Assembly: GCF_026240635.1 (NCBI RefSeq)
Contig: NZ_CP110848.1
Span: 312,501 to 376,500, forward strand
Source of the DNA: Trichothermofontia sichuanensis B231
GTDB taxonomy: Bacteria; Cyanobacteriota; Cyanobacteriia; B231
Direction of reading: 5' to 3'
DNA length: 64,000 nt
Part shown: positions 1 to 64,000 of the stretch, in pieces
How positions within the stretch are numbered: position 1 is the stretch's first letter
How the letters are laid out: each line of letters starts with the position of its first letter
Notes under the pieces: generated by a model
What the model saw: the letters and a program-made list of their open reading frames with translations, nothing else
Database searches by the model: none
What the model was told of the DNA's origin: nothing
Program-made: the position numbers and the translations under genes

Positions 1-1
1 G

Positions 2-238
2 CCCTTTGCCGCTTTTATTAGCATCAACCTGGCAATTATCAATATTTTGCCCCTACCGGCTCTAGATGGGGGGCAACTGCTGCTGTTGGCCGTGGAAGGG
101 GTACGCGGCAAGCCTCTACCCACGGGACTTCAGGAAGGGGTCATGCAAACGGGTTTGGTGTTGCTGTTGGGCTTGGGGGTGTTTCTGATTGTGCGGGATA
201 CGGCCCAGTTGGACTGGGTACAGCGGCTCTTCCAATAG
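2..238 (+). CDS. rseP: M50 site-2-type membrane metalloprotease, C-terminal end (partial)
   Basis: Only the last 78 residues lie in the window, because the frame is already open at base 2. The visible part holds the LPALDGG segment (codons around 47-70), which is the third metal-ligand motif (LDG) of site-2 proteases. It follows a hydrophobic helix and precedes a last membrane helix rich in Leu and Val. These enzymes cut transmembrane segments of anti-sigma factors or other membrane proteins inside the lipid bilayer. The HExxH motif would lie upstream, outside the window. The RseP/MMP family call rests on this one motif plus the two helices. The exact orthology (RseP or another cyanobacterial S2P) cannot be decided from this fragment. 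Confidence 0.8.
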   Translation, partial: PFAAFISINLAIINILPLPALDGGQLLLLAVEGVRGKPLPTGLQEGVMQTGLVLLLGLGVFLIVRDTAQLDWVQRLFQ

Positions 239-239
239 G

Positions 240-348
240 TTATCGTCAATCCAAATAAGAACGATACAGTTTTTCACTCCCCTCTCCCGCTCTGGGAGAG
301 GTGTTGGGGGTGAGGGGGCTGTTTCAGCCTAAATTGCAATGACTATAA
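240..348 (-). repeat. Dispersed ~107-bp repeat, family R1, copy A (inverted)
   Basis: This non-coding element ends in CCAAATAAGAACGATACAG on one side and GCCTAAATTGCAATGACTATA on the other, with a GC-rich inverted repeat (CCCCTCTCCC / GGGAGAGG type) in the middle. The same unit recurs at 2410-2517, 37079-37174, 46577-46682 and 47518-47623, with a diverged partial copy at 17258-17337. It lies between the protease gene and nth. It has no ORF of its own. Confidence 0.85.
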
Positions 349-400
349 TTGCCGTAGGATTGATTACTGCCCATGTCCTCATCTGCGTACCCGTATCAAA

Positions 401-1126
401 ATGCCCCCATCAGTGTCAGCGAACCAGAATGGACGGATGAGTATTAGTCGGAAATATGCCCACAAGGGACAGCGAGCGCTGGAAATTTTAGTCCGGCTGA
501 ACCGCCTGTACCCGGAGGCGACCTGTACGCTCAATTACCAGACACCGGTGCAGCTTCTAGTGGCGACTATCCTGTCAGCCCAATGTACGGATGAACGGGT
601 CAACCAGGTAACCCCGGCGCTCTTTGCCCGCTTCCCCGATGCGCCTGCCCTCGCTAATGCCGACCTCGAAGAATTGGAAACCTTAGTGCGATCGACCGGC
701 TTTTACCGCAATAAGGCCCGCAATATTCGCGCCGCCTGTCAAATGATTGTCGATCGCTTCGATGGTCAGGTGCCCAAACTCATGGAAGATTTGCTGCAAT
801 TACCGGGGGTGGCCCGAAAGACTGCTAATGTCGTCCTGGCGCATGGCTATGGCATTAATATGGGCGTGACGGTGGATACCCATGTCAAACGCCTAAGCCA
901 ACGGCTGGGCCTGACGGACAAGACCGACCCCCTGCGGATTGAGCAAGAGTTGATGCACCTGTTGCCCCAGCCCGATTGGGAGAACTGGTCGATCCGGCTG
1001 ATCTACCACGGTCGTGCAGTCTGTACGGCCCGCAATCCTGCCTGCGATCGCTGTGAACTGGCTGATCTTTGTCCCTCGGCCCATGTGAGTCGGCGTCCCC
1101 CAGTACCAGGAACGGTGCAGGCGTGA
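401..1126 (+). CDS. nth: Endonuclease III, DNA glycosylase/AP lyase
   Basis: This base-excision repair enzyme removes oxidised pyrimidines and nicks at the abasic site. The product is 241 residues. The helix-hairpin-helix LPGVARKTANVV (residues 134-145) carries the catalytic Lys140, and VDTHVKR supplies the catalytic Asp159. The C-terminus keeps the 4Fe-4S cluster pattern C-x6-C-x2-C-x5-C (Cys208, 215, 218, 224). All key residues are intact, so the gene should be active. The N-terminus is about 20 residues longer than in short bacterial homologs. The ATG at 437 is an in-frame alternative that would give a more typical length, and neither start has a clear ribosome binding site. It appears to be a single-gene unit. 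Confidence 0.95.
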   Translation: MPPSVSANQNGRMSISRKYAHKGQRALEILVRLNRLYPEATCTLNYQTPVQLLVATILSAQCTDERVNQVTPALFARFPDAPALANADLEELETLVRSTGFYRNKARNIRAACQMIVDRFDGQVPKLMEDLLQLPGVARKTANVVLAHGYGINMGVTVDTHVKRLSQRLGLTDKTDPLRIEQELMHLLPQPDWENWSIRLIYHGRAVCTARNPACDRCELADLCPSAHVSRRPPVPGTVQA

Positions 1127-1271
1127 AGGGGACGCTAGCAGGGTGGGGAAAAAGCTGGAGAGATTGGGGGCGATCGCCGGTGTTTGAGAGGATAAATCTT
1201 AGTTACATTGAGCTGTAGAGGGCGCGAGTACCCACCAGCGGGTGGCATTTTGGTTCTAGAGGAGGGTAACC

Positions 1272-2372
1272 ATGCAGACAGGTCTTCAGGTCCGGTTGAG
1301 TCTTTTGCACACGCTCCTGGAGCAGTTTCTCTCGCCCGCCACCTTGACCTCGATCGGTCTCCACGCCCTCCTGTTATTAGCCCTATCGTCCTGGTTAGGG
1401 AAGAGTGGCTTCTCGACAGCGATCGTGCAACAACCAGTAGGCGTGATTGAACTGACCCCAGCGGAGGCGGCCCAATTACCCAACCTTGCCCCGTCGACCC
1501 CCACCCTATCCCAGTTATTTGGTCAGGCGCCGCTTGCTACCGGAACTGCCCCACCGGCGACACCAACGGGTACCCATAACCTGTTCGCCGGTCTCCCCAC
1601 CCTGCCGGGATTGCCCCAACTGGCCCCCCTCCCTGTTCCCTTTCCTGCCGATGCCTTCAGTGGGTTACCGGCCCCCCCGCCGGTAATTCCCCTAGACTGG
1701 TACGCCCCCCCAGCTCCGGCTCGGATTGCGGTTGGCACACCCCAACCTCACGCGGATCCGGTTGAGCCGCCGTTGATTATTGAAGCGGAGGTGGCAATAC
1801 TCCCGCCGCTAGAGGGGGGAGCAGCAGCCCCTGCGCCCCCTGCTAGCCCCACCCCTGGTGATACTCCCGCGCCAGCTCAGGTCCCGACGGTTGCGGCAAC
1901 GGCTCCCGTCACGGGAGAGGCCAGTGCGTTAGGGGGACCCCTGGCCATTGCCCGTGCTGATCTCCAGGAGGCTCCCTCAGCGGACGCTTCACCGAGCGCT
2001 CCTCCAGAGGGCTACACTGTAGATACCGCTGCCGCCTCGGGCCCATCAGATGCCGATGCTGCCGGTGCTGATTATCCTGTCGATACAGAGACCCAAGCCG
2101 CCGCTCCCCCAGGCCCCGTGATGGCTCCCCCGGTCACCGTGATTGTTCCCTATCCTGCCAGTGCCTGTCCGGTCGCCGCCAGTGGGGGGTATACCACAGT
2201 GGAAACCGACGGGCAGGGCAATATTATTGCAGGACCGACGATCGATCTGGGCCACCCCGCCCTCAATGCCGCTGCCCGGAGTGCCGTTTTGGCCCAACCC
2301 CGATCGCTGGGGGCAGCGGTCTATCAATACGAGCTGAGTGTGTCGGGTCAAGCGAGGGTTTGCGGGGAGTAG
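1272..2372 (+). CDS. Proline-rich TonB-like envelope protein
   Basis: The 366-residue product has a short cytoplasmic N-terminus and one hydrophobic helix (about residues 24-42). A long Pro/Ala-rich linker (about 60-290) follows, of the kind that spans the periplasm. The compact C-terminal domain (about 293-366) contains a Gln-Gly-Asn turn followed by ALNAAARSAVLAQP, which resembles the TonB C-terminal fold. The family role would be to pass inner-membrane energy to outer-membrane transporters, with ExbB/ExbD as partners, but none of these is encoded nearby. A strong Shine-Dalgarno (GAGGAGGG, about 1259-1266) fixes the ATG start. The TonB assignment is an inference from architecture; a cyanobacterial protein of unknown function with the same layout is also possible. 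Confidence 0.7.
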   Translation: MQTGLQVRLSLLHTLLEQFLSPATLTSIGLHALLLLALSSWLGKSGFSTAIVQQPVGVIELTPAEAAQLPNLAPSTPTLSQLFGQAPLATGTAPPATPTGTHNLFAGLPTLPGLPQLAPLPVPFPADAFSGLPAPPPVIPLDWYAPPAPARIAVGTPQPHADPVEPPLIIEAEVAILPPLEGGAAAPAPPASPTPGDTPAPAQVPTVAATAPVTGEASALGGPLAIARADLQEAPSADASPSAPPEGYTVDTAAASGPSDADAAGADYPVDTETQAAAPPGPVMAPPVTVIVPYPASACPVAASGGYTTVETDGQGNIIAGPTIDLGHPALNAAARSAVLAQPRSLGAAVYQYELSVSGQARVCGE

Positions 2373-2409
2373 GGCGATCGTGACTCAACCCCTATCACGC
2401 CTATTCTGC

Positions 2410-2517
2410 TATAGTCGTTGCCATTTAGACTGAAACAGCCCCCTCACCCCCAGCCCCTCTCCCAGAGCGGGAGAGGGGAGTGAAAAAACTGTATCGTTCT
2501 TATTTGAATTGACTATC
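2410..2517 (+). repeat. Dispersed ~107-bp repeat, family R1, copy B
   Basis: This near-full copy of family R1 runs from the ATAGTCGTTGCCATTTAG end to the TTCTTATTTGAATTGACTAT end. Its central inverted repeat contains CCCCTCTCCC and GGGAGAGGGG. It lies between the convergent 3' ends of the TonB-like gene and menC, where a bidirectional terminator could be useful. Confidence 0.85.
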
Positions 2518-2537
2518 ACCCCTAATTCTGCTAACCC

Positions 2538-3518
2538 CTATTCTGCTAACGCGTCCCAAATCTGGTCGGCCTCTGCTGCTTGCAGTCTATCTGCCCGATC
2601 AAACCAGTGGCCCGTGCCCAAACCAGGCGGACGAGGCGTGGGGGAGAGTTGATAGGCAAGGCGGAGCGCTGCACGACGGGCGATCGCCGTTTCAAAGACT
2701 GAGGAAAAAACCGTATCCAAACCGTAATCCTGACAGCGTTGCCGGAGGGTCCGGGGGGAACCGGCGATCGCGGGTTTGAGGACAAAAATTCCCCGCCACC
2801 CCCGTTGATAGCATTGTTCCAGTTGCGCCACAGTTGCCACCGATTCATCTAGGGCCACAGGTGTCGCAAACTGCTGACTCAGGGTGAACATCTCGGCCAA
2901 CTGGGCTGGGGGCAGGGGTTGTTCTAGGAACTCGATGCGATCAGGTACGCGATCGCAGACCCGTAACCAGGTGGCGGCCTCATCTCGGCTGAGACCCCCA
3001 TTCGCGTCTAAGCGCAGAGTCAGGTCTGGGGGGAATTGGGCCAGTAATTCCTGGAAGACGGCCATTTCCTGAGCGATCGGCGCAACTCCAATTTTCCATT
3101 TCAGGGTGCGGTAGCCTTGAGCATAAATCCCGCGCCAACCCGTGAGGGCGGCTGTCCCCGTGGGCAAAAGGCCACACAATGCGGCTGGGCGATCGGCTCC
3201 TGGCGGTAAAGGGGGATCGGGATCCACCAAGGCCAACCAGGCTGTTTCTAAGCCAAATTGGCAGGCAGTCAAGGGTGCTGGAATAGCCAGACTGGGAATC
3301 TCTGGCAGCAGGGGCGGTAACTGTTGGCAAAAGGCCCAGGCTTGTTGAAAGGATTCACTGCCAAACCAGGGAATTGGGGCAATTTCCCCCCAGCCGATCC
3401 TGCCGGACTCGTCCTGCAACTGTACCAGAATCCCCTCGCGCACTCGCCAGACCCCGTGGCAGGTTTGAAGTGGTGGCGAGAATAGGCGACGATAGGCCCG
3501 AAAGGCAACACGATACAT
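2538..3518 (-). CDS. menC: o-Succinylbenzoate synthase
   Basis: This enolase-superfamily dehydratase makes o-succinylbenzoate from SHCHC in phylloquinone (vitamin K1) synthesis, which supplies the photosystem I quinone in cyanobacteria. At 326 residues it has the normal length. The catalytic LKWKIG pair (Lys140 and Lys142) is present. The three metal ligands sit in RLDANG (Asp171), FLEQP (Glu199) and ALDES (Asp224), and Lys248 (FVLKPA) is the second acid/base. All key residues are present. The start is the ATG at 3518. The gene is divergent from the GNAT gene across about 150 bp, which should hold both promoters. No other men genes are near, which is usual in cyanobacteria. Confidence 0.93.
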   Translation of the reverse strand: MYRVAFRAYRRLFSPPLQTCHGVWRVREGILVQLQDESGRIGWGEIAPIPWFGSESFQQAWAFCQQLPPLLPEIPSLAIPAPLTACQFGLETAWLALVDPDPPLPPGADRPAALCGLLPTGTAALTGWRGIYAQGYRTLKWKIGVAPIAQEMAVFQELLAQFPPDLTLRLDANGGLSRDEAATWLRVCDRVPDRIEFLEQPLPPAQLAEMFTLSQQFATPVALDESVATVAQLEQCYQRGWRGIFVLKPAIAGSPRTLRQRCQDYGLDTVFSSVFETAIARRAALRLAYQLSPTPRPPGLGTGHWFDRADRLQAAEADQIWDALAE

Positions 3519-3670
3519 CGTGGGTAGCCCTCACGCTAGGCACTTACAACAAAGCGGACAGGTTGAGCCATCGCTGGTTCACAGGGCGAGGTTTAGGGAC
3601 GACCCGTATGCCTAGGTTATCCTAAAGTTTTGAGCAAGTTTTGAGCGAAGTTTTCTGTTGGGCTAAACCG

Positions 3671-4273
3671 ATGATTGATGCCACTTCCTCAACTAACCAG
3701 GCTTCTGGTAAATCGCCAGAACCAGCGATCGGTCTCCTGATTCGCGATATGGAGATTGATGACCTTGCCCCTGTCTATCACCTAGGGGATAGTTTATTTA
3801 CCAGTGATTTATATCCCTACATCTATCGAACTTGGGATGAATGGGAGGTGATTGGCTTATACAACACTGATCCAGAATATTGTTTAGTCGCTGAAATCGA
3901 GGGAGAGCTGGCAGGCTTCATCCTAGGGAGTATTATTAGCAAAGCCTCCCTTACTTACGGTTATATTCTCTGGCTTGGGGTCAATCCTGTATTCCAGCGA
4001 CGGGGGATTGCTGATAGTTTGGTCGACAAGTTAATTGAACGGTTGATTAATGATGGTGCCCGGTTCATGATGGTGGACACAGACCCAGAAAATACCCCAG
4101 CAGTCAATTTTTTCACGCGCAAAGGATTTGGAGATCTGCGCCGCCATGTGTTTTTATCAATGGACCTCAGCCAACATCCCTACTATGGTCGCCTGATTAC
4201 CTATGAACAGGAAAAGGCAGCCCGATCGGTGTGGCAACGCCCCCGCCGCCGTCCGAATCCTAAGGGAGGATGA
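3671..4273 (+). CDS. GNAT-family N-acetyltransferase
   Basis: This GCN5-related acetyltransferase transfers acetyl from acetyl-CoA to an amine. The central region shows the strand ILWLGVNPVFQRRGIADSLV, where V-x-x-x-Q-R-R-G-I-A is the acetyl-CoA pyrophosphate-binding motif A. VDTDPENTPAVNFFTRKGF follows, the motif B seen in RimI-like enzymes. The C-terminus is basic (RPRRRPNP). The substrate cannot be told; RimI-type protein N-terminal acetylation is one option. The frame is open from a TTG at 3641, but the ATG at 3671 is more likely and gives 200 residues. It stands alone between menC and fabD. Confidence 0.85.
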   Translation: MIDATSSTNQASGKSPEPAIGLLIRDMEIDDLAPVYHLGDSLFTSDLYPYIYRTWDEWEVIGLYNTDPEYCLVAEIEGELAGFILGSIISKASLTYGYILWLGVNPVFQRRGIADSLVDKLIERLINDGARFMMVDTDPENTPAVNFFTRKGFGDLRRHVFLSMDLSQHPYYGRLITYEQEKAARSVWQRPRRRPNPKGG

Positions 4274-4385
4274 GGGTAGACGGGTATTGTGACACTACTG
4301 AGTTAGTTGGGCCACACAGGCTCATCCCCACCGATCACCCACCGATGCCAAATCACCCACCGATGCCAAATAGGACCAGGATGGC

Positions 4386-5264
4386 CTACGAGGGCAAGTC
4401 CGCTAGTTGGCCTATATTCACCAGTCCTAACCCTTTACAGGTGCGTTTGAGTAGCCCCGTGAGCACATTGCCTGGCCCCACCTCCCAGGCTTGTTCAATG
4501 CCCAATTCCGGGAGTTGTAGACAAATCTCGCGCCAACGCACTTGTCCAGTCATTTGGGCGGCTAGCCGTTGCTTGAGGACGGCGGCATCGGTGGTGGCTT
4601 GGGGTTCCACGTTGGAGAGGACGGGCACCTGGGCTGGCTGAAACGCGATCGGTTCGAGCACCTGGGCAAACTCAGCCGCGGCGTCTGCTATGAGGGGGGA
4701 GTGGAAGGCTCCCGAAACATTGAGGCGCACTGCTCGTTTCGCTTTGACTTGACCCAAGACCGTCTCCACCGCTGTAGGGGTCCCGGAAATGACCACTTGC
4801 GCCGCGCTATTATCGTTGGCCAAGACCACATCGGCAGTGTTGGCCAACACCTGTTCCAGTTGGTCGCGATCGGCCCCAATCAGGGCTGCCATTGCCCCGT
4901 TGGCACTGCTATCCATCAGGGCCGCCCGTTTTTGGATCAATCGCAGGCCCGTGGCAAAGTCGAACACACCTGCGCTGTAGAGGGCCACATATTCTCCGAG
5001 ACTATGCCCTGCTACTAAATCTGGTTGGTGCCCCCGATCGCGCAGGAGATCCACCAAAATACATTCGATCACGTATAGGCAAGGTTGGGTATAGAGGGTA
5101 CGGGCCAACTCGGTTTCATCCCCCTGGCAGCGATCGAGGACCGACCAACCTAAAATCGCTTCTGCCTGCTGGAAGCGTTTCTGGGCTAACGGCTCGGTTT
5201 GCAGATCGCCTCCCATTCCCACGGTTTGCGATCCCTGTCCTGGAAATACCCATGCGGTTTTCAT
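4386..5264 (-). CDS. fabD: Malonyl-CoA:ACP transacylase
   Basis: This enzyme moves the malonyl group from malonyl-CoA to acyl carrier protein for fatty-acid synthesis in the cytoplasm. The 292-residue product begins with FPGQGSQ. The nucleophile lies in GHSLGEY (Ser88) and the catalytic His in AFHSPL (His188); the oxyanion and C-terminal regions are intact and length is normal. In many bacteria fabD follows fabH, but the 350 bp upstream here holds only repeat remnants, so it is probably transcribed alone. Its 3' end faces the GNAT gene across about 110 bp, which includes a short tandem duplication (CACCGATGCCAAAT, about 4335-4371). Confidence 0.95.
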   Translation of the reverse strand: MKTAWVFPGQGSQTVGMGGDLQTEPLAQKRFQQAEAILGWSVLDRCQGDETELARTLYTQPCLYVIECILVDLLRDRGHQPDLVAGHSLGEYVALYSAGVFDFATGLRLIQKRAALMDSSANGAMAALIGADRDQLEQVLANTADVVLANDNSAAQVVISGTPTAVETVLGQVKAKRAVRLNVSGAFHSPLIADAAAEFAQVLEPIAFQPAQVPVLSNVEPQATTDAAVLKQRLAAQMTGQVRWREICLQLPELGIEQAWEVGPGNVLTGLLKRTCKGLGLVNIGQLADLPS

Positions 5265-5615
5265 TCGTTCTCATCACGTTAAAGACTGGATCAACCATCC
5301 TACCGTTTCATGACACCAATCTTTCCTAACACCTAGCTAGGGAGGGGGGATGGCAACAATATCGCGGCCTCAAGCCAGTCACCTAGTCGTTAACCCTGTT
5401 TGATGGATAAATCTTTTCCCCTTACGTGAGGAGAGAGGACAGAGGTACAGCCTTTACCTAATTTGCTCAGTACACCGTTAAGGGTTGGATCTGGATCCGA
5501 TCGGTAGCCCGGCAGCCCTCATCCCCCAACCCCTTCTCCCACCAGGGGCAAAGCAGGGTGGTTTCATTTGTGGGGAGCAAAATGATGATGGGTTAAACTG
5601 CCTTCTAGACTAACC
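5265..5615. other. Intergenic stretch with repeat remnants
   Basis: No gene is seen. At about 5400-5463 lies a degraded piece of repeat family R2 (CTTTTCCCC, GAGGAGAGAG and ACAGCCTTTACC shared with 40817-40880). At about 5511-5550 is a short GC-rich inverted repeat (CCCCAACCCCTTCTCCCACCA) of the kind found in families R1 and R3. The fabD promoter should lie at the left end. Confidence 0.5.
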
Positions 5616-6306
5616 ATGACGCAACCGCAGACCCTCGATCTCATCGCCCACCTCAAGCCAATCCCTGACTACCCCAAAGCTAGAGGCTGACGACATCACC
5701 TGTGGTTGGTGCTGATGCGGGTGTTGTTAGGCACCCGCTGTGGCGATCGCGGCTATCGGCCTTTAGCCGAGCTCGCACCAGCACTGGCCCAGCCTCTGCG
5801 CGCTGTTAGACGTGCCGACTGACACCCGCATCCCTTCTTATTCCACTTTCCGCCGTGTGTTGCAACACGTTGACTTTGCCCCGTTGGTAACCTTGTTTAA
5901 TCAGTGGCGTCAACACTTTATCCCCGTCTCGGCGCCAACCTGGGTCGCTGCCGACGGCAACAGCATCAAATGTACGCTGACCGATTACAGTGCTGCCGAT
6001 CAAAACTGGGTGATGACCGTATCGGCCTTCAGCCAGTAAACAGGGGTAGTGCTGCACTGACAAGTGATGGAGAACCAGCAGACCAGCAAGATTGAGGTCG
6101 TGCGCCAGTTGGTGGCGGCGTTGGCGGGGCAACCGCTCAGCTTCACCCGCGATGCCCTCCATTGTCAAAAAAAACGGTTGCCCAAATGGTTGAGCAGCAG
6201 CAACATTACCTGCTTGCCCTCAAGCCCAAGCAACCGACGCTCTATCGGAGCTTGCAGCAGATGCCTGAGCAGGGTGGGTGAGGGCAGTTCGAGTTTTGTC
6301 AGTTAA
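5616..6306 (+). pseudogene. ISAs1-family transposase, degraded
   Basis: Pieces of a DDE transposase of the ISAs1 type can be read by changing frame. From the ATG at 5616, the N-terminal part runs through an in-frame stop near 5688. It then shifts frame near 5812 into TDTRIPSYSTFRRVLQ and AADGNSIKC, the first catalytic Asp region. Stops follow after VSAFSQ (6037) and at 6058. TRDALHCQKK, the second catalytic Asp region, is followed by a frameshift at a run of eight A near 6168-6175, then a Gln-rich segment with LLALKPKQPTLYR. At least three stops and two shifts make it inactive. No clear terminal inverted repeats or target duplication were found. Confidence 0.85.
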
Positions 6307-6378
6307 TCAGGGTGGGGATCTTGTCAAGAGTACCTAACCATCAGACACTAAACATAGCTGTGACCGATGAGGTAAAGC

Positions 6379-7668
6379 GTGAAGAGAGTACTGGGAATCA
6401 TTCTGGGCGGCGGCGCAGGGACCCGCCTGTATCCCTTAACCAAACTCCGGGCGAAACCCGCCGTACCCCTGGCAGGGAAATATCGTTTAATTGATATTCC
6501 AGTTAGTAATTGCATTAACTCCGACATCCTGAAAATCTATGTCCTGACGCAATTTAACTCGGCCTCCCTCAATCGCCACTTGGCCCGTGCCTATAACTTT
6601 GCCGGTTTCCAGGAAGGCTTTGTGGAAGTGCTGGCGGCGCAGCAAACCCAGGAAAATCCAGGCTGGTTCCAGGGGACGGCTGATGCGGTACGTCAGTATC
6701 TCTGGCTGTTTAATGAGTGGGATGTGGATGAGTACCTGATCTTGTCCGGGGATCATCTCTATCGCATGGACTACCGCCTCTTTATCGAGCGCCACCGGGA
6801 AACAAAAGCCGATATTACCCTGTCGGTGGTGCCGATGGATGAGCGGCGGGCTTCCGACTTTGGTCTGATGAGGATTGATGCTGATGGTCGTGTGATTGAC
6901 TTCAGTGAAAAACCGAAGGGAGAAGCCCTGAAGCGGATGCAGGTGGACACGACCATTTTAGGGCTAACCCCTGAACAGGCGCGGCAACAACCCTATATCG
7001 CTTCGATGGGTATTTATGTCTTTAAAAAAGACGTAATGAACGATCTGCTGAATCGCTATCCTGACCAGACGGATTTCGGTAAAGAGATTATTCCGGCCTC
7101 AGCAGATACCTACAATTTACAAGCCTATTTGTTTAAGGACTATTGGGAAGATATTGGGACGATAGCGGCCTTTTACGAAGCCAATTTGGCCCTCACCCAG
7201 CAGCTGCAACCTCCCTTCAGCTTCTATGACGAAAACGCACCCATTTATACCCGTTCCCGCTTCCTGCCGCCGAGCAAGTTGTTGAACTGCCAGGTAAACG
7301 AGTCGATCATTAGTGAGGGTTGTATCCTCAAGAACTGTCAGATCAACCACTCGGTTTTGGGGGTACGATCGCGGGTTGACGCCGATTGTGTGGTTGAGGA
7401 TGCCCTGTTGTTGGGGGCTGATTTTTACGAACACTATGCCGAACGGCAACGCAGTTTAGGCGAGCGCAAGATTCCGATCGGCATTGGGGCGGGCAGTGTA
7501 GTGCGACGGGCGATTATTGATAAGAATGCCCGCATTGGCCGTAATGTTCGCCTGATTAATAAGGATCACATTGAAGAGGCCGATCGGGAAGAATTGGGCT
7601 TTATCATCCGCAGTGGCATTATTGTCGTCCTGAAAAATGCTGAGATTCCTGACGGTACAGTCATTTAG
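6379..7668 (+). CDS. glgC: Glucose-1-phosphate adenylyltransferase (ADP-glucose pyrophosphorylase)
   Basis: This enzyme makes ADP-glucose from glucose-1-phosphate and ATP, the committed step of glycogen synthesis, and in cyanobacteria is activated by 3-phosphoglycerate. The 429-residue product has the nucleotide-binding start [20 protein letters not shown], the [12 protein letters not shown] active-site segment and FSEKPKG. The C-terminus carries hexapeptide-like left-handed beta-helix repeats, and [19 protein letters not shown] closes the protein as in other cyanobacterial GlgC. The start is a GTG at 6379 preceded by GAGG at 6369-6372. A hairpin-plus-T-run terminator follows at 7719, so the gene is a single unit. 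It lies just downstream of the dead transposase. Confidence 0.97.
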
Positions 7669-7718
7669 TTGACCGATACTGGTCCAAGGTGACAGATATA
7701 TGGCTGCCGCCCCTCTTA

Positions 7719-7756
7719 GCTCCCCCCGGTTCCGAGGGGAGTTTTTGCTTTTTTTG
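7719..7756 (+). terminator. Rho-independent terminator after glgC
   Basis: CTCCCC and GGGGAG form a stem with loop CCGGTTCCGA, followed by TTTTTGCTTTTTTTG. It sits about 50 bp after the glgC stop. Confidence 0.75.
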
Positions 7757-7809
7757 CTTTAAATTACGGCTACGGCATACTGGAAACAGGCAACGTGAGG
7801 AAACCTGTC

Positions 7810-7992
7810 ATGACCTTGGCCACTCGCAAGTTCACCTTAGCCGAATACTTGGCCTACCATGACGGCACCGATCATCGCCATGAGCTAGTCGCAGGGGAAT
7901 TGAAACGGATGAGTCTCGGTAATGCCCAACATACCAAGACTATTCGTTTTTGTTTGCCACCCAGGGTGAACGGTCTTCCTCTCTGTCCTTAA
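7810..7992 (+). pseudogene. Uma2-family (DUF820) nuclease-like gene, truncated
   Basis: About 47 recognisable residues remain: an N-terminal FTLAEYLAY segment followed by [10 protein letters not shown], which match the start of Uma2/DUF820 proteins. This is a large cyanobacterial family with a PD-(D/E)XK nuclease-like fold, normally about 190 residues. After GNAQH the similarity ends, and the frame stops at 7992 where a short repeat begins. The catalytic core is missing, so this is a remnant. The ATG at 7810 is the likely original start. Confidence 0.75.
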
Positions 7993-8086
7993 GATACAAG
8001 GGTGAGGGCCTTGCCCAGGGGGTGCACCCAGCCTATTCAGGAAAACTGTACTTTATGATTGAGGTAAAGACTGTAACAGTGTCTCA
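7993..8086 (-). repeat. Repeat family R2 copy, overlapping the end of a gene
   Basis: Read on the minus strand, CTTTACCTCAATCATAAAGT and ACAGTTTTCCTGAATAGGCT through GGGCAAGGCCCTCACCCTT match 40866-40938 (ACAGCCTTTACCTTAATCAT onward) with a few changes. This copy separates the Uma2 remnant from the Ap4A phosphorylase-like gene and supplies that gene's last codons and stop. Confidence 0.65.
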
Positions 8087-9015
8087 CGGTCTACTGAACA
8101 CGGAATCCCTACCTGTTGCAACACTGGGAAAATCCCTAACTGCTTCAAGCGCTCTAATTGTTCCTTAGTCTTAACCAAAAATGCACCCACAAACCCCAGC
8201 GCATTGATCGCGATCGTCTCATAGCTTTCCTGCGATCGAGGCACCAAGAGCATCCATTCCCGTGTAACTAGCAAATTGTAGGCCCCCGTTTGCTGGGCAC
8301 CCGGTTCCAGTTTCCCAGGATGCAGCCCCACACTTTTTAATAAGGTTTCATAGGCTGCTAATAAACTTGTGGCGGCTTGCTCAGGTGCGATCGCGGGATC
8401 TAAATCCAACCGTGCTAACCCATGTACAAAGGGAAAAGTAGGTACCCTGCCGATGCCATCTTGAAACTGGGCCGTCGCGATCGCCGGCATCATGGGGATC
8501 TCATCGTTGGTGAGGGGAATCAATTGCAGATGCTTATGCGGTTGACTCGCACCTGCAACGGCTCCCCCGTTGTAAAATCCTAACCCAGCCATCTCCCGCA
8601 AACACAGCCACAAGGCCAGAAAGTCCTGCCAATTGAGCCAACAGGTTTGCTCTTCAAAGGCACGGGTGACGATCAAAATATGGTGATCTACCACATTGAA
8701 TTTATTGAGCAAACACAGGTGGGTAGCCGTGAGATCCGTGACGAATAAATTCGGGTCGTAGGGCAGAAATGGGTTGATCGGTTTCCCCGTTTTGGCTACG
8801 GCCTGGCGTTGTTGTTGGGTGATTTCCTTGCGCACCAAATTGGCCATAATCCGTACGATAAAGGCAATCCCACGCTCCTCAATCACGACATAATCCGTCG
8901 CGATCGGCTGCAACGCACCGCCAGCCAATGCCGCGATCGTCCGCTGTTTCACTTGCTCCCACAGCGTTCCTGGTTCCAGCTGCAAGCTAGCAACTGATGG
9001 TATTGGCTCAGACAT
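8053..9015 (-). CDS. ATP adenylyltransferase (Ap4A phosphorylase-like)
   Basis: This HIT-superfamily enzyme splits diadenosine tetraphosphate with phosphate into ATP and ADP. The 320-residue product resembles yeast APA1/APA2 and their cyanobacterial relatives. NPFLPYDPNLFV and LLNKFNVVDHHILIVTR lie in the first half, and the active-site triad region AGASQPHKHLQLIPL carries H-x-H-x-Q. The C-terminal half has YNLLVTREWMLLVPRS. It probably clears dinucleoside polyphosphates made under stress. The final residues (LLQSLPQS) and stop lie inside an R2 repeat, so the native C-terminus may have been altered slightly. The start is the ATG at 9015. Confidence 0.88.
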   Translation of the reverse strand: MSEPIPSVASLQLEPGTLWEQVKQRTIAALAGGALQPIATDYVVIEERGIAFIVRIMANLVRKEITQQQRQAVAKTGKPINPFLPYDPNLFVTDLTATHLCLLNKFNVVDHHILIVTRAFEEQTCWLNWQDFLALWLCLREMAGLGFYNGGAVAGASQPHKHLQLIPLTNDEIPMMPAIATAQFQDGIGRVPTFPFVHGLARLDLDPAIAPEQAATSLLAAYETLLKSVGLHPGKLEPGAQQTGAYNLLVTREWMLLVPRSQESYETIAINALGFVGAFLVKTKEQLERLKQLGIFPVLQQVGIPCSVDRETLLQSLPQS

Positions 9016-9137
9016 GGCTTAATCACCCCAACCGGCAAAACACTCAGACACAACACTTAGACACAATAAAGGGACAGGCAAACGGCCCATCCCACAAAGA
9101 CACACCAACCAAGCGCATCGGTTACTCAGTTTCCAGA

Positions 9138-10034
9138 CTACCAAAGTGCTGGGACTGGAGGCCGAGGGGGTGGCGGGAGCGGCGGGGGGGCTGGCGGCGG
9201 CGGTGCCGGCGGTGCCATACAGGTCTCGCCAAAGGTGGCTCCCCGTTGCGACAGATCACTGAGTGCATCGGCATCGAGACCCAAATTCTTGCCGAAACGA
9301 GCCGCTTCAACATTAGCCGTCGCCAGTCCCGTACGGGTGAGGTCTGCTCCCACTAATTTGGCATCCACTAACAGGGTGCGATCAAAAGACGCCATCGCCA
9401 GATAGGAATCACACAAATTCACATTGCGGAAGAAGGCCCGATCCATCTGACCTTCCATCAGGTTAACGCGGCGCATGTCCGAATCATTCAGCAATGCCCC
9501 CCGCAGGTTGGCGCGGCTCAGGTTCGCATCCTGCAACGCCGATCGGTGGATATCCGTGCGGCTAAAGTTTGCATCCAGAGCATAGGCCCCAATCAGGTTC
9601 ACTGCAATCAAATTGGAATCGCGCAAATCGGCATGGCTCAAATTCGCTTCCGTGAATCGAGCACCATTTAACTCTGCCCGACTAATACTACTGCCGATCA
9701 AGTTAGCGCGAGTTAAATTCGTATTTACCAACAGCGCTCCCCGTAGGTCAGCATAATTTAACTTAGCTGCCACTAGATCCGCCTCACTCAAATTGGCTTC
9801 CCTGAGATCTGCACCGGTAAGGTCTGCCCCCGCCAGATCAGCCATCGTCAAATTGGCTCGCACTAGGTAAGCCCCGCTGAGGTCCAACCCGCTCAAATTC
9901 GCCCCACTCAAGTCGCAGTCAGGACAGTACAGCGTTGAGACTAACTGTCGAACATGGGCTGGGGTCTCCGCCATTGCCGCTCTTGCCCAGACCAAGGGTG
10001 TCAGCAAAACTGCTGCTAAGATGCGTCGCTTCAC
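9138..10034 (-). CDS. Secreted pentapeptide-repeat protein
   Basis: The product is 298 residues. An N-terminal signal peptide with a basic start and a hydrophobic core through about residue 22 ends in AMAET. About 40 tandem pentapeptides of the A(D/N)Lxx type follow (residues 40-240), which fold as a right-handed quadrilateral beta-helix. The C-terminus is a Pro tail of repeated PPAPPPP-like units. The CxxC near residues 37-40 (YCPDCDLSGA) occurs in many cyanobacterial family members. The signal peptide points to the periplasm or thylakoid lumen. No biochemical role is known. The start is the ATG at 10034, with CCTCCT/AGGAGG upstream on the coding strand. Confidence 0.9.
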   Translation of the reverse strand: MKRRILAAVLLTPLVWARAAMAETPAHVRQLVSTLYCPDCDLSGANLSGLDLSGAYLVRANLTMADLAGADLTGADLREANLSEADLVAAKLNYADLRGALLVNTNLTRANLIGSSISRAELNGARFTEANLSHADLRDSNLIAVNLIGAYALDANFSRTDIHRSALQDANLSRANLRGALLNDSDMRRVNLMEGQMDRAFFRNVNLCDSYLAMASFDRTLLVDAKLVGADLTRTGLATANVEAARFGKNLGLDADALSDLSQRGATFGETCMAPPAPPPPAPPPLPPPPRPPVPALW

Positions 10035-10408
10035 AATAATCCTCCTCCCACAACATCGAATTGGTGGGGTTATGCGTTACCAAAGCCCAATGGGAGTGAT
10101 GAACACTCGGACAATTGGCGATGCCACCCCTGACGGAATTGCTGATCGGATTTCAGCCAAACTTTGAAAATCTTCAAGTTTATTATCGCCTAAATTTGAC
10201 GAATCTGGCATAAAGTTTTAGAATGCTTAGCCCTTCGTCAAGGCCGTACAATCAGCAGGATTCGGATTAAAAGGTTGCAACCGTCGGTTTGGGGTGAGGT
10301 TGCCAGGGTAAACGGCGCTGGAGCATCGGTCGCAGTTGATCTGGCCTAACCGGCATCGCGCATTAGCGATGTTTCCCAGGTGTTGACTAGATAGGGGCCG
10401 ATCGCCCG
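10035..10408. other. Intergenic region between pentapeptide gene and ftrV
   Basis: This stretch lies upstream of the pentapeptide-repeat gene and downstream of ftrV. I see no ORF with family similarity and no tRNA. An AT-rich stretch (about 10160-10230) is the best place for the pentapeptide gene promoter. Confidence 0.4.
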
Positions 10409-10666
10409 TTAGTGGATGACCTCTAACTCATCGGCGCGGAAGTGGGCACGGAAGCGCTGGCTAAACTTGACCTCAATCGGACAACTAGCACTGACAGGAC
10501 GATCGTGCCAGTCCAGAACCAGATTAATCACTTCCCCTTCTTCACCTTTGAGATCAAGGGGTTCGTTGCGGTGTTCGGGATGATGATAGACAATGACCGA
10601 TTCTTTCACCCGCACGGGAGTGCCGATCGCAAAGGTGGTGCGGATCGTACTAACATCAGGGTTCAT
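10409..10666 (-). CDS. ftrV: Ferredoxin-thioredoxin reductase, variable chain
   Basis: This is the small SH3-like alpha subunit of ferredoxin-thioredoxin reductase, which passes electrons from photosystem I-reduced ferredoxin to thioredoxin and so links light to Calvin-cycle enzyme activity. It wraps the catalytic Fe-S subunit FtrB, which is not in the window. The product shows RVKESVIVYHHPEHRNEP, DLKGEEGEV, and FRAHFRADELEV at the end, all typical of FtrV. The first ATG is at 10666 and gives 85 residues; a TTG at 10678 is an in-frame alternative. It appears to be a single gene. Confidence 0.92.
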   Translation of the reverse strand: MNPDVSTIRTTFAIGTPVRVKESVIVYHHPEHRNEPLDLKGEEGEVINLVLDWHDRPVSASCPIEVKFSQRFRAHFRADELEVIH

Positions 10667-11297
10667 AAGGTTCTTCAATACTGACTTACCGAAACAGTGG
10701 GTTTAGAGCACCGTGCTGCTAGAACAGCTTTTGCTGTCCTTGAATATAGCTGATTAGTGTCTCAATTTAGTCCTTTTCACTCCTTTGGGTACGAGGGTTT
10801 GGGGGATGGGGACGGGCTGGTTACTTAACGGGGATGCTCCCCCTGATGGTTCCTTGCCGCAATCGGTTCAGGACTTAGCCATTGCTTGCTGTCTCGCAGG
10901 GATCAGCGCCGGGATCTCCCACTGGCTCCGATGAGTCGCCAGTGCAAGGGGAAGCGGCAATCGGCCCGATGGGTTTAGGCTGACTGCTTCCCGACTGCTG
11001 GCACTCCTACCCGCGATCGCCCGATGGCTACCACATCATGTATTATAAAAAAACTATTCAAATCAAATATCTCATTTGATTTAATCTATGCAAGCTATGC
11101 AAGCCGTCCCTCTCGGTGAGAAACCCCTTCCCGCCTAGCCGGATGGTGTTTACCGAGCGTCTGCGCAGGCGAATGACCAGCGGAGTTGAGCTGGGAGTAC
11201 CTGTCCCATCATCAGGCTGAGCATTTGCGCAGCGTCTCTACCGAAGAATTGTCTAGAGACTGTGTGATGGGTTATTGCTGTTGCTGATTCCTGGGAA
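10667..11297. other. 631-bp intergenic region upstream of the Mrp operon
   Basis: No convincing ORF is present. The left end should hold the ftrV promoter. From about 10910 to 11005 two consecutive perfect stems occur (CACTGGC...GCCAGTG and GGGAAGC...GCTTCCC). An AT-rich stretch at about 11035-11090 contains TATTATAAAAAAAC and could be the Mrp promoter. About 200 bp of leader would then precede mrpC. Confidence 0.45.
10908..11005 (+). other. Two consecutive hairpins, possible structured RNA
   Basis: CACTGGC / GCCAGTG (7 bp, 10-nt loop) is followed within a few bases by GGGAAGC / GCTTCCC (7 bp, larger loop). There is no T-run after them, so they do not look like a plain terminator. I recognise no known RNA family. 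Confidence 0.3.
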
Positions 11298-11669
11298 ATG
11301 CCCGTGTTAGAAGTCCGCATCTTAGAAGCCTTTGTGTTTGCCACCGTTTTGTTTGGCTTTCTTGGCATCTTGGTCAAGAAAAACCTGCTGATGAAAATCA
11401 TTGCGATGGATGTCATGAGTACGGGGGTAATTGCTTACTACGTGTTGGTGGCTGCCCGGCAAGGGGTCTTTACCCCCATCCTGTCGGATACCCCTAAGGG
11501 GGAGTATCCTAAGGGGGAGTATGCGGACCCGGTGCCCCAGGCGGTGATTTTGACGGCGATCGTCATTGGTTTTTCGATTCAGGCCTTGATGTTGGTAGGA
11601 GCCATGAAGTTGGCGCGGGAAAATCCCACTCTGGAAACCAGCGAGATTGAGAAGGGGAATATGCCATGA
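11298..11669 (+). CDS. mrpC: Mrp antiporter subunit C (NuoK-like)
   Basis: This small three-helix membrane subunit of the Mrp multi-subunit Na+/H+ antiporter is related to complex I NuoK. The 123-residue product has helices at about 9-26, 33-53 and 80-102. The loop holds a duplicated PKGEY unit (DTPKGEYPKGEYADP), made by a 15-bp tandem repeat at about 11494-11523. PQAVILTAIVIGFSIQA is the conserved third helix of MrpC/NuoK. Its stop overlaps the next start by 4 bp (ATGA at 11666), showing translational coupling. It opens the eight-gene operon. Confidence 0.9.
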   Translation: MPVLEVRILEAFVFATVLFGFLGILVKKNLLMKIIAMDVMSTGVIAYYVLVAARQGVFTPILSDTPKGEYPKGEYADPVPQAVILTAIVIGFSIQALMLVGAMKLARENPTLETSEIEKGNMP

Positions 11670-13189
11670 CGATTCCCGCTGCGCTCTCTCTGGGAATCGC
11701 TCCCATCCCCTCTCTGCCTGCCCTGACGATCGTCTGGATTACCCTGCCGTTTGCCTTGGGGTTTCTGGGGTACCTGATGCCCCGGCGCGATCGCTACTTT
11801 GCTTTTGGGATGGCGTGGTTCTCGGTCGCCTATGCCCTGCTCCTGTTTGTCCAGCCGGCCCCCCTGGAATTACGGCTACTGGATCACTTTGGCGTGAGTC
11901 TATTGCTCGACCCGCTGACCGGCTTTTTTATCCTGACCAATGGTCTGGTGACGGCGGCAGTGTTGGGGTATTGCTGGCAGAGCAATAAAACCCCCTTTTT
12001 CTATGCCCAGACCTTGATGTTGCATGGCAGTGTTAATGCCGCCTTTGCCTGCTCGGATCTGATGAGCCTCTATGTGGCCCTGGAAGTATTGGGGGTAGCT
12101 GCGTTTTTATTGATTGCCTATCCCCGCAGCGATCGGGCCATCTGGGTTGCATTGCGCTATCTGTTTGTCAGCAACGTAGTGATGTTGTTCTACCTGGTGG
12201 GGACAGCACTGGTTTATCAGGCCAATCACTCCTTTGACTTCGTTGGGTTGCGCACCGCGCCTCCCGAAGCGATCGCCCTCGTCCTGCTGGGGCTGCTGGT
12301 CAAGGCGGGGATTTTTATATCTGGACTATGGTTACCCCTGACCCACTCGGAGTCGGAAACCCCCGTCTCGGCCCTGATGTCGGGGGTGGTGGTGAAGGCG
12401 TCGGTGTTACCGCTGGTGCGCTGTGCGTTGTTGTTTGAGACCGCCGAGCCGATCGTCCGCCTATTTGGAGTGGCGACGGCCCTCTTTGGCGTGTTCTATG
12501 CCGTCTTTGAGAAAGACACCAAGCGGATGTTGGCCTTTCATACGATCTCCCAGTTGGGGTTTGTGTTGGCAGCCCCGATCGTGGCTGGTTTTTATGCCCT
12601 GACCCACGGGCTGGTCAAATCGGCCCTGTTTTTGATCGCCGGGAATCTCCCCAGCCGGAGTTTTAAGGCGCTCAAGTCCCAAGCGATCTGGACACCCTTA
12701 TGGGTTGCCCTCGCGATCGCCAGTTTCTCGATTTCGGGCTTCCCGCTGCTGTCAGGATTTGGGGCCAAGGTGTTGACCATGAAGAATTTAGAAGCTTGGC
12801 AGGTGATTGGCATGAACTTGGCGGCCCTGGGAACGGCGACCTCGTTTGCCAAATTTATTTTTCTCCCGCATGGTCTACCGCACCCGTCGCGTTTAGCCCT
12901 GGCTGGCCAGCCGGGTGAAGTTATCTTGCCGTCCCTAAGTCGCGGGTTTTGGGTCGCGATGGCGATCTTGTTGGGCGGTTTGGTAGTAGCCAATGGGGTG
13001 TACTACGAAGCCTACACCTGGGCCAATGTGGCCAAACCCCTCGTGACGATCGCCCTCGGCTGGGGAGTCTATCAATGGGTGTTGCCCCGGTTATCTCTCA
13101 AGCGGCCCCAGGTATTAGAGCAATTTGAACACCTGATGGGGATGATGGTGGTCATGCTCGTGGCGTTGTTCTGGATGGTGTTGGCATGA
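11666..13189 (+). CDS. mrpD: Mrp antiporter subunit D, first paralog (NuoM/N-like)
   Basis: This proton-translocating antiporter-like subunit has 507 residues and about 14 membrane helices. The broken-helix region ALVLLGLLVKAGIFISGLWL carries the buried Lys typical of the NuoL/M/N family, followed by PLTHSESETPVSALMSG and VKASVLPLVR. A second Lys-bearing segment, ALTHGLVKSALFLIAGN, lies near residue 320. It starts inside the end of mrpC (ATGA overlap). It is a close paralog of the gene that follows, and in cyanobacterial Mrp operons two such D-like subunits replace the single large MrpA/MrpD pair. It sits in the plasma membrane. Confidence 0.92.
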   Translation: MTIPAALSLGIAPIPSLPALTIVWITLPFALGFLGYLMPRRDRYFAFGMAWFSVAYALLLFVQPAPLELRLLDHFGVSLLLDPLTGFFILTNGLVTAAVLGYCWQSNKTPFFYAQTLMLHGSVNAAFACSDLMSLYVALEVLGVAAFLLIAYPRSDRAIWVALRYLFVSNVVMLFYLVGTALVYQANHSFDFVGLRTAPPEAIALVLLGLLVKAGIFISGLWLPLTHSESETPVSALMSGVVVKASVLPLVRCALLFETAEPIVRLFGVATALFGVFYAVFEKDTKRMLAFHTISQLGFVLAAPIVAGFYALTHGLVKSALFLIAGNLPSRSFKALKSQAIWTPLWVALAIASFSISGFPLLSGFGAKVLTMKNLEAWQVIGMNLAALGTATSFAKFIFLPHGLPHPSRLALAGQPGEVILPSLSRGFWVAMAILLGGLVVANGVYYEAYTWANVAKPLVTIALGWGVYQWVLPRLSLKRPQVLEQFEHLMGMMVVMLVALFWMVLA

Positions 13190-13244
13190 AGAGGGGATGC
13201 CGTGGGCAGTTTGGCCTGGATTGCGGGCAAGGTGGGGATAGGTC

Positions 13245-14714
13245 ATGACAACACCCATTATTATCTGGATGACATTGCCCTTTCTCCTGGGCTTTCTGGG
13301 GTATCTATTGCCCAAGTGCGATCGCTATTTTGCCCTGGGTATGGCGCTCTTTTCCGGGGCATTGGCCATCTGGCTGCTGGGACGACCCACGGCCCTTGAA
13401 CTGCGGCTCCTCGATCACTTTGGGGTCAGTCTACTGCTGGACACCCAAACCGGCTTTTTCGTTCTCACCAATGCGTTGGTAACCACCGCTGTGGTTGGCT
13501 ATTGTTGGCAAAGTCAGAAGACCGCCTTCTTCTATACCCAGGTCCTGATGCTTCACGGGAGTGTGAACGCAACCTTCATGTGTGCGGATCTGATGAGTCT
13601 CTACGTGGCTTTAGAGGTCCTGGCTATTGCTGCCTTTTTGTTAATCACCTATCCCCGGAGCGATCGCAGTCTTTGGGTCGGCTTACGCTATTTATTCGTC
13701 AGCAACACGGCCATGCTGTTCTATTTAGTCGGTGCAGTCTTGGTCTATCGGGTGAATACTTCCTTTGCCTTTACGGGCTTAGCCAATGCCCCTTCCGAAG
13801 CCCTGGCACTCCTGTTTGTCGGCTTACTCACCAAGGGGGGAATTTTTATTTCGGGTCTCTGGTTACCCCTGACCCACTCAGAGGCAGAAACCCCGGTCTC
13901 GGCTCTGTTGTCGGGGGTCGTGGTGAAGGCGGGGGTCTTCCCGTTGTTACGATTCGCCCTCATCGCCGAGGCACTGGACCCGCTTGTCCGGGGGTTTGGT
14001 GTGGCGACTGCTCTGTTGGGGGTGGGCTATGCCCTGCTGGAGCGTGACACAAAACGGATACTGGCGCTGAGTACGCTGTCCCAAATGGGGTGGATACTTG
14101 TGGCCCCCGCTGTTGGGGGGGGCTATGCCCTGGCCCACGGGTTAGCCAAATCAGCCAGCTTCTTAATCGCGGGTAATTTACCCAGTCGGCAGTTGCCGGT
14201 CTTACGCCAACAGCCTATCCGTTTCCCCCTGTGGCTGGGGTTGGCCCTGGCCAGCCTGTCGATCGCCGGTTGTCCGCTGCTCTTGGGATTTACTGCCAAA
14301 GCCCTTACTGTCAAGGAACTGCTCCCCTGGCAAACCGGGTTGATGAACCTGGCCGCCATCGGCACCGCGATCGTCATGGCTAAATTCATTTGCCTCCCCA
14401 GGCACAGACCGGGATACACGGCAACAGCGGGGCCAGCCAGCGAGCCATCGGATCTCCCCCTCGGTTTCTGGGGGGCCATCATCCTGCTCATTGGCAGCTT
14501 ACTGGTTGCCCATTATTTCTATTTCTATCCCACCGCCTATAGCGGCGCAACCCGCCTGAAAACCGGGAGTATCCTCGCGATCGGCTGGCTCATTCACGCT
14601 CTCCTCATCCAGCGATTGCCAGGGCAATTTCCCCGCCAGTGGGAACAGCTTGAGCATCTGATTGGCATGATGAGTGTCATGTTAGTAGTCCTGTTCTGGA
14701 TGGTGTTGGTATGA
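13245..14714 (+). CDS. mrpD: Mrp antiporter subunit D, second paralog
   Basis: This tandem paralog of the preceding gene has 489 residues. Blocks such as LDHFGVSLLLD, FTGL, GIFISGLWLPLTHSE, ETPVSAL and AHGLAKSASFLIAGNLPSR align residue for residue with the first copy, although surrounding residues differ. The antiporter Lys residues are conserved in both. The shared ending (EQLEHLIGMMSVMLVVLFWMVL) confirms an old duplication. A 55-bp gap separates it from the first copy, and its stop overlaps mrpE by 4 bp (ATGA at 14711). The two copies probably occupy distinct positions in one complex. Confidence 0.92.
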   Translation: MTTPIIIWMTLPFLLGFLGYLLPKCDRYFALGMALFSGALAIWLLGRPTALELRLLDHFGVSLLLDTQTGFFVLTNALVTTAVVGYCWQSQKTAFFYTQVLMLHGSVNATFMCADLMSLYVALEVLAIAAFLLITYPRSDRSLWVGLRYLFVSNTAMLFYLVGAVLVYRVNTSFAFTGLANAPSEALALLFVGLLTKGGIFISGLWLPLTHSEAETPVSALLSGVVVKAGVFPLLRFALIAEALDPLVRGFGVATALLGVGYALLERDTKRILALSTLSQMGWILVAPAVGGGYALAHGLAKSASFLIAGNLPSRQLPVLRQQPIRFPLWLGLALASLSIAGCPLLLGFTAKALTVKELLPWQTGLMNLAAIGTAIVMAKFICLPRHRPGYTATAGPASEPSDLPLGFWGAIILLIGSLLVAHYFYFYPTAYSGATRLKTGSILAIGWLIHALLIQRLPGQFPRQWEQLEHLIGMMSVMLVVLFWMVLV

Positions 14715-15121
14715 TCGGTTATCTCAATCTCCTCCTCCGGTTGGCGATTTGGTTCCTCCTCACGGCAAATTTTAGTGTCGTTAATATCCTAATTGGCGTG
14801 AGTGTGGCCCTGCTGTTGCCGGGGCGGCCAAAGTCGTTAGGAAGGCTCAAAGATTGGTTACATGCTCTGGGTGAAATCCTGATCGCCATTCCCCAAGCCT
14901 ATTGGGAGGCATTTGAGATTATGATTCGCCCCCATTTATATGAAGAAATCACCCTGGAGCGTGTGCGACCACGCCGCACACCCGGTCTGATTTTTCTGGA
15001 TATCTTTGTGATTACATTTACCCCTAAAACAATCGTCGTGAAATATCACGAAGCCGGTTGGTACGAAGTCCATCGCATCACCCGCAAGCATGCCCCTAGT
15101 GTCAGAGGAGAATTGCCATGA
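14711..15121 (+). CDS. mrpE: Mrp antiporter subunit E
   Basis: The 136-residue product has two N-terminal hydrophobic helices (about 5-35) and a cytoplasmic domain. The segment IFLDIFVITFTPKTIVVKYHEAGW is the MrpE signature, in which the TPGT-like turn of the family is read here as TPKT. MrpE is needed for assembly and full activity of the complex. The reading frame overlaps the preceding gene and the next (ATGA at 15118), so all three are translationally coupled. Confidence 0.9.
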   Translation: MIGYLNLLLRLAIWFLLTANFSVVNILIGVSVALLLPGRPKSLGRLKDWLHALGEILIAIPQAYWEAFEIMIRPHLYEEITLERVRPRRTPGLIFLDIFVITFTPKTIVVKYHEAGWYEVHRITRKHAPSVRGELP

Positions 15122-15378
15122 ATTGGGTGTTGCCCATCATGCTATTGATTTTGTTAATTCCCCTATATGAAGCCTGTCAAGACAAAGACATCTGGCAGAA
15201 AATGCTCGCCTTTGCCAGTATTGCCACCAAAACCTCGCTCATGATCCTCGTGGTTTCGGTGTTGCGCGATGACTGGATGATTGGGGTGGTTGGCGTGATC
15301 ATCCTGAGCGTGGGCAATGCCGCGCTGATGCTATTGGCCCATGTGATTAAGCGGCTGAATGAAATTGGGGAGGGATAA
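15118..15378 (+). CDS. mrpF: Mrp antiporter subunit F
   Basis: This 86-residue protein is nearly all membrane, with three helices (about 4-20, 30-46 and 52-76). MrpF is a small core subunit beside MrpG in the antiporter. Assignment rests on size, helix pattern and its place between mrpE and mrpG, since sequence conservation in this family is low. It overlaps mrpE by 4 bp and ends 3 bp before mrpG. Confidence 0.85.
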   Translation: MNWVLPIMLLILLIPLYEACQDKDIWQKMLAFASIATKTSLMILVVSVLRDDWMIGVVGVIILSVGNAALMLLAHVIKRLNEIGEG

Positions 15379-15381
15379 CCC

Positions 15382-15708
15382 ATGATTGACCTGATCAGTT
15401 ATAGCTGTATTGGCCTCGGCTTAGTCTTCTGGCTATGGGGAACCTGGCCGTTGCTGGGACCGCGATCGGTCCTCTTTAAACTCCATAGTTTATCGGTGGC
15501 GGATACCCTCGGCTCTATGAGTATTGTCGTCGGGTTGCTCCTGAAGATTCCGAATGAATGGCCATTGCTCATCCTAGCCCTGATTTCTCTGGCCATCTGG
15601 AATACTGTACTCGGCTATGTCCTGGCCTACTGTTCCAGCGACATCGTCCACCTCGCCCCACCCACGCATTCCTCCTCTGTGTCGGCAGGAGACGCTCCTT
15701 ATGTCTGA
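15382..15708 (+). CDS. mrpG: Mrp antiporter subunit G
   Basis: The 108-residue protein has three helices. The LFKLHSLSVADTLGSMSIVVG stretch is the MrpG (PhaG/MnhG) family core, where a basic/His segment precedes a conserved Asp-Thr-Leu-Gly. The tail after residue 90 is Ser/Pro-rich and probably cytoplasmic. It begins 3 bp after mrpF. Its last codons overlap the next gene's start (ATG at 15701), which keeps the operon tight. Confidence 0.9.
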   Translation: MIDLISYSCIGLGLVFWLWGTWPLLGPRSVLFKLHSLSVADTLGSMSIVVGLLLKIPNEWPLLILALISLAIWNTVLGYVLAYCSSDIVHLAPPTHSSSVSAGDAPYV

Positions 15709-16477
15709 GATGCTGTCTGAGATGGATATTAGTCTCTATGCCATTGTGGCCCTGTTGCCCCTGTCGGCAGGGATGGTGGTCCTACAGGTCAACCCTTACC
15801 ACGCCCTCGTGATTCGGGGCATCCTAGGTGCGATCGCCGCCCTAGTCTATGCGCTCCTGGGAGCCGCCGATGTGGCCCTGACGGAAGCACTGGTTGGGAC
15901 GATGCTGGCAATTACCCTTTATGCCGTGGCGGTGCGATCGTCTTTGCTGATGCGCTTAGGTATCCTGACTGCTGAGGAAACTTCACCGCTGAGGGAACGA
16001 GCAATTCGGGAACAAGCACCTGTCCTCGAAACAGAGTCAGTTGACGACTATCCTGTCAATGCCAGTCGATCGGAGTCTGAGTTATCGGCGATGCACGCAC
16101 CAGGGAACCGCCCCTCAGGGATAGTTTTGGCGCAAGACTTATCTGGGGACAGTGAGTCAGCCGCCGTCGCCGTAGATCAGCCCTGGCAGCAGGTATTGGT
16201 TGATCTGCGCCGTGCCTTAGATAAACGCCATCTTCGCTTAGAAGTGGTCACCTACCCCGACATTGAAACCCTGCAGCAGGCATTGCGGGAGAAAGAAGTT
16301 CATGCCATTTGTACGCCCGCAGCAGGGGTCACCAGTGGTGAGAACCGTTCCTCAGACGCTCCCCCTCTCTATCAAGCCCAAGTTCGGATTCGTCGGCTCT
16401 ATGACATTCTGCAAGCGGAGTTGACGGCCCCGTGGCTGCATTTGTCCTATGCCCCTGTTACCGATGGCGAAAAGTGA
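15701..16477 (+). CDS. MbhD/MrpA-C-terminal-like subunit with a soluble C-terminal domain
   Basis: The first about 85 residues hold three helices with ALLGAADVALTEALVGT. This is the DUF4040/MbhD motif that corresponds to the C-terminal part of MrpA in Bacillus-type systems. After residue about 90 the protein turns hydrophilic, and a soluble domain (about 155-258) begins with WQQVLVDLRRALDKRHLRLE, which I do not recognise. Standard MbhD proteins stop after the helices, so this tail is an addition. An AGGAG at about 15688 supports the ATG at 15701; the upstream open frame to 15617 is not needed. The gene supplies the missing part of MrpA. Confidence 0.85.
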   Translation: MSEMLSEMDISLYAIVALLPLSAGMVVLQVNPYHALVIRGILGAIAALVYALLGAADVALTEALVGTMLAITLYAVAVRSSLLMRLGILTAEETSPLRERAIREQAPVLETESVDDYPVNASRSESELSAMHAPGNRPSGIVLAQDLSGDSESAAVAVDQPWQQVLVDLRRALDKRHLRLEVVTYPDIETLQQALREKEVHAICTPAAGVTSGENRSSDAPPLYQAQVRIRRLYDILQAELTAPWLHLSYAPVTDGEK

Positions 16478-16519
16478 CCATAGGCTGGGCATGGCGCGAT
16501 CGCTAGCGGGCATCACCCC

Positions 16520-17227
16520 ATGCCTCCTGCCACATCCCTGAACATATCTCCCCAAGTACTCCCTATGATGCGCTGGATTTATTTGGCGGCAAGTATTGCC
16601 TTTTTAATCAAAATGCTTGTGATTGCCAATCCTACCCCGATTATCCCCATTGCGATCGTGGAAGCCGTCGTCCAGGATAGCGGGGTACCCAACGCTGTGT
16701 CGGGCATTATTTTCCGCAATCGCCTTTACGACACCATTTTTGAAGTAACCGTGTTCACGATCGCCATCATGGGCGTACAATTTCTCCTGGCTAATGAACG
16801 CCCGTCCCAGAAGATCCGCCAATTTACTGATCACCCTTCGATTGTGCTAGCACGTTTGGGCGCGACGATCGCAGCCCTGGTAAGTATTGAACTGGCAATC
16901 CGGGGTCACCTGAGTCCCGGGGGGGGCTTTGCTGCTGGCGTCGCGGGGGGGACCGCGATCGGCCTTGTAGCCATCACCTCTCCCCCGGAATGGCTACAAA
17001 GCCTCTACCAACGTTGGCAGATTGCCACTTGGGAAAAGATCTCTGTCGTAATCTTTATCGTGTTAGCAGCCATCACGTTGATGGGTTGGGAATTCCCCCA
17101 CGGTGAACTGGGAGCCTTAGTCAGTGGCGGTGTGTTGCCCTGGCTGAACGTCCTGGTGGCCTTTAAGGTAGCCCTAGGGTCATGGGCAGCCATCTTGCTG
17201 TTTATTCGCTATCGCGGGTTACTCTAA
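16520..17227 (+). CDS. mrpB: Mrp antiporter subunit B (with MbhE-like N-terminus)
   Basis: This is the last gene of the operon, with 235 residues. A first helix pair (about 18-45) and PIAIVEAVVQDSGVPNAVSGI resemble the MbhE segment. FRNRLYDTIFEVTVFTIAIMG and the RGHLSPGGGFAAGVAGGTA motif are typical MrpB/MnhB. Five or more helices in total place it in the plasma membrane. The 42-bp gap from the previous gene and same strand indicate co-transcription. The ATG at 16565 (Met16) is an alternative start. The full set C-D-D-E-F-G-A'-B gives a complete cyanobacterial Mrp complex for Na+ export and pH control. Confidence 0.9.
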   Translation: MPPATSLNISPQVLPMMRWIYLAASIAFLIKMLVIANPTPIIPIAIVEAVVQDSGVPNAVSGIIFRNRLYDTIFEVTVFTIAIMGVQFLLANERPSQKIRQFTDHPSIVLARLGATIAALVSIELAIRGHLSPGGGFAAGVAGGTAIGLVAITSPPEWLQSLYQRWQIATWEKISVVIFIVLAAITLMGWEFPHGELGALVSGGVLPWLNVLVAFKVALGSWAAILLFIRYRGLL

Positions 17228-17257
17228 CAGACCATAGCAGGAAGATGGTACAGATTT

Positions 17258-17337
17258 ATAGTCATTGCCATTTAGGCTGAAACAGCCCCCTCACCCCCAA
17301 CCCCTTCTCCCCACTTGGGAGAAGGGGTTGGGGGATG
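17258..17337 (+). repeat. Partial copy of repeat family R1 (copy C)
   Basis: The left end (ATAGTCATTGCCATTTAGGC) matches family R1. After CCCCCAACCCCTTCTCC the centre switches to the inverted repeat ACTTGGGAGAAGGGGTTGGG shared with family R3 at 44735-44765, so this copy is a hybrid or truncated form. It follows the Mrp operon and may act as its transcript end. Confidence 0.7.
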
Positions 17338-17367
17338 CGGGCTGCCGGTCCGATCGAGATCCAAGCC

Positions 17368-18102
17368 TTAACTGTGTACTGAGGGCTGACAGGCATGGGG
17401 GGGCGGTGTCTGGGTTTTTACCTGGACGCTGTCGTAGCCAGATAGGGTCAGCAATTGCGTCACGGCGACTTCTGCCCGTTCATTGGCTTTCTGCAAAATT
17501 CCCTGTTGACAGGCTGTGGCGAGAATGCGATCGAGCGTAGTGCGCTGGGCCAACTGTTGCAGCGCAGGTCCGGTATCCGGCCCCAAACCCAGGAAACCCC
17601 GATCATATTCATACACAGAGGATTTGGTCACATCGATTTTGCGATCCAGGATCTGCGGTGGGGGCAGCGTCATCACCACCTGTTGGCCCTGGACCTGCAC
17701 TTGGGCCGGTGTGAGTTGACTCAAATCAATCCCAGCTCGCACCTCACCGTGGGCAATATAGAGCAAAGTCGTTCTGCCAATCGTTAGATCACCTAATTTG
17801 CGGTCCTGCTGGGCTGGTACCACTGCCTCCATTGCAAATACTGCCGTGGTTAGCTCACTCGCGCCTCGCACTTGCTGGACAATCAGGGTGCGTGGATCAA
17901 CGCTTGGCGCTGGTTCAAAAAGGGTCAACCAGCGCTGCACCCTATGGGTTAGGTTCGCCCCCATCTGCCACATCCCAACGAGAATCAGGCTCGTTATTAA
18001 ACCAACTCCCCCGGCACTCAACAGCAGGAAATTCCGTAGCCTTGACCCTGTGCTCGGTTTAGCTGGGGTAGGTACGATCGTGTCCGGAAGCGGTGAGTTC
18101 AT
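17368..18102 (-). CDS. DUF4230-domain membrane-anchored protein
   Basis: The product (about 244 residues from the ATG at 18102) has one N-terminal membrane helix (FLLLSAGGVGLITSLILVGMW). An extracytoplasmic domain with FAMEAVVPAQQDRKLGDLTIGRT, LLYIAHGEVRAGIDLS and MTLPPPQIL follows, the pattern of DUF4230 proteins. Function is unknown; they are common in cyanobacteria and Firmicutes as surface-anchored single-domain proteins. The frame is open to 18261, but that upstream part has no similarity. The ATGs at 18123 and 18120 are alternatives. It lies downstream of the GerMN gene on the same strand; a common transcript is possible. Confidence 0.82.
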   Translation of the reverse strand: MNSPLPDTIVPTPAKPSTGSRLRNFLLLSAGGVGLITSLILVGMWQMGANLTHRVQRWLTLFEPAPSVDPRTLIVQQVRGASELTTAVFAMEAVVPAQQDRKLGDLTIGRTTLLYIAHGEVRAGIDLSQLTPAQVQVQGQQVVMTLPPPQILDRKIDVTKSSVYEYDRGFLGLGPDTGPALQQLAQRTTLDRILATACQQGILQKANERAEVAVTQLLTLSGYDSVQVKTQTPPPHACQPSVHS

Positions 18103-18260
18103 ACAATTCAATTGCCTCATCATTAAAAGGGTGGGGCGATCGCCCATTAGCGTCCTCCACAACCAACAGCGATCGTCTATGCCCATGATGCCGAATTCTT
18201 CCCAGCCCTGTGGGTCATACCGTCCAACACTCTTTAAAGTCGGAAAATCCTTTCCAAACA

Positions 18261-18890
18261 TTAAAGATCATAATTTTGTTCAAAAGCAGCACGGGTCATG
18301 GGCTGATCAACCATAATGCCTTCACCCCCCAGTACGTCTAAAGGTTTGCCCGCGATCGTGATCCACACATTGGCGCCCGGATCCAGCGTGGTCGCAGTAT
18401 AGAGCACTTGCGCTAACCGCCCCGACATGGAACTGCTACCCCCCCCGGTCGTGAACTCTGGGGATAAGTCCACATGAACCCCATCCGGCGTAACCTTGAG
18501 GTCCAGCAACTGGGTGCCTGGGGGAATACTGGTGGCCATAGACCCATCCTGGGGACCGCTGAGTAGCTGGGCAAAGGCCGCTTTCAGGGCTGCTTCTCCC
18601 TTCAGCGTTTTAGCGATCGCGATCGGGCTGGGGACGACTTCCAAACGGCTTCCCGTATCACGTAACCAATAGACATCAATCCGTTGCTCCAGAGGAACCG
18701 TCACCTTCGGCGGCGGTGAGCTAGTTACGGTTTCCTCGGGAATCGGTGGGGGAGAGATCTCGCCAGGATTGAACGATCGCCACGTCCACCAGGCCGTTAC
18801 GCCAGCCGTGGCCACCAGGAGCGTCGAAAGGCCAACGAGGAGACCGGTCGGCGGCATCCGGCGAGGTTTGGGAATTTGTTGGTCTTGCAT
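18261..18890 (-). CDS. GerMN-domain (sporulation/spore-germination-like) membrane protein
   Basis: The 209-residue protein has a membrane anchor at about residues 16-36, a Pro/Ser-rich linker (about 42-62) and a GerMN domain (about 70-205). The domain shows ALKAAFAQLLSGPQ, SIPPGTQLLDLKV, VHVDLSPEFTTGGG and QVLYTATTLDPGANVWITI, matching the alpha/beta fold seen in GerM and LpqB-like proteins. Its role in cyanobacteria is not established; an envelope or peptidoglycan-related function is likely. AGGAGG just upstream of the ATG at 18890 supports the start. It is the first of a two-gene envelope pair with the DUF4230 gene. Confidence 0.85.
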   Translation of the reverse strand: MQDQQIPKPRRMPPTGLLVGLSTLLVATAGVTAWWTWRSFNPGEISPPPIPEETVTSSPPPKVTVPLEQRIDVYWLRDTGSRLEVVPSPIAIAKTLKGEAALKAAFAQLLSGPQDGSMATSIPPGTQLLDLKVTPDGVHVDLSPEFTTGGGSSSMSGRLAQVLYTATTLDPGANVWITIAGKPLDVLGGEGIMVDQPMTRAAFEQNYDL

Positions 18891-19335
18891 ATTGGCTCCT
18901 CCTGAAAGGGATCAGCGTAACATCCAACGTAGACTGACACCATCAACTGACACAGACTCTGGACGCTCAGTTAGCAACTGGTAAAGCTTCCTTACGATCT
19001 ACAGCCTGCCAGCGAGACGTTCCTGACAAAATTAGACTACAACCCTTGCCCTGCCCCTGCTTGCAGATAGAACGGCGATCGTTAGTCCCCTGTTTCTATT
19101 CTAGAAACTCTGACCCATCTACAGCAGTTCCAGTTCCAGTGAAGTATAGTGGTGCCTTACGCAGCCAGAATTCTAAGCGGGACCCAACCCCTCAGTGCAA
19201 ACCCAAACACTGTAGTGACGCCTTTGGGTGCTGTCTAGGTAGGCTACTGAGACAGAAAGAGATTTGCTCAGTGACAAAAATCAAGCCAGAGTGGTCTGGG
19301 GGAAAAAGGCATGACATAATACTGTTCAGCATATT

Positions 19336-19387
19336 GGTCAGGTCATAAGAGATGTCACCAAAAGTGATGTTACAGACTGCCCTGACC
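19336..19387 (+). other. Long imperfect hairpin upstream of the island
   Basis: GGTCAGG (19336-19342) pairs with CCTGACC (19381-19387). Inside lies a second stem, TCAC / GTGA around the loop CAAAA. It lies about 175 bp before the first gene, upstream of the predicted promoter, so it may be a binding site or the end of an older element. Confidence 0.35.
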
Positions 19388-19483
19388 AGGAATATCATCA
19401 GTTTACTCTAATAAATTTTTATCTTGAATTAGAGCAATTACCTAAATGTCTAGTTGTAAACAAAAAGTCGTTATTCCTGGTAA

Positions 19484-19517
19484 ATGAGTTGACGAAACTC
19501 ATCAGTTTCTTTACATT
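19484..19517 (+). promoter_or_regulatory. Predicted promoter with overlapping operator-like inverted repeat
   Basis: TTGACG (19489-19494) is separated by 17 bases from TACATT (19512-19517), a good fit to sigma-70 -35 and -10 boxes (5/6 and 4/6). The 7-bp inverted repeat ATGAGTT-N5-AACTCAT (19484-19502) covers the -35 box, as a repressor site would. The ATG of the condensation gene is 46 bp past the -10 box, with AAGG as a modest ribosome binding site. Confidence 0.5.
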
Positions 19518-19562
19518 TATTTGCGTTCATTTTTGATTTTTGATAACAAGGTTTTTGTCTAA

Positions 19563-22211
19563 ATGTCAAACGATACTGCTGCTAATGCACCTTCAAATTT
19601 CTGGCACACTGTACAGACGAATGCACGCTTAAGGCAACAATTTCCTGCTATCCAACCTGTATCTCGTCAGGAGCAATTATTACTGTCTTTTCAACAGGAA
19701 AGACTCTGGCGACTTGAACAAATATATCCCGATACATCCGTCTATAATCTTCTACACATTATCCATTTTTATGGTTCTCTCAACCTGAGAGTACTCGAAA
19801 AGAGTCTTCAAGAAATTATCCAACGTCACGAAGTCCTGCGCACTGGTTTTGTAAGCGTTAAAGGGGTACCTTTTCAAACTATTGGCTCTAATAACTTTGT
19901 GAGGTTATCGATTGTAGATCTTACAGGTATCCCTTTACAAGAGCGAGAGCAAGAAGCTAGGAGATTAGCCTTAAAGGAAGCACAAAAACCGTTTGATTTG
20001 ACGCAACAAGGACTATGGCGGTTCCAATTATTGCGCCTTTCTGAGAACGAGCATTGGTTGATAAGGATCATTCATCATATTATTTTTGATGGTTGGTCTC
20101 ATAATGTTTTCATGCGCGAATTAGCAACAATATACACAGCCTTATCTAGTGGGAAATCTTCCCCATTCTCAGACTCAATGCCATTGCTGCAATATGTAGA
20201 TTTTGCTTACACTCAGAGGAAGTGGCCCCAACAAGCAGGATTTGCAACCCAACTAGACTACTGGAAACAGCAATTAAGTGGTAAAATTTCTTCCCTAGAG
20301 TTACCCACTGATAACTCTAATAGTTTGTCAGTATCTACTTATCAAGGTGATTGTCAATCTCTAGTTTTCTCTACAGCTTTAACTAAAGCTATTAAGACCT
20401 TGAGCTATCAGCAAGGAGTTTCTTTGTTCGCGACTTTGCTAACTGCCTTTAAGGTGCTGTTATATGCCTATACCAAGCAAGCGGATATGATCGTGTGTTC
20501 TCCAGTAGCTGGTCGTCACAGGCCTGAGACTAAAAAGCTGATCGGATACTTTAATAATATGGTGTTAATTCGCACTAACCTAGCAGATAATCCTAATTTT
20601 TGCCAATTGTTAAATCAAGTTAGCCAACTTGCCTCGAGTGCCTACGCCAACCAGGATGTCCCCCTCCAAAAACTGGTTGAACTCCCTAACTTGGCAAATA
20701 CAGTATTAACCCGAGTCATGTTTACCTTACAAAATATCCCCAACCCAACCTTTAACTTGGAAAACTTAAAAATTACTTCGGAGTATATTCAAAGGCCAAT
20801 TGCAAACTTTGATTTAGCTTTGTCAATGGAGGAAAAAGGAGAGCAATTAAGTGGCGTACTGCAATACAAAACTGCCTTTTTCAACAGGGGTACTATAAAG
20901 GCAATTTTGGAGGATTTTCAAGTCTTACTAGAAAGTATTGTTATCAATCCAGAGCAGTCATTATCTTCATTATCATTTTTAATCACTGGAGATGATAAAG
21001 GTTTAATCACTGGAGATGATAAAGGGAAAATCTCTTCTAATCAGGATAAAAATTCAGAGCCAGTCCCTGCCCTCTACTCTGCATCTGACAATATCAATTC
21101 CTGCTCTTATCAACCTCCTAGGGATTCTTTAGAACTCCAGGTAACTCAAATCTTGCAAAAGGTTTTGGGCAGCGATCGCCCGATTGGTATTCACGATAAC
21201 CTACTTTCCTTGGGTGTATCTTCCTTATCTATTGCCTTGATTGCTGAGAAAATACAAGGGGTATTCCAGACAGATTTACCCTTAACAGCTATCTTTCAAA
21301 ACTCCACTATTGAAAAAGTGTCAAAGCTACTCAGAGAAAGTAGCTCATTTTCCTTAACTTCCCCCTTGGTCCCTATTCAACCGAATGGTAGTAAACCTCC
21401 TTTATTTCTGTGTGAAGGGGTAGGTATTTATTACAATTTAATTCCCTATCTGGGCAAAGATCAACCTCTTTATGCTTTAATGAGGGACGAAAGTACTACT
21501 TCGCTGCACTTTAATTGTGTAGAAGCTATAGCAACTTACTATTTGCAACACGTTAAAAAAATTCAACCAGAAGGTCCTTATTTCCTGGGAGGTCTGTGTT
21601 TTGGCGGTTTGGTAGCCTTTGAAATGGCGCAGCAAATATACTCGAAAGGTGAGGAGGTGGGTATGCTACTATTGGTGGACACACCAGCGAGGCCTAATGT
21701 TTATAAATTAAAACCCACACCGCTGCGAATGTTAGGACATCTGAGTAATTTGCTCCAATTTGGCCTTCCCTACCTTCGCAAAAAACTAGAGGACAAGAGG
21801 GGCAAGTATTTGCGGTCTAACCATAATTCTTCTGAAACCACCTCACTACCTAGTTTTGGTAGGATTGCAAATACAAACCAAGCGTTTAGAGAGTCTGCTA
21901 ATCGCATTGCTGAAACCTATCAATGTCAAAGCTATCCAGGTTCAGTAACCCTTTTTACGCTGAGCAAGAGATCAGCAATGATCGACGGTTTATTTGATCC
22001 TGCTTTGGGATACATTGAGCCACTTCTTGGCTGGGGTTCTATTGTCAATGGAGAGATAGATGTCTATTACTTTGAAGGAGAACACACTTCAATTTTAAGA
22101 GAACCCTATATTAAGCCTCTTGGAGAACGATTGAGGGCTTGCTTAGAGAAAGCTCAATCTATAAAATCAGTCAAATCAGAGGATACCTGTTTTGGCAAAT
22201 GTTTGTTTTAA
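19563..22211 (+). CDS. NRPS-like protein: condensation - carrier - thioesterase
   Basis: The 882-residue product has no adenylation domain. The condensation domain (about 30-480) has the core start SFQQERLW and the active-site IIHHIIFDGW (His171-His172, Asp176). A linker carries a 24-bp tandem duplication that repeats LITGDDKG. The carrier domain (about 525-595) has SLGVSSLS, with Ser554 at the phosphopantetheine position. The thioesterase (about 610-875) has GGLCFGGLVAFEMA, so the nucleophile is Cys679 instead of Ser; the Asp region LLVDTPA and His841 in GEHTSI complete the triad. The expected role is to join an acyl group to an amine and release the product. It is the first gene of a six-gene AT-rich island. 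Confidence 0.9.
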   Translation: MSNDTAANAPSNFWHTVQTNARLRQQFPAIQPVSRQEQLLLSFQQERLWRLEQIYPDTSVYNLLHIIHFYGSLNLRVLEKSLQEIIQRHEVLRTGFVSVKGVPFQTIGSNNFVRLSIVDLTGIPLQEREQEARRLALKEAQKPFDLTQQGLWRFQLLRLSENEHWLIRIIHHIIFDGWSHNVFMRELATIYTALSSGKSSPFSDSMPLLQYVDFAYTQRKWPQQAGFATQLDYWKQQLSGKISSLELPTDNSNSLSVSTYQGDCQSLVFSTALTKAIKTLSYQQGVSLFATLLTAFKVLLYAYTKQADMIVCSPVAGRHRPETKKLIGYFNNMVLIRTNLADNPNFCQLLNQVSQLASSAYANQDVPLQKLVELPNLANTVLTRVMFTLQNIPNPTFNLENLKITSEYIQRPIANFDLALSMEEKGEQLSGVLQYKTAFFNRGTIKAILEDFQVLLESIVINPEQSLSSLSFLITGDDKGLITGDDKGKISSNQDKNSEPVPALYSASDNINSCSYQPPRDSLELQVTQILQKVLGSDRPIGIHDNLLSLGVSSLSIALIAEKIQGVFQTDLPLTAIFQNSTIEKVSKLLRESSSFSLTSPLVPIQPNGSKPPLFLCEGVGIYYNLIPYLGKDQPLYALMRDESTTSLHFNCVEAIATYYLQHVKKIQPEGPYFLGGLCFGGLVAFEMAQQIYSKGEEVGMLLLVDTPARPNVYKLKPTPLRMLGHLSNLLQFGLPYLRKKLEDKRGKYLRSNHNSSETTSLPSFGRIANTNQAFRESANRIAETYQCQSYPGSVTLFTLSKRSAMIDGLFDPALGYIEPLLGWGSIVNGEIDVYYFEGEHTSILREPYIKPLGERLRACLEKAQSIKSVKSEDTCFGKCLF

Positions 22212-22288
22212 TGACTTTCTAGTAATCTTGTTCAATGTAATCTTGTTCAATTTTAGGAATCTTGTTTAACAATCTTGACATTTAATGG

Positions 22289-22555
22289 ATGACGATTATG
22301 CAATCTACCGAAGAAATAATTCGCAGTTTTATTACTGAGACAATTTTATTTACCCATGAAGAGTATCCATATCCTGATGATGCTTCTCTATTAGAAAATG
22401 GTATTCTTGATTCTATGAATGTGATGGAATTAGTCACATTTTTAGAAGAACAAATGGGACTAGAGATTGCTGATGATGAGATTACTCCAGAAAACTTTGA
22501 CTCAATCAATCAACTCGCAAGATTTGTTAGAAGCAAGCAATCTATGATGACTTAG
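22289..22555 (+). CDS. Free-standing acyl carrier protein
   Basis: The 88-residue acidic protein has the carrier fold. GILDSMNVMELVTFLEEQMG supplies the phosphopantetheine Ser42 in the DSM/DSL motif at the start of helix II. Acidic residues follow, as needed for docking to partner enzymes. Neighbours suggest that the downstream AMP-forming ligase loads an acyl group on it and the upstream condensation domain takes it. The start is either the ATG at 22289 or that at 22298; neither has a strong ribosome binding site. It lies 77 bp after the NRPS-like gene and 29 bp before the ligase. Confidence 0.88.
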   Translation: MTIMQSTEEIIRSFITETILFTHEEYPYPDDASLLENGILDSMNVMELVTFLEEQMGLEIADDEITPENFDSINQLARFVRSKQSMMT

Positions 22556-22584
22556 CTATCCTGTTTGCTTGGAAGGAAATAAAA

Positions 22585-24105
22585 ATGTTAGTACAAGAAT
22601 TTTTAGAGCAAAGCGCGGCTCGTTTACCTCATAAGGTAGCTTTGATTTGTAACAAACAGCGTTTAACTTTTGAAGAAATCGATAAACAAGCTAATCGGTT
22701 GGCCAATGCACTCCAAGCCCAGGGATTAGAACGGAGCGATCGTGTTGCCCTATATCTACCTAATTGTGTTGAATTAGTTATTGCTATATTTGCAGCACTC
22801 AAAGCGGGAGGAATTTTTGTTCCGATTAGCTATACTACTAAACAGCAAAAATTAACTTATATTTTAAATAACTGTCAAGCAAAAATTTTGATCACAAGTG
22901 GGCGACAAGCGTCGATAGTAGAGAATTTAGTTGAGAAAGTTACTTCCTTAAAAACCATTGTTCTGACTTCATCTATCGATAAGCCAAGATTAAAAAACTA
23001 TCTTAATTACGAAGATATTTATATCAATTATTCAGAAGAAGCGCCTAAAAAGATTAATATTGATCTTGATCTTGCTTGTCTAATTTACACATCTGGCAGC
23101 ACAGGTGATCCCAAAGGAGTCATGTGCGATCATAGTAACGTGGTTTTCGCTGCTAATTCGATTATTCAGTATCTAGGTAATACGGAAACAGATGTTGTAC
23201 TAGGATTATTACCTTTGTCTTTTGACTATGGTCTTTATCAATTGCTTATGACCTTTAAATTTGGCGGTACATTGGTCTTGGAACAGGGATTTACCTTCCC
23301 AGCAGTCATTCTTAAACGTATTCAAGAAGAAAAAATTACTGGTTTTCCTGGTGTACCAACAATTTACTCTATGCTACTTAGCATGGATATTGATGCTTAC
23401 AATCTATCTAGCCTACGCTATTTAACAAATACCGCAGCCGCTTTACCGCCTTCCCATATCACTGCAATTCGGGACAAATTTCCCTGGGCTAAATTATTTT
23501 CTATGTATGGATTAACAGAAACTAAACGAACTCTCTACTTACCCCCTGAAGAGTTAGATAAACGCCCTGATTCTGTTGGAATTGCGATTCCTGGGACAGA
23601 GGTCTGGATTGAAGATGAAGCGGGGCAAAGATTAGGGGTAGGTCAAGTTGGAGAGCTTGTGGTGCGGGGTCGTCACGTTATGCGAGGTTATTGGAATGAT
23701 CCATCTAGGACGGCAATCAGGTTCCGTAGTAGTCCTGCCGGCGATCGGCTGTGTTATACCGGAGACCTCTTTAAGATGGATGCAGAGGGGTTCCTGTATT
23801 TCGTGGCGCGTAAGGATGACATTATCAAAAGCCGAGGAGAAAAGGTTGCTCCCAAAGAAGTCGAAAACGTCCTCTATGCCCTAGAAGGGGTCAAAGAAGT
23901 GGCCGTAATCGGTGTTAGTGATCCTATTCTTGGTCAAGCGATAAAAGCATTCATTGTCTTAGGGGAAGTACAAATGACAGAAACAGATGTTTTACGTTAC
24001 TGTCGCACCCATTTAGAAGATTTTATGATTCCGAAATACATTGAATTTTGTTCAGAATTGCCTAAAACTTCAACTGGAAAAATTAAAAAGATCGATCTGA
24101 ATTAA
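22585..24105 (+). CDS. AMP-forming acyl ligase / adenylation enzyme
   Basis: The 506-residue ANL-superfamily enzyme activates a carboxylic acid with ATP and passes it to CoA or, here more likely, to the carrier protein encoded just upstream. Motifs are in order: IYTSGSTGDPKGVM (about 168-181), FSMYGLTE (about 310), LCYTGDLFKMD (A7), KSRGEKVAPKEVE (A8) and PKTSTGKIKK with the catalytic Lys (A10). It resembles the acyl-CoA ligase family found with exosortase-A loci, though no exosortase gene is here. The substrate cannot be read by eye. AAGGA precedes the ATG. It is tightly linked to both neighbours. Confidence 0.9.
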   Translation: MLVQEFLEQSAARLPHKVALICNKQRLTFEEIDKQANRLANALQAQGLERSDRVALYLPNCVELVIAIFAALKAGGIFVPISYTTKQQKLTYILNNCQAKILITSGRQASIVENLVEKVTSLKTIVLTSSIDKPRLKNYLNYEDIYINYSEEAPKKINIDLDLACLIYTSGSTGDPKGVMCDHSNVVFAANSIIQYLGNTETDVVLGLLPLSFDYGLYQLLMTFKFGGTLVLEQGFTFPAVILKRIQEEKITGFPGVPTIYSMLLSMDIDAYNLSSLRYLTNTAAALPPSHITAIRDKFPWAKLFSMYGLTETKRTLYLPPEELDKRPDSVGIAIPGTEVWIEDEAGQRLGVGQVGELVVRGRHVMRGYWNDPSRTAIRFRSSPAGDRLCYTGDLFKMDAEGFLYFVARKDDIIKSRGEKVAPKEVENVLYALEGVKEVAVIGVSDPILGQAIKAFIVLGEVQMTETDVLRYCRTHLEDFMIPKYIEFCSELPKTSTGKIKKIDLN

Positions 24106-24125
24106 CTAAAAGCACAGGAGTTTTC

Positions 24126-26096
24126 ATGTGTGGAATTGTCGGTATTGTCAATTTAAAAGAGCCACAATTTGTACCAGAAGATTTATTGCGGCAGATGTTG
24201 GCAGCGATTCGTCATCGTGGGCCAGATGAGTTCGGTATTTACCGAGATGAGTGGGCTAGCCTGGGTAATGCTCGTCTGAGTATTGTTGATTTGGGAGGTG
24301 GACAACAACCCATTGGTAATGAGGATGGGAGTCTATGGATTGTTTTTAACGGTGAAATTTTCAACTATTTGGAATTACGTCCTATCCTAGAAGCTGAAGG
24401 TCACCGCTTTCGTACAGATTGTGATACAGAGGTCATTCTACATTTATACGAAAAATACGGGCCAAGCTGTTTGAACTATTTGAATGGACAGTTTGCGATC
24501 GCGATTTGGGACAATTGGAATCGTAGTTTGTTTCTGGCTCGCGATCGCTTGGGAATTTGCCCCCTCTTTTATTCAACAGCTAATGGTCAATTAGTATTTG
24601 GCTCGGAAATAAAAACCTTACTAATACATCCTCAGATACAGGCAGAAATTGATCCGGATAGCCTAGCTCAGATCTTTACCTTTTGGAGTGTTTTAGTTCC
24701 TCGTAGTATCTTTAAGAAGATTTACAATCTGCCGCCGGCGCACTATTTGCTGATTCAGGGAGGGCAGTTGCAAGTCCATCCCTATTGGGAACCTGATTTC
24801 ACTATTCCGGCTACACCGGAGCGCACTACTGAGGAATACCTAGAGGAATTTGAGTGCCTGCTGATTGATGCTACCTTACTACGTCTACGGGCTGATGTCC
24901 CCGTCGGGGCTTATCTGAGTGGCGGTTTAGACTCTTCTACAACCACAGCTATTATCCGTCAGTATACATCCAATTCTCTAGACACCTTCTCGATCGCCTT
25001 TTCCGATCCGACATTTGATGAGAGCCAATTTCAACAGTATATGGCTGCCTTTCTAGGGACGGAGCACCAGGTCATTGACTGTACTCAAGCTGATATTGGC
25101 CAAGCCTTCCCGCAAATGCTGTGGCATACTGAAATGCCTACACTGCGAACTGCCCCTGCCCCCATGTTTCTGCTTTCCCGACTGGTTAGGGATCATAACT
25201 TAAAAGTGGTGATTACGGGCGAGGGAGCCGATGAGTTCTTAGGCGGTTATGATATTTTTAAGGAAATGGCAATTCGCCGGTTTTGGGCAAAACAACCCCA
25301 CTCAACGAGGCGACCTCAACTGTTAAAACGCTTGTATCCAGAAATTGCCCGTTTAAGTCATTCTAGCGAGGCTTTTTTAACTGCATTTTTCAAACAGGAT
25401 CTTACTGATATAGATTCTCCTATCTATTCCCATCTCATTCGTTGGTCGAATACCGCAAAACTCCATCGATTTTTGCGGCAACGACCGGGAGAGTCTATTA
25501 GACAATGGGCAGAAGATTTAGTGCCGCTACCAGCTCGCTTCCGGCAATGGTCACCCTTGGGACAAGCACAATACCTGGAAATTGTCACCTTCCTCAGTCC
25601 CTACTTACTTTGTTCCCAGGGCGATCGAGTGGCAATGGCACACTCTGTCGAAGGGCGTTTCCCTTTCCTAGACTATCGCCTAGTAGAATTTGCCAACCGC
25701 TTGCCTCCTCAACTAAAGCTACGAGGCTTGAAGGAAAAATGGCTACTTCGCCAGTTGGCTAGCAAACGACTTCCTCCTGAAATTTGGCAGCGTCGTAAAC
25801 GTCCCTATCGTGCTCCTATCCACCGTAGTTTTTTTGGACCCGATGCTCCCACTTATGTTAACGAGTTACTCTCACCTCCAGCTTTAGAGGAATCAGGACT
25901 GTTTAATCCCCTTGCAGTTAGTCAACTGGTCAACAAAGCCCAAAAAGCACAACAATTGAGTGAAGTAGAAGATATGGCCATTGCTGGCCTTATCTCTACC
26001 CAACTGATCTATCAACAATTTATCAAGGCTTTCCCTAGCCAGTTTCCGACACTGGGTGCAAAAGATCGGGTCAAAGTTGTGAATCGAGGAACTTAG
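24126..26096 (+). CDS. asnB: Asparagine synthetase-like glutamine-dependent amidotransferase
   Basis: The 656-residue protein has a class II glutaminase domain starting MCGIVGIVN, with Cys2 as the nucleophile exposed after Met removal. RHRGPDEFG, RLSIVDLGGGQQP and NGEIFNYLELR follow. The synthetase domain (about 215-580) has the pyrophosphatase loop SGGLDSS (about 265-271) and TGEGADEFLGGYD. All catalytic elements are intact. AsnB relatives make asparagine but also amidate other carboxylates or close beta-lactam-type rings in natural-product loci. Its place 20 bp after an acyl ligase argues for a tailoring role; housekeeping asparagine synthesis is the alternative. AGGAG precedes the start, and the next gene begins 3 bp after the stop. 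Confidence 0.9.
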   Translation: MCGIVGIVNLKEPQFVPEDLLRQMLAAIRHRGPDEFGIYRDEWASLGNARLSIVDLGGGQQPIGNEDGSLWIVFNGEIFNYLELRPILEAEGHRFRTDCDTEVILHLYEKYGPSCLNYLNGQFAIAIWDNWNRSLFLARDRLGICPLFYSTANGQLVFGSEIKTLLIHPQIQAEIDPDSLAQIFTFWSVLVPRSIFKKIYNLPPAHYLLIQGGQLQVHPYWEPDFTIPATPERTTEEYLEEFECLLIDATLLRLRADVPVGAYLSGGLDSSTTTAIIRQYTSNSLDTFSIAFSDPTFDESQFQQYMAAFLGTEHQVIDCTQADIGQAFPQMLWHTEMPTLRTAPAPMFLLSRLVRDHNLKVVITGEGADEFLGGYDIFKEMAIRRFWAKQPHSTRRPQLLKRLYPEIARLSHSSEAFLTAFFKQDLTDIDSPIYSHLIRWSNTAKLHRFLRQRPGESIRQWAEDLVPLPARFRQWSPLGQAQYLEIVTFLSPYLLCSQGDRVAMAHSVEGRFPFLDYRLVEFANRLPPQLKLRGLKEKWLLRQLASKRLPPEIWQRRKRPYRAPIHRSFFGPDAPTYVNELLSPPALEESGLFNPLAVSQLVNKAQKAQQLSEVEDMAIAGLISTQLIYQQFIKAFPSQFPTLGAKDRVKVVNRGT

Positions 26097-26099
26097 TCG

Positions 26100-27113
26100 A
26101 TGATAGTAAACCCAGAAACTGCTCCCCCGTTTGGTCGTCATTCTCTGGATCTTGACGTTGAGAAAGAGACGGAACGCCTGGTTACTCAGTTGCGACAGGC
26201 TATTTATCATACTTTACACCGCCAGGGAGCAGTTTTAGGGATTAGTGGTGGCATTGACTCTTCTGTTGTCTTAGCACTCTGTGTTAGAGCTTTGGGGCCA
26301 GATCGAATTGTGGCTTTGAAACTTCCTGAAGGTGAATCTGACCCTGAAAGTTTGACCCTAGCTCAGATGGTTGCTGATCACTATGGTGTTTGCACCGTCA
26401 CGGAAAATATCTCTGCGGCCTTGGAAGGATTTGGCTGTTATCGTCGTCGTAATGCAGCTATTCAACAATTTTTTCCTGACTTTGGGCCTGGTTGGGGGGC
26501 AAAAATTACGCTTCCAGGTAGCCTTTTAGAGCAAAAAACTCTCAATGTTTTCTATCTGACTGTCACTAGCCCAACCGGTCAAGTTTTGACGAAACGTTTA
26601 CCCCCAAAACAGTACCTACAGATTGTTGCTGCCTCTAACTTTAAACAACGATCGCGGATGGCCATGCTTTACTATCATGCCGAACTCCACAATTATGCAG
26701 TCATTGGCACAGCAAATAAAAATGAACATTTACTTGGTTTTTTTGTTAAGCATGGGGATGCTGGCATTGATGTCAATCCTATTGAACACCTCTTTAAAAC
26801 CCAAGTTTATCAACTAGCGCGTTATTTAGGCGTTCCTGAACCTATCCAGAAACGAACACCTACTTCAGATACTTATCCAGGGGGAAGTAGCCAGGAAGAG
26901 TTCTTTTTCCGCCTACCTTTCGAGATTTTAGATACCATTTGGTTAGGATATGAACGAGGTGTTCCTCAGGAGTTAATTGCCCAGGGATTGAATCTTACAA
27001 CTGAGCAAGTAGGACGGGTTATCGACGATATTATCCGCAAGCAACGGACAACGCTTTACCTCAGAACTCCAGTTATTAATATGGGAAATGAGTTAGCACG
27101 AGAACTTATTTAG
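26100..27113 (+). CDS. NAD synthase-like ATP pyrophosphatase (amidase domain absent)
   Basis: The 337-residue protein is an N-type ATP pyrophosphatase of the NadE fold. The PP-loop GISGGIDSSVV (Ser49-Ser55) binds ATP. GTANKNEHLLGFFVKHGDAG and DVNPIEHLFKTQV are the NAD synthase core, and RTPTSDTYPGGSSQEEFFF is the substrate loop. There is no nitrilase-type glutaminase domain, so it would use free ammonia or ammonia from a partner. An insert at about residues 125-175 (FPDFGPGWGAKITLPG and after) is longer than in standard NadE. Location 3 bp after an AsnB-like gene suggests paired amide formation in one pathway; plain NAD synthesis is less likely in this setting. Confidence 0.85.
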   Translation: MIVNPETAPPFGRHSLDLDVEKETERLVTQLRQAIYHTLHRQGAVLGISGGIDSSVVLALCVRALGPDRIVALKLPEGESDPESLTLAQMVADHYGVCTVTENISAALEGFGCYRRRNAAIQQFFPDFGPGWGAKITLPGSLLEQKTLNVFYLTVTSPTGQVLTKRLPPKQYLQIVAASNFKQRSRMAMLYYHAELHNYAVIGTANKNEHLLGFFVKHGDAGIDVNPIEHLFKTQVYQLARYLGVPEPIQKRTPTSDTYPGGSSQEEFFFRLPFEILDTIWLGYERGVPQELIAQGLNLTTEQVGRVIDDIIRKQRTTLYLRTPVINMGNELARELI

Positions 27114-27156
27114 ATTCTACTGGTTCTACCTCTATAGATTCTACTGCTGAAACACG

Positions 27157-28071
27157 ATGAAGGCGACAATCCACATAAAAAAGACCTTGTTGTTGACTGT
27201 GTTGTTGACTGTGCTTTTTATAGTTTCCCTCTTGTCCCTACTTGTCTTCAGCAGTGCCAAGGTATCGGTCAAGGATAAAACGATGCTGCCCCTTAACTCT
27301 TCGAGCTTACAGAGTATTTCTGAAACTGCTTGGCAAAGTCTCGCAACCAAAAAGATTATTTTTGGACATCAGTCTGTGGGTTTTAATATCATCGAAGGTA
27401 TGGAAGATTTGAGGCAAGAAAATTGCTTTATTGATCTCAAGATTATTGCTAACACTAAACCTTGGGAAGTAAAAACGCCTGGTTTTGTCCATTTTCAAAT
27501 TGGAGAAAATACTCAGCCACAGACTAAGATAAATGACTTTGTCCGAGTTGTAGAAACTACTGAACAACAGGGTAGTATTGATCTGGCTTTCTTCAAATTT
27601 TGCTATGTAGATATAGGCCCTGATATGAATATCAGCGAGGTTTTTGAACAATACCATCAGGCTATGCAACGGTTAATTCAAGCCTTCCCAAAGACGACTT
27701 TTATCCATGTTACAGTTCCCTTGGAATCAGAAGCGGGTAGTATTAAAAGATGGGCTAAGCAGGTCAAAAATTTTCTTGAGCGGCTTGCACATCAGGGAAA
27801 AAGTCATTATTCTAGTAATCTCTATAGGCATCAATTCAATCAGTTAATCAGGCAAGCGTACCAGGAGAACGCCCCTGTTTTCGATCTTGCTCAAATAGAA
27901 TCGACTTTTCCTGATGGTCACCAACAGATTTTTTCTGTGAATGGGAAGCAATACTGGTCTTTGGCCCCAGACTATACGGATGATGGCGGTCATCTGAATC
28001 AACTGGGGCGGCGGGTCGTCGCTGAAAAGTTACTGATTTTCTTGGCGCGACTTAGCGATCGTGACCCATAG
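27157..28071 (+). CDS. Membrane-anchored SGNH-hydrolase-like protein
   Basis: The 304-residue product starts with a basic tip and a strong hydrophobic helix (about residues 9-32), a signal anchor or signal peptide. The extracytoplasmic domain begins with KKIIFGHQSVGFNIIEGM, where the usual GDSL Ser block is altered to GHQSVG. It ends with DDGGHLNQLGRRVVAEK, giving the Asp276-x-x-His279 pair of SGNH enzymes. It could act as an esterase, deacylase or acyltransferase on the exported product of the cluster. It is the last gene on the strand, 43 bp after the NAD-synthase-like gene. No strong ribosome binding site is seen. Confidence 0.75.
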   Translation: MKATIHIKKTLLLTVLLTVLFIVSLLSLLVFSSAKVSVKDKTMLPLNSSSLQSISETAWQSLATKKIIFGHQSVGFNIIEGMEDLRQENCFIDLKIIANTKPWEVKTPGFVHFQIGENTQPQTKINDFVRVVETTEQQGSIDLAFFKFCYVDIGPDMNISEVFEQYHQAMQRLIQAFPKTTFIHVTVPLESEAGSIKRWAKQVKNFLERLAHQGKSHYSSNLYRHQFNQLIRQAYQENAPVFDLAQIESTFPDGHQQIFSVNGKQYWSLAPDYTDDGGHLNQLGRRVVAEKLLIFLARLSDRDP

Positions 28072-28374
28072 TGAGGGTGCATCACACGCTTGCGGCTTTT
28101 GCCCTCAGTCTCTCCCAGAACGACAGAGAGGGAAAGGCTCTGGTTGATAACACGAACAAATCATACAAGGGGCAACCTTTCTGGACTGCACGGGTCGGTC
28201 ACAGGCGGTTGCCCCAGCGGCTTGTTTAGGGTGGCTCTTCTGAGTTTATGGTGGGGGCGCGTAGCGCCCCCACCATAAACTCAGCATTTGCGATCGTTTA
28301 TTTGTAGCTGCTGATACTGCTTACCCCAAAATCCCAGAAGAACCTTTAGGGTTTTATTTTTTTATCAGGTAGGA
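28072..28374. other. Boundary between the island and ppc
   Basis: No gene is present. Composition returns to GC-rich. The only defined element is the 112-bp MITE at 28233-28344 with its 8-bp target duplication; the ppc 3' end begins just after it. Confidence 0.5.
28233..28344 (+). mobile_element. 112-bp MITE, copy 1, with 8-bp target duplication
   Basis: The ends are GGCTCTTCTG and CAGAAGAACC (inverse GGTTCTTCTG), imperfect terminal inverted repeats. Inside the left half is a 20-bp-stem palindrome (CTGAGTTTATGGTGGGGG and its complement). The element is flanked on both sides by TTTAGGGT (28225-28232 and 28345-28352). It has no ORF, so it must be moved by a transposase in trans. The GGYTCTT tip and 8-bp duplication fit ISL3-family elements, as an inference. 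Confidence 0.9.
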
Positions 28375-31300
28375 TCAACCCGTATTACGCATTCCGGCTG
28401 CAATACCGTTAATGGTTAGATGGGCACCGCGCAAAAGTTCGCTCTGGCTATAGCGCGATCGCATCACTGTGCCACTTGTCGTTTGGGCTTGGTATTGGCG
28501 CAAGCGCTTCAGCAGCGAGACCTGGAGAAGCCCCAAGGGAACGATCGAACCATTGCGCAGTTGAATTGAGGCTTGCAGTTCGGGGTCACCATCAAGCAAG
28601 CGTTGATGCTCTGTAATTGCTAGGACCAGATCGCGCGTCAGATGATACTCCCTAGAAATTTGCTCAAACAGATGTTCAAAGCGCCCCCGATCCTCCGGTC
28701 GCGACAACTCCCGCACATAGTGGTGAGCAATTTGCAGATCCACCTTCGAGAGGGTCATTTCGACCTTAGAAATCGCCATCTTGAAGAATGGCCACTTGTA
28801 GTAGAAATAACGCAGCAAGCTCATGTGCTCATCCGGTGCCTCGTTGAGAAAGTCCCGTAGAGCTGTTCCCACACCGTACCATGAAGGTAGCAAGAAGCGG
28901 GTTTGCGTCCAGCTAAACACCCAAGGGATAGCCCGTAGGTTTGCCATATCCCGTTTCCCCGATCGCCGCGAGGGTCGCGAACTAATTTGCAGCTTGCTAA
29001 TTTCCTCGATCGGCGTCACCTGATGGAAGAAATCAATAAAATCTGGTTGCTCGTAGATCAACTGGCGATAGTGCTGCCGCGATCGGGCCGCCAACTCCTC
29101 CATGATTTCATTCCAGGGTTCGATATTGTCAAACCCCGTGCGCAGCAAGCTCGCCTGAATCACCGCTGTAGTGATATTTTCCAGGTTATACAACGCCAGT
29201 TCTGGCAGCGAATACTTGGAGGCTAGTACTTCCCCCTGCTCAGTAATCTTAATGCGGCCACTGATACTGCGTCCCGGCTGGGCCAAGATCGCCTCATAGG
29301 CAGGTCCCCCGCCGCGACCGACTGACCCCCCGCGACCGTGGAAAATCCGCAGGGCAATGCCGTGCTCCTCGGCGATCGCCTGCAACGCCTTCTGGGCCTT
29401 ATGAATTTCCCAATTACTGCTGAGGAAACCGGAATCCTTATTACTGTCGGAGTAGCCCAGCATTACCTCTTGCAGCGGGGTTACCGTGGGATTGGCTTGA
29501 GCCATCGCCTCATAGCCCCCCGCCAGCAAGGCTCGGTAGAAGGGTAACTCAAACAACTGTTGCATAATCGCCGGTGCCCGCCGTAGATCCTCCACCGTCT
29601 CAAACAAGGGTACTACCTGAAGGCGACTGATCCCTGTGGCTGGATCATATAACCCCGCTTCCTTGGCCAGCAGCAACACCTCCAGCAGATTACTCACGGA
29701 ATGGCTCATGCTGATGATGTAGGTTTGGCACATCTCCTGGCCAAACTCCTGTTGCAACTGGTTAGTCATCCGGAAGGTTTCGATGATCTCGCAAGTCCGG
29801 GCCGAAAAAGGCAGATTCGTTGGGATCAGAGGCCGCCGGGTCTTGATTTCCTGTATCAACCAATCACAGCGTTCACGCTCCGTCATTTCGGTATAGGGTT
29901 TCGGCAAGATCTGGAGATAGGCGGTGATTTCATCGATCGCATTGCCGTGCTGGGAGCTTTCCTGCCGGAGGTCAAGTTGGGCCAAGTTAAAGCCGTAGAT
30001 CTCCACCTGACGGATCAGCGTTTCCAATTCCTCACAGGTCAAGCCCGTCTGCACCAGACTGCTCTGGATCAACCGTAGCTCCGCCAGAAATTCATCACCC
30101 GATCGATACAAATTCGTCGTCGGACAATCCGGTGCCGTGCGCTCCATCATGGCGCTATTGTCTAAACACAGGTTGCGGGTGCGGGTATTTTTCAGACGCT
30201 CCAGCACATAGGTCAGCTTCAGGCGATAGGGTTCCTGACGATACCGAATCGCCTTAGCCTCGTAGATTTCTGGCATCTGGATACGATCCTGTTCCAGGGC
30301 TTCGAGCAGTTCCGGCAATACCTGACTCCAGTGCAGAGACGGACTCAGCAGCCCAATTAGCTTCTCGACCGATTGGATGTATTTATCCAACACGAGCCGG
30401 CGTTGATAACAGGCCGTACGCCAGGTCACCTGGGGGGTTACCGAGGGATTCCCGTCACGATCGGCCCCCACCCAAGACCCAAATTTGCAGAAATTAGTCC
30501 GAGGCGGACGCAGATAGGGAAATACACTGTGCAGAGCGCGATTGAAGCGATCGAAGAGTTTGGGCACCGCATCAAACAACACCTCCTGGAAATAGTGCAA
30601 GGTGTAGTCCACCTCATCCAGCACCGATGGTTTGAATTGATGGAGTTCATCCGTCCGCCACCAGAGCCGCACCTCTGACATCAGTTTTTGACGGATCGTG
30701 TCTGCTTCCCAATCCGCCATGGGCGACTGACTCCCCGCTTCAATCAGATCCAACTGACTCAGGAGTCCAGCAATCCGCCGTTGCTTACTGCGGATCGTGT
30801 GGCGCACAATTTCCGTCGGGTGAGCAGTGAACACCATGCGCACATCCAGATCATCAATCAAGCGCTGGATATGCTGGGGCGGAACATTCAACCGCTTCAG
30901 TTCTGGGAACAGCCATTGCAGCGTTGCCGGTCCCTTGCGGGGTGCCCCCGACACCAGCAAACTCTTCTCTAACAAGCTGGCATGGAACGAGGTCTCTACC
31001 GTCGTAGACCCTTCAGCCGGCGATCGGGCGGGTCCCCGCACACTGGCTAGGGCTTGATCCACACTCGTGCGCAAATGGGTTGCCCCCAACCCTCCTCGCA
31101 CAGCATCCTGCACACTCTGGTTATAATTGTCGCGATATTGCTGCTGTTGCTGCCGTTGTTCGTAGTGCTGCTCAACAATGTTAATCAGTTGGAAGTAGAG
31201 GGCAAAGGCACGGGTCAGCCGAATCGCTTCCTCAAGATCCAACTGTTCAATGACCCGCAACACTTGCGACTCCACAAAATTCGGCGCCTGTCCTTCCGGT

Positions 31301-31698
31301 GAGCAGAGTTGACGCAGGGTGATGAGTAAATCCACTAAGTCCTGACCACACTCCTCACACAAAACCGCCTGCCAGATTTCTTCCGTTAACCGCAGACGAC
31401 GATTGAGCAGGAGTTTGTCAGCAGCCCCGATATTGGTCGTAACCCTCGCGAAGTCACCCGTCGTTTGCATGGGGGGCCGATGCGGCGGGGGTTGGGAGGG
31501 GTGGCGATAGGCCACCCGTGTCGTATCGCCTCTGTCAGCGTCTGATTCACTCCTGTGCGGATTAGGAGGATTCCCGGCAGCCGGGCGCTGGCTCCCGCTC
31601 GCTGAGGTGGGGATCAGCGTGTCCGCTGACTTGGGGGCCACTGCTGGTGTGACTAAGGGGTCCAAGGCATCATTCGCGGGATTGAGAGGTGAACTCAT
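28375..31698 (-). CDS. ppc: Phosphoenolpyruvate carboxylase
   Basis: This enzyme carboxylates PEP to oxaloacetate, the main anaplerotic reaction that feeds amino-acid synthesis in cyanobacteria. The 1,107-residue product has [20 protein letters not shown] with catalytic His293, [32 protein letters not shown], and the C-terminal [14 protein letters not shown]. The first about 76 residues are a Pro/Ser/Ala-rich extension with no similarity to standard PEPC, so the product is 80-100 residues longer than many. Met77 (MQTTGDF) is an in-frame alternative start. A Gln-rich stretch (QQQQQ) lies near residue 185. The plant-type phosphorylation Ser is absent, as in other bacteria. It is transcribed alone. 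Confidence 0.96.
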
Positions 31699-32007
31699 GA
31701 CGCTTAATTCTTCTCGTGAGGGATGATCGTGGGCAAGGACACTCCCCTCATTTTAGGGGTAAACCCTTACTGGGCTTGATCCAGGGGCAGAGTTGCCTAC
31801 GGATACCCAGCAGAGATCCTCGATCCGGGTGCGCAATCACCTGAACAGGGACCGGTCTGGGAGTGGCGATCGTGAGTGAGTCCTGTCTTGGCGATGGGAC
31901 ATCCCCTTGCCAGCCAGCGATGTGGGGTGTCGTCACCGCCCTAACTGTTACAAGGTTAAGGTTAATACGTTATTAGCAAATTATTAGTAAATTGAGCGGG
32001 CCTTGTT
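31699..32007. other. Region upstream of ppc
   Basis: Nothing coding is recognised. An AT-rich stretch at about 31945-31995 (GTTAATACG, TTATTAGCAAATTATTAG) is the most likely place for promoters, including that of ppc. Confidence 0.35.
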
Positions 32008-32211
32008 TCAATTGTTATCCTGAGGGGGGGAAGGCAAGGGCAACAGGGGCAGGCGATCGCCCCGGAAAACTTCCTCGCTGGCTTGTCCCACCTGAACCAG
32101 GCCCACGAGGAGGACATCACACCCAATCAGAGTACAAAGCAGCGGGGGCGTCAGGCTGCTTAGAAGCCATGAATAGGCAGGGGAGGGCCGTTGAGTTGGA
32201 GAGGCGGACAT
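32008..32211 (-). CDS. Small conserved cyanobacterial membrane protein
   Basis: The 67-residue product has a short polar N-terminus, one hydrophobic helix (about residues 15-37) and a C-terminal GQASEEVFRGDRLPLLPLP segment. I recall this GEASEE-FRGDRLP ending from small cyanobacterial proteins of unknown function, which makes the ORF real and not a chance frame. GGAG 8 bases before the ATG at 32211 supports translation. It may be membrane-bound with the conserved end in the cytoplasm or lumen. No function is known. It stands between ppc and the DUF1574-type gene. Confidence 0.65.
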   Translation of the reverse strand: MSASPTQRPSPAYSWLLSSLTPPLLCTLIGCDVLLVGLVQVGQASEEVFRGDRLPLLPLPSPPQDNN

Positions 32212-32568
32212 AGAGGTAGCTCCTGTGGGGCTGGGGGCTAGAGGGGGATCTCAGAGTAGGGGAAGGCGGGAGACTGCGTCACTGGCGCAGGACGACGCGC
32301 TCCAACAGGGTCATTGACCATATCCAGTGATATCCAGAGTTCCACTGCGGCTATTATCGATGTTGCCCGCTTGGTCAGGCAAGGGGTTAAACCGATTGAA
32401 CGGTGCAGATCCCCCAGCAATGGGGTAGACTGTCAGCCAACCAATCTGGGTAGGGTCTGCCGCCCCCTCCCCGGTCAGCAATTGAGGTGAGAGGGCGGAG
32501 AAAGCAGTAGCAAGATTGGGGCAGCGGGAATCGCGCACGGATGCTTGGTGCGATTAGGGATAGCAGTG
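32212..32568. other. 357-bp non-coding stretch before the DUF1574-type gene
   Basis: No ORF with plausible protein features was found in either strand. The promoters of the small membrane protein (leftward) and the large gene (rightward) should lie here. No clear box could be picked. Confidence 0.35.
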
Positions 32569-35500
32569 ATGTTGAAACTTGAGGATCAGACCCGTCCACA
32601 CAATTTGTCGCCCCTAGCCCGTTGGCTACGCCACACGGTGGCCCAGCCGCAGGTGCAGTTGAAGCTACGCCTGCGGGGCAATAATCTCCATTTGCTCTGT
32701 GAAGGAAATCCCTGCCCAGATGTGGCCATCGTGACCGCTCGCCTGATCCAGGGCCTGACCCAAACGTCCCTAGCGAGCCTCTTGCCCGCTGACCATCCCC
32801 CCATTTATCAGGTGCTGCTTTACGGTCGCACCACAGGCAGCCAGCGCCCTGCCTGGACGGAACTGATTTACCTCAATCAACTCGATCGCTACCTAGAAGA
32901 CTTAGAAAACCGCTCTGAGCGACCGGAACTCTGGGATGACACGACTTCTGCGACCTACGTCGATCGCCCCCTAGGGCGCGAACCCTTAACCCTCGTGTCG
33001 GCTCCGACCGTTTCCCAGACACTGCCGGTGACGAGTACGGCGATCGTCGTTTCTAATCAGAGTTTGGCGCGTCAAGGCGATCCTGACGCGATCGCCCGGT
33101 ACTTGAGTGAAACCCTGAGTGCGCTGGGGGTCAGTGTGACGCCGAAGGTACGCACTATCCGGGTGAGCAACCCCACCCCCTCTCACCAGGCCCAGGCGAT
33201 TTTTCTCCACCCCGATCGCACCCAACGGCTGTGTATCCATTGCGAATCGACCTATCGGGTTGATCCCGCGGTGGTGGCCGAAGCGATCGCGACCCAATTG
33301 CGGGAGTTAAACCTATCGGGCTATCGGGATGCTCTGGTATTCAGCCAGGTGAGGGGGGAAAGTCAAGCGGAATGGGTCCTCCGGGTTGATCTTACCCCGC
33401 CAGCGGAGATGCTGCGGGAGTGGGCACGCTGGGGGGATCTGGTTGCGCTGACCCAGATTGTGAGTCAAGCCCTAGGCATGGCCACCACAGATGTGTCCAT
33501 CCTGCAACAGGAGACCACACTGTACATTTTTTGTAAACAAGGTGCAGAGAACCCAGCCAGAGAGGCCCAGACGGTGGGCGATCGTCCCAGCTACGAAGCG
33601 ATCCCTACTGCGGAAGTGACTGAGAGCGGGCGGCCTCTGCCCAAGCGCCCCGCCCCCCCCGTCAGCCCCGCCCCGGATCAAGCAACTACTAAAGCGATCC
33701 TGACTACCCTACTAACTGACCTAGCGCCCCAAGGGGCCAAAGCTGCCGCCATCTATGGCCTTGCGGCCAACACCACGTTGCCTGCGGCGGGGACGGAACC
33801 AGCCCTCAGTACCATTCCCGTCTGGGTCGATTGGATCGATCTGCCAGGGGCGGTGCATGAAGCCCTAGCGGTTTCAACCCGAACCCTGGCGGAGCAGGGC
33901 GACTTATTGGCGATCGTGGTCCTCCTCACTCGTCAGTTAAACCCCGACTTGGAGCAGCAATTGGCCACCGGGGGAACCCGCGTCCAGGTCTTGCGCAAGG
34001 GGGATTTGATCCATGTTATGACCGACGCCCCCCGCTGTCCTCGGCAGACGCAAGTGGGGCCGCCGATCGCCAGCTTTATCCGCCAGTTACGATTGGGGGG
34101 GATATCGGGGGTACGGGTCTATGGCCGCCGTGCCGGCCAAAAGCGCCCCCGGTGGTGCTATGGTGTGGATTTTGTGCCCCGCAATCGTCTGGTTCCGGAG
34201 GCAACCCCCGAATTTGCCGCCTCCGATGCCTATGTGGGGGATTTATTGGCCTCGGCGGGGGATCTGTCCCTGGCGGGACCTGCGACCGGGGCTTTGTCTG
34301 ATTTGGCAGCCTTGCCCACCCTTGGAACGGTTGCCACTCAGGTTTGCCAGACCCTGATTCAACGCCTGCAACAAACGCTGATCCAGTGGCAACTCTGCGT
34401 TCCTAGGGATGCGGTTGCCACCCCGCCTCTCTCCTTAGCCCCCCGCCAAACCCTAGCGGTAGCAGTGGTATGGGGAGCGTTGGGGCTGGTGTTGACGGTC
34501 CAGATGGACTGGTTACTCGGACGTGCCCTGCAAACTCAAACCCAAGTGCCGGGTGCGATCGCAGCCATTGTCGATTCCCCCAATACCCCCCTGTCATCCC
34601 CCAAGCCGTCGGTGGGTTCCTGGCCAGCGGCCACTGGGGGGGATCCCCCCCTATCGGCTGCTGCCGGGACTGTGCAGACGGAGCCAGGGAGTATTCCCTT
34701 GTCCAACCCAGAGCAAGCAACGACCCCAGCGGCAGGATTATCTTCAACCCCCGATCGGCTGTCCTCAACCGGCAAGTTTGATGGAAACAGCGGGAGCCTT
34801 GCCGATGAGATAGCTGCACCGATCGACCCCCTGGCTGGGGTTACCCTAAATCCTGCCCAAACTCCCATAGACAGCCCTGCCTTCAATCCCTCCGGATTTA
34901 CCCGTGGCAGTTATGGAGAGGGGATGACAGAATCTGCTTTCCCTGATCCTGAGGCGACCCCAGCCTCTGATCGGGGAACAGCCCTCCCCGCCAGTGCGCT
35001 TCAGGATACCCTCAAGGCCACAGCGGTGATCGCCGCTGCGCCGACAGACTACCCCAGCTTCGGTGCCCAGCAGTTGGATCAAAAACTGGCCCTTTATCGC
35101 TATCATCTGCAAACGGCAGGTCCCCCGGATGTTTTAATTATGGGTAGTTCGCGTGCCCTACGGGGAGTTGATCCGACTCAACTTCAGCAGGCATTGCAGC
35201 GACCGGATCGTCCCCCGTTGCGGGTGTTTAACTTTGGCGTCAATGGGGCCACAGCCCAGGTTGTTGATCTCATCGTCCGACAATTGCTGAGGCCGGAGGA
35301 GTTGCCTCGGCTGATTATTTGGGCAGATGGGGCACGGGCATTCAACAGTGGTCGAGTGGATATTACCTTCAATGCGATCGCGGTATCCGATGGCTATCGA
35401 CAGTTACAGGCGGGAACTCTGCCCCCGCTGACGGCTCCCTCAAACTCGACGCTCACTGGGGCAACCCCAGCCCCAGTCTCCCTACCGCCCCAATCCCTGG

Positions 35501-36162
35501 CCGAGAGCTACCAGCAGGCCAATGCCTGGTTGAGTGAGCGCTTGGCCCAGGCATCGCAGATTTATCGCGATCGCTACCAACTCAAACATTGGCTGGGTCG
35601 TCAGCTCAACGCGATCGCCGCTGGGGTATTCCCCAGCCCCAACCCGACGGTCACTACCTTACCCGGACAGCCTCCCCCCAGTGCCGAAGGGGCAGCAATG
35701 GATGCCTTTGTCAAGCAGACCAAGGTGGATATCAACGGCTTTTTACCCCTGTCAGTACAGTTCAACCCGGCAACCTACTACCAGCAATACGCTCGGGTAT
35801 CGGGTAGCTACGACAGTGACTATGCAAACTTTACGCTGGTGGGCGAGCAACACGATGCCCTCCTGAATCTCCTGAGTTGGACCCGTGAACAGGGAGTGGA
35901 GGTTGTCTTCCTGAATCTACCCCTGACCGATACCTACCTCGATCCCGTGCGCATGGATTATGAGCGTGAATTTCAAGCCTATTTGGCCCAACAAGCATTA
36001 ACGACAGGGCTGCTCACGCGGGACTGGAGCCAAATTTGGTTGCAGGAGTACCATTATTTTTCGGACCCCAGCCACCTCAACCGCTATGGTGCCTATGCGA
36101 TTTCGCAACGGCTCGCCCAAGATCCCCGCATTTCCTGGCCATCTGCCCCCCGTGGAGAGTAG
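32569..36162 (+). CDS. Large DUF1574 / SGNH-like protein with long N-terminal region
   Basis: From the ATG at 32569 the protein is 1,197 residues. The N-terminal half (about 1-560) holds two similar alpha/beta units with NLHLLCEGNPCPD and RQGDLL-type blocks and repeated YGRRAGQKRPRW-like phrases (YGRTTGSQRPAW at about residue 100 and YGRRAGQKRPRW at about 525). One membrane helix lies near residue 630-650, followed by a Pro/Ser-rich linker. The C-terminal domain (about 830-1197) has DVLIMGSSRALRGVDP, FNFGVNGATAQVVDL, IIWADGARAFNSG and FSDPSHLNRYGAYAIS, the SGNH-like DUF1574 signature with Asp-x-x-His. It may modify an envelope polysaccharide or glycan. Function is unproven. Confidence 0.8.
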   Translation: MLKLEDQTRPHNLSPLARWLRHTVAQPQVQLKLRLRGNNLHLLCEGNPCPDVAIVTARLIQGLTQTSLASLLPADHPPIYQVLLYGRTTGSQRPAWTELIYLNQLDRYLEDLENRSERPELWDDTTSATYVDRPLGREPLTLVSAPTVSQTLPVTSTAIVVSNQSLARQGDPDAIARYLSETLSALGVSVTPKVRTIRVSNPTPSHQAQAIFLHPDRTQRLCIHCESTYRVDPAVVAEAIATQLRELNLSGYRDALVFSQVRGESQAEWVLRVDLTPPAEMLREWARWGDLVALTQIVSQALGMATTDVSILQQETTLYIFCKQGAENPAREAQTVGDRPSYEAIPTAEVTESGRPLPKRPAPPVSPAPDQATTKAILTTLLTDLAPQGAKAAAIYGLAANTTLPAAGTEPALSTIPVWVDWIDLPGAVHEALAVSTRTLAEQGDLLAIVVLLTRQLNPDLEQQLATGGTRVQVLRKGDLIHVMTDAPRCPRQTQVGPPIASFIRQLRLGGISGVRVYGRRAGQKRPRWCYGVDFVPRNRLVPEATPEFAASDAYVGDLLASAGDLSLAGPATGALSDLAALPTLGTVATQVCQTLIQRLQQTLIQWQLCVPRDAVATPPLSLAPRQTLAVAVVWGALGLVLTVQMDWLLGRALQTQTQVPGAIAAIVDSPNTPLSSPKPSVGSWPAATGGDPPLSAAAGTVQTEPGSIPLSNPEQATTPAAGLSSTPDRLSSTGKFDGNSGSLADEIAAPIDPLAGVTLNPAQTPIDSPAFNPSGFTRGSYGEGMTESAFPDPEATPASDRGTALPASALQDTLKATAVIAAAPTDYPSFGAQQLDQKLALYRYHLQTAGPPDVLIMGSSRALRGVDPTQLQQALQRPDRPPLRVFNFGVNGATAQVVDLIVRQLLRPEELPRLIIWADGARAFNSGRVDITFNAIAVSDGYRQLQAGTLPPLTAPSNSTLTGATPAPVSLPPQSLAESYQQANAWLSERLAQASQIYRDRYQLKHWLGRQLNAIAAGVFPSPNPTVTTLPGQPPPSAEGAAMDAFVKQTKVDINGFLPLSVQFNPATYYQQYARVSGSYDSDYANFTLVGEQHDALLNLLSWTREQGVEVVFLNLPLTDTYLDPVRMDYEREFQAYLAQQALTTGLLTRDWSQIWLQEYHYFSDPSHLNRYGAYAISQRLAQDPRISWPSAPRGE

Positions 36163-36249
36163 AGAGGCGTGGCCTACTACGCAGCCGCTGGCTAATGTTC
36201 CGCGATCGCCAGTGCCTCAAGCGTGACCTTCGCAGTAACCTTCGCAGGG

Positions 36250-36272
36250 CTAACCGGCTTTTGTCCGGTTAG
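36250..36272. terminator. Perfect 8-bp hairpin after the DUF1574-type gene
   Basis: CTAACCGG (36250-36257) and CCGGTTAG (36265-36272) flank a 7-base loop CTTTTGT. There is no T-run after it, so terminator activity is uncertain. Confidence 0.4.
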
Positions 36273-36398
36273 GATGCCATGTGGACTGATTGTTAGGAAT
36301 AAACCCATCTCTGGGTAGGCTAGAGGTAACTTTGGTGACGTTTGGCATGTCCGAGGAAGTTCATGATCATCAGTCCATCGCATCAAGGAAAAGTAGCC

Positions 36399-36968
36399 AT
36401 GAATACAAAAATAAGTGTAACCGATGGTTGGAACGATCGCTCAAACGAGCTAACGCCTCGACTCAAACGACGTGGTCATGAGTCGGGCTTTACCCTGATT
36501 GAACTAACAGTGGTAATGCTGATAGTGACAATGCTATCGGTGATTGCATTGCCCTCATTCTTGAACCAGGCCAATAAGGCCAAACAATCGGAAGCCAAAA
36601 CCTACACTGGTACATTTCTCCGTGCCCAACAAGCCTATTACCTAGAACAACATGCCTTCGCTGCAACCCTAGATTTGCTCTCGGCAGGCATTCCTACTCA
36701 AACAGCTAACTATCAATATCTGGCAGATGGCCCTTATAATATAGCTGCTCCAGATGAAAATATTGTCATTTTCGGTAACTCCCTAAAAGCACCGCTGAAA
36801 AGCTATACCGGCATGGTCCAGGTGGGGATGCTGACCGGTAGTGGTGAAGTGACGACTCTGATGAGCCTGTGTGAAAGTAATTCACCAGGGCTAGGGAGTA
36901 TTCCAGCGCCTGTGCCTGCTACGAACGGGCCGGTGTGCTCTCCTGGTACTACTGCGATCATGAAGTAG
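36399..36968 (+). CDS. Type IV pilin-like protein
   Basis: The 189-residue prepilin has a long leader (about 28 residues) ending in HESG, then FTLIELTVVMLIVTMLSVIA, the prepilin-peptidase site and conserved hydrophobic N-terminal helix with Glu at position +5. The globular domain has Tyr/Ala-rich segments, and two Cys (in SLCES and PVCSPG) near the end could form the D-region disulphide. The similarity fits the cyanobacterial general secretion pathway G/H-type PilA-like family, with roles in motility, adhesion or DNA uptake. AAGGAA precedes the ATG at 36399. No other pil genes are in the window. Confidence 0.88.
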   Translation: MNTKISVTDGWNDRSNELTPRLKRRGHESGFTLIELTVVMLIVTMLSVIALPSFLNQANKAKQSEAKTYTGTFLRAQQAYYLEQHAFAATLDLLSAGIPTQTANYQYLADGPYNIAAPDENIVIFGNSLKAPLKSYTGMVQVGMLTGSGEVTTLMSLCESNSPGLGSIPAPVPATNGPVCSPGTTAIMK

Positions 36969-37078
36969 TCCGTCTATCGGTTACTCGCCCCGCTAGCGAC
37001 GTAGCCTAAAACTTCATGGAACTGAGCCTTATCTCAATAAGATTTTCATTTGTAGGCATTCTATTGGTGGGAATTTTT

Positions 37079-37174
37079 ATAGTCATTGCCATTTAGGCTG
37101 AAACAGCCCCCTCACCCCCAGCCCCTCTCCCAGAGCGGGAGAGGGGAGTGAAAAACTGTATCGTTCTTATTTGG
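37079..37174 (+). repeat. Dispersed repeat family R1, copy D
   Basis: ATAGTCATTGCCATTTAGGC through the central CCCCTCTCCCAGAGCGGGAG stem to ATCGTTCTTATTTGGA. The last about 10 bases of the full unit (TTGACCATA type) are missing. It lies between the pilin gene and the tRNA terminator-like hairpin. Confidence 0.85.
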
Positions 37175-37192
37175 AGGGATTCGCTCGCAACC

Positions 37193-37228
37193 AGAAAGGG
37201 GTCCACTGTCTACTCTGAACCCCTTTCT
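37193..37228 (-). terminator. Strong hairpin just downstream of tRNA-fMet
   Basis: AGAAAGGGGTTCA and TGGACCCCTTTCT (minus strand) pair over 13 positions with one mismatch around a 10-base loop, 18 bp past the tRNA 3' end. A clear T-run is lacking, but position and stem strength suggest transcript ending or 3' processing. Confidence 0.5.
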
Positions 37229-37245
37229 CTATCCTTAGATGCAGT

Positions 37246-37322
<77 letters not shown>

Positions 37323-37433
37323 TCACATTCTTCTAGTATAACCAATTATCTGGCGATGGCAAGGGCCTGGGTCGAATTTGTTAATTTTCCAGGTTAGGCC
37401 CATGCGGGGGGGGGATGTTCTAACTTTTGCTAC

Positions 37434-37694
37434 CTAACTGGGTTTTGCCCGGCTTAGGTGCTCAATCTCGGCGACGAGCAGGTCTTGGAAGGAGGGATCA
37501 CAGTGAATGTGTAAATGCACGACTGCGGCCAGCAACTCGGACAGGATTTTCACCTGTTGTTGAGGGGTCAGGTCGGGAAGCCGCAATTGGTTGATCAGGG
37601 CAATCACCTGTTGACTTTCTTCCCCCAGTTCCGTGATCAGGGCACTGAGCGTGTCATTAGGGGTGGCAATCGGACGATCGCTCATCGGCATCAT
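37434..37694 (-). CDS. 86-residue protein coupled to an NTPase pair
   Basis: This small acidic protein is mostly helical: a helix around LITELGEESQQVIALINQLR, then LTPQQQVKILSELLAAVVHLHIH and a short end. Its ATG overlaps the stop of the upstream NTPase gene by 4 bp (ATGA), so it is translated with it. I do not recognise the family. It resembles no ribosomal or metabolic protein, and the His/Cys cluster (HLHIHCDPS) could bind a metal, though this is a guess. Position as the third gene of a two-NTPase operon suggests a regulator or adaptor. Confidence 0.7.
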   Translation of the reverse strand: MMPMSDRPIATPNDTLSALITELGEESQQVIALINQLRLPDLTPQQQVKILSELLAAVVHLHIHCDPSFQDLLVAEIEHLSRAKPS

Positions 37695-39331
37695 CGCCGG
37701 GACTCCAAGCGTTGATAGAGCTGCTGAATGCTTTTCTCAAAAGCGTGAATACTCATTTGCCAGTGTTCAATCAAATGCCAGTTGGGTTGAGGTTTGTGTT
37801 GTTCTTGGGCAATTTTGCTCTGGTGCTCGGCGATCCGTTGCACTAGGCTCTGGATGGCAGGGTGTTGCGGCACCAACGCGGCGACTTGAGGTGGGGGTTC
37901 GGCTGCCGGTTCGGAGTTGGGGTGGGGGGGGGCGAACATGGCCACACGGATGGGATCGACCAACACCAGCCGTTGGTAGAGTGCCCGTGCCCGATCGCGG
38001 CGGTGAGTTTGCCAATAGGCATGGGCCAGGTCAAATAAACTACTGAAATGGTTGGGATTATGGTTGAGGGCTTGTTCATAGGCCGCGATCGCCGCCGTCA
38101 GATTGCCTGCCTGGTCGCGTTGACGGGCTTCCTCATAGAGACGTTGGGCCTCAGGATCAAGTTTCTCCAGTTCGAGAATTTCGTCCCGCAGGGGATAGCG
38201 CTTCACCAACCAGCGGCGCACCAACTCGATCGTCACGTCATAAACGTGGCGGGGATGTTCGGAAGCGGGCAGGGCCGGCTCCTGGATAAAATGCCACTCC
38301 AGCAGGCGCAAACCTGCTTGATAGAGGGTTTCGGTCAGCTCCACCCCATGCTGCTGCAACAGGGTCAGAATATCTGCTGCTGGTTGGGTGGCTGCCACCC
38401 GTTGTTGTTGGGACTCGGCCACCGCCGACAGCACCACCCGCTCCGGGATGGGCAAGCCATCCCGGAACCAGGCTAATCCGCCTTCACCGATCTCGATCGC
38501 TCGCTCAATCACCGCTTCAACATCGGCACGATGCACCTGCCATGCCTGGCGCTCTCTGGCCTGGGTAAAGATGGCAAAACAAAGTACCTGGGTAAAGTAG
38601 GGATGGCCTGCCGTGAGTTCGACAATGGCGGCCAACGCATCAGCATGGTAGTCGAGAATGCCCTTGGCAGGTTCGGTGATCAGGCGATAGGTTGGCTCTG
38701 GCTTGAGTAGGCCCACTTCCTGGTAGGGCGCTTCCCGGAACAGGTTAAGTAGGTTGGGTAGATCGTTGAGCCGCCGTCCCACTACGGGGATGATAAAGAG
38801 CGACTCCTGGCGATCGACCACTTCGTGCAGGTAGGGGAAAAACTGCTCCACCGCCGTCCCCAGCCCGTTACTGTGCAAGACATCAAATTCATCCAGCAAT
38901 AGGACCAGCTTTTTCCCTGCCAGTGCCCGATAAACCTGGGGTAAAAAGACCTCCGCAAAGACTTGATACCGCCGTTGAAACGCGTCCTGGTCAGGCAGTT
39001 CCACCAGATCAGGCGGCAAATCGAGTTCGGCTAGAATTTCACTGGCCAGGACGTAAAGGACCTCAGCCAGGGGTTTATCCGCCTGTCCTTCCAGGGATAG
39101 GGAAACAAAAACAAACTCTGGCAGTCTGACAAAGTTAGGGATTTGGGAGAGCACCGATGACTTGCCAATCCGGCGCTGGCCGTGGAGTAGAATCACCTTA
39201 GCTTGTTTAGCCAAATTATCGGCCACAAACTGAAACAGGTCCTCCCGGCCAAAGAATAACTCTGGCTCGTAAATAGGCCGACCGATAATGTAGGGATTTT
39301 CTTTGATGAGCGTTGTGGTTGGAGATGCCAT
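37691..39331 (-). CDS. P-loop NTPase (AAA/STAND-like) with TPR region
   Basis: The 546-residue protein begins with NPYIIGRPIYEPELFFGRED, the lead-in of archaeal-type AAA ATPases. Walker A is HGQRRIGKSSVL (about 50-61), the GxRRxGKS form, and Walker B is KLVLLLDEFDVL (about 142-153). VGRRLNDLPNLLNLF and AGHPYFTQVLCF are sensor and winged-helix entry regions. After a winged-helix-like part, a TPR (about 395-450, ALNHNPNHFSSLFDLAHAYW) and a helical tail follow. The order switch-NTPase plus TPR is typical of signal NTPases that gather on a partner. It is the second gene of a three-gene operon and starts 97 bp after the first NTPase. Confidence 0.85.
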   Translation of the reverse strand: MASPTTTLIKENPYIIGRPIYEPELFFGREDLFQFVADNLAKQAKVILLHGQRRIGKSSVLSQIPNFVRLPEFVFVSLSLEGQADKPLAEVLYVLASEILAELDLPPDLVELPDQDAFQRRYQVFAEVFLPQVYRALAGKKLVLLLDEFDVLHSNGLGTAVEQFFPYLHEVVDRQESLFIIPVVGRRLNDLPNLLNLFREAPYQEVGLLKPEPTYRLITEPAKGILDYHADALAAIVELTAGHPYFTQVLCFAIFTQARERQAWQVHRADVEAVIERAIEIGEGGLAWFRDGLPIPERVVLSAVAESQQQRVAATQPAADILTLLQQHGVELTETLYQAGLRLLEWHFIQEPALPASEHPRHVYDVTIELVRRWLVKRYPLRDEILELEKLDPEAQRLYEEARQRDQAGNLTAAIAAYEQALNHNPNHFSSLFDLAHAYWQTHRRDRARALYQRLVLVDPIRVAMFAPPHPNSEPAAEPPPQVAALVPQHPAIQSLVQRIAEHQSKIAQEQHKPQPNWHLIEHWQMSIHAFEKSIQQLYQRLESRR

Positions 39332-39428
39332 ACCGGATATCCTGAATCCTCAAACCCTTACCCTGGAGAGATGGTGAATGACCCACGGGTGAGTGTGGGT
39401 CGGCTGATCATCAAAGCACCCCAATGAA

Positions 39429-40715
39429 TCAGGCTTTTAGTAAGCGCACAATCCATTCGATGAGTGATTGGAGGGCTTCCCGTTGCTGCCACACTTGGCG
39501 GATGACGGCCTGGACCTGCTCGACTTGGTCGCGACTCATCAGGTTCAGCAAGACCCGTTCGCGTCCGGTCAAGATGGCCTCGTCACTGTTTTCGAGTTCC
39601 TGAATCACCCACCACTCCATCATAGAGGATGCAAAGGCATAGGCTGTTTCCGCGGGTGGGCTGAGGGGTTTGATGACGCCCCGTTCTTCGAGATCGATCA
39701 GTTCGCGGCGGCGCTGGCTCAGGATAAGATCAATGCCGTTGAGGCGGTAGCGTTCGCGTTCGTTAAGCCGTCCCTGGAGGCGCAGCAGGGCAATCAGCAT
39801 CATCAAGACTCGCTCTGTCTCAGTGGAAAAGTCCCAGGTGTTTTTGAAAAAATGTTCGGTCCGGCTTTCAAAGTCGCGGGCAAAGGCTTCGATATCGGGG
39901 ATTTGGCCGGCTTGCAGGGTGTCGTAGAGTAAATACCCTGCCTGTTGGAGCAGGGCGGGATGGCCACCCGTGATTTCCAATACCCCCGCTTTGAGGGATG
40001 GCGCGATCGGGATAAACAAGGGTGAATCCACCTGGAAAAAGTAGGTTTCGACTTCCTGGGCTGAGAAGGGACGCAGGGGTTGGAAGAGGTAGTGGTTATA
40101 CCAGGGGGAGCCACTGGGGGGCAGGGATGGACCCAGTTCGGTCAGCCGTCGGAAGGAGGTGACGATCGTGGCGAGGTAGCGACTTTCTCGACTGTGGACC
40201 GCCAGGTTACGAAACTCACTCAAAAAGGTGAGCATTTCGGTTTCGCTGTAGTCGGCATGGGGACGCAGGGCATAGTCGTAGTCGTCGATTAACAGCAACA
40301 AAAAGCGATCGCGCTGACCAATGCTTTTCAACACTTTGCGCAGGTCGTTCTTAGCGATCGGGGTGTCTGCTTGCAGCAGGGTTGCCACCTCCGCGGCTAG
40401 ATCGGGGTCGGCCTCAATTTCCTCCTGAAGCGCACTCAGAACTTCCCGGAAAAAGCGCGGCGGTGTAAACGGGTTGATATCCGTGCAATTGATGTAAACA
40501 ATGAAGGCTGGCGCCATTGCCTGACCCTGCTGTTGCCAAATGTCCGGAGACAGGAACAGCTTCAACAGGGAGGATTTGCCCATGCCAGAACTGCCGTAGA
40601 AAGCAGCATGAGCACGTTTGCTGATCTGGTCAAAGGCAATTTTAATTTCACGCGATCGTCCAATGAAATATTCGCTGGGGGTTGGTCCACCGACAAAAAA
40701 TGGATTGGCAGCCAC
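39429..40715 (-). CDS. P-loop NTPase (AAA/STAND-like)
   Basis: The 428-residue protein opens with NPFFVGGPTPSEYFIGRSRE, then Walker A YGSSGMGKSSLLK (about 39-51) and Walker B RFLLLLIDDYDYAL (about 136-149). SFRRLTELG and TGGHPALLQQAGYLLYD are later sensor-type blocks, and a C-terminal helical region ends the protein without obvious repeats. It is a distant paralog of the next gene, with a different sequence in every motif. The start is a GTG at 40715, with AGAGG 7 bases upstream. The paired NTPases and the 86-residue protein may form one complex; signalling, conflict or gene-control roles are possible, and none is proven. Confidence 0.85.
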   Translation of the reverse strand: MAANPFFVGGPTPSEYFIGRSREIKIAFDQISKRAHAAFYGSSGMGKSSLLKLFLSPDIWQQQGQAMAPAFIVYINCTDINPFTPPRFFREVLSALQEEIEADPDLAAEVATLLQADTPIAKNDLRKVLKSIGQRDRFLLLLIDDYDYALRPHADYSETEMLTFLSEFRNLAVHSRESRYLATIVTSFRRLTELGPSLPPSGSPWYNHYLFQPLRPFSAQEVETYFFQVDSPLFIPIAPSLKAGVLEITGGHPALLQQAGYLLYDTLQAGQIPDIEAFARDFESRTEHFFKNTWDFSTETERVLMMLIALLRLQGRLNERERYRLNGIDLILSQRRRELIDLEERGVIKPLSPPAETAYAFASSMMEWWVIQELENSDEAILTGRERVLLNLMSRDQVEQVQAVIRQVWQQREALQSLIEWIVRLLKA

Positions 40716-41152
40716 GATTTGCCTCTAACGATGGGTTGCGATCGGGTTTGGCTTGGTACCCATTCCAGTGTAACGAACCCACTAGGTAGGTGGGTGTTAC
40801 TACCGGGTTGACTGACCCATCTTTTCCCCGTTCACGAGGAGAGAGAAAAGAGAACAGAGATACAGCCTTTACCTTAATCATAAAGTACAGTTTTACAGGG
40901 GTACGCTGGGGGCAGCCCGCGGGTGCGGCCCTCACCCTAAATCCCTCTCCCAGAGCGGGAGAGGGACTTGAAAATCCGGCTCCCCTTTTTCCCACTTGGG
41001 AGAAGGGGGACCGGATGCATTATTGCTAAGTAGCTTGAAAATGTCTATTTTCTGTTCTTACGGGTTGGCAGCAGGGGAACCGATGCGCGAATGGCAATCC
41101 TTCTAGTTTAATTAGCCTAGTTTAATTAGCGCGTTTAATTAGCGCGGTCTGC
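40716..41152. other. 437-bp intergenic stretch made mainly of repeats
   Basis: No gene. Most of the stretch is an R2/R3 composite repeat (40817-41013). The promoter of the NTPase operon should lie at about 40720-40800 on the minus strand. Three short AT repeats of TTTAATTAG type (about 41108-41145) precede the cNMP-binding gene's stop. Confidence 0.45.
40817..41013 (+). repeat. Composite repeat R2 + R3
   Basis: The first part (CTTTTCCCC, GAGGAGAGAG, ACAGCCTTTACC, TAATCATAAAGTACAGTTTT) is family R2, also seen at 5400-5463 and inverted at 7993-8086. The second part (GCGGCCCTCACCCTAA, CCCTCTCCCAGAGCGGGAGA, TTGAAAATCCGGCTCCCC, CACTTGGGAGAAGGGG) is family R3, also at 44678-44776. Both have palindromic centres and no ORF. 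Confidence 0.75.
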
Positions 41153-41674
41153 TTAGCGTCGAGGAGGACCGAAATCAGAAAGTCGTCCATCCGGGGCGAT
41201 CACCCCCTGGGTTTCGTAGAAGGCCATCATCCGCTGCTGCATCAGATCCTTGGCTTTGAGCTTCTGGTTTAACTCGCGAATGCGGGACGACAGTAAGCGA
41301 ATGATGTTAATGGCAATGCCAGGGGTCTCTTCGATCGCCTCATACAACTGCTGCTGATTCAGGGTGAGGCATTCACAACGACTCAGGGTGGTTACCGACG
41401 CCGATCGAGGTTCGGCATCAAAGACCGACATTTCGCCAAAACAGGCACCCGGGGTTAACTGGGCCAATTCTTCCTTACCCGTGTGGACCAATACCCGACC
41501 TGAGACCACAATGTAAAGAGAGCGGCCTTCCTGACCTTCAGCAAAGATGGTGTAATTGGCCGGGAACTCAACCTCCTCCATGACCGCAGCCAACTTGACG
41601 AGAAAATCATCTCGCAATTCTTTAAAGACAGGCACCCCTCTAACAAAAAGGAGACGGTCAACGTGGGTTAACAT
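41153..41674 (-). CDS. Cyclic-nucleotide-binding-domain protein
   Basis: The 173-residue product is a single cNMP-binding domain (about 14-130). YTIFAEGQEGRSLYIVVSG is the beta-roll and FGEMSVFDAEPRSASV is the phosphate-binding cassette with the Arg that holds cyclic nucleotide phosphate. A helical tail (about 132-173) follows. It lacks the helix-turn-helix of Crp/Fnr regulators, so it is a ligand-responsive partner protein and not a DNA-binding factor. The histidine kinase gene ends only about 125 bp upstream on the same strand, so the two may be co-transcribed. The start is the ATG at 41674. Confidence 0.88.
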   Translation of the reverse strand: MLTHVDRLLFVRGVPVFKELRDDFLVKLAAVMEEVEFPANYTIFAEGQEGRSLYIVVSGRVLVHTGKEELAQLTPGACFGEMSVFDAEPRSASVTTLSRCECLTLNQQQLYEAIEETPGIAINIIRLLSSRIRELNQKLKAKDLMQQRMMAFYETQGVIAPDGRLSDFGPPRR

Positions 41675-41798
41675 ATTGGTTCACGGTATCCGTTCACGCG
41701 CGCAGCAACACGCATCTGCTTTATACCTAGTCTGCCCGCAATTGACCATAACAGATGATCGGCTCAAACCGATAGTTGCGGCTGCTGGGCGGCGGTCA

Positions 41799-43751
41799 TT
41801 AGGAGGAGCATTGCCGCAGGGGAATACGGATCGTAAACGTGGTGCCAACTCCCGGCTGAGAATAGCACTCAAGGTGGCCTCCATGCCGTTCCACAATAAT
41901 CTGGTAGGAGATGGATAATCCTAAACCTGTCCCCTTGCCAACGGGTTTGGTGGTGAAGAACGGATCAAACAATTGCTGTTTCAGCGCCGCCGGAATGCCA
42001 ATGCCATTGTCAGCAATGTGAATCGTAATCCAGTGGGGGTCGGTTTGTTCTGTCTGAATGCGCAAGGTGGGGGTTGAGGCACTCAGGAGTTTCCCTTGGG
42101 CAACCTCAGTGGACTGAGCGGGTGTTGTCTCTGGACTAGGCCCCTCGGTAAAGCGATCGCAATGGGGGGCCTGTTCCAACGGGGCGAAACGCTCGGCAAT
42201 CGCATCGATCGCATTACTCAGCAGGTTCATAAAGACCTGGTTCAATTGCCCGGGATAACACTCCACCAGCGGCAAATCGCCATAATCCTTCTCCACAGTA
42301 ATCGTCTGCCGACCATTGGGCAGGGTCAACTGGTGACGCAGAATCAATAGGGTGCTGTCGATACCCTGGTGAATATCTACAGCCTTGCAAGCGGCTTGAT
42401 CATGGCGGGAGAAGTTACGCAAAGACAGAACAATCTGGTGAATGCGATCCGCCCCCAACATCATCGAGTTGAGCAGAGCCGGCAGATCGGCAACCAGAAA
42501 ATCCAGATCAATCGCCAGTTCCCGCGCCTGAATTTCTAGGGGAGGTTCCGGATAATGCTTGCGGTACAGGGCCAAGACATCGAGCAGGTCGTGTAAGTAC
42601 TGCCGTGCATGGGTCAAATTCCCGGAGATAAAATTGACGGGATTGTTAATCTCATGGGCCACACCCGCCACCAGTTGGCCCAAACTAGACATCTTCTCTG
42701 CCTGGACGAGGTGGGCTTGGGTGTTCTTGAGTTGGCGCAGCAGGCGACGCAGTTGTTCCCCGTGGCGACGCAGGCGCTTTTCCGATCGCCGCAGCTTGGC
42801 CTCCACTTCCTGGCGTTCCTCAATTTCACGTCGCAGTAACTCATTGGCTGCCAGGAGTTCCGCTGTCCGCTCCGCAACCCGTTGCTCCAGAAGCTCGTTA
42901 GTCTGCCGTAACAGGGCCTCATGTTGCTTCCGATCCGTAATATCATGGGTTACCTTAGTGAATCCCTGGAAATTTCCATAACGATCGTAGAGGGTCGTCA
43001 ACACTGAATTCACCCAAAAACGCGACCCATCCTTACGGACCCGTTCGCTTTCATCCTGGAAATGACCCGTCGCCAGTGCCGTCTGGCGTTCCTGCTCAAA
43101 CTTACCGGCAGCGATCGCCTCGGGTGGATATAACCGGGTTACCGATTGACCAATCATTTCGGCTTCGGTATAGCCGTGAATCCGCTCAGCGCCAATATTC
43201 CAACTGACGACGCGCCCCTCGCGATCCAGTTGGTAGATGGCATAATCTTCGATCATTTCAACCAGATGCTGGAGTTGTGCCTCACTCTCCCAGGTTGGCA
43301 CGTGCCCGGATGGCGGGACGGACATCACTTGGGCAATAACATAGATCCAGGGATGATCAGCGCGATAGAAAAGTTGCCAGGATAACGGCTGGGATGGCTG
43401 TAAACACCCCTCAATTCGCCCTTGAAACTGGAGATGCGGACAATCTGGCCCCAGGCGATCATGAGCGGCCTTGGCAACCGCACGATCGACCTCCACCAGC
43501 CACTCAAACCAGGGCTTTTGTTGGAGCGTCGCGATCGTCAGCCCCAGTATTCGCTCCCAACTGGCATTCAAGCAATGAAAATAACCGTTAGGATTGATCA
43601 CGCCGAGTAAATCGGGTGAAATCTCAAAAAAGTAGTCCAATGCGGGTTGCTTAACAAATGGATAAACTCTAGCTGCCGCCCTCTCTAGAGAGTCGATCGC
43701 AGCCATGCCGTAGATTTGATCATTGGTCTGGGATGGTGAGGGCCGCTCCAC
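41799..43751 (-). CDS. PAS-domain sensor histidine kinase
   Basis: The 650-residue kinase has two PAS domains (about 38-165 and 185-295; the second ends in FTKVTHDITDRKQHEALLR). A coiled coil (about 295-375) leads to a complete ATP-binding transmitter: GVAHEINNPVNFI (phospho-acceptor His), NQVFMNLLSNAIDAI (N box), DNGIGIP (G1), FDPFFTTKP (F) and GTGLGLSIS (G2). No transmembrane helix is seen, so it is cytoplasmic and may sense redox, oxygen or a small ligand. The start at 43751 is a GTG; the ATG at 43706 is an alternative. No response regulator is adjacent. The cNMP-binding protein gene follows on the same strand. Confidence 0.93.
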   Translation of the reverse strand: MERPSPSQTNDQIYGMAAIDSLERAAARVYPFVKQPALDYFFEISPDLLGVINPNGYFHCLNASWERILGLTIATLQQKPWFEWLVEVDRAVAKAAHDRLGPDCPHLQFQGRIEGCLQPSQPLSWQLFYRADHPWIYVIAQVMSVPPSGHVPTWESEAQLQHLVEMIEDYAIYQLDREGRVVSWNIGAERIHGYTEAEMIGQSVTRLYPPEAIAAGKFEQERQTALATGHFQDESERVRKDGSRFWVNSVLTTLYDRYGNFQGFTKVTHDITDRKQHEALLRQTNELLEQRVAERTAELLAANELLRREIEERQEVEAKLRRSEKRLRRHGEQLRRLLRQLKNTQAHLVQAEKMSSLGQLVAGVAHEINNPVNFISGNLTHARQYLHDLLDVLALYRKHYPEPPLEIQARELAIDLDFLVADLPALLNSMMLGADRIHQIVLSLRNFSRHDQAACKAVDIHQGIDSTLLILRHQLTLPNGRQTITVEKDYGDLPLVECYPGQLNQVFMNLLSNAIDAIAERFAPLEQAPHCDRFTEGPSPETTPAQSTEVAQGKLLSASTPTLRIQTEQTDPHWITIHIADNGIGIPAALKQQLFDPFFTTKPVGKGTGLGLSISYQIIVERHGGHLECYSQPGVGTTFTIRIPLRQCSS

Positions 43752-44010
43752 TTTTCATTCCTATTTTCTGGAGTTCCAAAAGCGTTGGCATAGATCAAAA
43801 TGAAGATGCACCCACCCAAACGTGGCAGCCGCAAAATCGAAACAATTCTTAAAAAAAGCAGCTCTGCACGCAGCAACTGTTAATAACTTATCCTACTTTA
43901 ACCTGAAACAATATAAGTTTATGGTTCTTAATCTCAAGGTAAATTTTTGTCAATCTATGGCTCGGTAAATTTGCAGGGGTGCGGGTATGCAGGTTGGTTT
44001 AGGTGCGCGG

Positions 44011-44496
44011 TTAAAAGCGGCGATGCAGGAGGACAACGGCATAGGCGGCAATCCCTTCCTCGCGTCCTACCGGGCCGAGGCGTTCGTTGGTGGTGGCTTT
44101 GATGCTGACTTGGTTGCTGGTGAGCCGCAGGCAGGTGGTCAGGCGATCGCGCATGGCGGCCAGATGGGGTTTGAGTTTGGGGCGTTCGGCGACGATGACG
44201 GAATCGACGTTCCCGACCTGCCACCCCTGGTTGAGGATGAGTTCGTTGACTTGGGTGAGAAGTTGGAGGCTGTCAGCTCCTTGCCACTTAGGGTCTTCGG
44301 GGGGGAAGTAGTGGCCGATGTCGCCAAGGCTGGCGGCTCCGAGCATGGCGTCCATGATGGCGTGGGTGAGGACATCGGCATCGCTGTGACCGATGAGACC
44401 AAGTTCGTGGTCAATTTTGACGCCGCCGAGGATGAGGGGGCGATCGGGGCCGAGGCGGTGGATGTCGTAGCCGTTACCAACGCGGATGTTAGCCAT
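44011..44496 (-). CDS. ispF: 2-C-methyl-D-erythritol 2,4-cyclodiphosphate synthase
   Basis: This MEP-pathway enzyme cyclises CDP-ME-2-phosphate, towards isoprenoids, carotenoids and the phytyl chain of chlorophyll. The 161-residue trimeric protein has GNGYDIHRL (Asp11 and His13 as zinc ligands), [27 protein letters not shown], and the C-terminal [20 protein letters not shown]. It is complete and of normal length. The start is the ATG at 44496, which gives MANIRVG. It is transcribed away from the repeat-rich region upstream; no ispD is near. Confidence 0.96.
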
Positions 44497-44890
44497 TGGG
44501 GGTCCTTAGTGAATGCAGTGAATGCAGGTTTGGGTCTATTGTCGCTTGTTTGGGGTAAGGAGGGAATCAATCCCTCGGCGCCAACTCCCCTCACCCGCCC
44601 TAGGAGAGAGGCTGGGGGTGAGGCCCATCAACTATATGAGCTAGGGACAGTCTAGGGGGTGCATCTCAGCTTGTGTGACCCTCACCCTAAGTCCCTCTGC
44701 CACTCTGGGAGAGAGACTTGAAAATCCGGCTCCCCCTCTCCCCACTTGGGAGAAGGGGTTGGGGGATGAGGGCCGCATGCTGCCCAACTGAGATGTTCCC
44801 CAGTCTAGGAACAGTGATGGCACAACCCAATTTCAAGCCAAAACCTTCTTCGTCGCAATGTCGCAATATAAAGTATGCACAATATAAAGT
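44497..44890. other. Repeat-filled region upstream of ispF
   Basis: No gene is recognised. It holds a short GC-rich inverted repeat (about 44585-44635) and a copy of family R3 (44678-44776). At 44873-44904 a 16-bp unit (AATATAAAGTATGCAC) is repeated in tandem just before the ATG of the broken transporter gene. Confidence 0.45.
44678..44776 (+). repeat. Repeat family R3 copy
   Basis: ACCCTCACCCTAAGTCCCTC, then TTGAAAATCCGGCTCCCC and CACTTGGGAGAAGGGGTTGG match the R3 half of the composite repeat at 40926-41013. The centre has inverted repeats (CTCTGGGAGAG and CCCCACTTGGGAGAAGGGG). Confidence 0.75.
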
Positions 44891-45274
44891 ATGCACAAAA
44901 CTACCTTCTTGGTTGCCCAAATGGATTGTCCTTCTGAAGAACGCATGATCTGTCTTCAGCTTGAAAATCTGGTGCTTCTGGGATTTTGGGGTAAGCAGTA
45001 TCAGCAGCTACAAATAAACGATCGCAAATGCTGAGTTTATGGTGGGGGCGCTACGCGCCCCCACCATAAACTCAGAAGAGCCGATGGTTATGATTTAATT
45101 TTGCGAGCGCTTAATTGCCTACAATTAGAGGCTTCATTATTAGAGGCAAAAACGATACATGACTTCTCTGATCTTTCATTAGTTGATAAAACCGCGATCG
45201 AACGCCAATTATTATGGCGGGTTTTAGCGATCAATTTCTTCTTCTTTCTCCTGCTCGATCGCTTGGCCCGATAG
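44891..45274 (+). pseudogene. Cation transporter gene broken by a MITE
   Basis: Two pieces of one gene flank a MITE. The left piece (44891-44970) reads from an ATG into VAQMDCPSEERMICLQLE, which matches the MDCPSEE start I recall from cyanobacterial cation-transporter proteins. The right piece (45083-45274) reads DGYDLILRALNCLQLEASLL, then DFSDLSLVDKTAIERQLLWR and VLAINFFFFLLLDRLAR before a stop. This is the linker and first membrane helix of the same family, which normally continues with several more helices. The middle (about 20-30 residues) is replaced by the MITE, and the helices after the first are missing. The gene cannot make a working transporter. Confidence 0.7.
44971..45082 (-). mobile_element. 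112-bp MITE, copy 2 (inverted)
   Basis: This copy reads GGTGCTTCTGGGATTTTGGG at its left end and CTCAGAAGAGCC at its right, with the same internal palindrome as the other two copies. The flanking 8-mers differ (GAAAATCT and GATGGTTA), so no target duplication remains; a deletion or recombination after insertion would explain both this and the lost codons of the host gene. Confidence 0.9.
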
Positions 45275-45357
45275 GTAACCCCAACGCCCCCCTCCGTCAA
45301 CCCCTTCTCAGTCCGGCCTTGGGCACCCCGTAGCACCTGTCCTGCTTTGAGTGGCAT
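45265..45357 (-). pseudogene. Possible remnant of a serine/threonine kinase start
   Basis: About 30 residues on the minus strand (MPLKAGQVLRGAQGRT and then LTEGGVGVTYRAK) resemble the entry and Gly-rich ATP loop (GxGGxGVTY) of cyanobacterial Hanks-type kinases. The rest runs into Lys/Arg-rich nonsense opposite the transporter remnant. It is short and the match is by eye, so it is a suggestion only. Confidence 0.25.
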
Positions 45358-45445
45358 CGGTGTTGGCTGCCATCGCTAACCGGATTCTGCCACACCCCGT
45401 GAGCGATCAAGGATTTAGCAATTGTCAATCTGTAACTAATCGATG

Positions 45446-45949
45446 CTAATCAAAGTAGAATAGCGTCACAATCTTACTTTGCTCCTCGGCCACCTTACAG
45501 GTCGAGAGCAAGGTATGACTATCGTGAAACGCAAAACAAATTAACTGCTGACAGCGCGAAATAATTTCCTGATTACACAGAGCACTCGCTTCGGCCAAAC
45601 TGAGGTGATCATTCTCCGGATTCTCCACCAGATGGATTACCTGTTCTAACTGTTCCCGCGACTCCCGTGGTTGGCGCTCTAAACTTTGGGGCAGGATCAC
45701 TGTTAGCAGATTGGGGTCAGCCCGCATGGCTCCCCGAATCGCTGCATGGTTGGTCCCAGTTGCCCCCGATGTCATAATCTGATTACCCGACAGAGCCAGG
45801 GCATAACTCATCAACTCAATAATTTGTTGATGAGTCAGGGGGACATGACGCGATCCAAGAATGGCAATCCGCTTGGAACCCATTTGCTGGATTGCTGCTA
45901 ATTCTTGAAGAAAGACATCAACTCTGGGTAACTCTACAGCTTGACTCAA
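45446..45949 (-). CDS. DprA-like Rossmann-fold protein
   Basis: The 167-residue protein has the SMF/LOG-type nucleotide fold: RIAILGSRHVPLTH, then SGATGTNHAAIRGAMRADP and the ILPQSLERQP region. It ends in QQLICFAFHDSHTLLSTCKVAEEQSKIVTLFYFD. Cyanobacterial homologs are often called DNA recombination-mediator protein A, but they are shorter than true DprA and lack its C-terminal winged helix. The role is thus not certain: single-strand DNA handling or nucleotide binding are both possible. It is separate from the neighbours, with an ATG at 45949. Confidence 0.85.
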   Translation of the reverse strand: MSQAVELPRVDVFLQELAAIQQMGSKRIAILGSRHVPLTHQQIIELMSYALALSGNQIMTSGATGTNHAAIRGAMRADPNLLTVILPQSLERQPRESREQLEQVIHLVENPENDHLSLAEASALCNQEIISRCQQLICFAFHDSHTLLSTCKVAEEQSKIVTLFYFD

Positions 45950-46018
45950 GGGTAGATTTAGCTAACACAACCCCGCTATTTTAGCAGACTGTTAGGGGGG
46001 TTGGTGTGGGATTTTAGC

Positions 46019-46408
46019 TTAGGTCGTCTGCCCTTGGCTGAGGTAGGCCCGTAGCCGCAGTAAATTTAGGGTTTGGGCCAAATTCAACGGCAAGACGGAA
46101 ATGCCTTCTAGCCGCGACTGGACCCAGCCATTCCCCCAATACCACTCATGGAAGCCATCGACCCCCTCACTCAGGAGCAAGCGTAGGCAATTGCCCTCCA
46201 CGCGATCGACGAGATGCTGTACCTTAATTGGCCCCAAATGACTGGTAAAGGTCAGCCCCTGGGTGAGGGTTTCCGGCAGACCGGCTGAAAACTGTTGCGG
46301 TTGCAGCCACTGGCGAAACTGGGCCGGACGGATCAGACTGTCCCGGATGGCGGTTTCCGAAGCAGCAATTTCGATCCGCAGGCTACTTTGCTGAAAAATA
46401 CCAAACAT
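46019..46408 (-). CDS. Conserved cyanobacterial protein, SRPBCC-like
   Basis: The 129-residue protein begins MFGIFQQSSLRIEIAASE and has EGVDGFHEWYWGNGWVQSRL and EGISVLPLNLAQTL, a pattern I associate with a cyanobacteria-wide family whose fold looks like SRPBCC (START-like) lipid or ligand-binding domains. There is no signal peptide or membrane helix, so it should be cytoplasmic. No function is known. The start is the ATG at 46408. It is on the same strand as the DprA-like gene 69 bp further on. Confidence 0.75.
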   Translation of the reverse strand: MFGIFQQSSLRIEIAASETAIRDSLIRPAQFRQWLQPQQFSAGLPETLTQGLTFTSHLGPIKVQHLVDRVEGNCLRLLLSEGVDGFHEWYWGNGWVQSRLEGISVLPLNLAQTLNLLRLRAYLSQGQTT

Positions 46409-46798
46409 AACGAGGTCAGCAGGATAGGGCTAGGAAGCAAGCAGTGGGGATCAGAAGCGCGATTCTCCTGAATAAAGACATGACGCGATCGCAAGCCTTA
46501 CCCTCACCATACCGGCTACTCCCCAGCTTTGACTACAGCATTTTCGATGCTAATGAGATACGCATAGGCATTGATATCGTTATTGCAATTTAGGCTGAAA
46601 CACCACCCTCACCCCCAACCCCTCTCCCAGAGCAGGGGAGGGGAGTGAAAAACTGTATCGTTCTTATTTGGATTGACCATATTTTGGGTATTTAGGTCGA
46701 TTATTGTACCTCACCAGATTAAGAGAGGCTATAGTCTGATAACAGGCACCCTCAAAACTCTCATAAACTAGAAAACAGTGAACCACAAGGGAGACAGC
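46409..46798. other. 390-bp intergenic region with repeat copy E
   Basis: This divergent region lies between the SRPBCC-like gene and the DUF3386 gene. It contains repeat R1 copy E (46577-46682). No gene or clear promoter box was identified. Confidence 0.4.
46577..46682 (+). repeat. Dispersed repeat family R1, copy E
   Basis: TATCGTTATTGCAATTTAGGC at one end, CCCTCTCCCAGAGCAGGGGA in the centre and TTATTTGGATTGACCATA at the other end: full length with a few changes. It lies upstream of the DUF3386 gene. Confidence 0.85.
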
Positions 46799-47452
46799 AT
46801 GACAGTACCCCAAACTGCCCGTGAGGTATTTCGGGCCGCTTACGAAAATCGCTATACCTGGGATGCGGATTTTCCCGGCTTCCGGGCCGATGTTGCCCTC
46901 ATCCAGGGTGATACGACTCATCGAGGCATTGTGCAGGTTAATGCTGATTTATCGATCGCTGTTAGTGGTCTTAGTGACGAAAGTGTGCGATCGGCGCTGG
47001 AGGCCCGTCTGCGGGATTTGGTGACGCACCGGCAGCGATCGCCCTTTGAGCAAACCCACGGGAAAAACATCTTCAGCTTTGGTGAAACCGATGCTGACGG
47101 AACTGTCGAGATTCTGGTCACGGGTGAGGCAATGGGGTCTCGTTATAAAGTGCGCGATCGTCAAATCGTCCTCGTACACCGGGTAATGGGACGCATGGCC
47201 TTTACGATCACCCATTCCCAAAGCCTGAACACGCCCCAGGGGTATGCCGCTACCCACTACCAGGCGGTCTTCAGCCATCCAGAAACCCATGAGGTGCTCC
47301 GGACCGCGACCTTTGAAGACACCTACGAACCCGTCGAGGGCTACTATCTGATGACCCGCCAGGTGATTCATAGCCAGGAGCCAGGGCAAGCCCCCACTAC
47401 CACCACCTTTGCCTTCAGTAATATCCAGCTCTTACAGCCGATCCTAGCTTAG
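46799..47452 (+). CDS. DUF3386 conserved cyanobacterial protein
   Basis: The 217-residue protein matches the cyanobacteria/plastid DUF3386 family in layout: TAREVFRAAYENRYTWD at the start, then FPGFRADVALIQGD, VTHRQRSPFEQTHGKN-like text and VHRVMGRMAFTITHS. No signal peptide is seen. The fold is probably beta-rich; function is unknown. AAGGGAG directly before the ATG at 46799 selects this start; an ATG-like codon 21 bp upstream is not needed. It is flanked by R1 copies on both sides (46577-46682 and 47518-47623). Confidence 0.82.
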   Translation: MTVPQTAREVFRAAYENRYTWDADFPGFRADVALIQGDTTHRGIVQVNADLSIAVSGLSDESVRSALEARLRDLVTHRQRSPFEQTHGKNIFSFGETDADGTVEILVTGEAMGSRYKVRDRQIVLVHRVMGRMAFTITHSQSLNTPQGYAATHYQAVFSHPETHEVLRTATFEDTYEPVEGYYLMTRQVIHSQEPGQAPTTTTFAFSNIQLLQPILA

Positions 47453-47517
47453 ACTACCGATAGGTTTGGTTTAGAAGGGGGGCCTGCTGCCTCACCGAAT
47501 CTCGCTCTACCCTGGGT

Positions 47518-47623
47518 TATAGTCATTGCAGTTTAGGCTGAAACAGCACCCTCACCCCCAACCCCTCTCCCAGAGCGGGAGAGGGGAGTCAAAAACTGTA
47601 TTGTTCTTATTTGGATTGACCAT
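47518..47623 (+). repeat. Dispersed repeat family R1, copy F
   Basis: Full-length copy, from ATAGTCATTGCAGTTTAGGC through CCCTCTCCCAGAGCGGGAGA to TTATTTGGATTGACCATA. It lies between the DUF3386 gene and the Crp-type pseudogene. Confidence 0.85.
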
Positions 47624-47660
47624 AATACCAGGATCTAAAGCCTGCCTCAACGAGTCAACC

Positions 47661-48463
47661 CTAACCTACTGATTGCGTTAGGGACTGGCTGAACTTTTGC
47701 AGCCGCTCGCGATCGAGTAATTCAAGCTGGGGGCCATTCACCGCAATTAGGCCGTCATTACTCAGACGATAAAATGCCCTGGATAGAGTTGCTGGAATTG
47801 TGCCCAGGCTTGTGGCCAGTTGACTTTTGCTAAGATCCAGACTCACCGTATTGCTAGGCAGTCGGTGCTGAGTCGGCAGACCCAGTTGCGATTCGCTCAG
47901 CTTGAGGAAATAGGTTGCTAACCGTTGTGGCACATCTTTGAACGCAAGCTCCTCAATCATCCCGGCTAGGTGTCGTGAATGCTGAGCCAGACTAATCAAC
48001 ATATTGATGGCAATATCAGGATATTGACGGAGTACATCCAGTAATAAGGTTCTAGGGAAAAAAATCAGTTCTGAGAACTCTAAGGCAGATGCGGATGCCG
48101 GAAACGGTTTACCATCTAAAGCTGCAATTTCAGCAAAATTCTCACCCACTTCAAAACTATTGATAATTTGCTCTTTGCTTGTAAGGGAAATCTGGCTCTT
48201 CTGAGTTTATGGTGGGGGCGCTACGCGCCCCCACCATAAACTCAGCATTTGCGATCGTTTATTTGTAGCTGCTGATACTGCTTACCCCAAAATCCCAGAA
48301 GAACCGGAAATCTTAAAGACTTTGATACGCCCTGTTTTAACAACAAAAAACCTGCCGCTTCGCTGCCTTCATGAAAAATTAGCTCACCTTGGGCAAAGGT
48401 TTGTAGGTGGGCGATTTTCAACAAAGCCGCTAGGTGCGATCGCGATAGGCCCTGATAACATTA
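47661..48463 (-). pseudogene. Crp/Fnr-family regulator broken by a MITE and a frameshift
   Basis: The C-terminal part (47661-48193) has the end of a cNMP-binding domain (SFEVGENFAEIAALDGKPFP), a dimer helix and a Crp-type helix-turn-helix (LDLSKSQLATSLGTIPATLS). The N-terminal part (48306-48463) has SHLAALLKIAHLQTFAQGEL and FHEGSEAAGF. Two lesions separate them. One is a 112-bp MITE at 48194-48305; the other is a lost base in the T-run (six instead of seven, near 48347-48352), after which the shifted frame reads FFVVKTGRIKVFKIS. Deleting the MITE plus one target copy joins this to LTSKEQIINSFEVGEN. The original start is also lost. Confidence 0.92.
48194..48305 (+). mobile_element. 112-bp MITE, copy 3, with 8-bp target duplication
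   Basis: The ends GGCTCTTCTG and CAGAAGAACC and the internal 20-bp-stem palindrome are as in copy 1. GGAAATCT flanks it on both sides (48186-48193 and 48306-48313). It lies inside the Crp-type regulator gene; the near identity with copy 1 suggests recent movement. Confidence 0.95.
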
Positions 48464-48762
48464 CCGGTAAACTCAGAAATTTCGTTACCTGGCGCTGAAA
48501 TACCACTCCTACGCTTGGCCCACCCTGCATCGATGAAGGCTGCCAGTCAAGCTGACAGTCGATCGCGAGGGAGACAACTCAATGGGCCAGCAACCCCGAT
48601 CGCCTGCTGGGAAATCGGCATCGAGGTAATACCATAGTGAAATGTGACAAGTGCAATGTGACACCCAAGGCGATAGCCCGTCATAGCCACCTCCGTCACA
48701 CCCCTATCACAATTAACCCAATCACAATCAATCACAATACTGAGTTCGACACCAACAACCTC

Positions 48763-49881
48763 ATGGGCAATACCTTCGGCCATTTATTTCGCATTACCAC
48801 CTTTGGCGAATCCCACGGCGGTGGCGTGGGCGTTGTCATTGATGGCTGTCCCCCCAGGATTGAGATTTCGGCAGCCGAAATTCAACAGGACCTCGATCGC
48901 CGCCGTCCGGGCCAGAGTAAAATCACCTCTCCCCGCAAGGAAGCCGATCGCTGCGAAATTCTCTCCGGTGTCTTTGAGGGGAAAACCCTGGGTACCCCGA
49001 TCGCGATCCTGGTTCGGAATGAAGACACTCGCCCCCAAGACTACAGCGAAATGGCCACGACCTATCGCCCCTCCCACGCCGATGCCACCTATGATGCCAA
49101 ATATGGCATCCGCAACTGGCAAGGGGGAGGCCGGTCTTCTGCCCGTGAGACGATCGGGCGGGTCGCTGCTGGCGCGATCGCTAAAAAGATCCTAAAACAA
49201 ACAGCGGGAGTAGAAATTCTCGCCTATGTGAAACAGATTCAACACCTCGAAGCCTTGATTGATCCGGATCACGTCACCCTCGAACAGATAGAAAGTAATA
49301 TAGTGCGATGCCCGGACCCGGAGTGTGCAGACCGGATGATTGACCTGATTGAACAGGTACGCAATGCGGGGGATTCCATCGGCGGCGTTGTCGAGTGTGT
49401 GGCTCGGCAGGTGCCGAAGGGATTGGGGTCGCCCGTGTTCGATAAATTAGAGGCCGATTTGGCGAAAGCTGTCATGTCCTTGCCAGCGAGCAAGGGCGTT
49501 GAGATTGGCTCTGGATTTGCCGGTACCCTACTCACGGGGAGCGAGCATAATGATGAATTTTATATCGACGATCGCGGTGAAACCCGCACCCGCACGAACC
49601 GCTCTGGCGGCATTCAGGGCGGTATTAGCAATGGGGAACTGATCGTATTACGAGTTGCCTTCAAACCCACAGCCACCATCCGTAAAGCACAAAAAACCGT
49701 GACGGCAGCAGGGGAAGAAACTATACTAGCAGCCAAGGGACGGCATGATCCCTGTGTACTCCCACGGGCTGTACCGATGGTGGAAGCGATGGTCGCCCTG
49801 ACCCTGTGTGACCATTGGTTGCGACATCAGGGGCAGTGTGGACAGTGGCTTTTCAGTCATCCCGAATCGGTAGAGGGTTAA
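48763..49881 (+). CDS. aroC: Chorismate synthase
   Basis: This FMN-dependent enzyme makes chorismate from EPSP at the end of the shikimate pathway, the source of aromatic amino acids, folate and the naphthoquinone branch that menC also serves. The 372-residue product begins [20 protein letters not shown], with [29 protein letters not shown] and [16 protein letters not shown] (flavin and substrate binding) and [15 protein letters not shown] near the end. All conserved blocks are intact. The ATG at 48763 is fixed by the family start; an open frame to 48637 has no similarity. It stands alone. Confidence 0.97.
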
Positions 49882-49991
49882 CGCGTGGGTTCGCTGTTCT
49901 TCCGAGTAAAAACTGATGCAGATCCCAAAGCTCACGATCGCGAACGTTAGATTGTTGTCTACTGACCTCCCCTAGAATATCCGGTTGCCGC

Positions 49992-50909
49992 ATGGAGAGA
50001 ACTGCCGACACCCCCCCGACAAATATCCCCCAGTCCCAGAGCGTGAGTTGTGTCCCCATGCCAGAGACTCTAGATGGATTTGAGGTCGTGTTTTGGGGAG
50101 TGCGGGGCAGTATTCCCACCCCAGGGAAAGACACCGTGCGCTATGGCGGGAATACCTCCTGTGTAGAGATGCGGGTAGGGGGCAAACGGCTCATTTTTGA
50201 CGGCGGGACCGGCATCCGGTTACTCGGTCGCTCGCTCCTGGATGTTGATGGCTTGACGGCCTATTTATTTTTTACCCATTACCATTGGGACCATATCCAG
50301 GGGGTACCCCTGTTTGACCCCCTATACATGGAGGGTAACTGTTTGCATATCCACGGGGTGGTACCTCCCGATTCCGGTTCGATGGAGGAGCATTTTAAGG
50401 ACCGCATTTTGCACATTGGGCGATCGCCAGTCCCCCTACCCCGATTCCGGGCCGATCTCAAGTTTCACGATTTGGCCCACGGCGAAGCCTTTCAAATTGG
50501 GGATATTCACATCGAATTGGGTGATCTGAACCATCCCAATGGGGCGATCGGCTATCGCGTCACCTGGCAGGGGAAAACGGCGGTGTACTGTACCGATACG
50601 GAACATTTACCTGATCGCCTAGATGAGAATGTCCTCACCCTTGCCCGTGATGCCGATATCCTCATCTACGATGCTATGTACACTGATGAGGAGTACTACA
50701 ATCCCAAGTCGCCTAAAATCGGCTGGGGGCACTCCACTTGGCAGGAGGGGCTAAAAGTAGCCAAAGCTGCCAATGTTAAGCAGTTGGTCGTCTTCCACCA
50801 TGAACCCAATCACAGCGATGATCTGCTGGATGATATTGCCAGCCAATTGAGCCAACTCTGCGAGCATTCCTGTTTGGCCCAGGAGGGGTTGGTGTTGAAG
50901 CTAGTTTAA
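49992..50909 (+). CDS. Metallo-beta-lactamase-fold hydrolase
   Basis: The product (305 residues, or 283 from the ATG at 50058) starts its domain with FEVVFWGVRGSIPTPGKDT. The metal site THYHWDHIQG supplies H-x-H-x-D-H. Later ligands lie in DLNHPNGAIGYRV, YCTDTEHLP and VVFHHEPNHSDD. This pattern matches the PhnP/RNase Z-like branch of the superfamily; cyclic phosphodiesters or RNA may be substrates, but the true one is not known. It is a single-gene unit between aroC and pyrG. Neither start has a strong ribosome binding site; the second better matches family length. Confidence 0.88.
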   Translation: MERTADTPPTNIPQSQSVSCVPMPETLDGFEVVFWGVRGSIPTPGKDTVRYGGNTSCVEMRVGGKRLIFDGGTGIRLLGRSLLDVDGLTAYLFFTHYHWDHIQGVPLFDPLYMEGNCLHIHGVVPPDSGSMEEHFKDRILHIGRSPVPLPRFRADLKFHDLAHGEAFQIGDIHIELGDLNHPNGAIGYRVTWQGKTAVYCTDTEHLPDRLDENVLTLARDADILIYDAMYTDEEYYNPKSPKIGWGHSTWQEGLKVAKAANVKQLVVFHHEPNHSDDLLDDIASQLSQLCEHSCLAQEGLVLKLV

Positions 50910-51046
50910 GTTGGCAATCGCTCTCAAGGTCAACCTCAAGTCAACCTCAGGTCAACTCACTTCCGTCAACTGGTTGGTACCGTTGAAATTGGTCTAAAGA
51001 CGGTTCCCCAGACCCGTTCGTGGACGAAAAGACTATGGCACAATGA

Positions 51047-52729
<1,683 letters not shown>

Positions 52730-52875
52730 GCCGATGGTTTCACGCCGATATCGTTTTATGACTGATCCAAGAGGAAAGAGGATAGAGAGAACAGGAAAGA
52801 GGCGGGTAATACCGTTCCTCACTCCTCACTCCTTACTCCTCACGCCTAAAATGAGGTGGGACATGAGGTGCGACT

Positions 52876-53295
52876 GTGGCTTACTGGATTAAAGTGCTCT
52901 ACGAACGCAATACCTACATCGTGGATTTGGACGATGTGGGTACGTTTGTCTGTGACCCGAGCAACCGCCTATCGTTTTATGCGCCGGGGAGTCGTGCCAA
53001 AATTATTCTGACCAAGCAGAATCACCTCGATGCCTACGAGCAGGTCCTCAATTACTTGCAGCAGATTACCACGGATGCGTTACAGGGCTATTGGGTGACG
53101 ATCGAGTTTGAACGGAATAAATATATTGTCGATCTGGACCGGGTCCGCGCTTTTATTCAAACCCCCAATGAGCGCCTGATGTTCTATCCAGATGGCAATC
53201 AGTCGGCGATCGTCATTCCAGCCGTGGCCGATCCCACCACCTATCGCAAGCTGATTCACTACATCGAGCAACGCACAGGACACCGCTTGGATTAG
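52876..53295 (+). CDS. Internally duplicated conserved protein
   Basis: The 139-residue protein is two similar units of about 65 residues: YWIKVLYERNTYIVDLDDVG (residues 3-22) lines up with YWVTIEFERNKYIVDLDRVR, and SNRLSFYAPGSRAKIIL with NERLMFYPDGNQSAIVI. Each is probably a beta-strand-rich domain followed by a helix. I do not recognise a named family. The GTG start at 52876 is preceded by GAGG (52864-52867). It lies 71 bp before recO on the same strand, so a common transcript with recO is possible. No signal peptide. Confidence 0.75.
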   Translation: MAYWIKVLYERNTYIVDLDDVGTFVCDPSNRLSFYAPGSRAKIILTKQNHLDAYEQVLNYLQQITTDALQGYWVTIEFERNKYIVDLDRVRAFIQTPNERLMFYPDGNQSAIVIPAVADPTTYRKLIHYIEQRTGHRLD

Positions 53296-53366
53296 ACGCA
53301 ACCGGCTGCAATCTTACACCTTCCTTTTCCCTCTTCCCTATCCCCTCTTCCCTGCTTTGAACAGTA

Positions 53367-54425
53367 ATGAGTCGCACCTACACCGCTACCGGGATTAATC
53401 TCAAAAGTATGCCCTTGGGGGAATACGATCGCCTGTTGACGATCCTGACAGCGGAGCAAGGTTTAATCCGGGTGGTGGCACCCGGTGCCCGTAAGCATCA
53501 ATCCCAATTGGGGGGACGGAGCGCCCTTTTTGTGGTGAACCAACTACAAATTGTAGAAGGCCGCACCCTGCATAAGGTGATTCAGGCAGAAACGCTGGCC
53601 TCCTACCCCCGGCTGAGTCAGGATCTGTGTAAACTCACGGCTGGCCAATACCTGGCGGAACTGGTCCTCTGGCAGGCCCTCAGCCAGCAGCCCCAGGCCG
53701 AACTCTTTCACCTGCTGACCGAACACTTAGGTCGCTTGGAGCGCTTACCGAAACTTCCCGCCGATCAGGCGGCAGCGGCCACGATCGAACTCGCAGTGCT
53801 CTCCCATCTCGTCCATGCCACCTTTCACCTCTTGGCCCTGGCAGGTATCGCCCCCCAAGTCCAAATCTGTTGTTTGACCCAACAACCCCTTGTGCCGGAC
53901 TTTACGAATAGCCTGTGGCAGGCAGGCTTTAGTGTGGTGGCGGGGGGGACCCTGAGTCAGGAGGCGATGCGCCACGAGCGAGGGGAGGCAGACGCCCACC
54001 TCCCCTCAACGCTGCCCTGTTCGCCCCAGATGCAACCGGTGGCTGTCCCGATCGCCCTGGGGTCAACCCTGGGTTCACCGAGCGACTCCCCCGCAGCTGC
54101 CTTGGCTGCCCCCACCCCCCGTGTCGCGGAAAGCCATACCACCCCCGATCGCACCCTGACCCGCCCCGAATCCTTGCCCCCCGTCCAGACCCAGATTAGC
54201 GCTCTCGAATTGGCTTTGCTCCAGCACCTCGCCCAACCCGATCTGCCTGATCTCGCCCAACAAGCGGCGATCGCTCCCCAGGGCAGTTCCCTACTAGAGT
54301 TACAACAGGCCTGGTTCGCGATCGAGCGTCTGCTGCGACAATATAGCCAGTACCACTTTGAACGCCCCATCCGGGCTGCGGCTCTCCTTGAGACCTGTTT
54401 TGTTGCTCTTTCCACCCCTGTCTAG
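53367..54425 (+). CDS. recO: DNA repair protein RecO
   Basis: RecO binds single-strand DNA and helps load RecA, with RecF and RecR. The 352-residue product starts with the OB fold (ATGINLKSMPLGEYDRLLTI, then RVVAPGARKHQSQLGGRSAL) and continues with the helical domain (GQYLAELVLWQALSQQPQAE). A Pro/Ala/Thr-rich insert at about residues 205-280 makes it longer than most RecO, and the usual zinc-finger Cys pattern is missing, as only one Cys pair (ICCLTQ) is left. The C-terminal helix ends in ERPIRAAALLETCFVAL. It is followed by the MFS gene after 9 bp. Confidence 0.92.
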   Translation: MSRTYTATGINLKSMPLGEYDRLLTILTAEQGLIRVVAPGARKHQSQLGGRSALFVVNQLQIVEGRTLHKVIQAETLASYPRLSQDLCKLTAGQYLAELVLWQALSQQPQAELFHLLTEHLGRLERLPKLPADQAAAATIELAVLSHLVHATFHLLALAGIAPQVQICCLTQQPLVPDFTNSLWQAGFSVVAGGTLSQEAMRHERGEADAHLPSTLPCSPQMQPVAVPIALGSTLGSPSDSPAAALAAPTPRVAESHTTPDRTLTRPESLPPVQTQISALELALLQHLAQPDLPDLAQQAAIAPQGSSLLELQQAWFAIERLLRQYSQYHFERPIRAAALLETCFVALSTPV

Positions 54426-54434
54426 CCAATTGCA

Positions 54435-55916
54435 ATGCAGCTATTTGAACCCGACTCTGCCTTTGCCCCGCCCAGTCGCCCCCTGTGGGTTGATATCGAG
54501 TCTGGTACCGACGCACCGGAGCCGGAACCCACCCTACCGGAATGGTTAACGGCCCCTACCCCCCTAGAAGCGGCTGCCATCCCCCCTGACCCTAGCGGTG
54601 GATCCAACCGCCCAGATCCTCTGCCGCCTGAAACCGGTTTCCTCCCCGTCCTCAAGAACTTCAACTTTTTAGCCCTGTGGAGTGGGCAGGTGTGCTCACA
54701 ACTGGCAGATAAGGTCTATCTCGTCCTGATGATTGCCCTGATCACCTCCCAATTTCAGCCTGAATCGCAATCGATCAGCCACTGGGTCTCTGCGATCATG
54801 ATTGCCTTCACGATTCCAGCAGTCCTGTTTGGCTCCGTAGCGGGGGTGTATGTCGATCGCTGGTCGAAGAAAACGGTGCTGGTGGCCACAAACCTCTGGC
54901 GGGGACTACTGGTCATTGGGTTGCCGGTGCTGTTGTGGCTCAGCCAAGGGCGAACCCTGTGGCCAGGGCTACCGCTGGGCTTTGCCGTCCTGCTGGGGGT
55001 AACGTTTCTAGTGTCAACCCTGACCCAATTCTTTGCCCCCGCCGAGCAAGCGGTGATTCCCCTGATCGTCCCTCGCCGCCATTTACTCTCGGCGAATTCC
55101 CTCTATGCCACCACTATGATGGCAGCGGTCATTATTGGTTTTGCGGTGGGGGAACCGATGCTTACGATCGCCGATACCTTGACCGCGAAGTTGGGACGGG
55201 GCATGGGCATAGGGCGCGAGCTAGTGGTCGGTGGTGGGTACCTGCTGGCCAGTGCCGTGTTGCTACTGCTGCGCACAGGTGAAACAAAAGAGCATGAAGT
55301 TCACGAGATCCACGTGTGGGAGGATATTCGAGAGGGCCTACGCTATCTGGGTAAACACCTCCGCGTGGCCAGTGCCCTCCTGCAGTTGGTCATCCTGTTT
55401 TCGATCTTTGCCGCCCTGGCTGTCTTGTCCGTCCGCCTCGCCGAGGTGATGCCAGCCCTCAAGCCATCCCAGTTTGGCTTTCTACTGGCGGCGGGCGGGG
55501 TTGGTATGGCCGTGGGCGCAACCCTCATTGGCCATTGGGGTCAGTGGGTGAAACGGGCACGGTTAACACTATGGGGATCAATCGGGATGGCGATCGCACT
55601 GGCCAGTCTGGCGATCGTCTACCAACAACTGGTACCCACCCTCATCCTGCTCACCGGGTTGGGGGCTTGTGCAGCGGCGGTAGCGGTCCCCATGCAAACC
55701 ACCATTCAGGCAGAAACCCCGGAAGCAATGCGGGGGAAGGTTTTTGGCTTACAGAATAATGCCATTAACATCGCCCTGACCCTACCGCTGGTATTGGCCA
55801 GTGTCGCCGAGTCACTGGTGGGTTTACCGGTGGTTTTTCTGGGATTAGCGGGCGTGACGATCGCAGGCGGCTTGATCTGCTGGTATATTTCTCATACAAA
55901 AGTAAATTTAATTTAA
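54435..55916 (+). CDS. MFS transporter
   Basis: The 493-residue protein has a polar, Pro-rich N-terminus (about 1-68) and then about 12 membrane helices of the major facilitator superfamily. VYVDRWSKKTVLVATNLWRG is the loop 2-3 motif (D-R-x-x-K/R-K type) that marks the family. The middle loop GETKEHEVHEIHVWEDIREG is charged and cytoplasmic. It resembles NreB/enterobactin-exporter-like MFS in layout, but the substrate is not known. It starts 9 bp after recO and is likely on one transcript. The gap after it has a small hairpin (CCCAG / CTGGG, 55957-55974). Confidence 0.9.
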   Translation: MQLFEPDSAFAPPSRPLWVDIESGTDAPEPEPTLPEWLTAPTPLEAAAIPPDPSGGSNRPDPLPPETGFLPVLKNFNFLALWSGQVCSQLADKVYLVLMIALITSQFQPESQSISHWVSAIMIAFTIPAVLFGSVAGVYVDRWSKKTVLVATNLWRGLLVIGLPVLLWLSQGRTLWPGLPLGFAVLLGVTFLVSTLTQFFAPAEQAVIPLIVPRRHLLSANSLYATTMMAAVIIGFAVGEPMLTIADTLTAKLGRGMGIGRELVVGGGYLLASAVLLLLRTGETKEHEVHEIHVWEDIREGLRYLGKHLRVASALLQLVILFSIFAALAVLSVRLAEVMPALKPSQFGFLLAAGGVGMAVGATLIGHWGQWVKRARLTLWGSIGMAIALASLAIVYQQLVPTLILLTGLGACAAAVAVPMQTTIQAETPEAMRGKVFGLQNNAINIALTLPLVLASVAESLVGLPVVFLGLAGVTIAGGLICWYISHTKVNLI

Positions 55917-56060
55917 TAAACTAATCCTAAGCAAATCGGATTCCGGGTTGGTTGTCCCAGTTTTGAAGCTGGGATTCCCGAAGGGATTCTGCTGTCGAGA
56001 CGCGGCGCGAATGCTAGGCGCCTTGCCCCCCTGTCCCAGTCCTTCCCCACGAGATCTTGA

Positions 56061-57200
56061 ATGCACATCGCTTGGCTTGGTAAAAAATCCCCCTTTTGCG
56101 GCAATGTCACCTACGGTCGTGAGGTTACCAATACCCTCCTGGAACGTGGCCACCAGGTGAGCTTCCTGCACTTTAACCAGGAAACCGAGAGTAGTGAGGC
56201 AGCCCTAGTTGGCTCTGACGTCGCCATCCCCTGCCTGCTCAAGTCCCAGGTCTATACGATTCCCACCTTCCGTTCAGAAAAGGTTCTGACTGACGCCCTG
56301 CGGCAGCTACGGCCAGATGTTGTCCACGCTTCCCTCACCCTATCACCCCTGGATTTCCGCCTGCCAGAGATCTGCGAAGCCTTGGGCCTTCCCCTCGTCG
56401 CTACTTTCCACCCTCCCTTTGATCGCGAGGTCCGCACCTTCACCTCCAGTACCCAGCACCTCACCTACCAACTCTATGCTCCCTTCCTCGCCCGCTACGA
56501 TCGCGTGATCGTATTTTCCCAGTTACAGCGGGATGTACTCATCCGCCTGGGGGTGCCTGCCAGTCGGATGGCCGTGATTCCGAATGGGGTAGATGTTGAC
56601 AAGTATTCTCCCGGTCCCTCGCGCTTAAAAGCCAATTTACAGGTCGATCGCCTCTTTGTGTACCAGGGACGGATTGCCCCAGAAAAAAACCTGGGATCGC
56701 TACTCAAAGCCTGGAAACAGGCAGAAATGGGACCCAACTGCCGTCTTCTGATTGTAGGCGATGGTCCCCTGCGCCCCTCGTTGGAACCGTTCTATGGTCC
56801 GGAATACGGCATTCAATGGCTGGGCTTTGAGCCGAATGAACAGCGCCGTATCGAAATCCTCCGGGGGGCCGATGTCTTTGTGCTCCCATCCCTGGTGGAG
56901 GGACTGTCCCTGTCTTTGCTAGAAGCGATGTCCTGTGGGGTGGCGTGTGTGGCTACTGATGCGGGGGCCGACGGCGAAGTCTTGGCGGATCAGGCGGGGG
57001 TGATCATCCAACGTAACCAGCGGATCACTGCCCAACTGCAAGCCTTGCTCCCTCAACTGCGGGATCATCCGGCCTGGACCCGTTCCCTAGGTTACCATGC
57101 CCGTCAGCGGGTTCTGGAACGCTACACCCTCAGTCGGAATATTAGCCTGTTGGAGGCCCTCTACGCCGAGGTGCAGTCGTCCCGATCGCTGGTTGCCTAG
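56061..57200 (+). CDS. Glycosyltransferase, family 4
   Basis: This GT-B fold enzyme of 379 residues has an N-terminal domain with GKKSPFCGNVTYGREVTNTL (acceptor side) and FHPPFDREVRTFTSST. The C-terminal domain has YQGRIAPEKNLGSLLKAWK, VGDGPLRPSLE and VLPSLVEGLSLSLLEAMSCG, the donor-binding E-x7-E motif. It transfers a sugar from a nucleotide donor to lipid or glycan. The N-terminal GKKSPFCGNVTYGRE text is like cyanobacterial DgdA-type (digalactosyl lipid) enzymes as I recall them, so galactolipid synthesis is a candidate, not a proof. It is a single gene with the ATG at 56061. Confidence 0.88.
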   Translation: MHIAWLGKKSPFCGNVTYGREVTNTLLERGHQVSFLHFNQETESSEAALVGSDVAIPCLLKSQVYTIPTFRSEKVLTDALRQLRPDVVHASLTLSPLDFRLPEICEALGLPLVATFHPPFDREVRTFTSSTQHLTYQLYAPFLARYDRVIVFSQLQRDVLIRLGVPASRMAVIPNGVDVDKYSPGPSRLKANLQVDRLFVYQGRIAPEKNLGSLLKAWKQAEMGPNCRLLIVGDGPLRPSLEPFYGPEYGIQWLGFEPNEQRRIEILRGADVFVLPSLVEGLSLSLLEAMSCGVACVATDAGADGEVLADQAGVIIQRNQRITAQLQALLPQLRDHPAWTRSLGYHARQRVLERYTLSRNISLLEALYAEVQSSRSLVA

Positions 57201-57234
57201 TAGACGGAAACCCCTAATCCCCAGATTTCCCGAG

Positions 57235-58158
57235 CTACGATACTTTTGTCGCGGCGAGCACCTGCAAGAGAACTTTAAAATCCTGGTTAACCTGATGCAG
57301 ATCCCGCGCGAGGGCCGCGATCGCCTTTTGCCGATTGAGCGCTTGCGCCGCATGGGCTGGACCATACACCTGCAGCGCGTGCATGGTTCGGCGCAGTTGT
57401 TGGGTTAGTTGCAGTGCGGTTTTCCCCAATTGATCGAGTTGCTGTTGGGCAGCGGCAGGCAGCACCGATGTCGGCGCCGGGGTTGACGCTGGGGGGGTAG
57501 GCTGGGGGTGAGGGCGGTGAGGGGAGCGAGCCGTAGTGGGGGAAGGCGGTGGCGGGCAGTGCCCCTGCCGTTGGATAGCCAGAGGCGGGTCCACATGACC
57601 CGATAGCGGGATCACTGAGGCGTCACGGGCTTCAAGCGTGACCATTTCAGATTCATCTAGAATCAGGGTTTCGTCGTTGATGTTTAGCATAGGTTTAGAG
57701 GCCTGGAAGCATGACGGTGAGGGTGGAGGTAGTGCATTGGTTTTGCTTTGAAACGGTCGACCGGTTTTCGCCATCTGGTTGGCTAATCGGAGCTTTTCCT
57801 GATAGGCACCGGGACCCTGAAGCTGCATGAAATTGAGGTAGGCGGAGAGGATAATGTGTAAGCGATCGCGGGCGATCGGGTTAGCAATCAAGCGATGGTT
57901 CCAGTACTGAGCTATGCGAACGGCATACTCTAGGGCCGCGCGATCGTCGGGATCGACCATCCCTATGTACGCTCGATCACAATCGATTCGCAGAGGGAGT
58001 AGTTGATAGTGTAAACAGACTTCAAAGGGCAAATAACTATCGATTAAGTTAAAGATCTGGGTTGTATCCAGTGCTTGGTTAACCCCAGATTCAGGTTGTT
58101 GGACAGGTTTGGGCGCAACTGAGGAACCCGATAGGGGTAGGGAAGAAGCGACTACCAT
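57235..58158 (-). CDS. Cyanobacterial protein with GspE-N/MshEN-like domain
   Basis: From the ATG at 58158 the protein is 307 residues. A domain at about 30-125 (FNLIDSYLPFEVCLHYQLLP, then YIGMVDPDDRAALEYAVRI) resembles the N-terminal domain of type II/IV secretion ATPases, which binds c-di-GMP or partner proteins in some members. A Pro/His-rich linker follows (about 195-245) and a coiled-coil-like end (about 250-307). There is no ATPase domain. A role in pilus control is a guess. A TTG at 58227 would extend it by 23 residues. It is convergent with the glycosyltransferase gene across about 35 bp. Confidence 0.72.
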   Translation of the reverse strand: MVVASSLPLSGSSVAPKPVQQPESGVNQALDTTQIFNLIDSYLPFEVCLHYQLLPLRIDCDRAYIGMVDPDDRAALEYAVRIAQYWNHRLIANPIARDRLHIILSAYLNFMQLQGPGAYQEKLRLANQMAKTGRPFQSKTNALPPPSPSCFQASKPMLNINDETLILDESEMVTLEARDASVIPLSGHVDPPLAIQRQGHCPPPPSPTTARSPHRPHPQPTPPASTPAPTSVLPAAAQQQLDQLGKTALQLTQQLRRTMHALQVYGPAHAAQALNRQKAIAALARDLHQVNQDFKVLLQVLAATKVS

Positions 58159-58439
58159 AGGTGTTTGCTCAGAGGGGCGATGGCAAAACGAGTTAGGATC
58201 AGTCAGGGAAATGGACTCACCCGCCAAGCGGCTAAAGTCGTAGCCATAACCACCGATGGGCGATAGTCTGCCCTTACCCTACTATAACAATCAAGCCCTC
58301 CTCTCCCCGGAGAGTTCGTGTAAAGTTTCCGACCACCCCGGGGCTGCTTTTATCCCAAAAGTGCGATTTTTATGAAGTTTTGATGGTGCGTCCTTGATAA
58401 TAAAGGCATTCCCCTAGCAACCAACAGGAATACACCATC

Positions 58440-58733
58440 ATGTCTGCTGTGCTTATCACCACTTGGCTGATCAGCCTCGCTTTAGGGCTGTGGGTCTGCC
58501 TCTTTATTTTTCGGATTATCTTAAGTTGGTATCCCCAGGTTGATCGCGATCGACCGGCTCTGCGCTGGATTATCGTCCCCACCGAGCCATTCCTAATCCC
58601 CACCCGTAAGGTGATCCCCCCCCTGGGCGGACTGGACATCACCCCCGTGGTTTGGGTGGGAATTGTTAGTCTGCTGCGGGAGTTGCTGGTGGGGCAGCAG
58701 GGGCTGTTGACGCTGTGGAGCCGGGTCCACTAG
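58440..58733 (+). CDS. ylmG: YggT-family membrane protein (YlmG/Ycf19)
   Basis: The 97-residue protein has two membrane helices (about 5-32 and 66-86). [20 protein letters not shown] and [20 protein letters not shown] are the conserved YggT blocks. In cyanobacteria and chloroplasts these proteins affect nucleoid and thylakoid or division-site organisation. The ATG at 58440 fits the family start. Its last 68 bp overlap the 3' end of accC on the other strand. It is otherwise isolated. Confidence 0.93.
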
Positions 58734-60084
58734 GTTTACGCGCCTGCATCCATTGTTCGACGAAATTGGTATAGACCTCCCCCGCCAAGAATGGCTCGGT
58801 TTCCAGGATTTTCTGATGGAAGCCGATCGTGGTGGGAATGCCGGTGATGGCACACTCGCGCAGTGCCCGCCGCATCCGCCGAATCGCCGCTGGCCGATCT
58901 TCACCCCACACGATTAACTTGCCAATTAACGAGTCGTAGTAGGGCGGGATCACGTAATCCGTATAAACATGGGAATCCATACGTACCCCCGGTCCTCCCG
59001 GTGGCAGATAGGCGCTAATCCGTCCCGGATGGGGCCGGAAGTTGTGATCGGGATCTTCGGCATTGATGCGGCACTCGATCGCGTGGCCCCGTAACACCAC
59101 TTGCTCCTGGCTAAATCGCAAGGGTTCTCCCTGGGCAATGCGGATTTGTTCGGCGATCAGGTCCAGCCCCGTGATCATTTCCGTGACTGGATGCTCCACC
59201 TGGATGCGGGTGTTCATTTCCATAAAGTAAAACTCCCCGGAGCGATCGAGCAAAAACTCCACCGTGCCGGCCCCCACATAGTTGATGGCCTTCGCCGCTA
59301 ACACTGCCGCTTGGCCCATTTTCTGTCGTAATTCCGGGGTTAGGGCTGGGCTGGGGGCCTCCTCCAGTAACTTCTGATGCCGCCGCTGGATTGAACAATC
59401 CCGTTCCCCCAAATGCACCACATTGCCGAAGCGATCGGCCAGGATCTGAAACTCAATGTGGCGGGGACACGCAATAAACCGCTCCAGGTACACCCCCGGA
59501 TTGCCAAAGGCAGCTTCCGCCTCCCCTTGAGCTGCCTGGAGTTGTTTGAGCAACATCTCCGGTTCCCGCACCAGCCGCATCCCGCGTCCGCCGCCCCCGG
59601 CTGTAGCCTTGATCATCAGGGGATAGCCGATCTGCTTCGCGACCGCTAGGGCTTCCGCCTCATCCGTAATCAGGCCATCGCTACCAGGGATGGTGGGCAC
59701 TCCGACCCGCTGCATGGTTTCCTTCGCAGTGGACTTGTCCCCCATTGCTCGGATCGCCTCTGGGGTTGGACCAATGAAGTGTAACTGGTGATCGGCGCAA
59801 ATTTCGGCAAAGCGGGCATTTTCTGCCAGAAATCCATAGCCGGGGTGGATCGCGGTGGCATTCCGGGTCAGGGCAGCGGCGATGATATTGGGAATATTCA
59901 GATAACTCTTACTGCTGGGGGCCTCACCAATGCAGACCGCTTCATCGGCTAGTTGAACATGGAGGGCATGGCGATCGATGGTCGAGTGGACTGCCACCGT
60001 CGCAATCCCCAATTCTTCGCAGGTGCGGACGATACGGAGGGCAATTTCGCCTCGGTTGGCAATCAGGATCTTAGAAAAGTTCAT
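58666..60084 (-). CDS. accC: Biotin carboxylase subunit of acetyl-CoA carboxylase
   Basis: This ATP-grasp enzyme carboxylates the biotin on AccB, the first step of fatty-acid synthesis. The 472-residue protein shows [20 protein letters not shown], the Gly loop [33 protein letters not shown], the catalytic [15 protein letters not shown] and [13 protein letters not shown]. Normal AccC ends near residue 450 (QWMQAR). Here a 20-residue Pro/Ala/Ser tail follows, coded opposite the end of the YggT gene. accB is not adjacent, as is common in cyanobacteria. The start is the ATG at 60084. Confidence 0.97.
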
Positions 60085-60161
60085 TGGCGTCGCCTTCGGG
60101 AGCAGCCCAGCCTAAACCCCTGCGGCAAGCTGGCAGTAGCCCATCTTATCACGCCGATACC

Positions 60162-60785
60162 CTAACGACTTAACCAGGCGATCGCGGCCCGAATCCACGC
60201 CTCCGCATCCGCATTTTTGGCCAACACGGTCTCCTGCCCCACCGCTTGCAGGGCTTGGGTCACTTCCGTATTCGTATACCCCAACGCCAAGAGGGTCATC
60301 TCCACATCCTCCTGGATCGCCAGGGTTGGCCCCGCCAAGGGAGTTGTCACCAATCCAGCTTGATCTCGCCATTCTGCTAGCTTCGCCCTGAGTTCCAGTG
60401 CAATCCGCTCAGCGGTTTTATGGCCCACCCCCGGTGTGCGGCTAAGGACACGGGTATTGCCACTGACGATCGCCTGCACCAAATCCTGTAGTCCCAACGT
60501 ATCAATCAGCGCTAGGGCCAGTTGGGTGCCGATGCCACTCACGCTAATTAACTGACGAAACAGATCCCGTTCAGCCGCACTGCCAAACCCAAAGAGAGCC
60601 ATCTGGTCTTCGCGCACGTACTGGTGGGTAAAGATCTGGAGCGGTTCCCCCACCCCTGCCAATTCGGCCATGAACCGGGCCGGGATTTGCACCTCATAGC
60701 CCACCTGCTGCACCTCCAAGACCAGAATGACCCGATGGCCAATTTTCTGAATGCCCGCGATCGTACCCTTGAGATAACTAATCAT
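60162..60785 (-). CDS. ruvA: Holliday junction DNA helicase subunit RuvA
   Basis: RuvA binds four-way junctions and guides the RuvB motor during branch migration. The 207-residue protein starts MISYLKGTIAGIQKIGHRVI (OB fold). Two helix-hairpin-helix motifs follow (LISVSGIGTQLALALI and LSRTPGVGHKTAERIALEL), and the C-terminal domain (DVEMTLLALGYTNTEVTQAL) contacts RuvB. An upstream in-frame extension to 60881 has no similarity, so the ATG at 60785 is chosen. ruvB is not in the window. It lies upstream of accC on the same strand with a 77-bp gap. Confidence 0.96.
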   Translation of the reverse strand: MISYLKGTIAGIQKIGHRVILVLEVQQVGYEVQIPARFMAELAGVGEPLQIFTHQYVREDQMALFGFGSAAERDLFRQLISVSGIGTQLALALIDTLGLQDLVQAIVSGNTRVLSRTPGVGHKTAERIALELRAKLAEWRDQAGLVTTPLAGPTLAIQEDVEMTLLALGYTNTEVTQALQAVGQETVLAKNADAEAWIRAAIAWLSR

Positions 60786-60863
60786 GCCAGCCGCCCAGTT
60801 TTGCCGTGCGGGCCTCAAATGACTGAAGTTGTTATTGGTAACGGTGTCACTAAGGTTTATAGT

Positions 60864-60903
60864 ATGGGCTTTAGCCCGCAACGACTAAAGTCGTTACTAC
60901 TAA
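60864..60903. repeat. Short double hairpin upstream of ruvA
   Basis: GGGCT-TT-AGCCC (60866-60877) and ACGACT-AA-AGTCGT (60881-60894) are two adjacent perfect hairpins. The second, AACGACTAAAGTCGTT, is a common short cyanobacterial repeat as I recall. A second copy was not seen in this window. Confidence 0.5.
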
Positions 60904-61067
60904 CAGCATTGCGAGACTTTATGTTTACTGTACAGAGGACAGGTCAGCTAATCTGGAACTCGGCTCAGGCTGTGTCCTATAGCTGCAACCTCTGAATCAT
61001 ACGAGCGGGGTAGGCGAAACGCCCACCCCAGGGAGCCGCTAGGACATTGTTGGCCGACTCTCTTAGC

Positions 61068-61289
61068 CTAGTCGTCGTAGAGTCGGCATTCCGCCGCATC
61101 AGGATTATCGCTGCAGTACTGCTCAAAGGAATTCTTCGGCTTCGTCTGACGCTGGTGGGATGCCTCTGCCTGGAGTTCCTCCACCGCATCCCAAGCCGCT
61201 GCACATTCACCTGCACTGGCTCCCGATTCGCAAACAGCACGGGCTGCTGCCCGCTCTTTCTCAATTTTCTCTTGGAGATTATCGATCAT
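61068..61289 (-). CDS. Calvin-cycle regulator CP12
   Basis: CP12 is a small, mostly disordered redox switch that binds GAPDH and phosphoribulokinase in the dark and stops CO2 fixation. The 73-residue protein has the N-terminal Cys pair (AVCESGASAGECAAAWDAVE), the conserved core AAAWDAVEELQAEASHQR, and the C-terminal pair with the GAPDH-binding tail (YCSDNPDAAECRLYDD). All four Cys are present, so full disulphide control should work. The start is the ATG at 61289. It fits with ftrV elsewhere in the window, as both depend on thioredoxin-linked redox state. Confidence 0.97.
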   Translation of the reverse strand: MIDNLQEKIEKERAAARAVCESGASAGECAAAWDAVEELQAEASHQRQTKPKNSFEQYCSDNPDAAECRLYDD

Positions 61290-61617
61290 ATAACTTAGCC
61301 TCTCATTGCGCTCTTGATGGCGTCAGCCGCACTTTACCAGTTCCGGCAACCCGGATTTGTACAATCCGAACGGCCAAAATTGATGACATCTGCACTGGAC
61401 TAACGCACCACTCCTTATCTGTGATACCCAGGCTCAGCCGGGAGAAGCTGGATTGGGTAGATTTTCTTAACCTTTGACCAGCCTGAACCCCCAGTTGGAA
61501 GAGCCTCAGTTTATCGTAAGGGGTTTTGGACAAGACTGACAGTGTCGGGTAGCGGAAGCCCCCCAATTCCTGGCAGTTATTCAATAATATTAACACTTGT
61601 AAAGAAAAATTGCATAA
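61290..61617. other. Region upstream of cp12
   Basis: The cp12 promoter should lie here on the minus strand. No gene is seen. Confidence 0.35.
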
Positions 61618-61794
61618 GTTAACGGAGTCGCCCCATCAAATGGTCAGGATGATGAGTCCTCAATCCTCGATCGGCCCATTGGATATAACGTTCAGGCCAT
61701 TGCTCAGGGGCGGTTGACGATTGTGGCGGACCTCAGTAATGTTGCGGAGGTCCCAGATAAGCAGCGGCTTGAGAGAAACTTTATAGAAACTTGA
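61618..61794 (+). pseudogene. Short unassigned gene remnant
   Basis: A 58-codon open stretch without a start codon reads GQDDESSILDRPIGYNVQAI, then AQGRLTIVADLSNVAEVPDK and a short end at TGA 61794. Codon use and composition look protein-like, and the frame closes upstream at a stop (61615-61617). It may be the 3' end of a lost gene next to the caspase gene. I do not recognise the family. Confidence 0.3.
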
Positions 61795-62343
61795 CGATAA
61801 GAGTTTGGCATCCTAATTGGTCTGTACGTAATTTCCCAGAAATTATCAGGGGCCATCCCTGATTGACTGACACAACTCGAAGAGCCAGAGTTTTGGGTTC
61901 AAGTCCCTTCGCCCCTGGTAGGAGAAGGGATTTAGGGATGAAGGGCAAAGATTGATCAGTTAACCAGGAGCCATTCTCATAAGTTATGTTAGCTTGTCCG
62001 TATTTTTACGATGGTGGCGATCGTACAATCACGATTTCTCAGGGCGCTTATCTTGGCACTTAGCTTGAATGGACATTGAATAGACAAATCTGCTAATGCT
62101 TATCGGCATGGCTATACCCGAATGCAGTCCACTCAAGGACTAGGGCCTTCCCTTACAGGGGTAGAACCCCCTTTTACAGGAGAAGGTGGACTCTCTATCT
62201 TAAAAATATCAACATAGTTAGACAGGAATTTGTCGCCTTGGTGACTCAGAAAATTTACGGCAGCTAGACGAATCGCTGGATGTTTTTGTCCTTTAGCTGT
62301 GATCTGAATTACTTTCAGAAAACCTTAATTGACGATGCATTGA
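61795..62343. other. 549-bp stretch without a recognised gene
   Basis: A short inverted repeat is present at about 61907-61935 (CCCTTCGCCCCTGGTAGGAG, AAGGG ends). I see no gene and no tRNA. Confidence 0.35.
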
Positions 62344-62541
62344 GTGAGAAGGGAATGTCTTAAAGCGGGTACTGCATTGGGTCATAAACTGACCCCGTTA
62401 TCTCTGGCTGAAGTGTTGGCATCAGCTAGGGGGCCGGTATGGGTCATGCTTGGCTTGGGTTATGCCGCCGGGGGCGATGCCTCCCGGCAGGTACGGGTGC
62501 AAACGTCCCAAGCGGTACAAGCAGTTAGCCTCATGGCCTGA
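62344..62541 (+). CDS. Small ORF before the caspase-STAND gene
   Basis: The 65-residue frame starts with GTG at 62344 and includes GHKLTPLSLAEVLASARGPV, then WVMLGLGYAAGGDASRQVRV and a hydrophobic end. It has no ribosome binding site that I can see, and I do not recognise the family. It ends about 106 bp before the caspase gene on the same strand, so it may be a small partner or a fragment of an older gene. Confidence 0.35.
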   Translation: MRRECLKAGTALGHKLTPLSLAEVLASARGPVWVMLGLGYAAGGDASRQVRVQTSQAVQAVSLMA

Positions 62542-62647
62542 TTCTGCTTTAAGGAGTGATTTGTTTTCGCAAGGCAAAGGTTTTCAGAAGGCAAAGGCTG
62601 GCGATGGGCGATTCGTATCGCACGCTGCCATATCGGGAGAGTATCTT

Positions 62648-64000
62648 ATGTCGCGGGATGCTGTTGTTGTTGGGATTAACCGTTATCAGTACTTATCAAA
62701 TTTACAGGCTCCGGCTCAGGATGCCGAGGCGATTGCCCATTGTTTACACACCTATGGCGACTTTCGTGTCAACCGTTTGCCGGAAGTCATTGACCAACAG
62801 CGACCTAAGGTGGGCGTGAACACGCCAGTAACCCGTCAGGAACTCGAAACTGCGCTGGTTCAACTATTTAAACCTAAGGGAAAATATATCCCCAACACGG
62901 CACTGTTTTATTATTCCGGGCATGGGTTGCAAAAGGATACGGGTATCCAAGAGGGGTACTTGGCTACTAGCGATGCCAACCCTAGCCAAGGGATGTATGG
63001 GCTATCCCTATTCTGGTTGCGTCGTCTCTTGCAAGAAAGTCCCGTTCGGCAACGGATTATTCTGCTGGATTGTTGCCATAGTGGTGAACTGCTGAATTTT
63101 CTTGAAGCCGATCCGGGTGCAACTCCCGGTACCGATCGCCTGTTCATGGCGGCCTCACGGGAGTATGAAGCGGCCTACGAATCCTTAGAAGGGACTTATA
63201 GTGTCTTCACCCAGGCATTGCTGAGGGGATTGGATCCCGAAGCACACGGAACCGTTACTAACTATGCCCTGACCAGTTGGGTGAGCCATGCCCTCAAGGG
63301 GGAATTGCAACAGCCCCTCTTTGAATGCTCGGGCCGGGAAATCGTCTTGACCAGTTGCCGGCTCGCGAGTGAGGGGGCGGCGGCAACCGCGGCTGGCGGT
63401 GCGGAACCCGTCGCTGTGGTTGATCCCTCTAGCCAACGGTGCCCTTTCCCGGGTTTGCGCCCCCTGACCAGGGATGATCCGTCGCTGTTGCCGAGTCGGG
63501 CTGAGATCATCGCAAGGCTCTATGAGCGCCTGCGGGAGTATACCCAGGTTACCCTGACGGGGGTGAGCGGCAGTGGTAAAACCTCACTGCTGCAACAGGA
63601 ACTGCTGGCCCACTCCCAAACCCAGTCTTGGCAATTGCGTTATGTTACCCCTGGGCCTGATCCGCTGCAAAGTCTGGCTCTGACCTTTGTGACGAACACA
63701 GCAATAGGCATTGATCGTGCCAGTCAGTTACACCAGGCGATCGCCCTACTGGAGCAGGGGGGCACTGGCTTGGTCTGCCTGTGTGACGCTAGCTTGGGCA
63801 CCGCTGAAGGCACGCTCTTAGTGATTGATCATCTAGAAAGCCTGTTACAGCCGTCGTTAGATAGCCACAATGGCTCCGATGTGAACCAGATGGCAACGCC
63901 AACGGCGGGTCGCTTCCTAACGACGTTGGTTGAAGCGGCCCGCCAGCAACCAGAGCGGGTGCGAATTCTCTGGTGTGTGCGCCAGGATTATTTGGCCGAG
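62648..64000 (+). CDS. Caspase-like (C14) protease fused to a STAND NTPase (partial)
   Basis: The gene runs off the window after 451 codons without a stop. The N-terminal caspase domain (about 1-235) has VVVGINRYQY, LFYYSGHGLQ with His92, and ILLDCCHSGELLN with catalytic Cys143 (metacaspase-type DxCHSG). A linker (about 240-262) leads to FPGLRPLTRDDPSLLPSRAE, the entry of nSTAND1-type NTPases, Walker A GVSGSGKTSLL (about 305-315) and a Walker-B-like LLVIDHLESLL (about 395). Repeats such as WD40 usually follow in such proteins. The start is the ATG at 62648 with GGGAG 8 bases upstream. The family role is thought to be signalling, programmed death or phage defence. Confidence 0.88.
   Translation, partial: MSRDAVVVGINRYQYLSNLQAPAQDAEAIAHCLHTYGDFRVNRLPEVIDQQRPKVGVNTPVTRQELETALVQLFKPKGKYIPNTALFYYSGHGLQKDTGIQEGYLATSDANPSQGMYGLSLFWLRRLLQESPVRQRIILLDCCHSGELLNFLEADPGATPGTDRLFMAASREYEAAYESLEGTYSVFTQALLRGLDPEAHGTVTNYALTSWVSHALKGELQQPLFECSGREIVLTSCRLASEGAAATAAGGAEPVAVVDPSSQRCPFPGLRPLTRDDPSLLPSRAEIIARLYERLREYTQVTLTGVSGSGKTSLLQQELLAHSQTQSWQLRYVTPGPDPLQSLALTFVTNTAIGIDRASQLHQAIALLEQGGTGLVCLCDASLGTAEGTLLVIDHLESLLQPSLDSHNGSDVNQMATPTAGRFLTTLVEAARQQPERVRILWCVRQDYLAE

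Follow-up and report, generated by a model that had tools for sequence, protein, structure and literature searches.

The window, by which we mean the whole 64-kb stretch of DNA analysed here (312-376 kb of the host genome), carries six open reading frames on the + strand at 19563-28071, with intergenic gaps of 77, 29, 20, 3, and 43 bp in order. They encode a condensation-PCP-thioesterase (C-PCP-TE) protein, a free acyl carrier protein (ACP), an AMP ligase, an AsnB-like and a NadE-like nitrogen enzyme, and an SGNH protein. The island lies between a - strand gene (18261-18890) and a gene that, judged by eye, is PEP carboxylase-like (28375-31698), and the wider flanks resemble, again by eye, housekeeping genes such as those for chorismate synthase, CTP synthase, and biotin carboxylase; no dedicated exporter gene was found within the island. 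GC is 35-47% at 19-28 kb and 49-63% in all remaining 1-kb steps of the window, GC3 is 0.26-0.41 in the island genes compared with 0.61-0.67 in four adjacent genes, and the density of HIP1 sites is 0.33/kb compared with 0.79-0.95/kb. The sequence-only reading had described six genes on one strand, 3-77 bp apart, that are AT-rich, deviant in codon use, and poor in HIP1 relative to their neighbours. The ORF coordinates and these base-composition measures bear this out, and its domain calls, including a condensation protein without an adenylation domain and a NadE without a glutaminase, agree with Pfam and NCBIfam. The six-gene island is a real feature rather than a chance arrangement.

Proteins of the island

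The C-PCP-TE protein (882 aa, 19563-22211), assigned by Pfam and by alignment with its counterparts at loci L006, L018, L032, and L007, has the intact condensation (HHIIFDG) and PCP (LGVSS) motifs of a nonribosomal peptide synthetase (NRPS), and the nearest solved relatives of its condensation domain are chain-elongation domains, not starter domains. Pfam detected no adenylation domain in this protein, and one that would load the PCP in the manner of an NRPS is absent genome-wide: PF00668 matches only this protein in the whole host genome, and none of the five PF00501 AMP-binding proteins is fused to a condensation domain. The other four have sizes typical of acyl-ACP, acetyl-CoA, fatty-acyl-CoA, and OSB ligases. 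With one condensation domain and five AMP-binding proteins in the genome, the ligase of the island is therefore the likeliest loader if the PCP is loaded at all; otherwise, the acceptor would be a free amine. The thioesterase nucleophile is Cys (GGLCFGG), as had been read from the sequence, but it is not a defining feature of the protein, because the alignment places Ser there in two of three comparable homologues. Release as a beta-lactone or beta-lactam by a Cys thioesterase (cf. obafluorin and SulM) was considered and dropped, since the Cys is unconserved in the cyanobacterial homologues.

The ACP (88 aa, 22289-22555) matches PF00550 with 25 bits and, in an alignment of ~35 related ACPs, has its phosphopantetheine site in GILDSMNV. 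The acyl/aminoacyl-AMP ligase (506 aa, 22585-24105), assigned by Pfam, NCBIfam, and its pocket residues, matches TIGR03098 best, below threshold (500.5 vs a cut-off of 592.35 bits). Together they support the earlier proposal that this pair supplies the acyl part. The pocket, whose positions were assigned by motif against adenylation domains, reads DYYPTTMRT, and DYYPTTMR(T/V) is near-invariant in ~24 loci across cyanobacteria, Chloroflexota, and Bacteroidota. It has Asp at the amino-acid-recognition position (the amino-group site of amino acid adenylation domains) and an Arg deep in the pocket that could bind a second carboxylate, and this combination suggests, although it proves nothing, that the substrate is an amino dicarboxylic acid. 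In Longilinea and some Bacteroidota, the usual ligase gives way to another type whose pocket reads C[FY]SAxAMRL or similar, with C or V instead of the pocket Asp (L046, L013, L033, L027, L042, L044, L045, and L050).

The AsnB-like glutamine-dependent amidotransferase (656 aa, 24126-26096) consists, as in AsnB, of an N-terminal glutaminase with Cys2 and a synthetase domain with the motif SGGLDSS; it scores 512.8 bits with TIGR01536, above the cut-off of 267.1, and 451 bits with TIGR03108, below the cut-off of 816.9. Its nearest solved structure is the hydroxyamidotransferase 7ylz, a member of the AsnB family that, by its name, adds nitrogen to a carboxyl group other than that of aspartate. The 7ylz pathway differs from that of the window, and we know of no ACP, ligase, or NadE neighbours for it. 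Linkage to the ACP and ligase argues for a substrate other than free aspartate in the window as well. The only other AsnB of the host (L053:1387-3192; G000:C1 about 1,010 kb), which adjoins a glycosyltransferase-like gene, is broken by an in-frame stop into ORFs of 214 and 386 aa.

The adjacent protein (337 aa, 26100-27113) shares with the NH3-dependent NAD+ synthetase NadE the ATP pyrophosphatase motif SGGxDS and the fold (AlphaFold2 pLDDT 90.3; Z 28.4, rmsd 3.5, and 252 aligned residues against 2e18), and at 431 bits it passes the NF002048 cut-off of 313. Unlike NadE, its family has a conserved insert of ~55 residues, and RTPTSDTY.GG..QEEFFF and KQ.TT.YLR take the place of the substrate-side motif K.PSADLW.GQTDE.ELG and the canonical C-terminus; this contrast was drawn against three canonical NadE sequences, and alignments with PDB entries show the same. 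A separate full-length NadE is present in 12 of the 14 host genomes tested, including that of the window. The insert, the replaced motifs, and the extra NadE make the name NAD+ synthase doubtful, and judging from its motifs, the protein is probably a specialised paralogue, an ammonia-dependent amide synthetase that has been misnamed.

The last protein (304 aa, 27157-28071) has an N-terminal membrane helix and scores 22.0 bits, just under the Pfam cut-off of 23.6. Structure prediction nevertheless gives it a clear SGNH fold, in line with the sequence-only call: the AlphaFold2 model (pLDDT 85.7) matches SGNH structures, including sialate O-acetylesterase, with Z of about 15, and the Ser and Asp-His motifs are present (FGHQS and DGGH). 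It may be an acyl hydrolase or transferase, and its gene is kept in four cyanobacterial loci and also within the L030 cluster. Elsewhere in the window, a 1205-aa ORF with a TTG start (32545-36162) has a C-terminal part that resembles another SGNH-type domain (GSSRALRG).

A four-gene cassette and its neighbourhoods

Searching whole genomes with the NadE-like protein and then mapping the six island proteins showed that the ACP, ligase, AsnB-like, and NadE-like genes form a core cassette in Chloroflexota, Bacteroidota, Calditrichota, Alphaproteobacteria (Sinorhizobium and Azospirillum), and others. Among 27 well-flanked NadE-like loci, the ligase was found within 8 kb in 26, the ACP in 25, the AsnB-like gene in 24, and all four genes together in 23; the AsnB- and NadE-like homologues are thus not always alone in housekeeping positions, a pattern that the sequence-only reading had named as speaking against it. 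The cassette is more widespread than the island alone implied and occurs in many bacterial phyla. The usual order is ACP-ligase-AsnB-NadE in Chloroflexota, and ACP-AsnB-NadE-ligase is frequent in Bacteroidota; one locus (L047:7088-10960) has a single ACP-ligase pair between two divergent NadE-like genes. Many cassettes in Chloroflexota and other phyla lie amid surface-polysaccharide genes for glycosyltransferases, NDP-sugar enzymes, and a flippase or O-antigen ligase, and further neighbours encode Wzt-like export and hexapeptide, GNAT, or Acyl_transf_3 acyltransferases. The Azospirillum cassette is preceded by glycosyltransferases and a polysaccharide deacetylase and followed by a GNAT gene, and the Sinorhizobium cassettes (AsnB-ACP-ligase-NadE) adjoin minCDE, with no glycan genes nearby.

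Condensation domains adjoin cassette genes in three groups, namely four cyanobacteria, L019, and L032. At L019, a C-A-PCP gene follows NadE. The Acidobacteriota locus L032 (9478-13578) has the order ACP-NadE-C-PCP-TE, with Cys in the thioesterase and a Wzx-like flippase and glycosyltransferases adjacent, and neither AsnB nor ligase was found nearby. In the three other cyanobacteria, loci L006 and L018 combine the cassette with both the C-PCP-TE and the SGNH gene, arranged as in the window; at L007, the SGNH gene is present together with a divergent condensation gene that is incomplete at the contig end. The six-gene cluster consists of two parts, the four-gene cassette and the C-PCP-TE and SGNH genes. 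The co-directional biosynthetic cluster proposed earlier therefore stands as a cluster but not as primarily an NRPS one, because its core is a pre-existing cassette that many phyla have with no condensation domain attached, mostly within polysaccharide loci. Our literature search found no description of the four- or six-gene set and no report of a product.

Within a phylum sample of 386 genomes, the NadE-like gene occurs only in this genome, which alone represents its order, and in three genomes of another class. In a tree of the concatenated NadE-like and AsnB-like proteins, built with a quick method, the four cyanobacterial rows form one clade (SH-aLRT 100) nested inside a mostly Chloroflexota clade (SH-aLRT 100). 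This nesting supports horizontal transfer, and together with the deviating GC, GC3, and HIP1 density it upholds what had been suspected from composition. The low GC of the island is not intrinsic to these genes, since the L006 and L007 cassettes equal their flanks in GC; the donor therefore likely had a lower GC than the host and was perhaps another cyanobacterium. Derivation of the cyanobacterial copies from a Chloroflexota-type cassette belongs to the overall explanation given below, and we rate the two jointly at slightly better than an even chance. On a Mesorhizobium plasmid (L077:1-17000), the cassette has IS66 and IS481 transposases in its vicinity, which is consistent with mobility.

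The Sinorhizobium meliloti cassette

The S. meliloti cassette lies at about 1.45 Mb of pSymB, and its ACP has IIDSTGVLEL, i.e., a DST motif. A scan of pSymB with PF00550 missed this ACP, so that SMb20651 could not be picked out by elimination on PF00550 alone, and the two other PP-binding matches on pSymB have a DSL motif and no ligase nearby. As the record carries no locus tags, SMb20650 and SMb20651 were assigned by elimination together with the DST motif; because this motif occurs only in the cassette ACP among the pSymB candidates, these sequences make it very likely that the cassette ligase and ACP are SMb20650 and SMb20651. Speaking against this assignment, the number SMb20650 is not an obvious fit for a position beside minCDE. 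The pair reportedly goes back to work by Ramos-Vega in 2009. This S. meliloti locus resembles the window in combining an ACP and ligase with AsnB and NadE genes and differs in having no condensation, thioesterase, or SGNH genes. Researchers have found that SMb20650 is co-transcribed with the ACP gene SMb20651, that SMb20651 becomes acylated when the two are co-expressed in E. coli, and that SMb20650 neither rescues fadD mutants nor replaces FadD (PMC7232532), and SMb20651 has been described as an ACP with a DST motif and unknown function (PMC12391972). In neither paper are the genes for AsnB and NadE presented as partners of SMb20650/SMb20651 (PMC7232532; PMC12391972).

Proposed pathway and competing explanations

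The explanation that we favour on balance is that the core locus is a mobile four-gene cassette that builds an amidated thioester, of an acyl or possibly an aminoacyl group, on its own carrier protein. A carboxylic acid would be adenylated by the ligase and loaded on the ACP, a step that has been reported for what are probably the S. meliloti orthologues. Judging from their folds and motifs, AsnB and, separately, the NadE-like enzyme would then use ATP to activate carboxylate (or amide) groups and transfer nitrogen to them, with glutamine or ammonia as the source. In most phyla, the finished acyl group would pass to a surface glycan, probably via a neighbouring acyltransferase, and in these cyanobacteria it would be transferred via the condensation domain of C-PCP-TE and released by the thioesterase, after which the membrane-anchored SGNH enzyme may work on the exported product. 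In favour of this explanation are the recurrence of the cassette and its glycan neighbours across phyla, the condensation domains next to cassette genes in three groups, the near-invariant ligase pocket, the separate NadE of most hosts, the S. meliloti acylation result, and the nesting in the tree. Counting against it are the lack of an adenylation domain for the PCP, the elongation-type relatives of the condensation domain, the ligases that lack the pocket Asp, the indirect assignment of the S. meliloti genes, and the Sinorhizobium cassettes with no glycan neighbours. The nearest proposed precedent for amidation on a carrier is, in our best reading, the glutarimide malonamyl-ACP route, in which an AsnB homologue is proposed to convert malonyl-ACP to malonamyl-ACP (PMC7756379). 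The loading sets of these clusters (AT, ACP, and AsnB homologue; SmdFGH, ChxBCD, LtmHCD, and MgsHCD) likewise have an AsnB homologue thought to amidate a carboxyl-tipped acyl-ACP, but they load by a malonyl acyltransferase rather than an AMP ligase, have no NadE-like enzyme described, and feed a PKS. We also speculate that AsnB and then the NadE-like enzyme act on the same ACP-bound substrate, taking an acid to an amide and on to a diamide, amidine, or nitrile, with this previously undescribed acyl group put on surface glycans in several phyla and redirected into a condensation-domain product in cyanobacteria; in this specific form, the scheme is unlikely.

The island could instead be a small NRPS-like natural product cluster, in which the acyl group on the ACP and an amine are joined by the condensation domain, the thioesterase releases the product, the amidotransferases make terminal amides, and a small molecule is secreted. 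The co-directional C-PCP-TE, ACP, ligase, and SGNH genes in the window, L006, and L018 fit such a cluster, as do the housekeeping rather than glycan genes in the flanks and the two phosphopantetheinyl transferases of the host, one of which is Sfp-sized. It is nevertheless a doubtful, if possible, account of a core that many phyla carry without a condensation domain, often in glycan loci, and of an island that lacks both an adenylation domain for the PCP and a dedicated exporter gene. It is very unlikely that the NadE-like and AsnB-like proteins are a redundant NAD+ synthase and asparagine synthase of the usual kind that happen to be encoded beside an acyl-ACP pair, although both exceed the NCBI cut-offs for those names and the other AsnB of the host is broken. 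Their linkage to the ACP and ligase is conserved across phyla, most hosts have a NadE of their own, and the insert is conserved while the substrate motif is replaced; the same observations disfavour a housekeeping role of the NadE-like gene.

The TIGR03098 and TIGR03108 matches recall the ACP, acyl ligase, and amidotransferase set associated with exosortase A (XrtA/PEP-CTERM), where a homologous ligase and AsnB-type amidotransferase of these families are tied to exopolysaccharide systems. We rejected membership of the cassette in this set as highly improbable: the window ligase and AsnB score below the curated cut-offs, as do those of L046 and L076 (ligase) and L078 (AsnB), no exosortase match was found in 8 of the 14 cassette-bearing genomes, and in none of the 14 does one lie next to the cassette. 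The exosortase of the host itself maps to C1:2997 kb, a long way from the window. The cassette also has an added NadE-like gene, and to our knowledge no such gene occurs in XrtA sets.

If the favoured explanation of a carrier-bound amidation cassette is true, the names 'NAD+ synthase', 'asparagine synthase', and 'acyl-CoA ligase' have masked a pathway of four genes that is spread over many phyla and found even in well-studied Sinorhizobium strains. Those annotations would then be wrong in many genomes, and a new carrier-bound acyl modification would await discovery, for which S. meliloti would offer a direct genetic test case through gene deletion.
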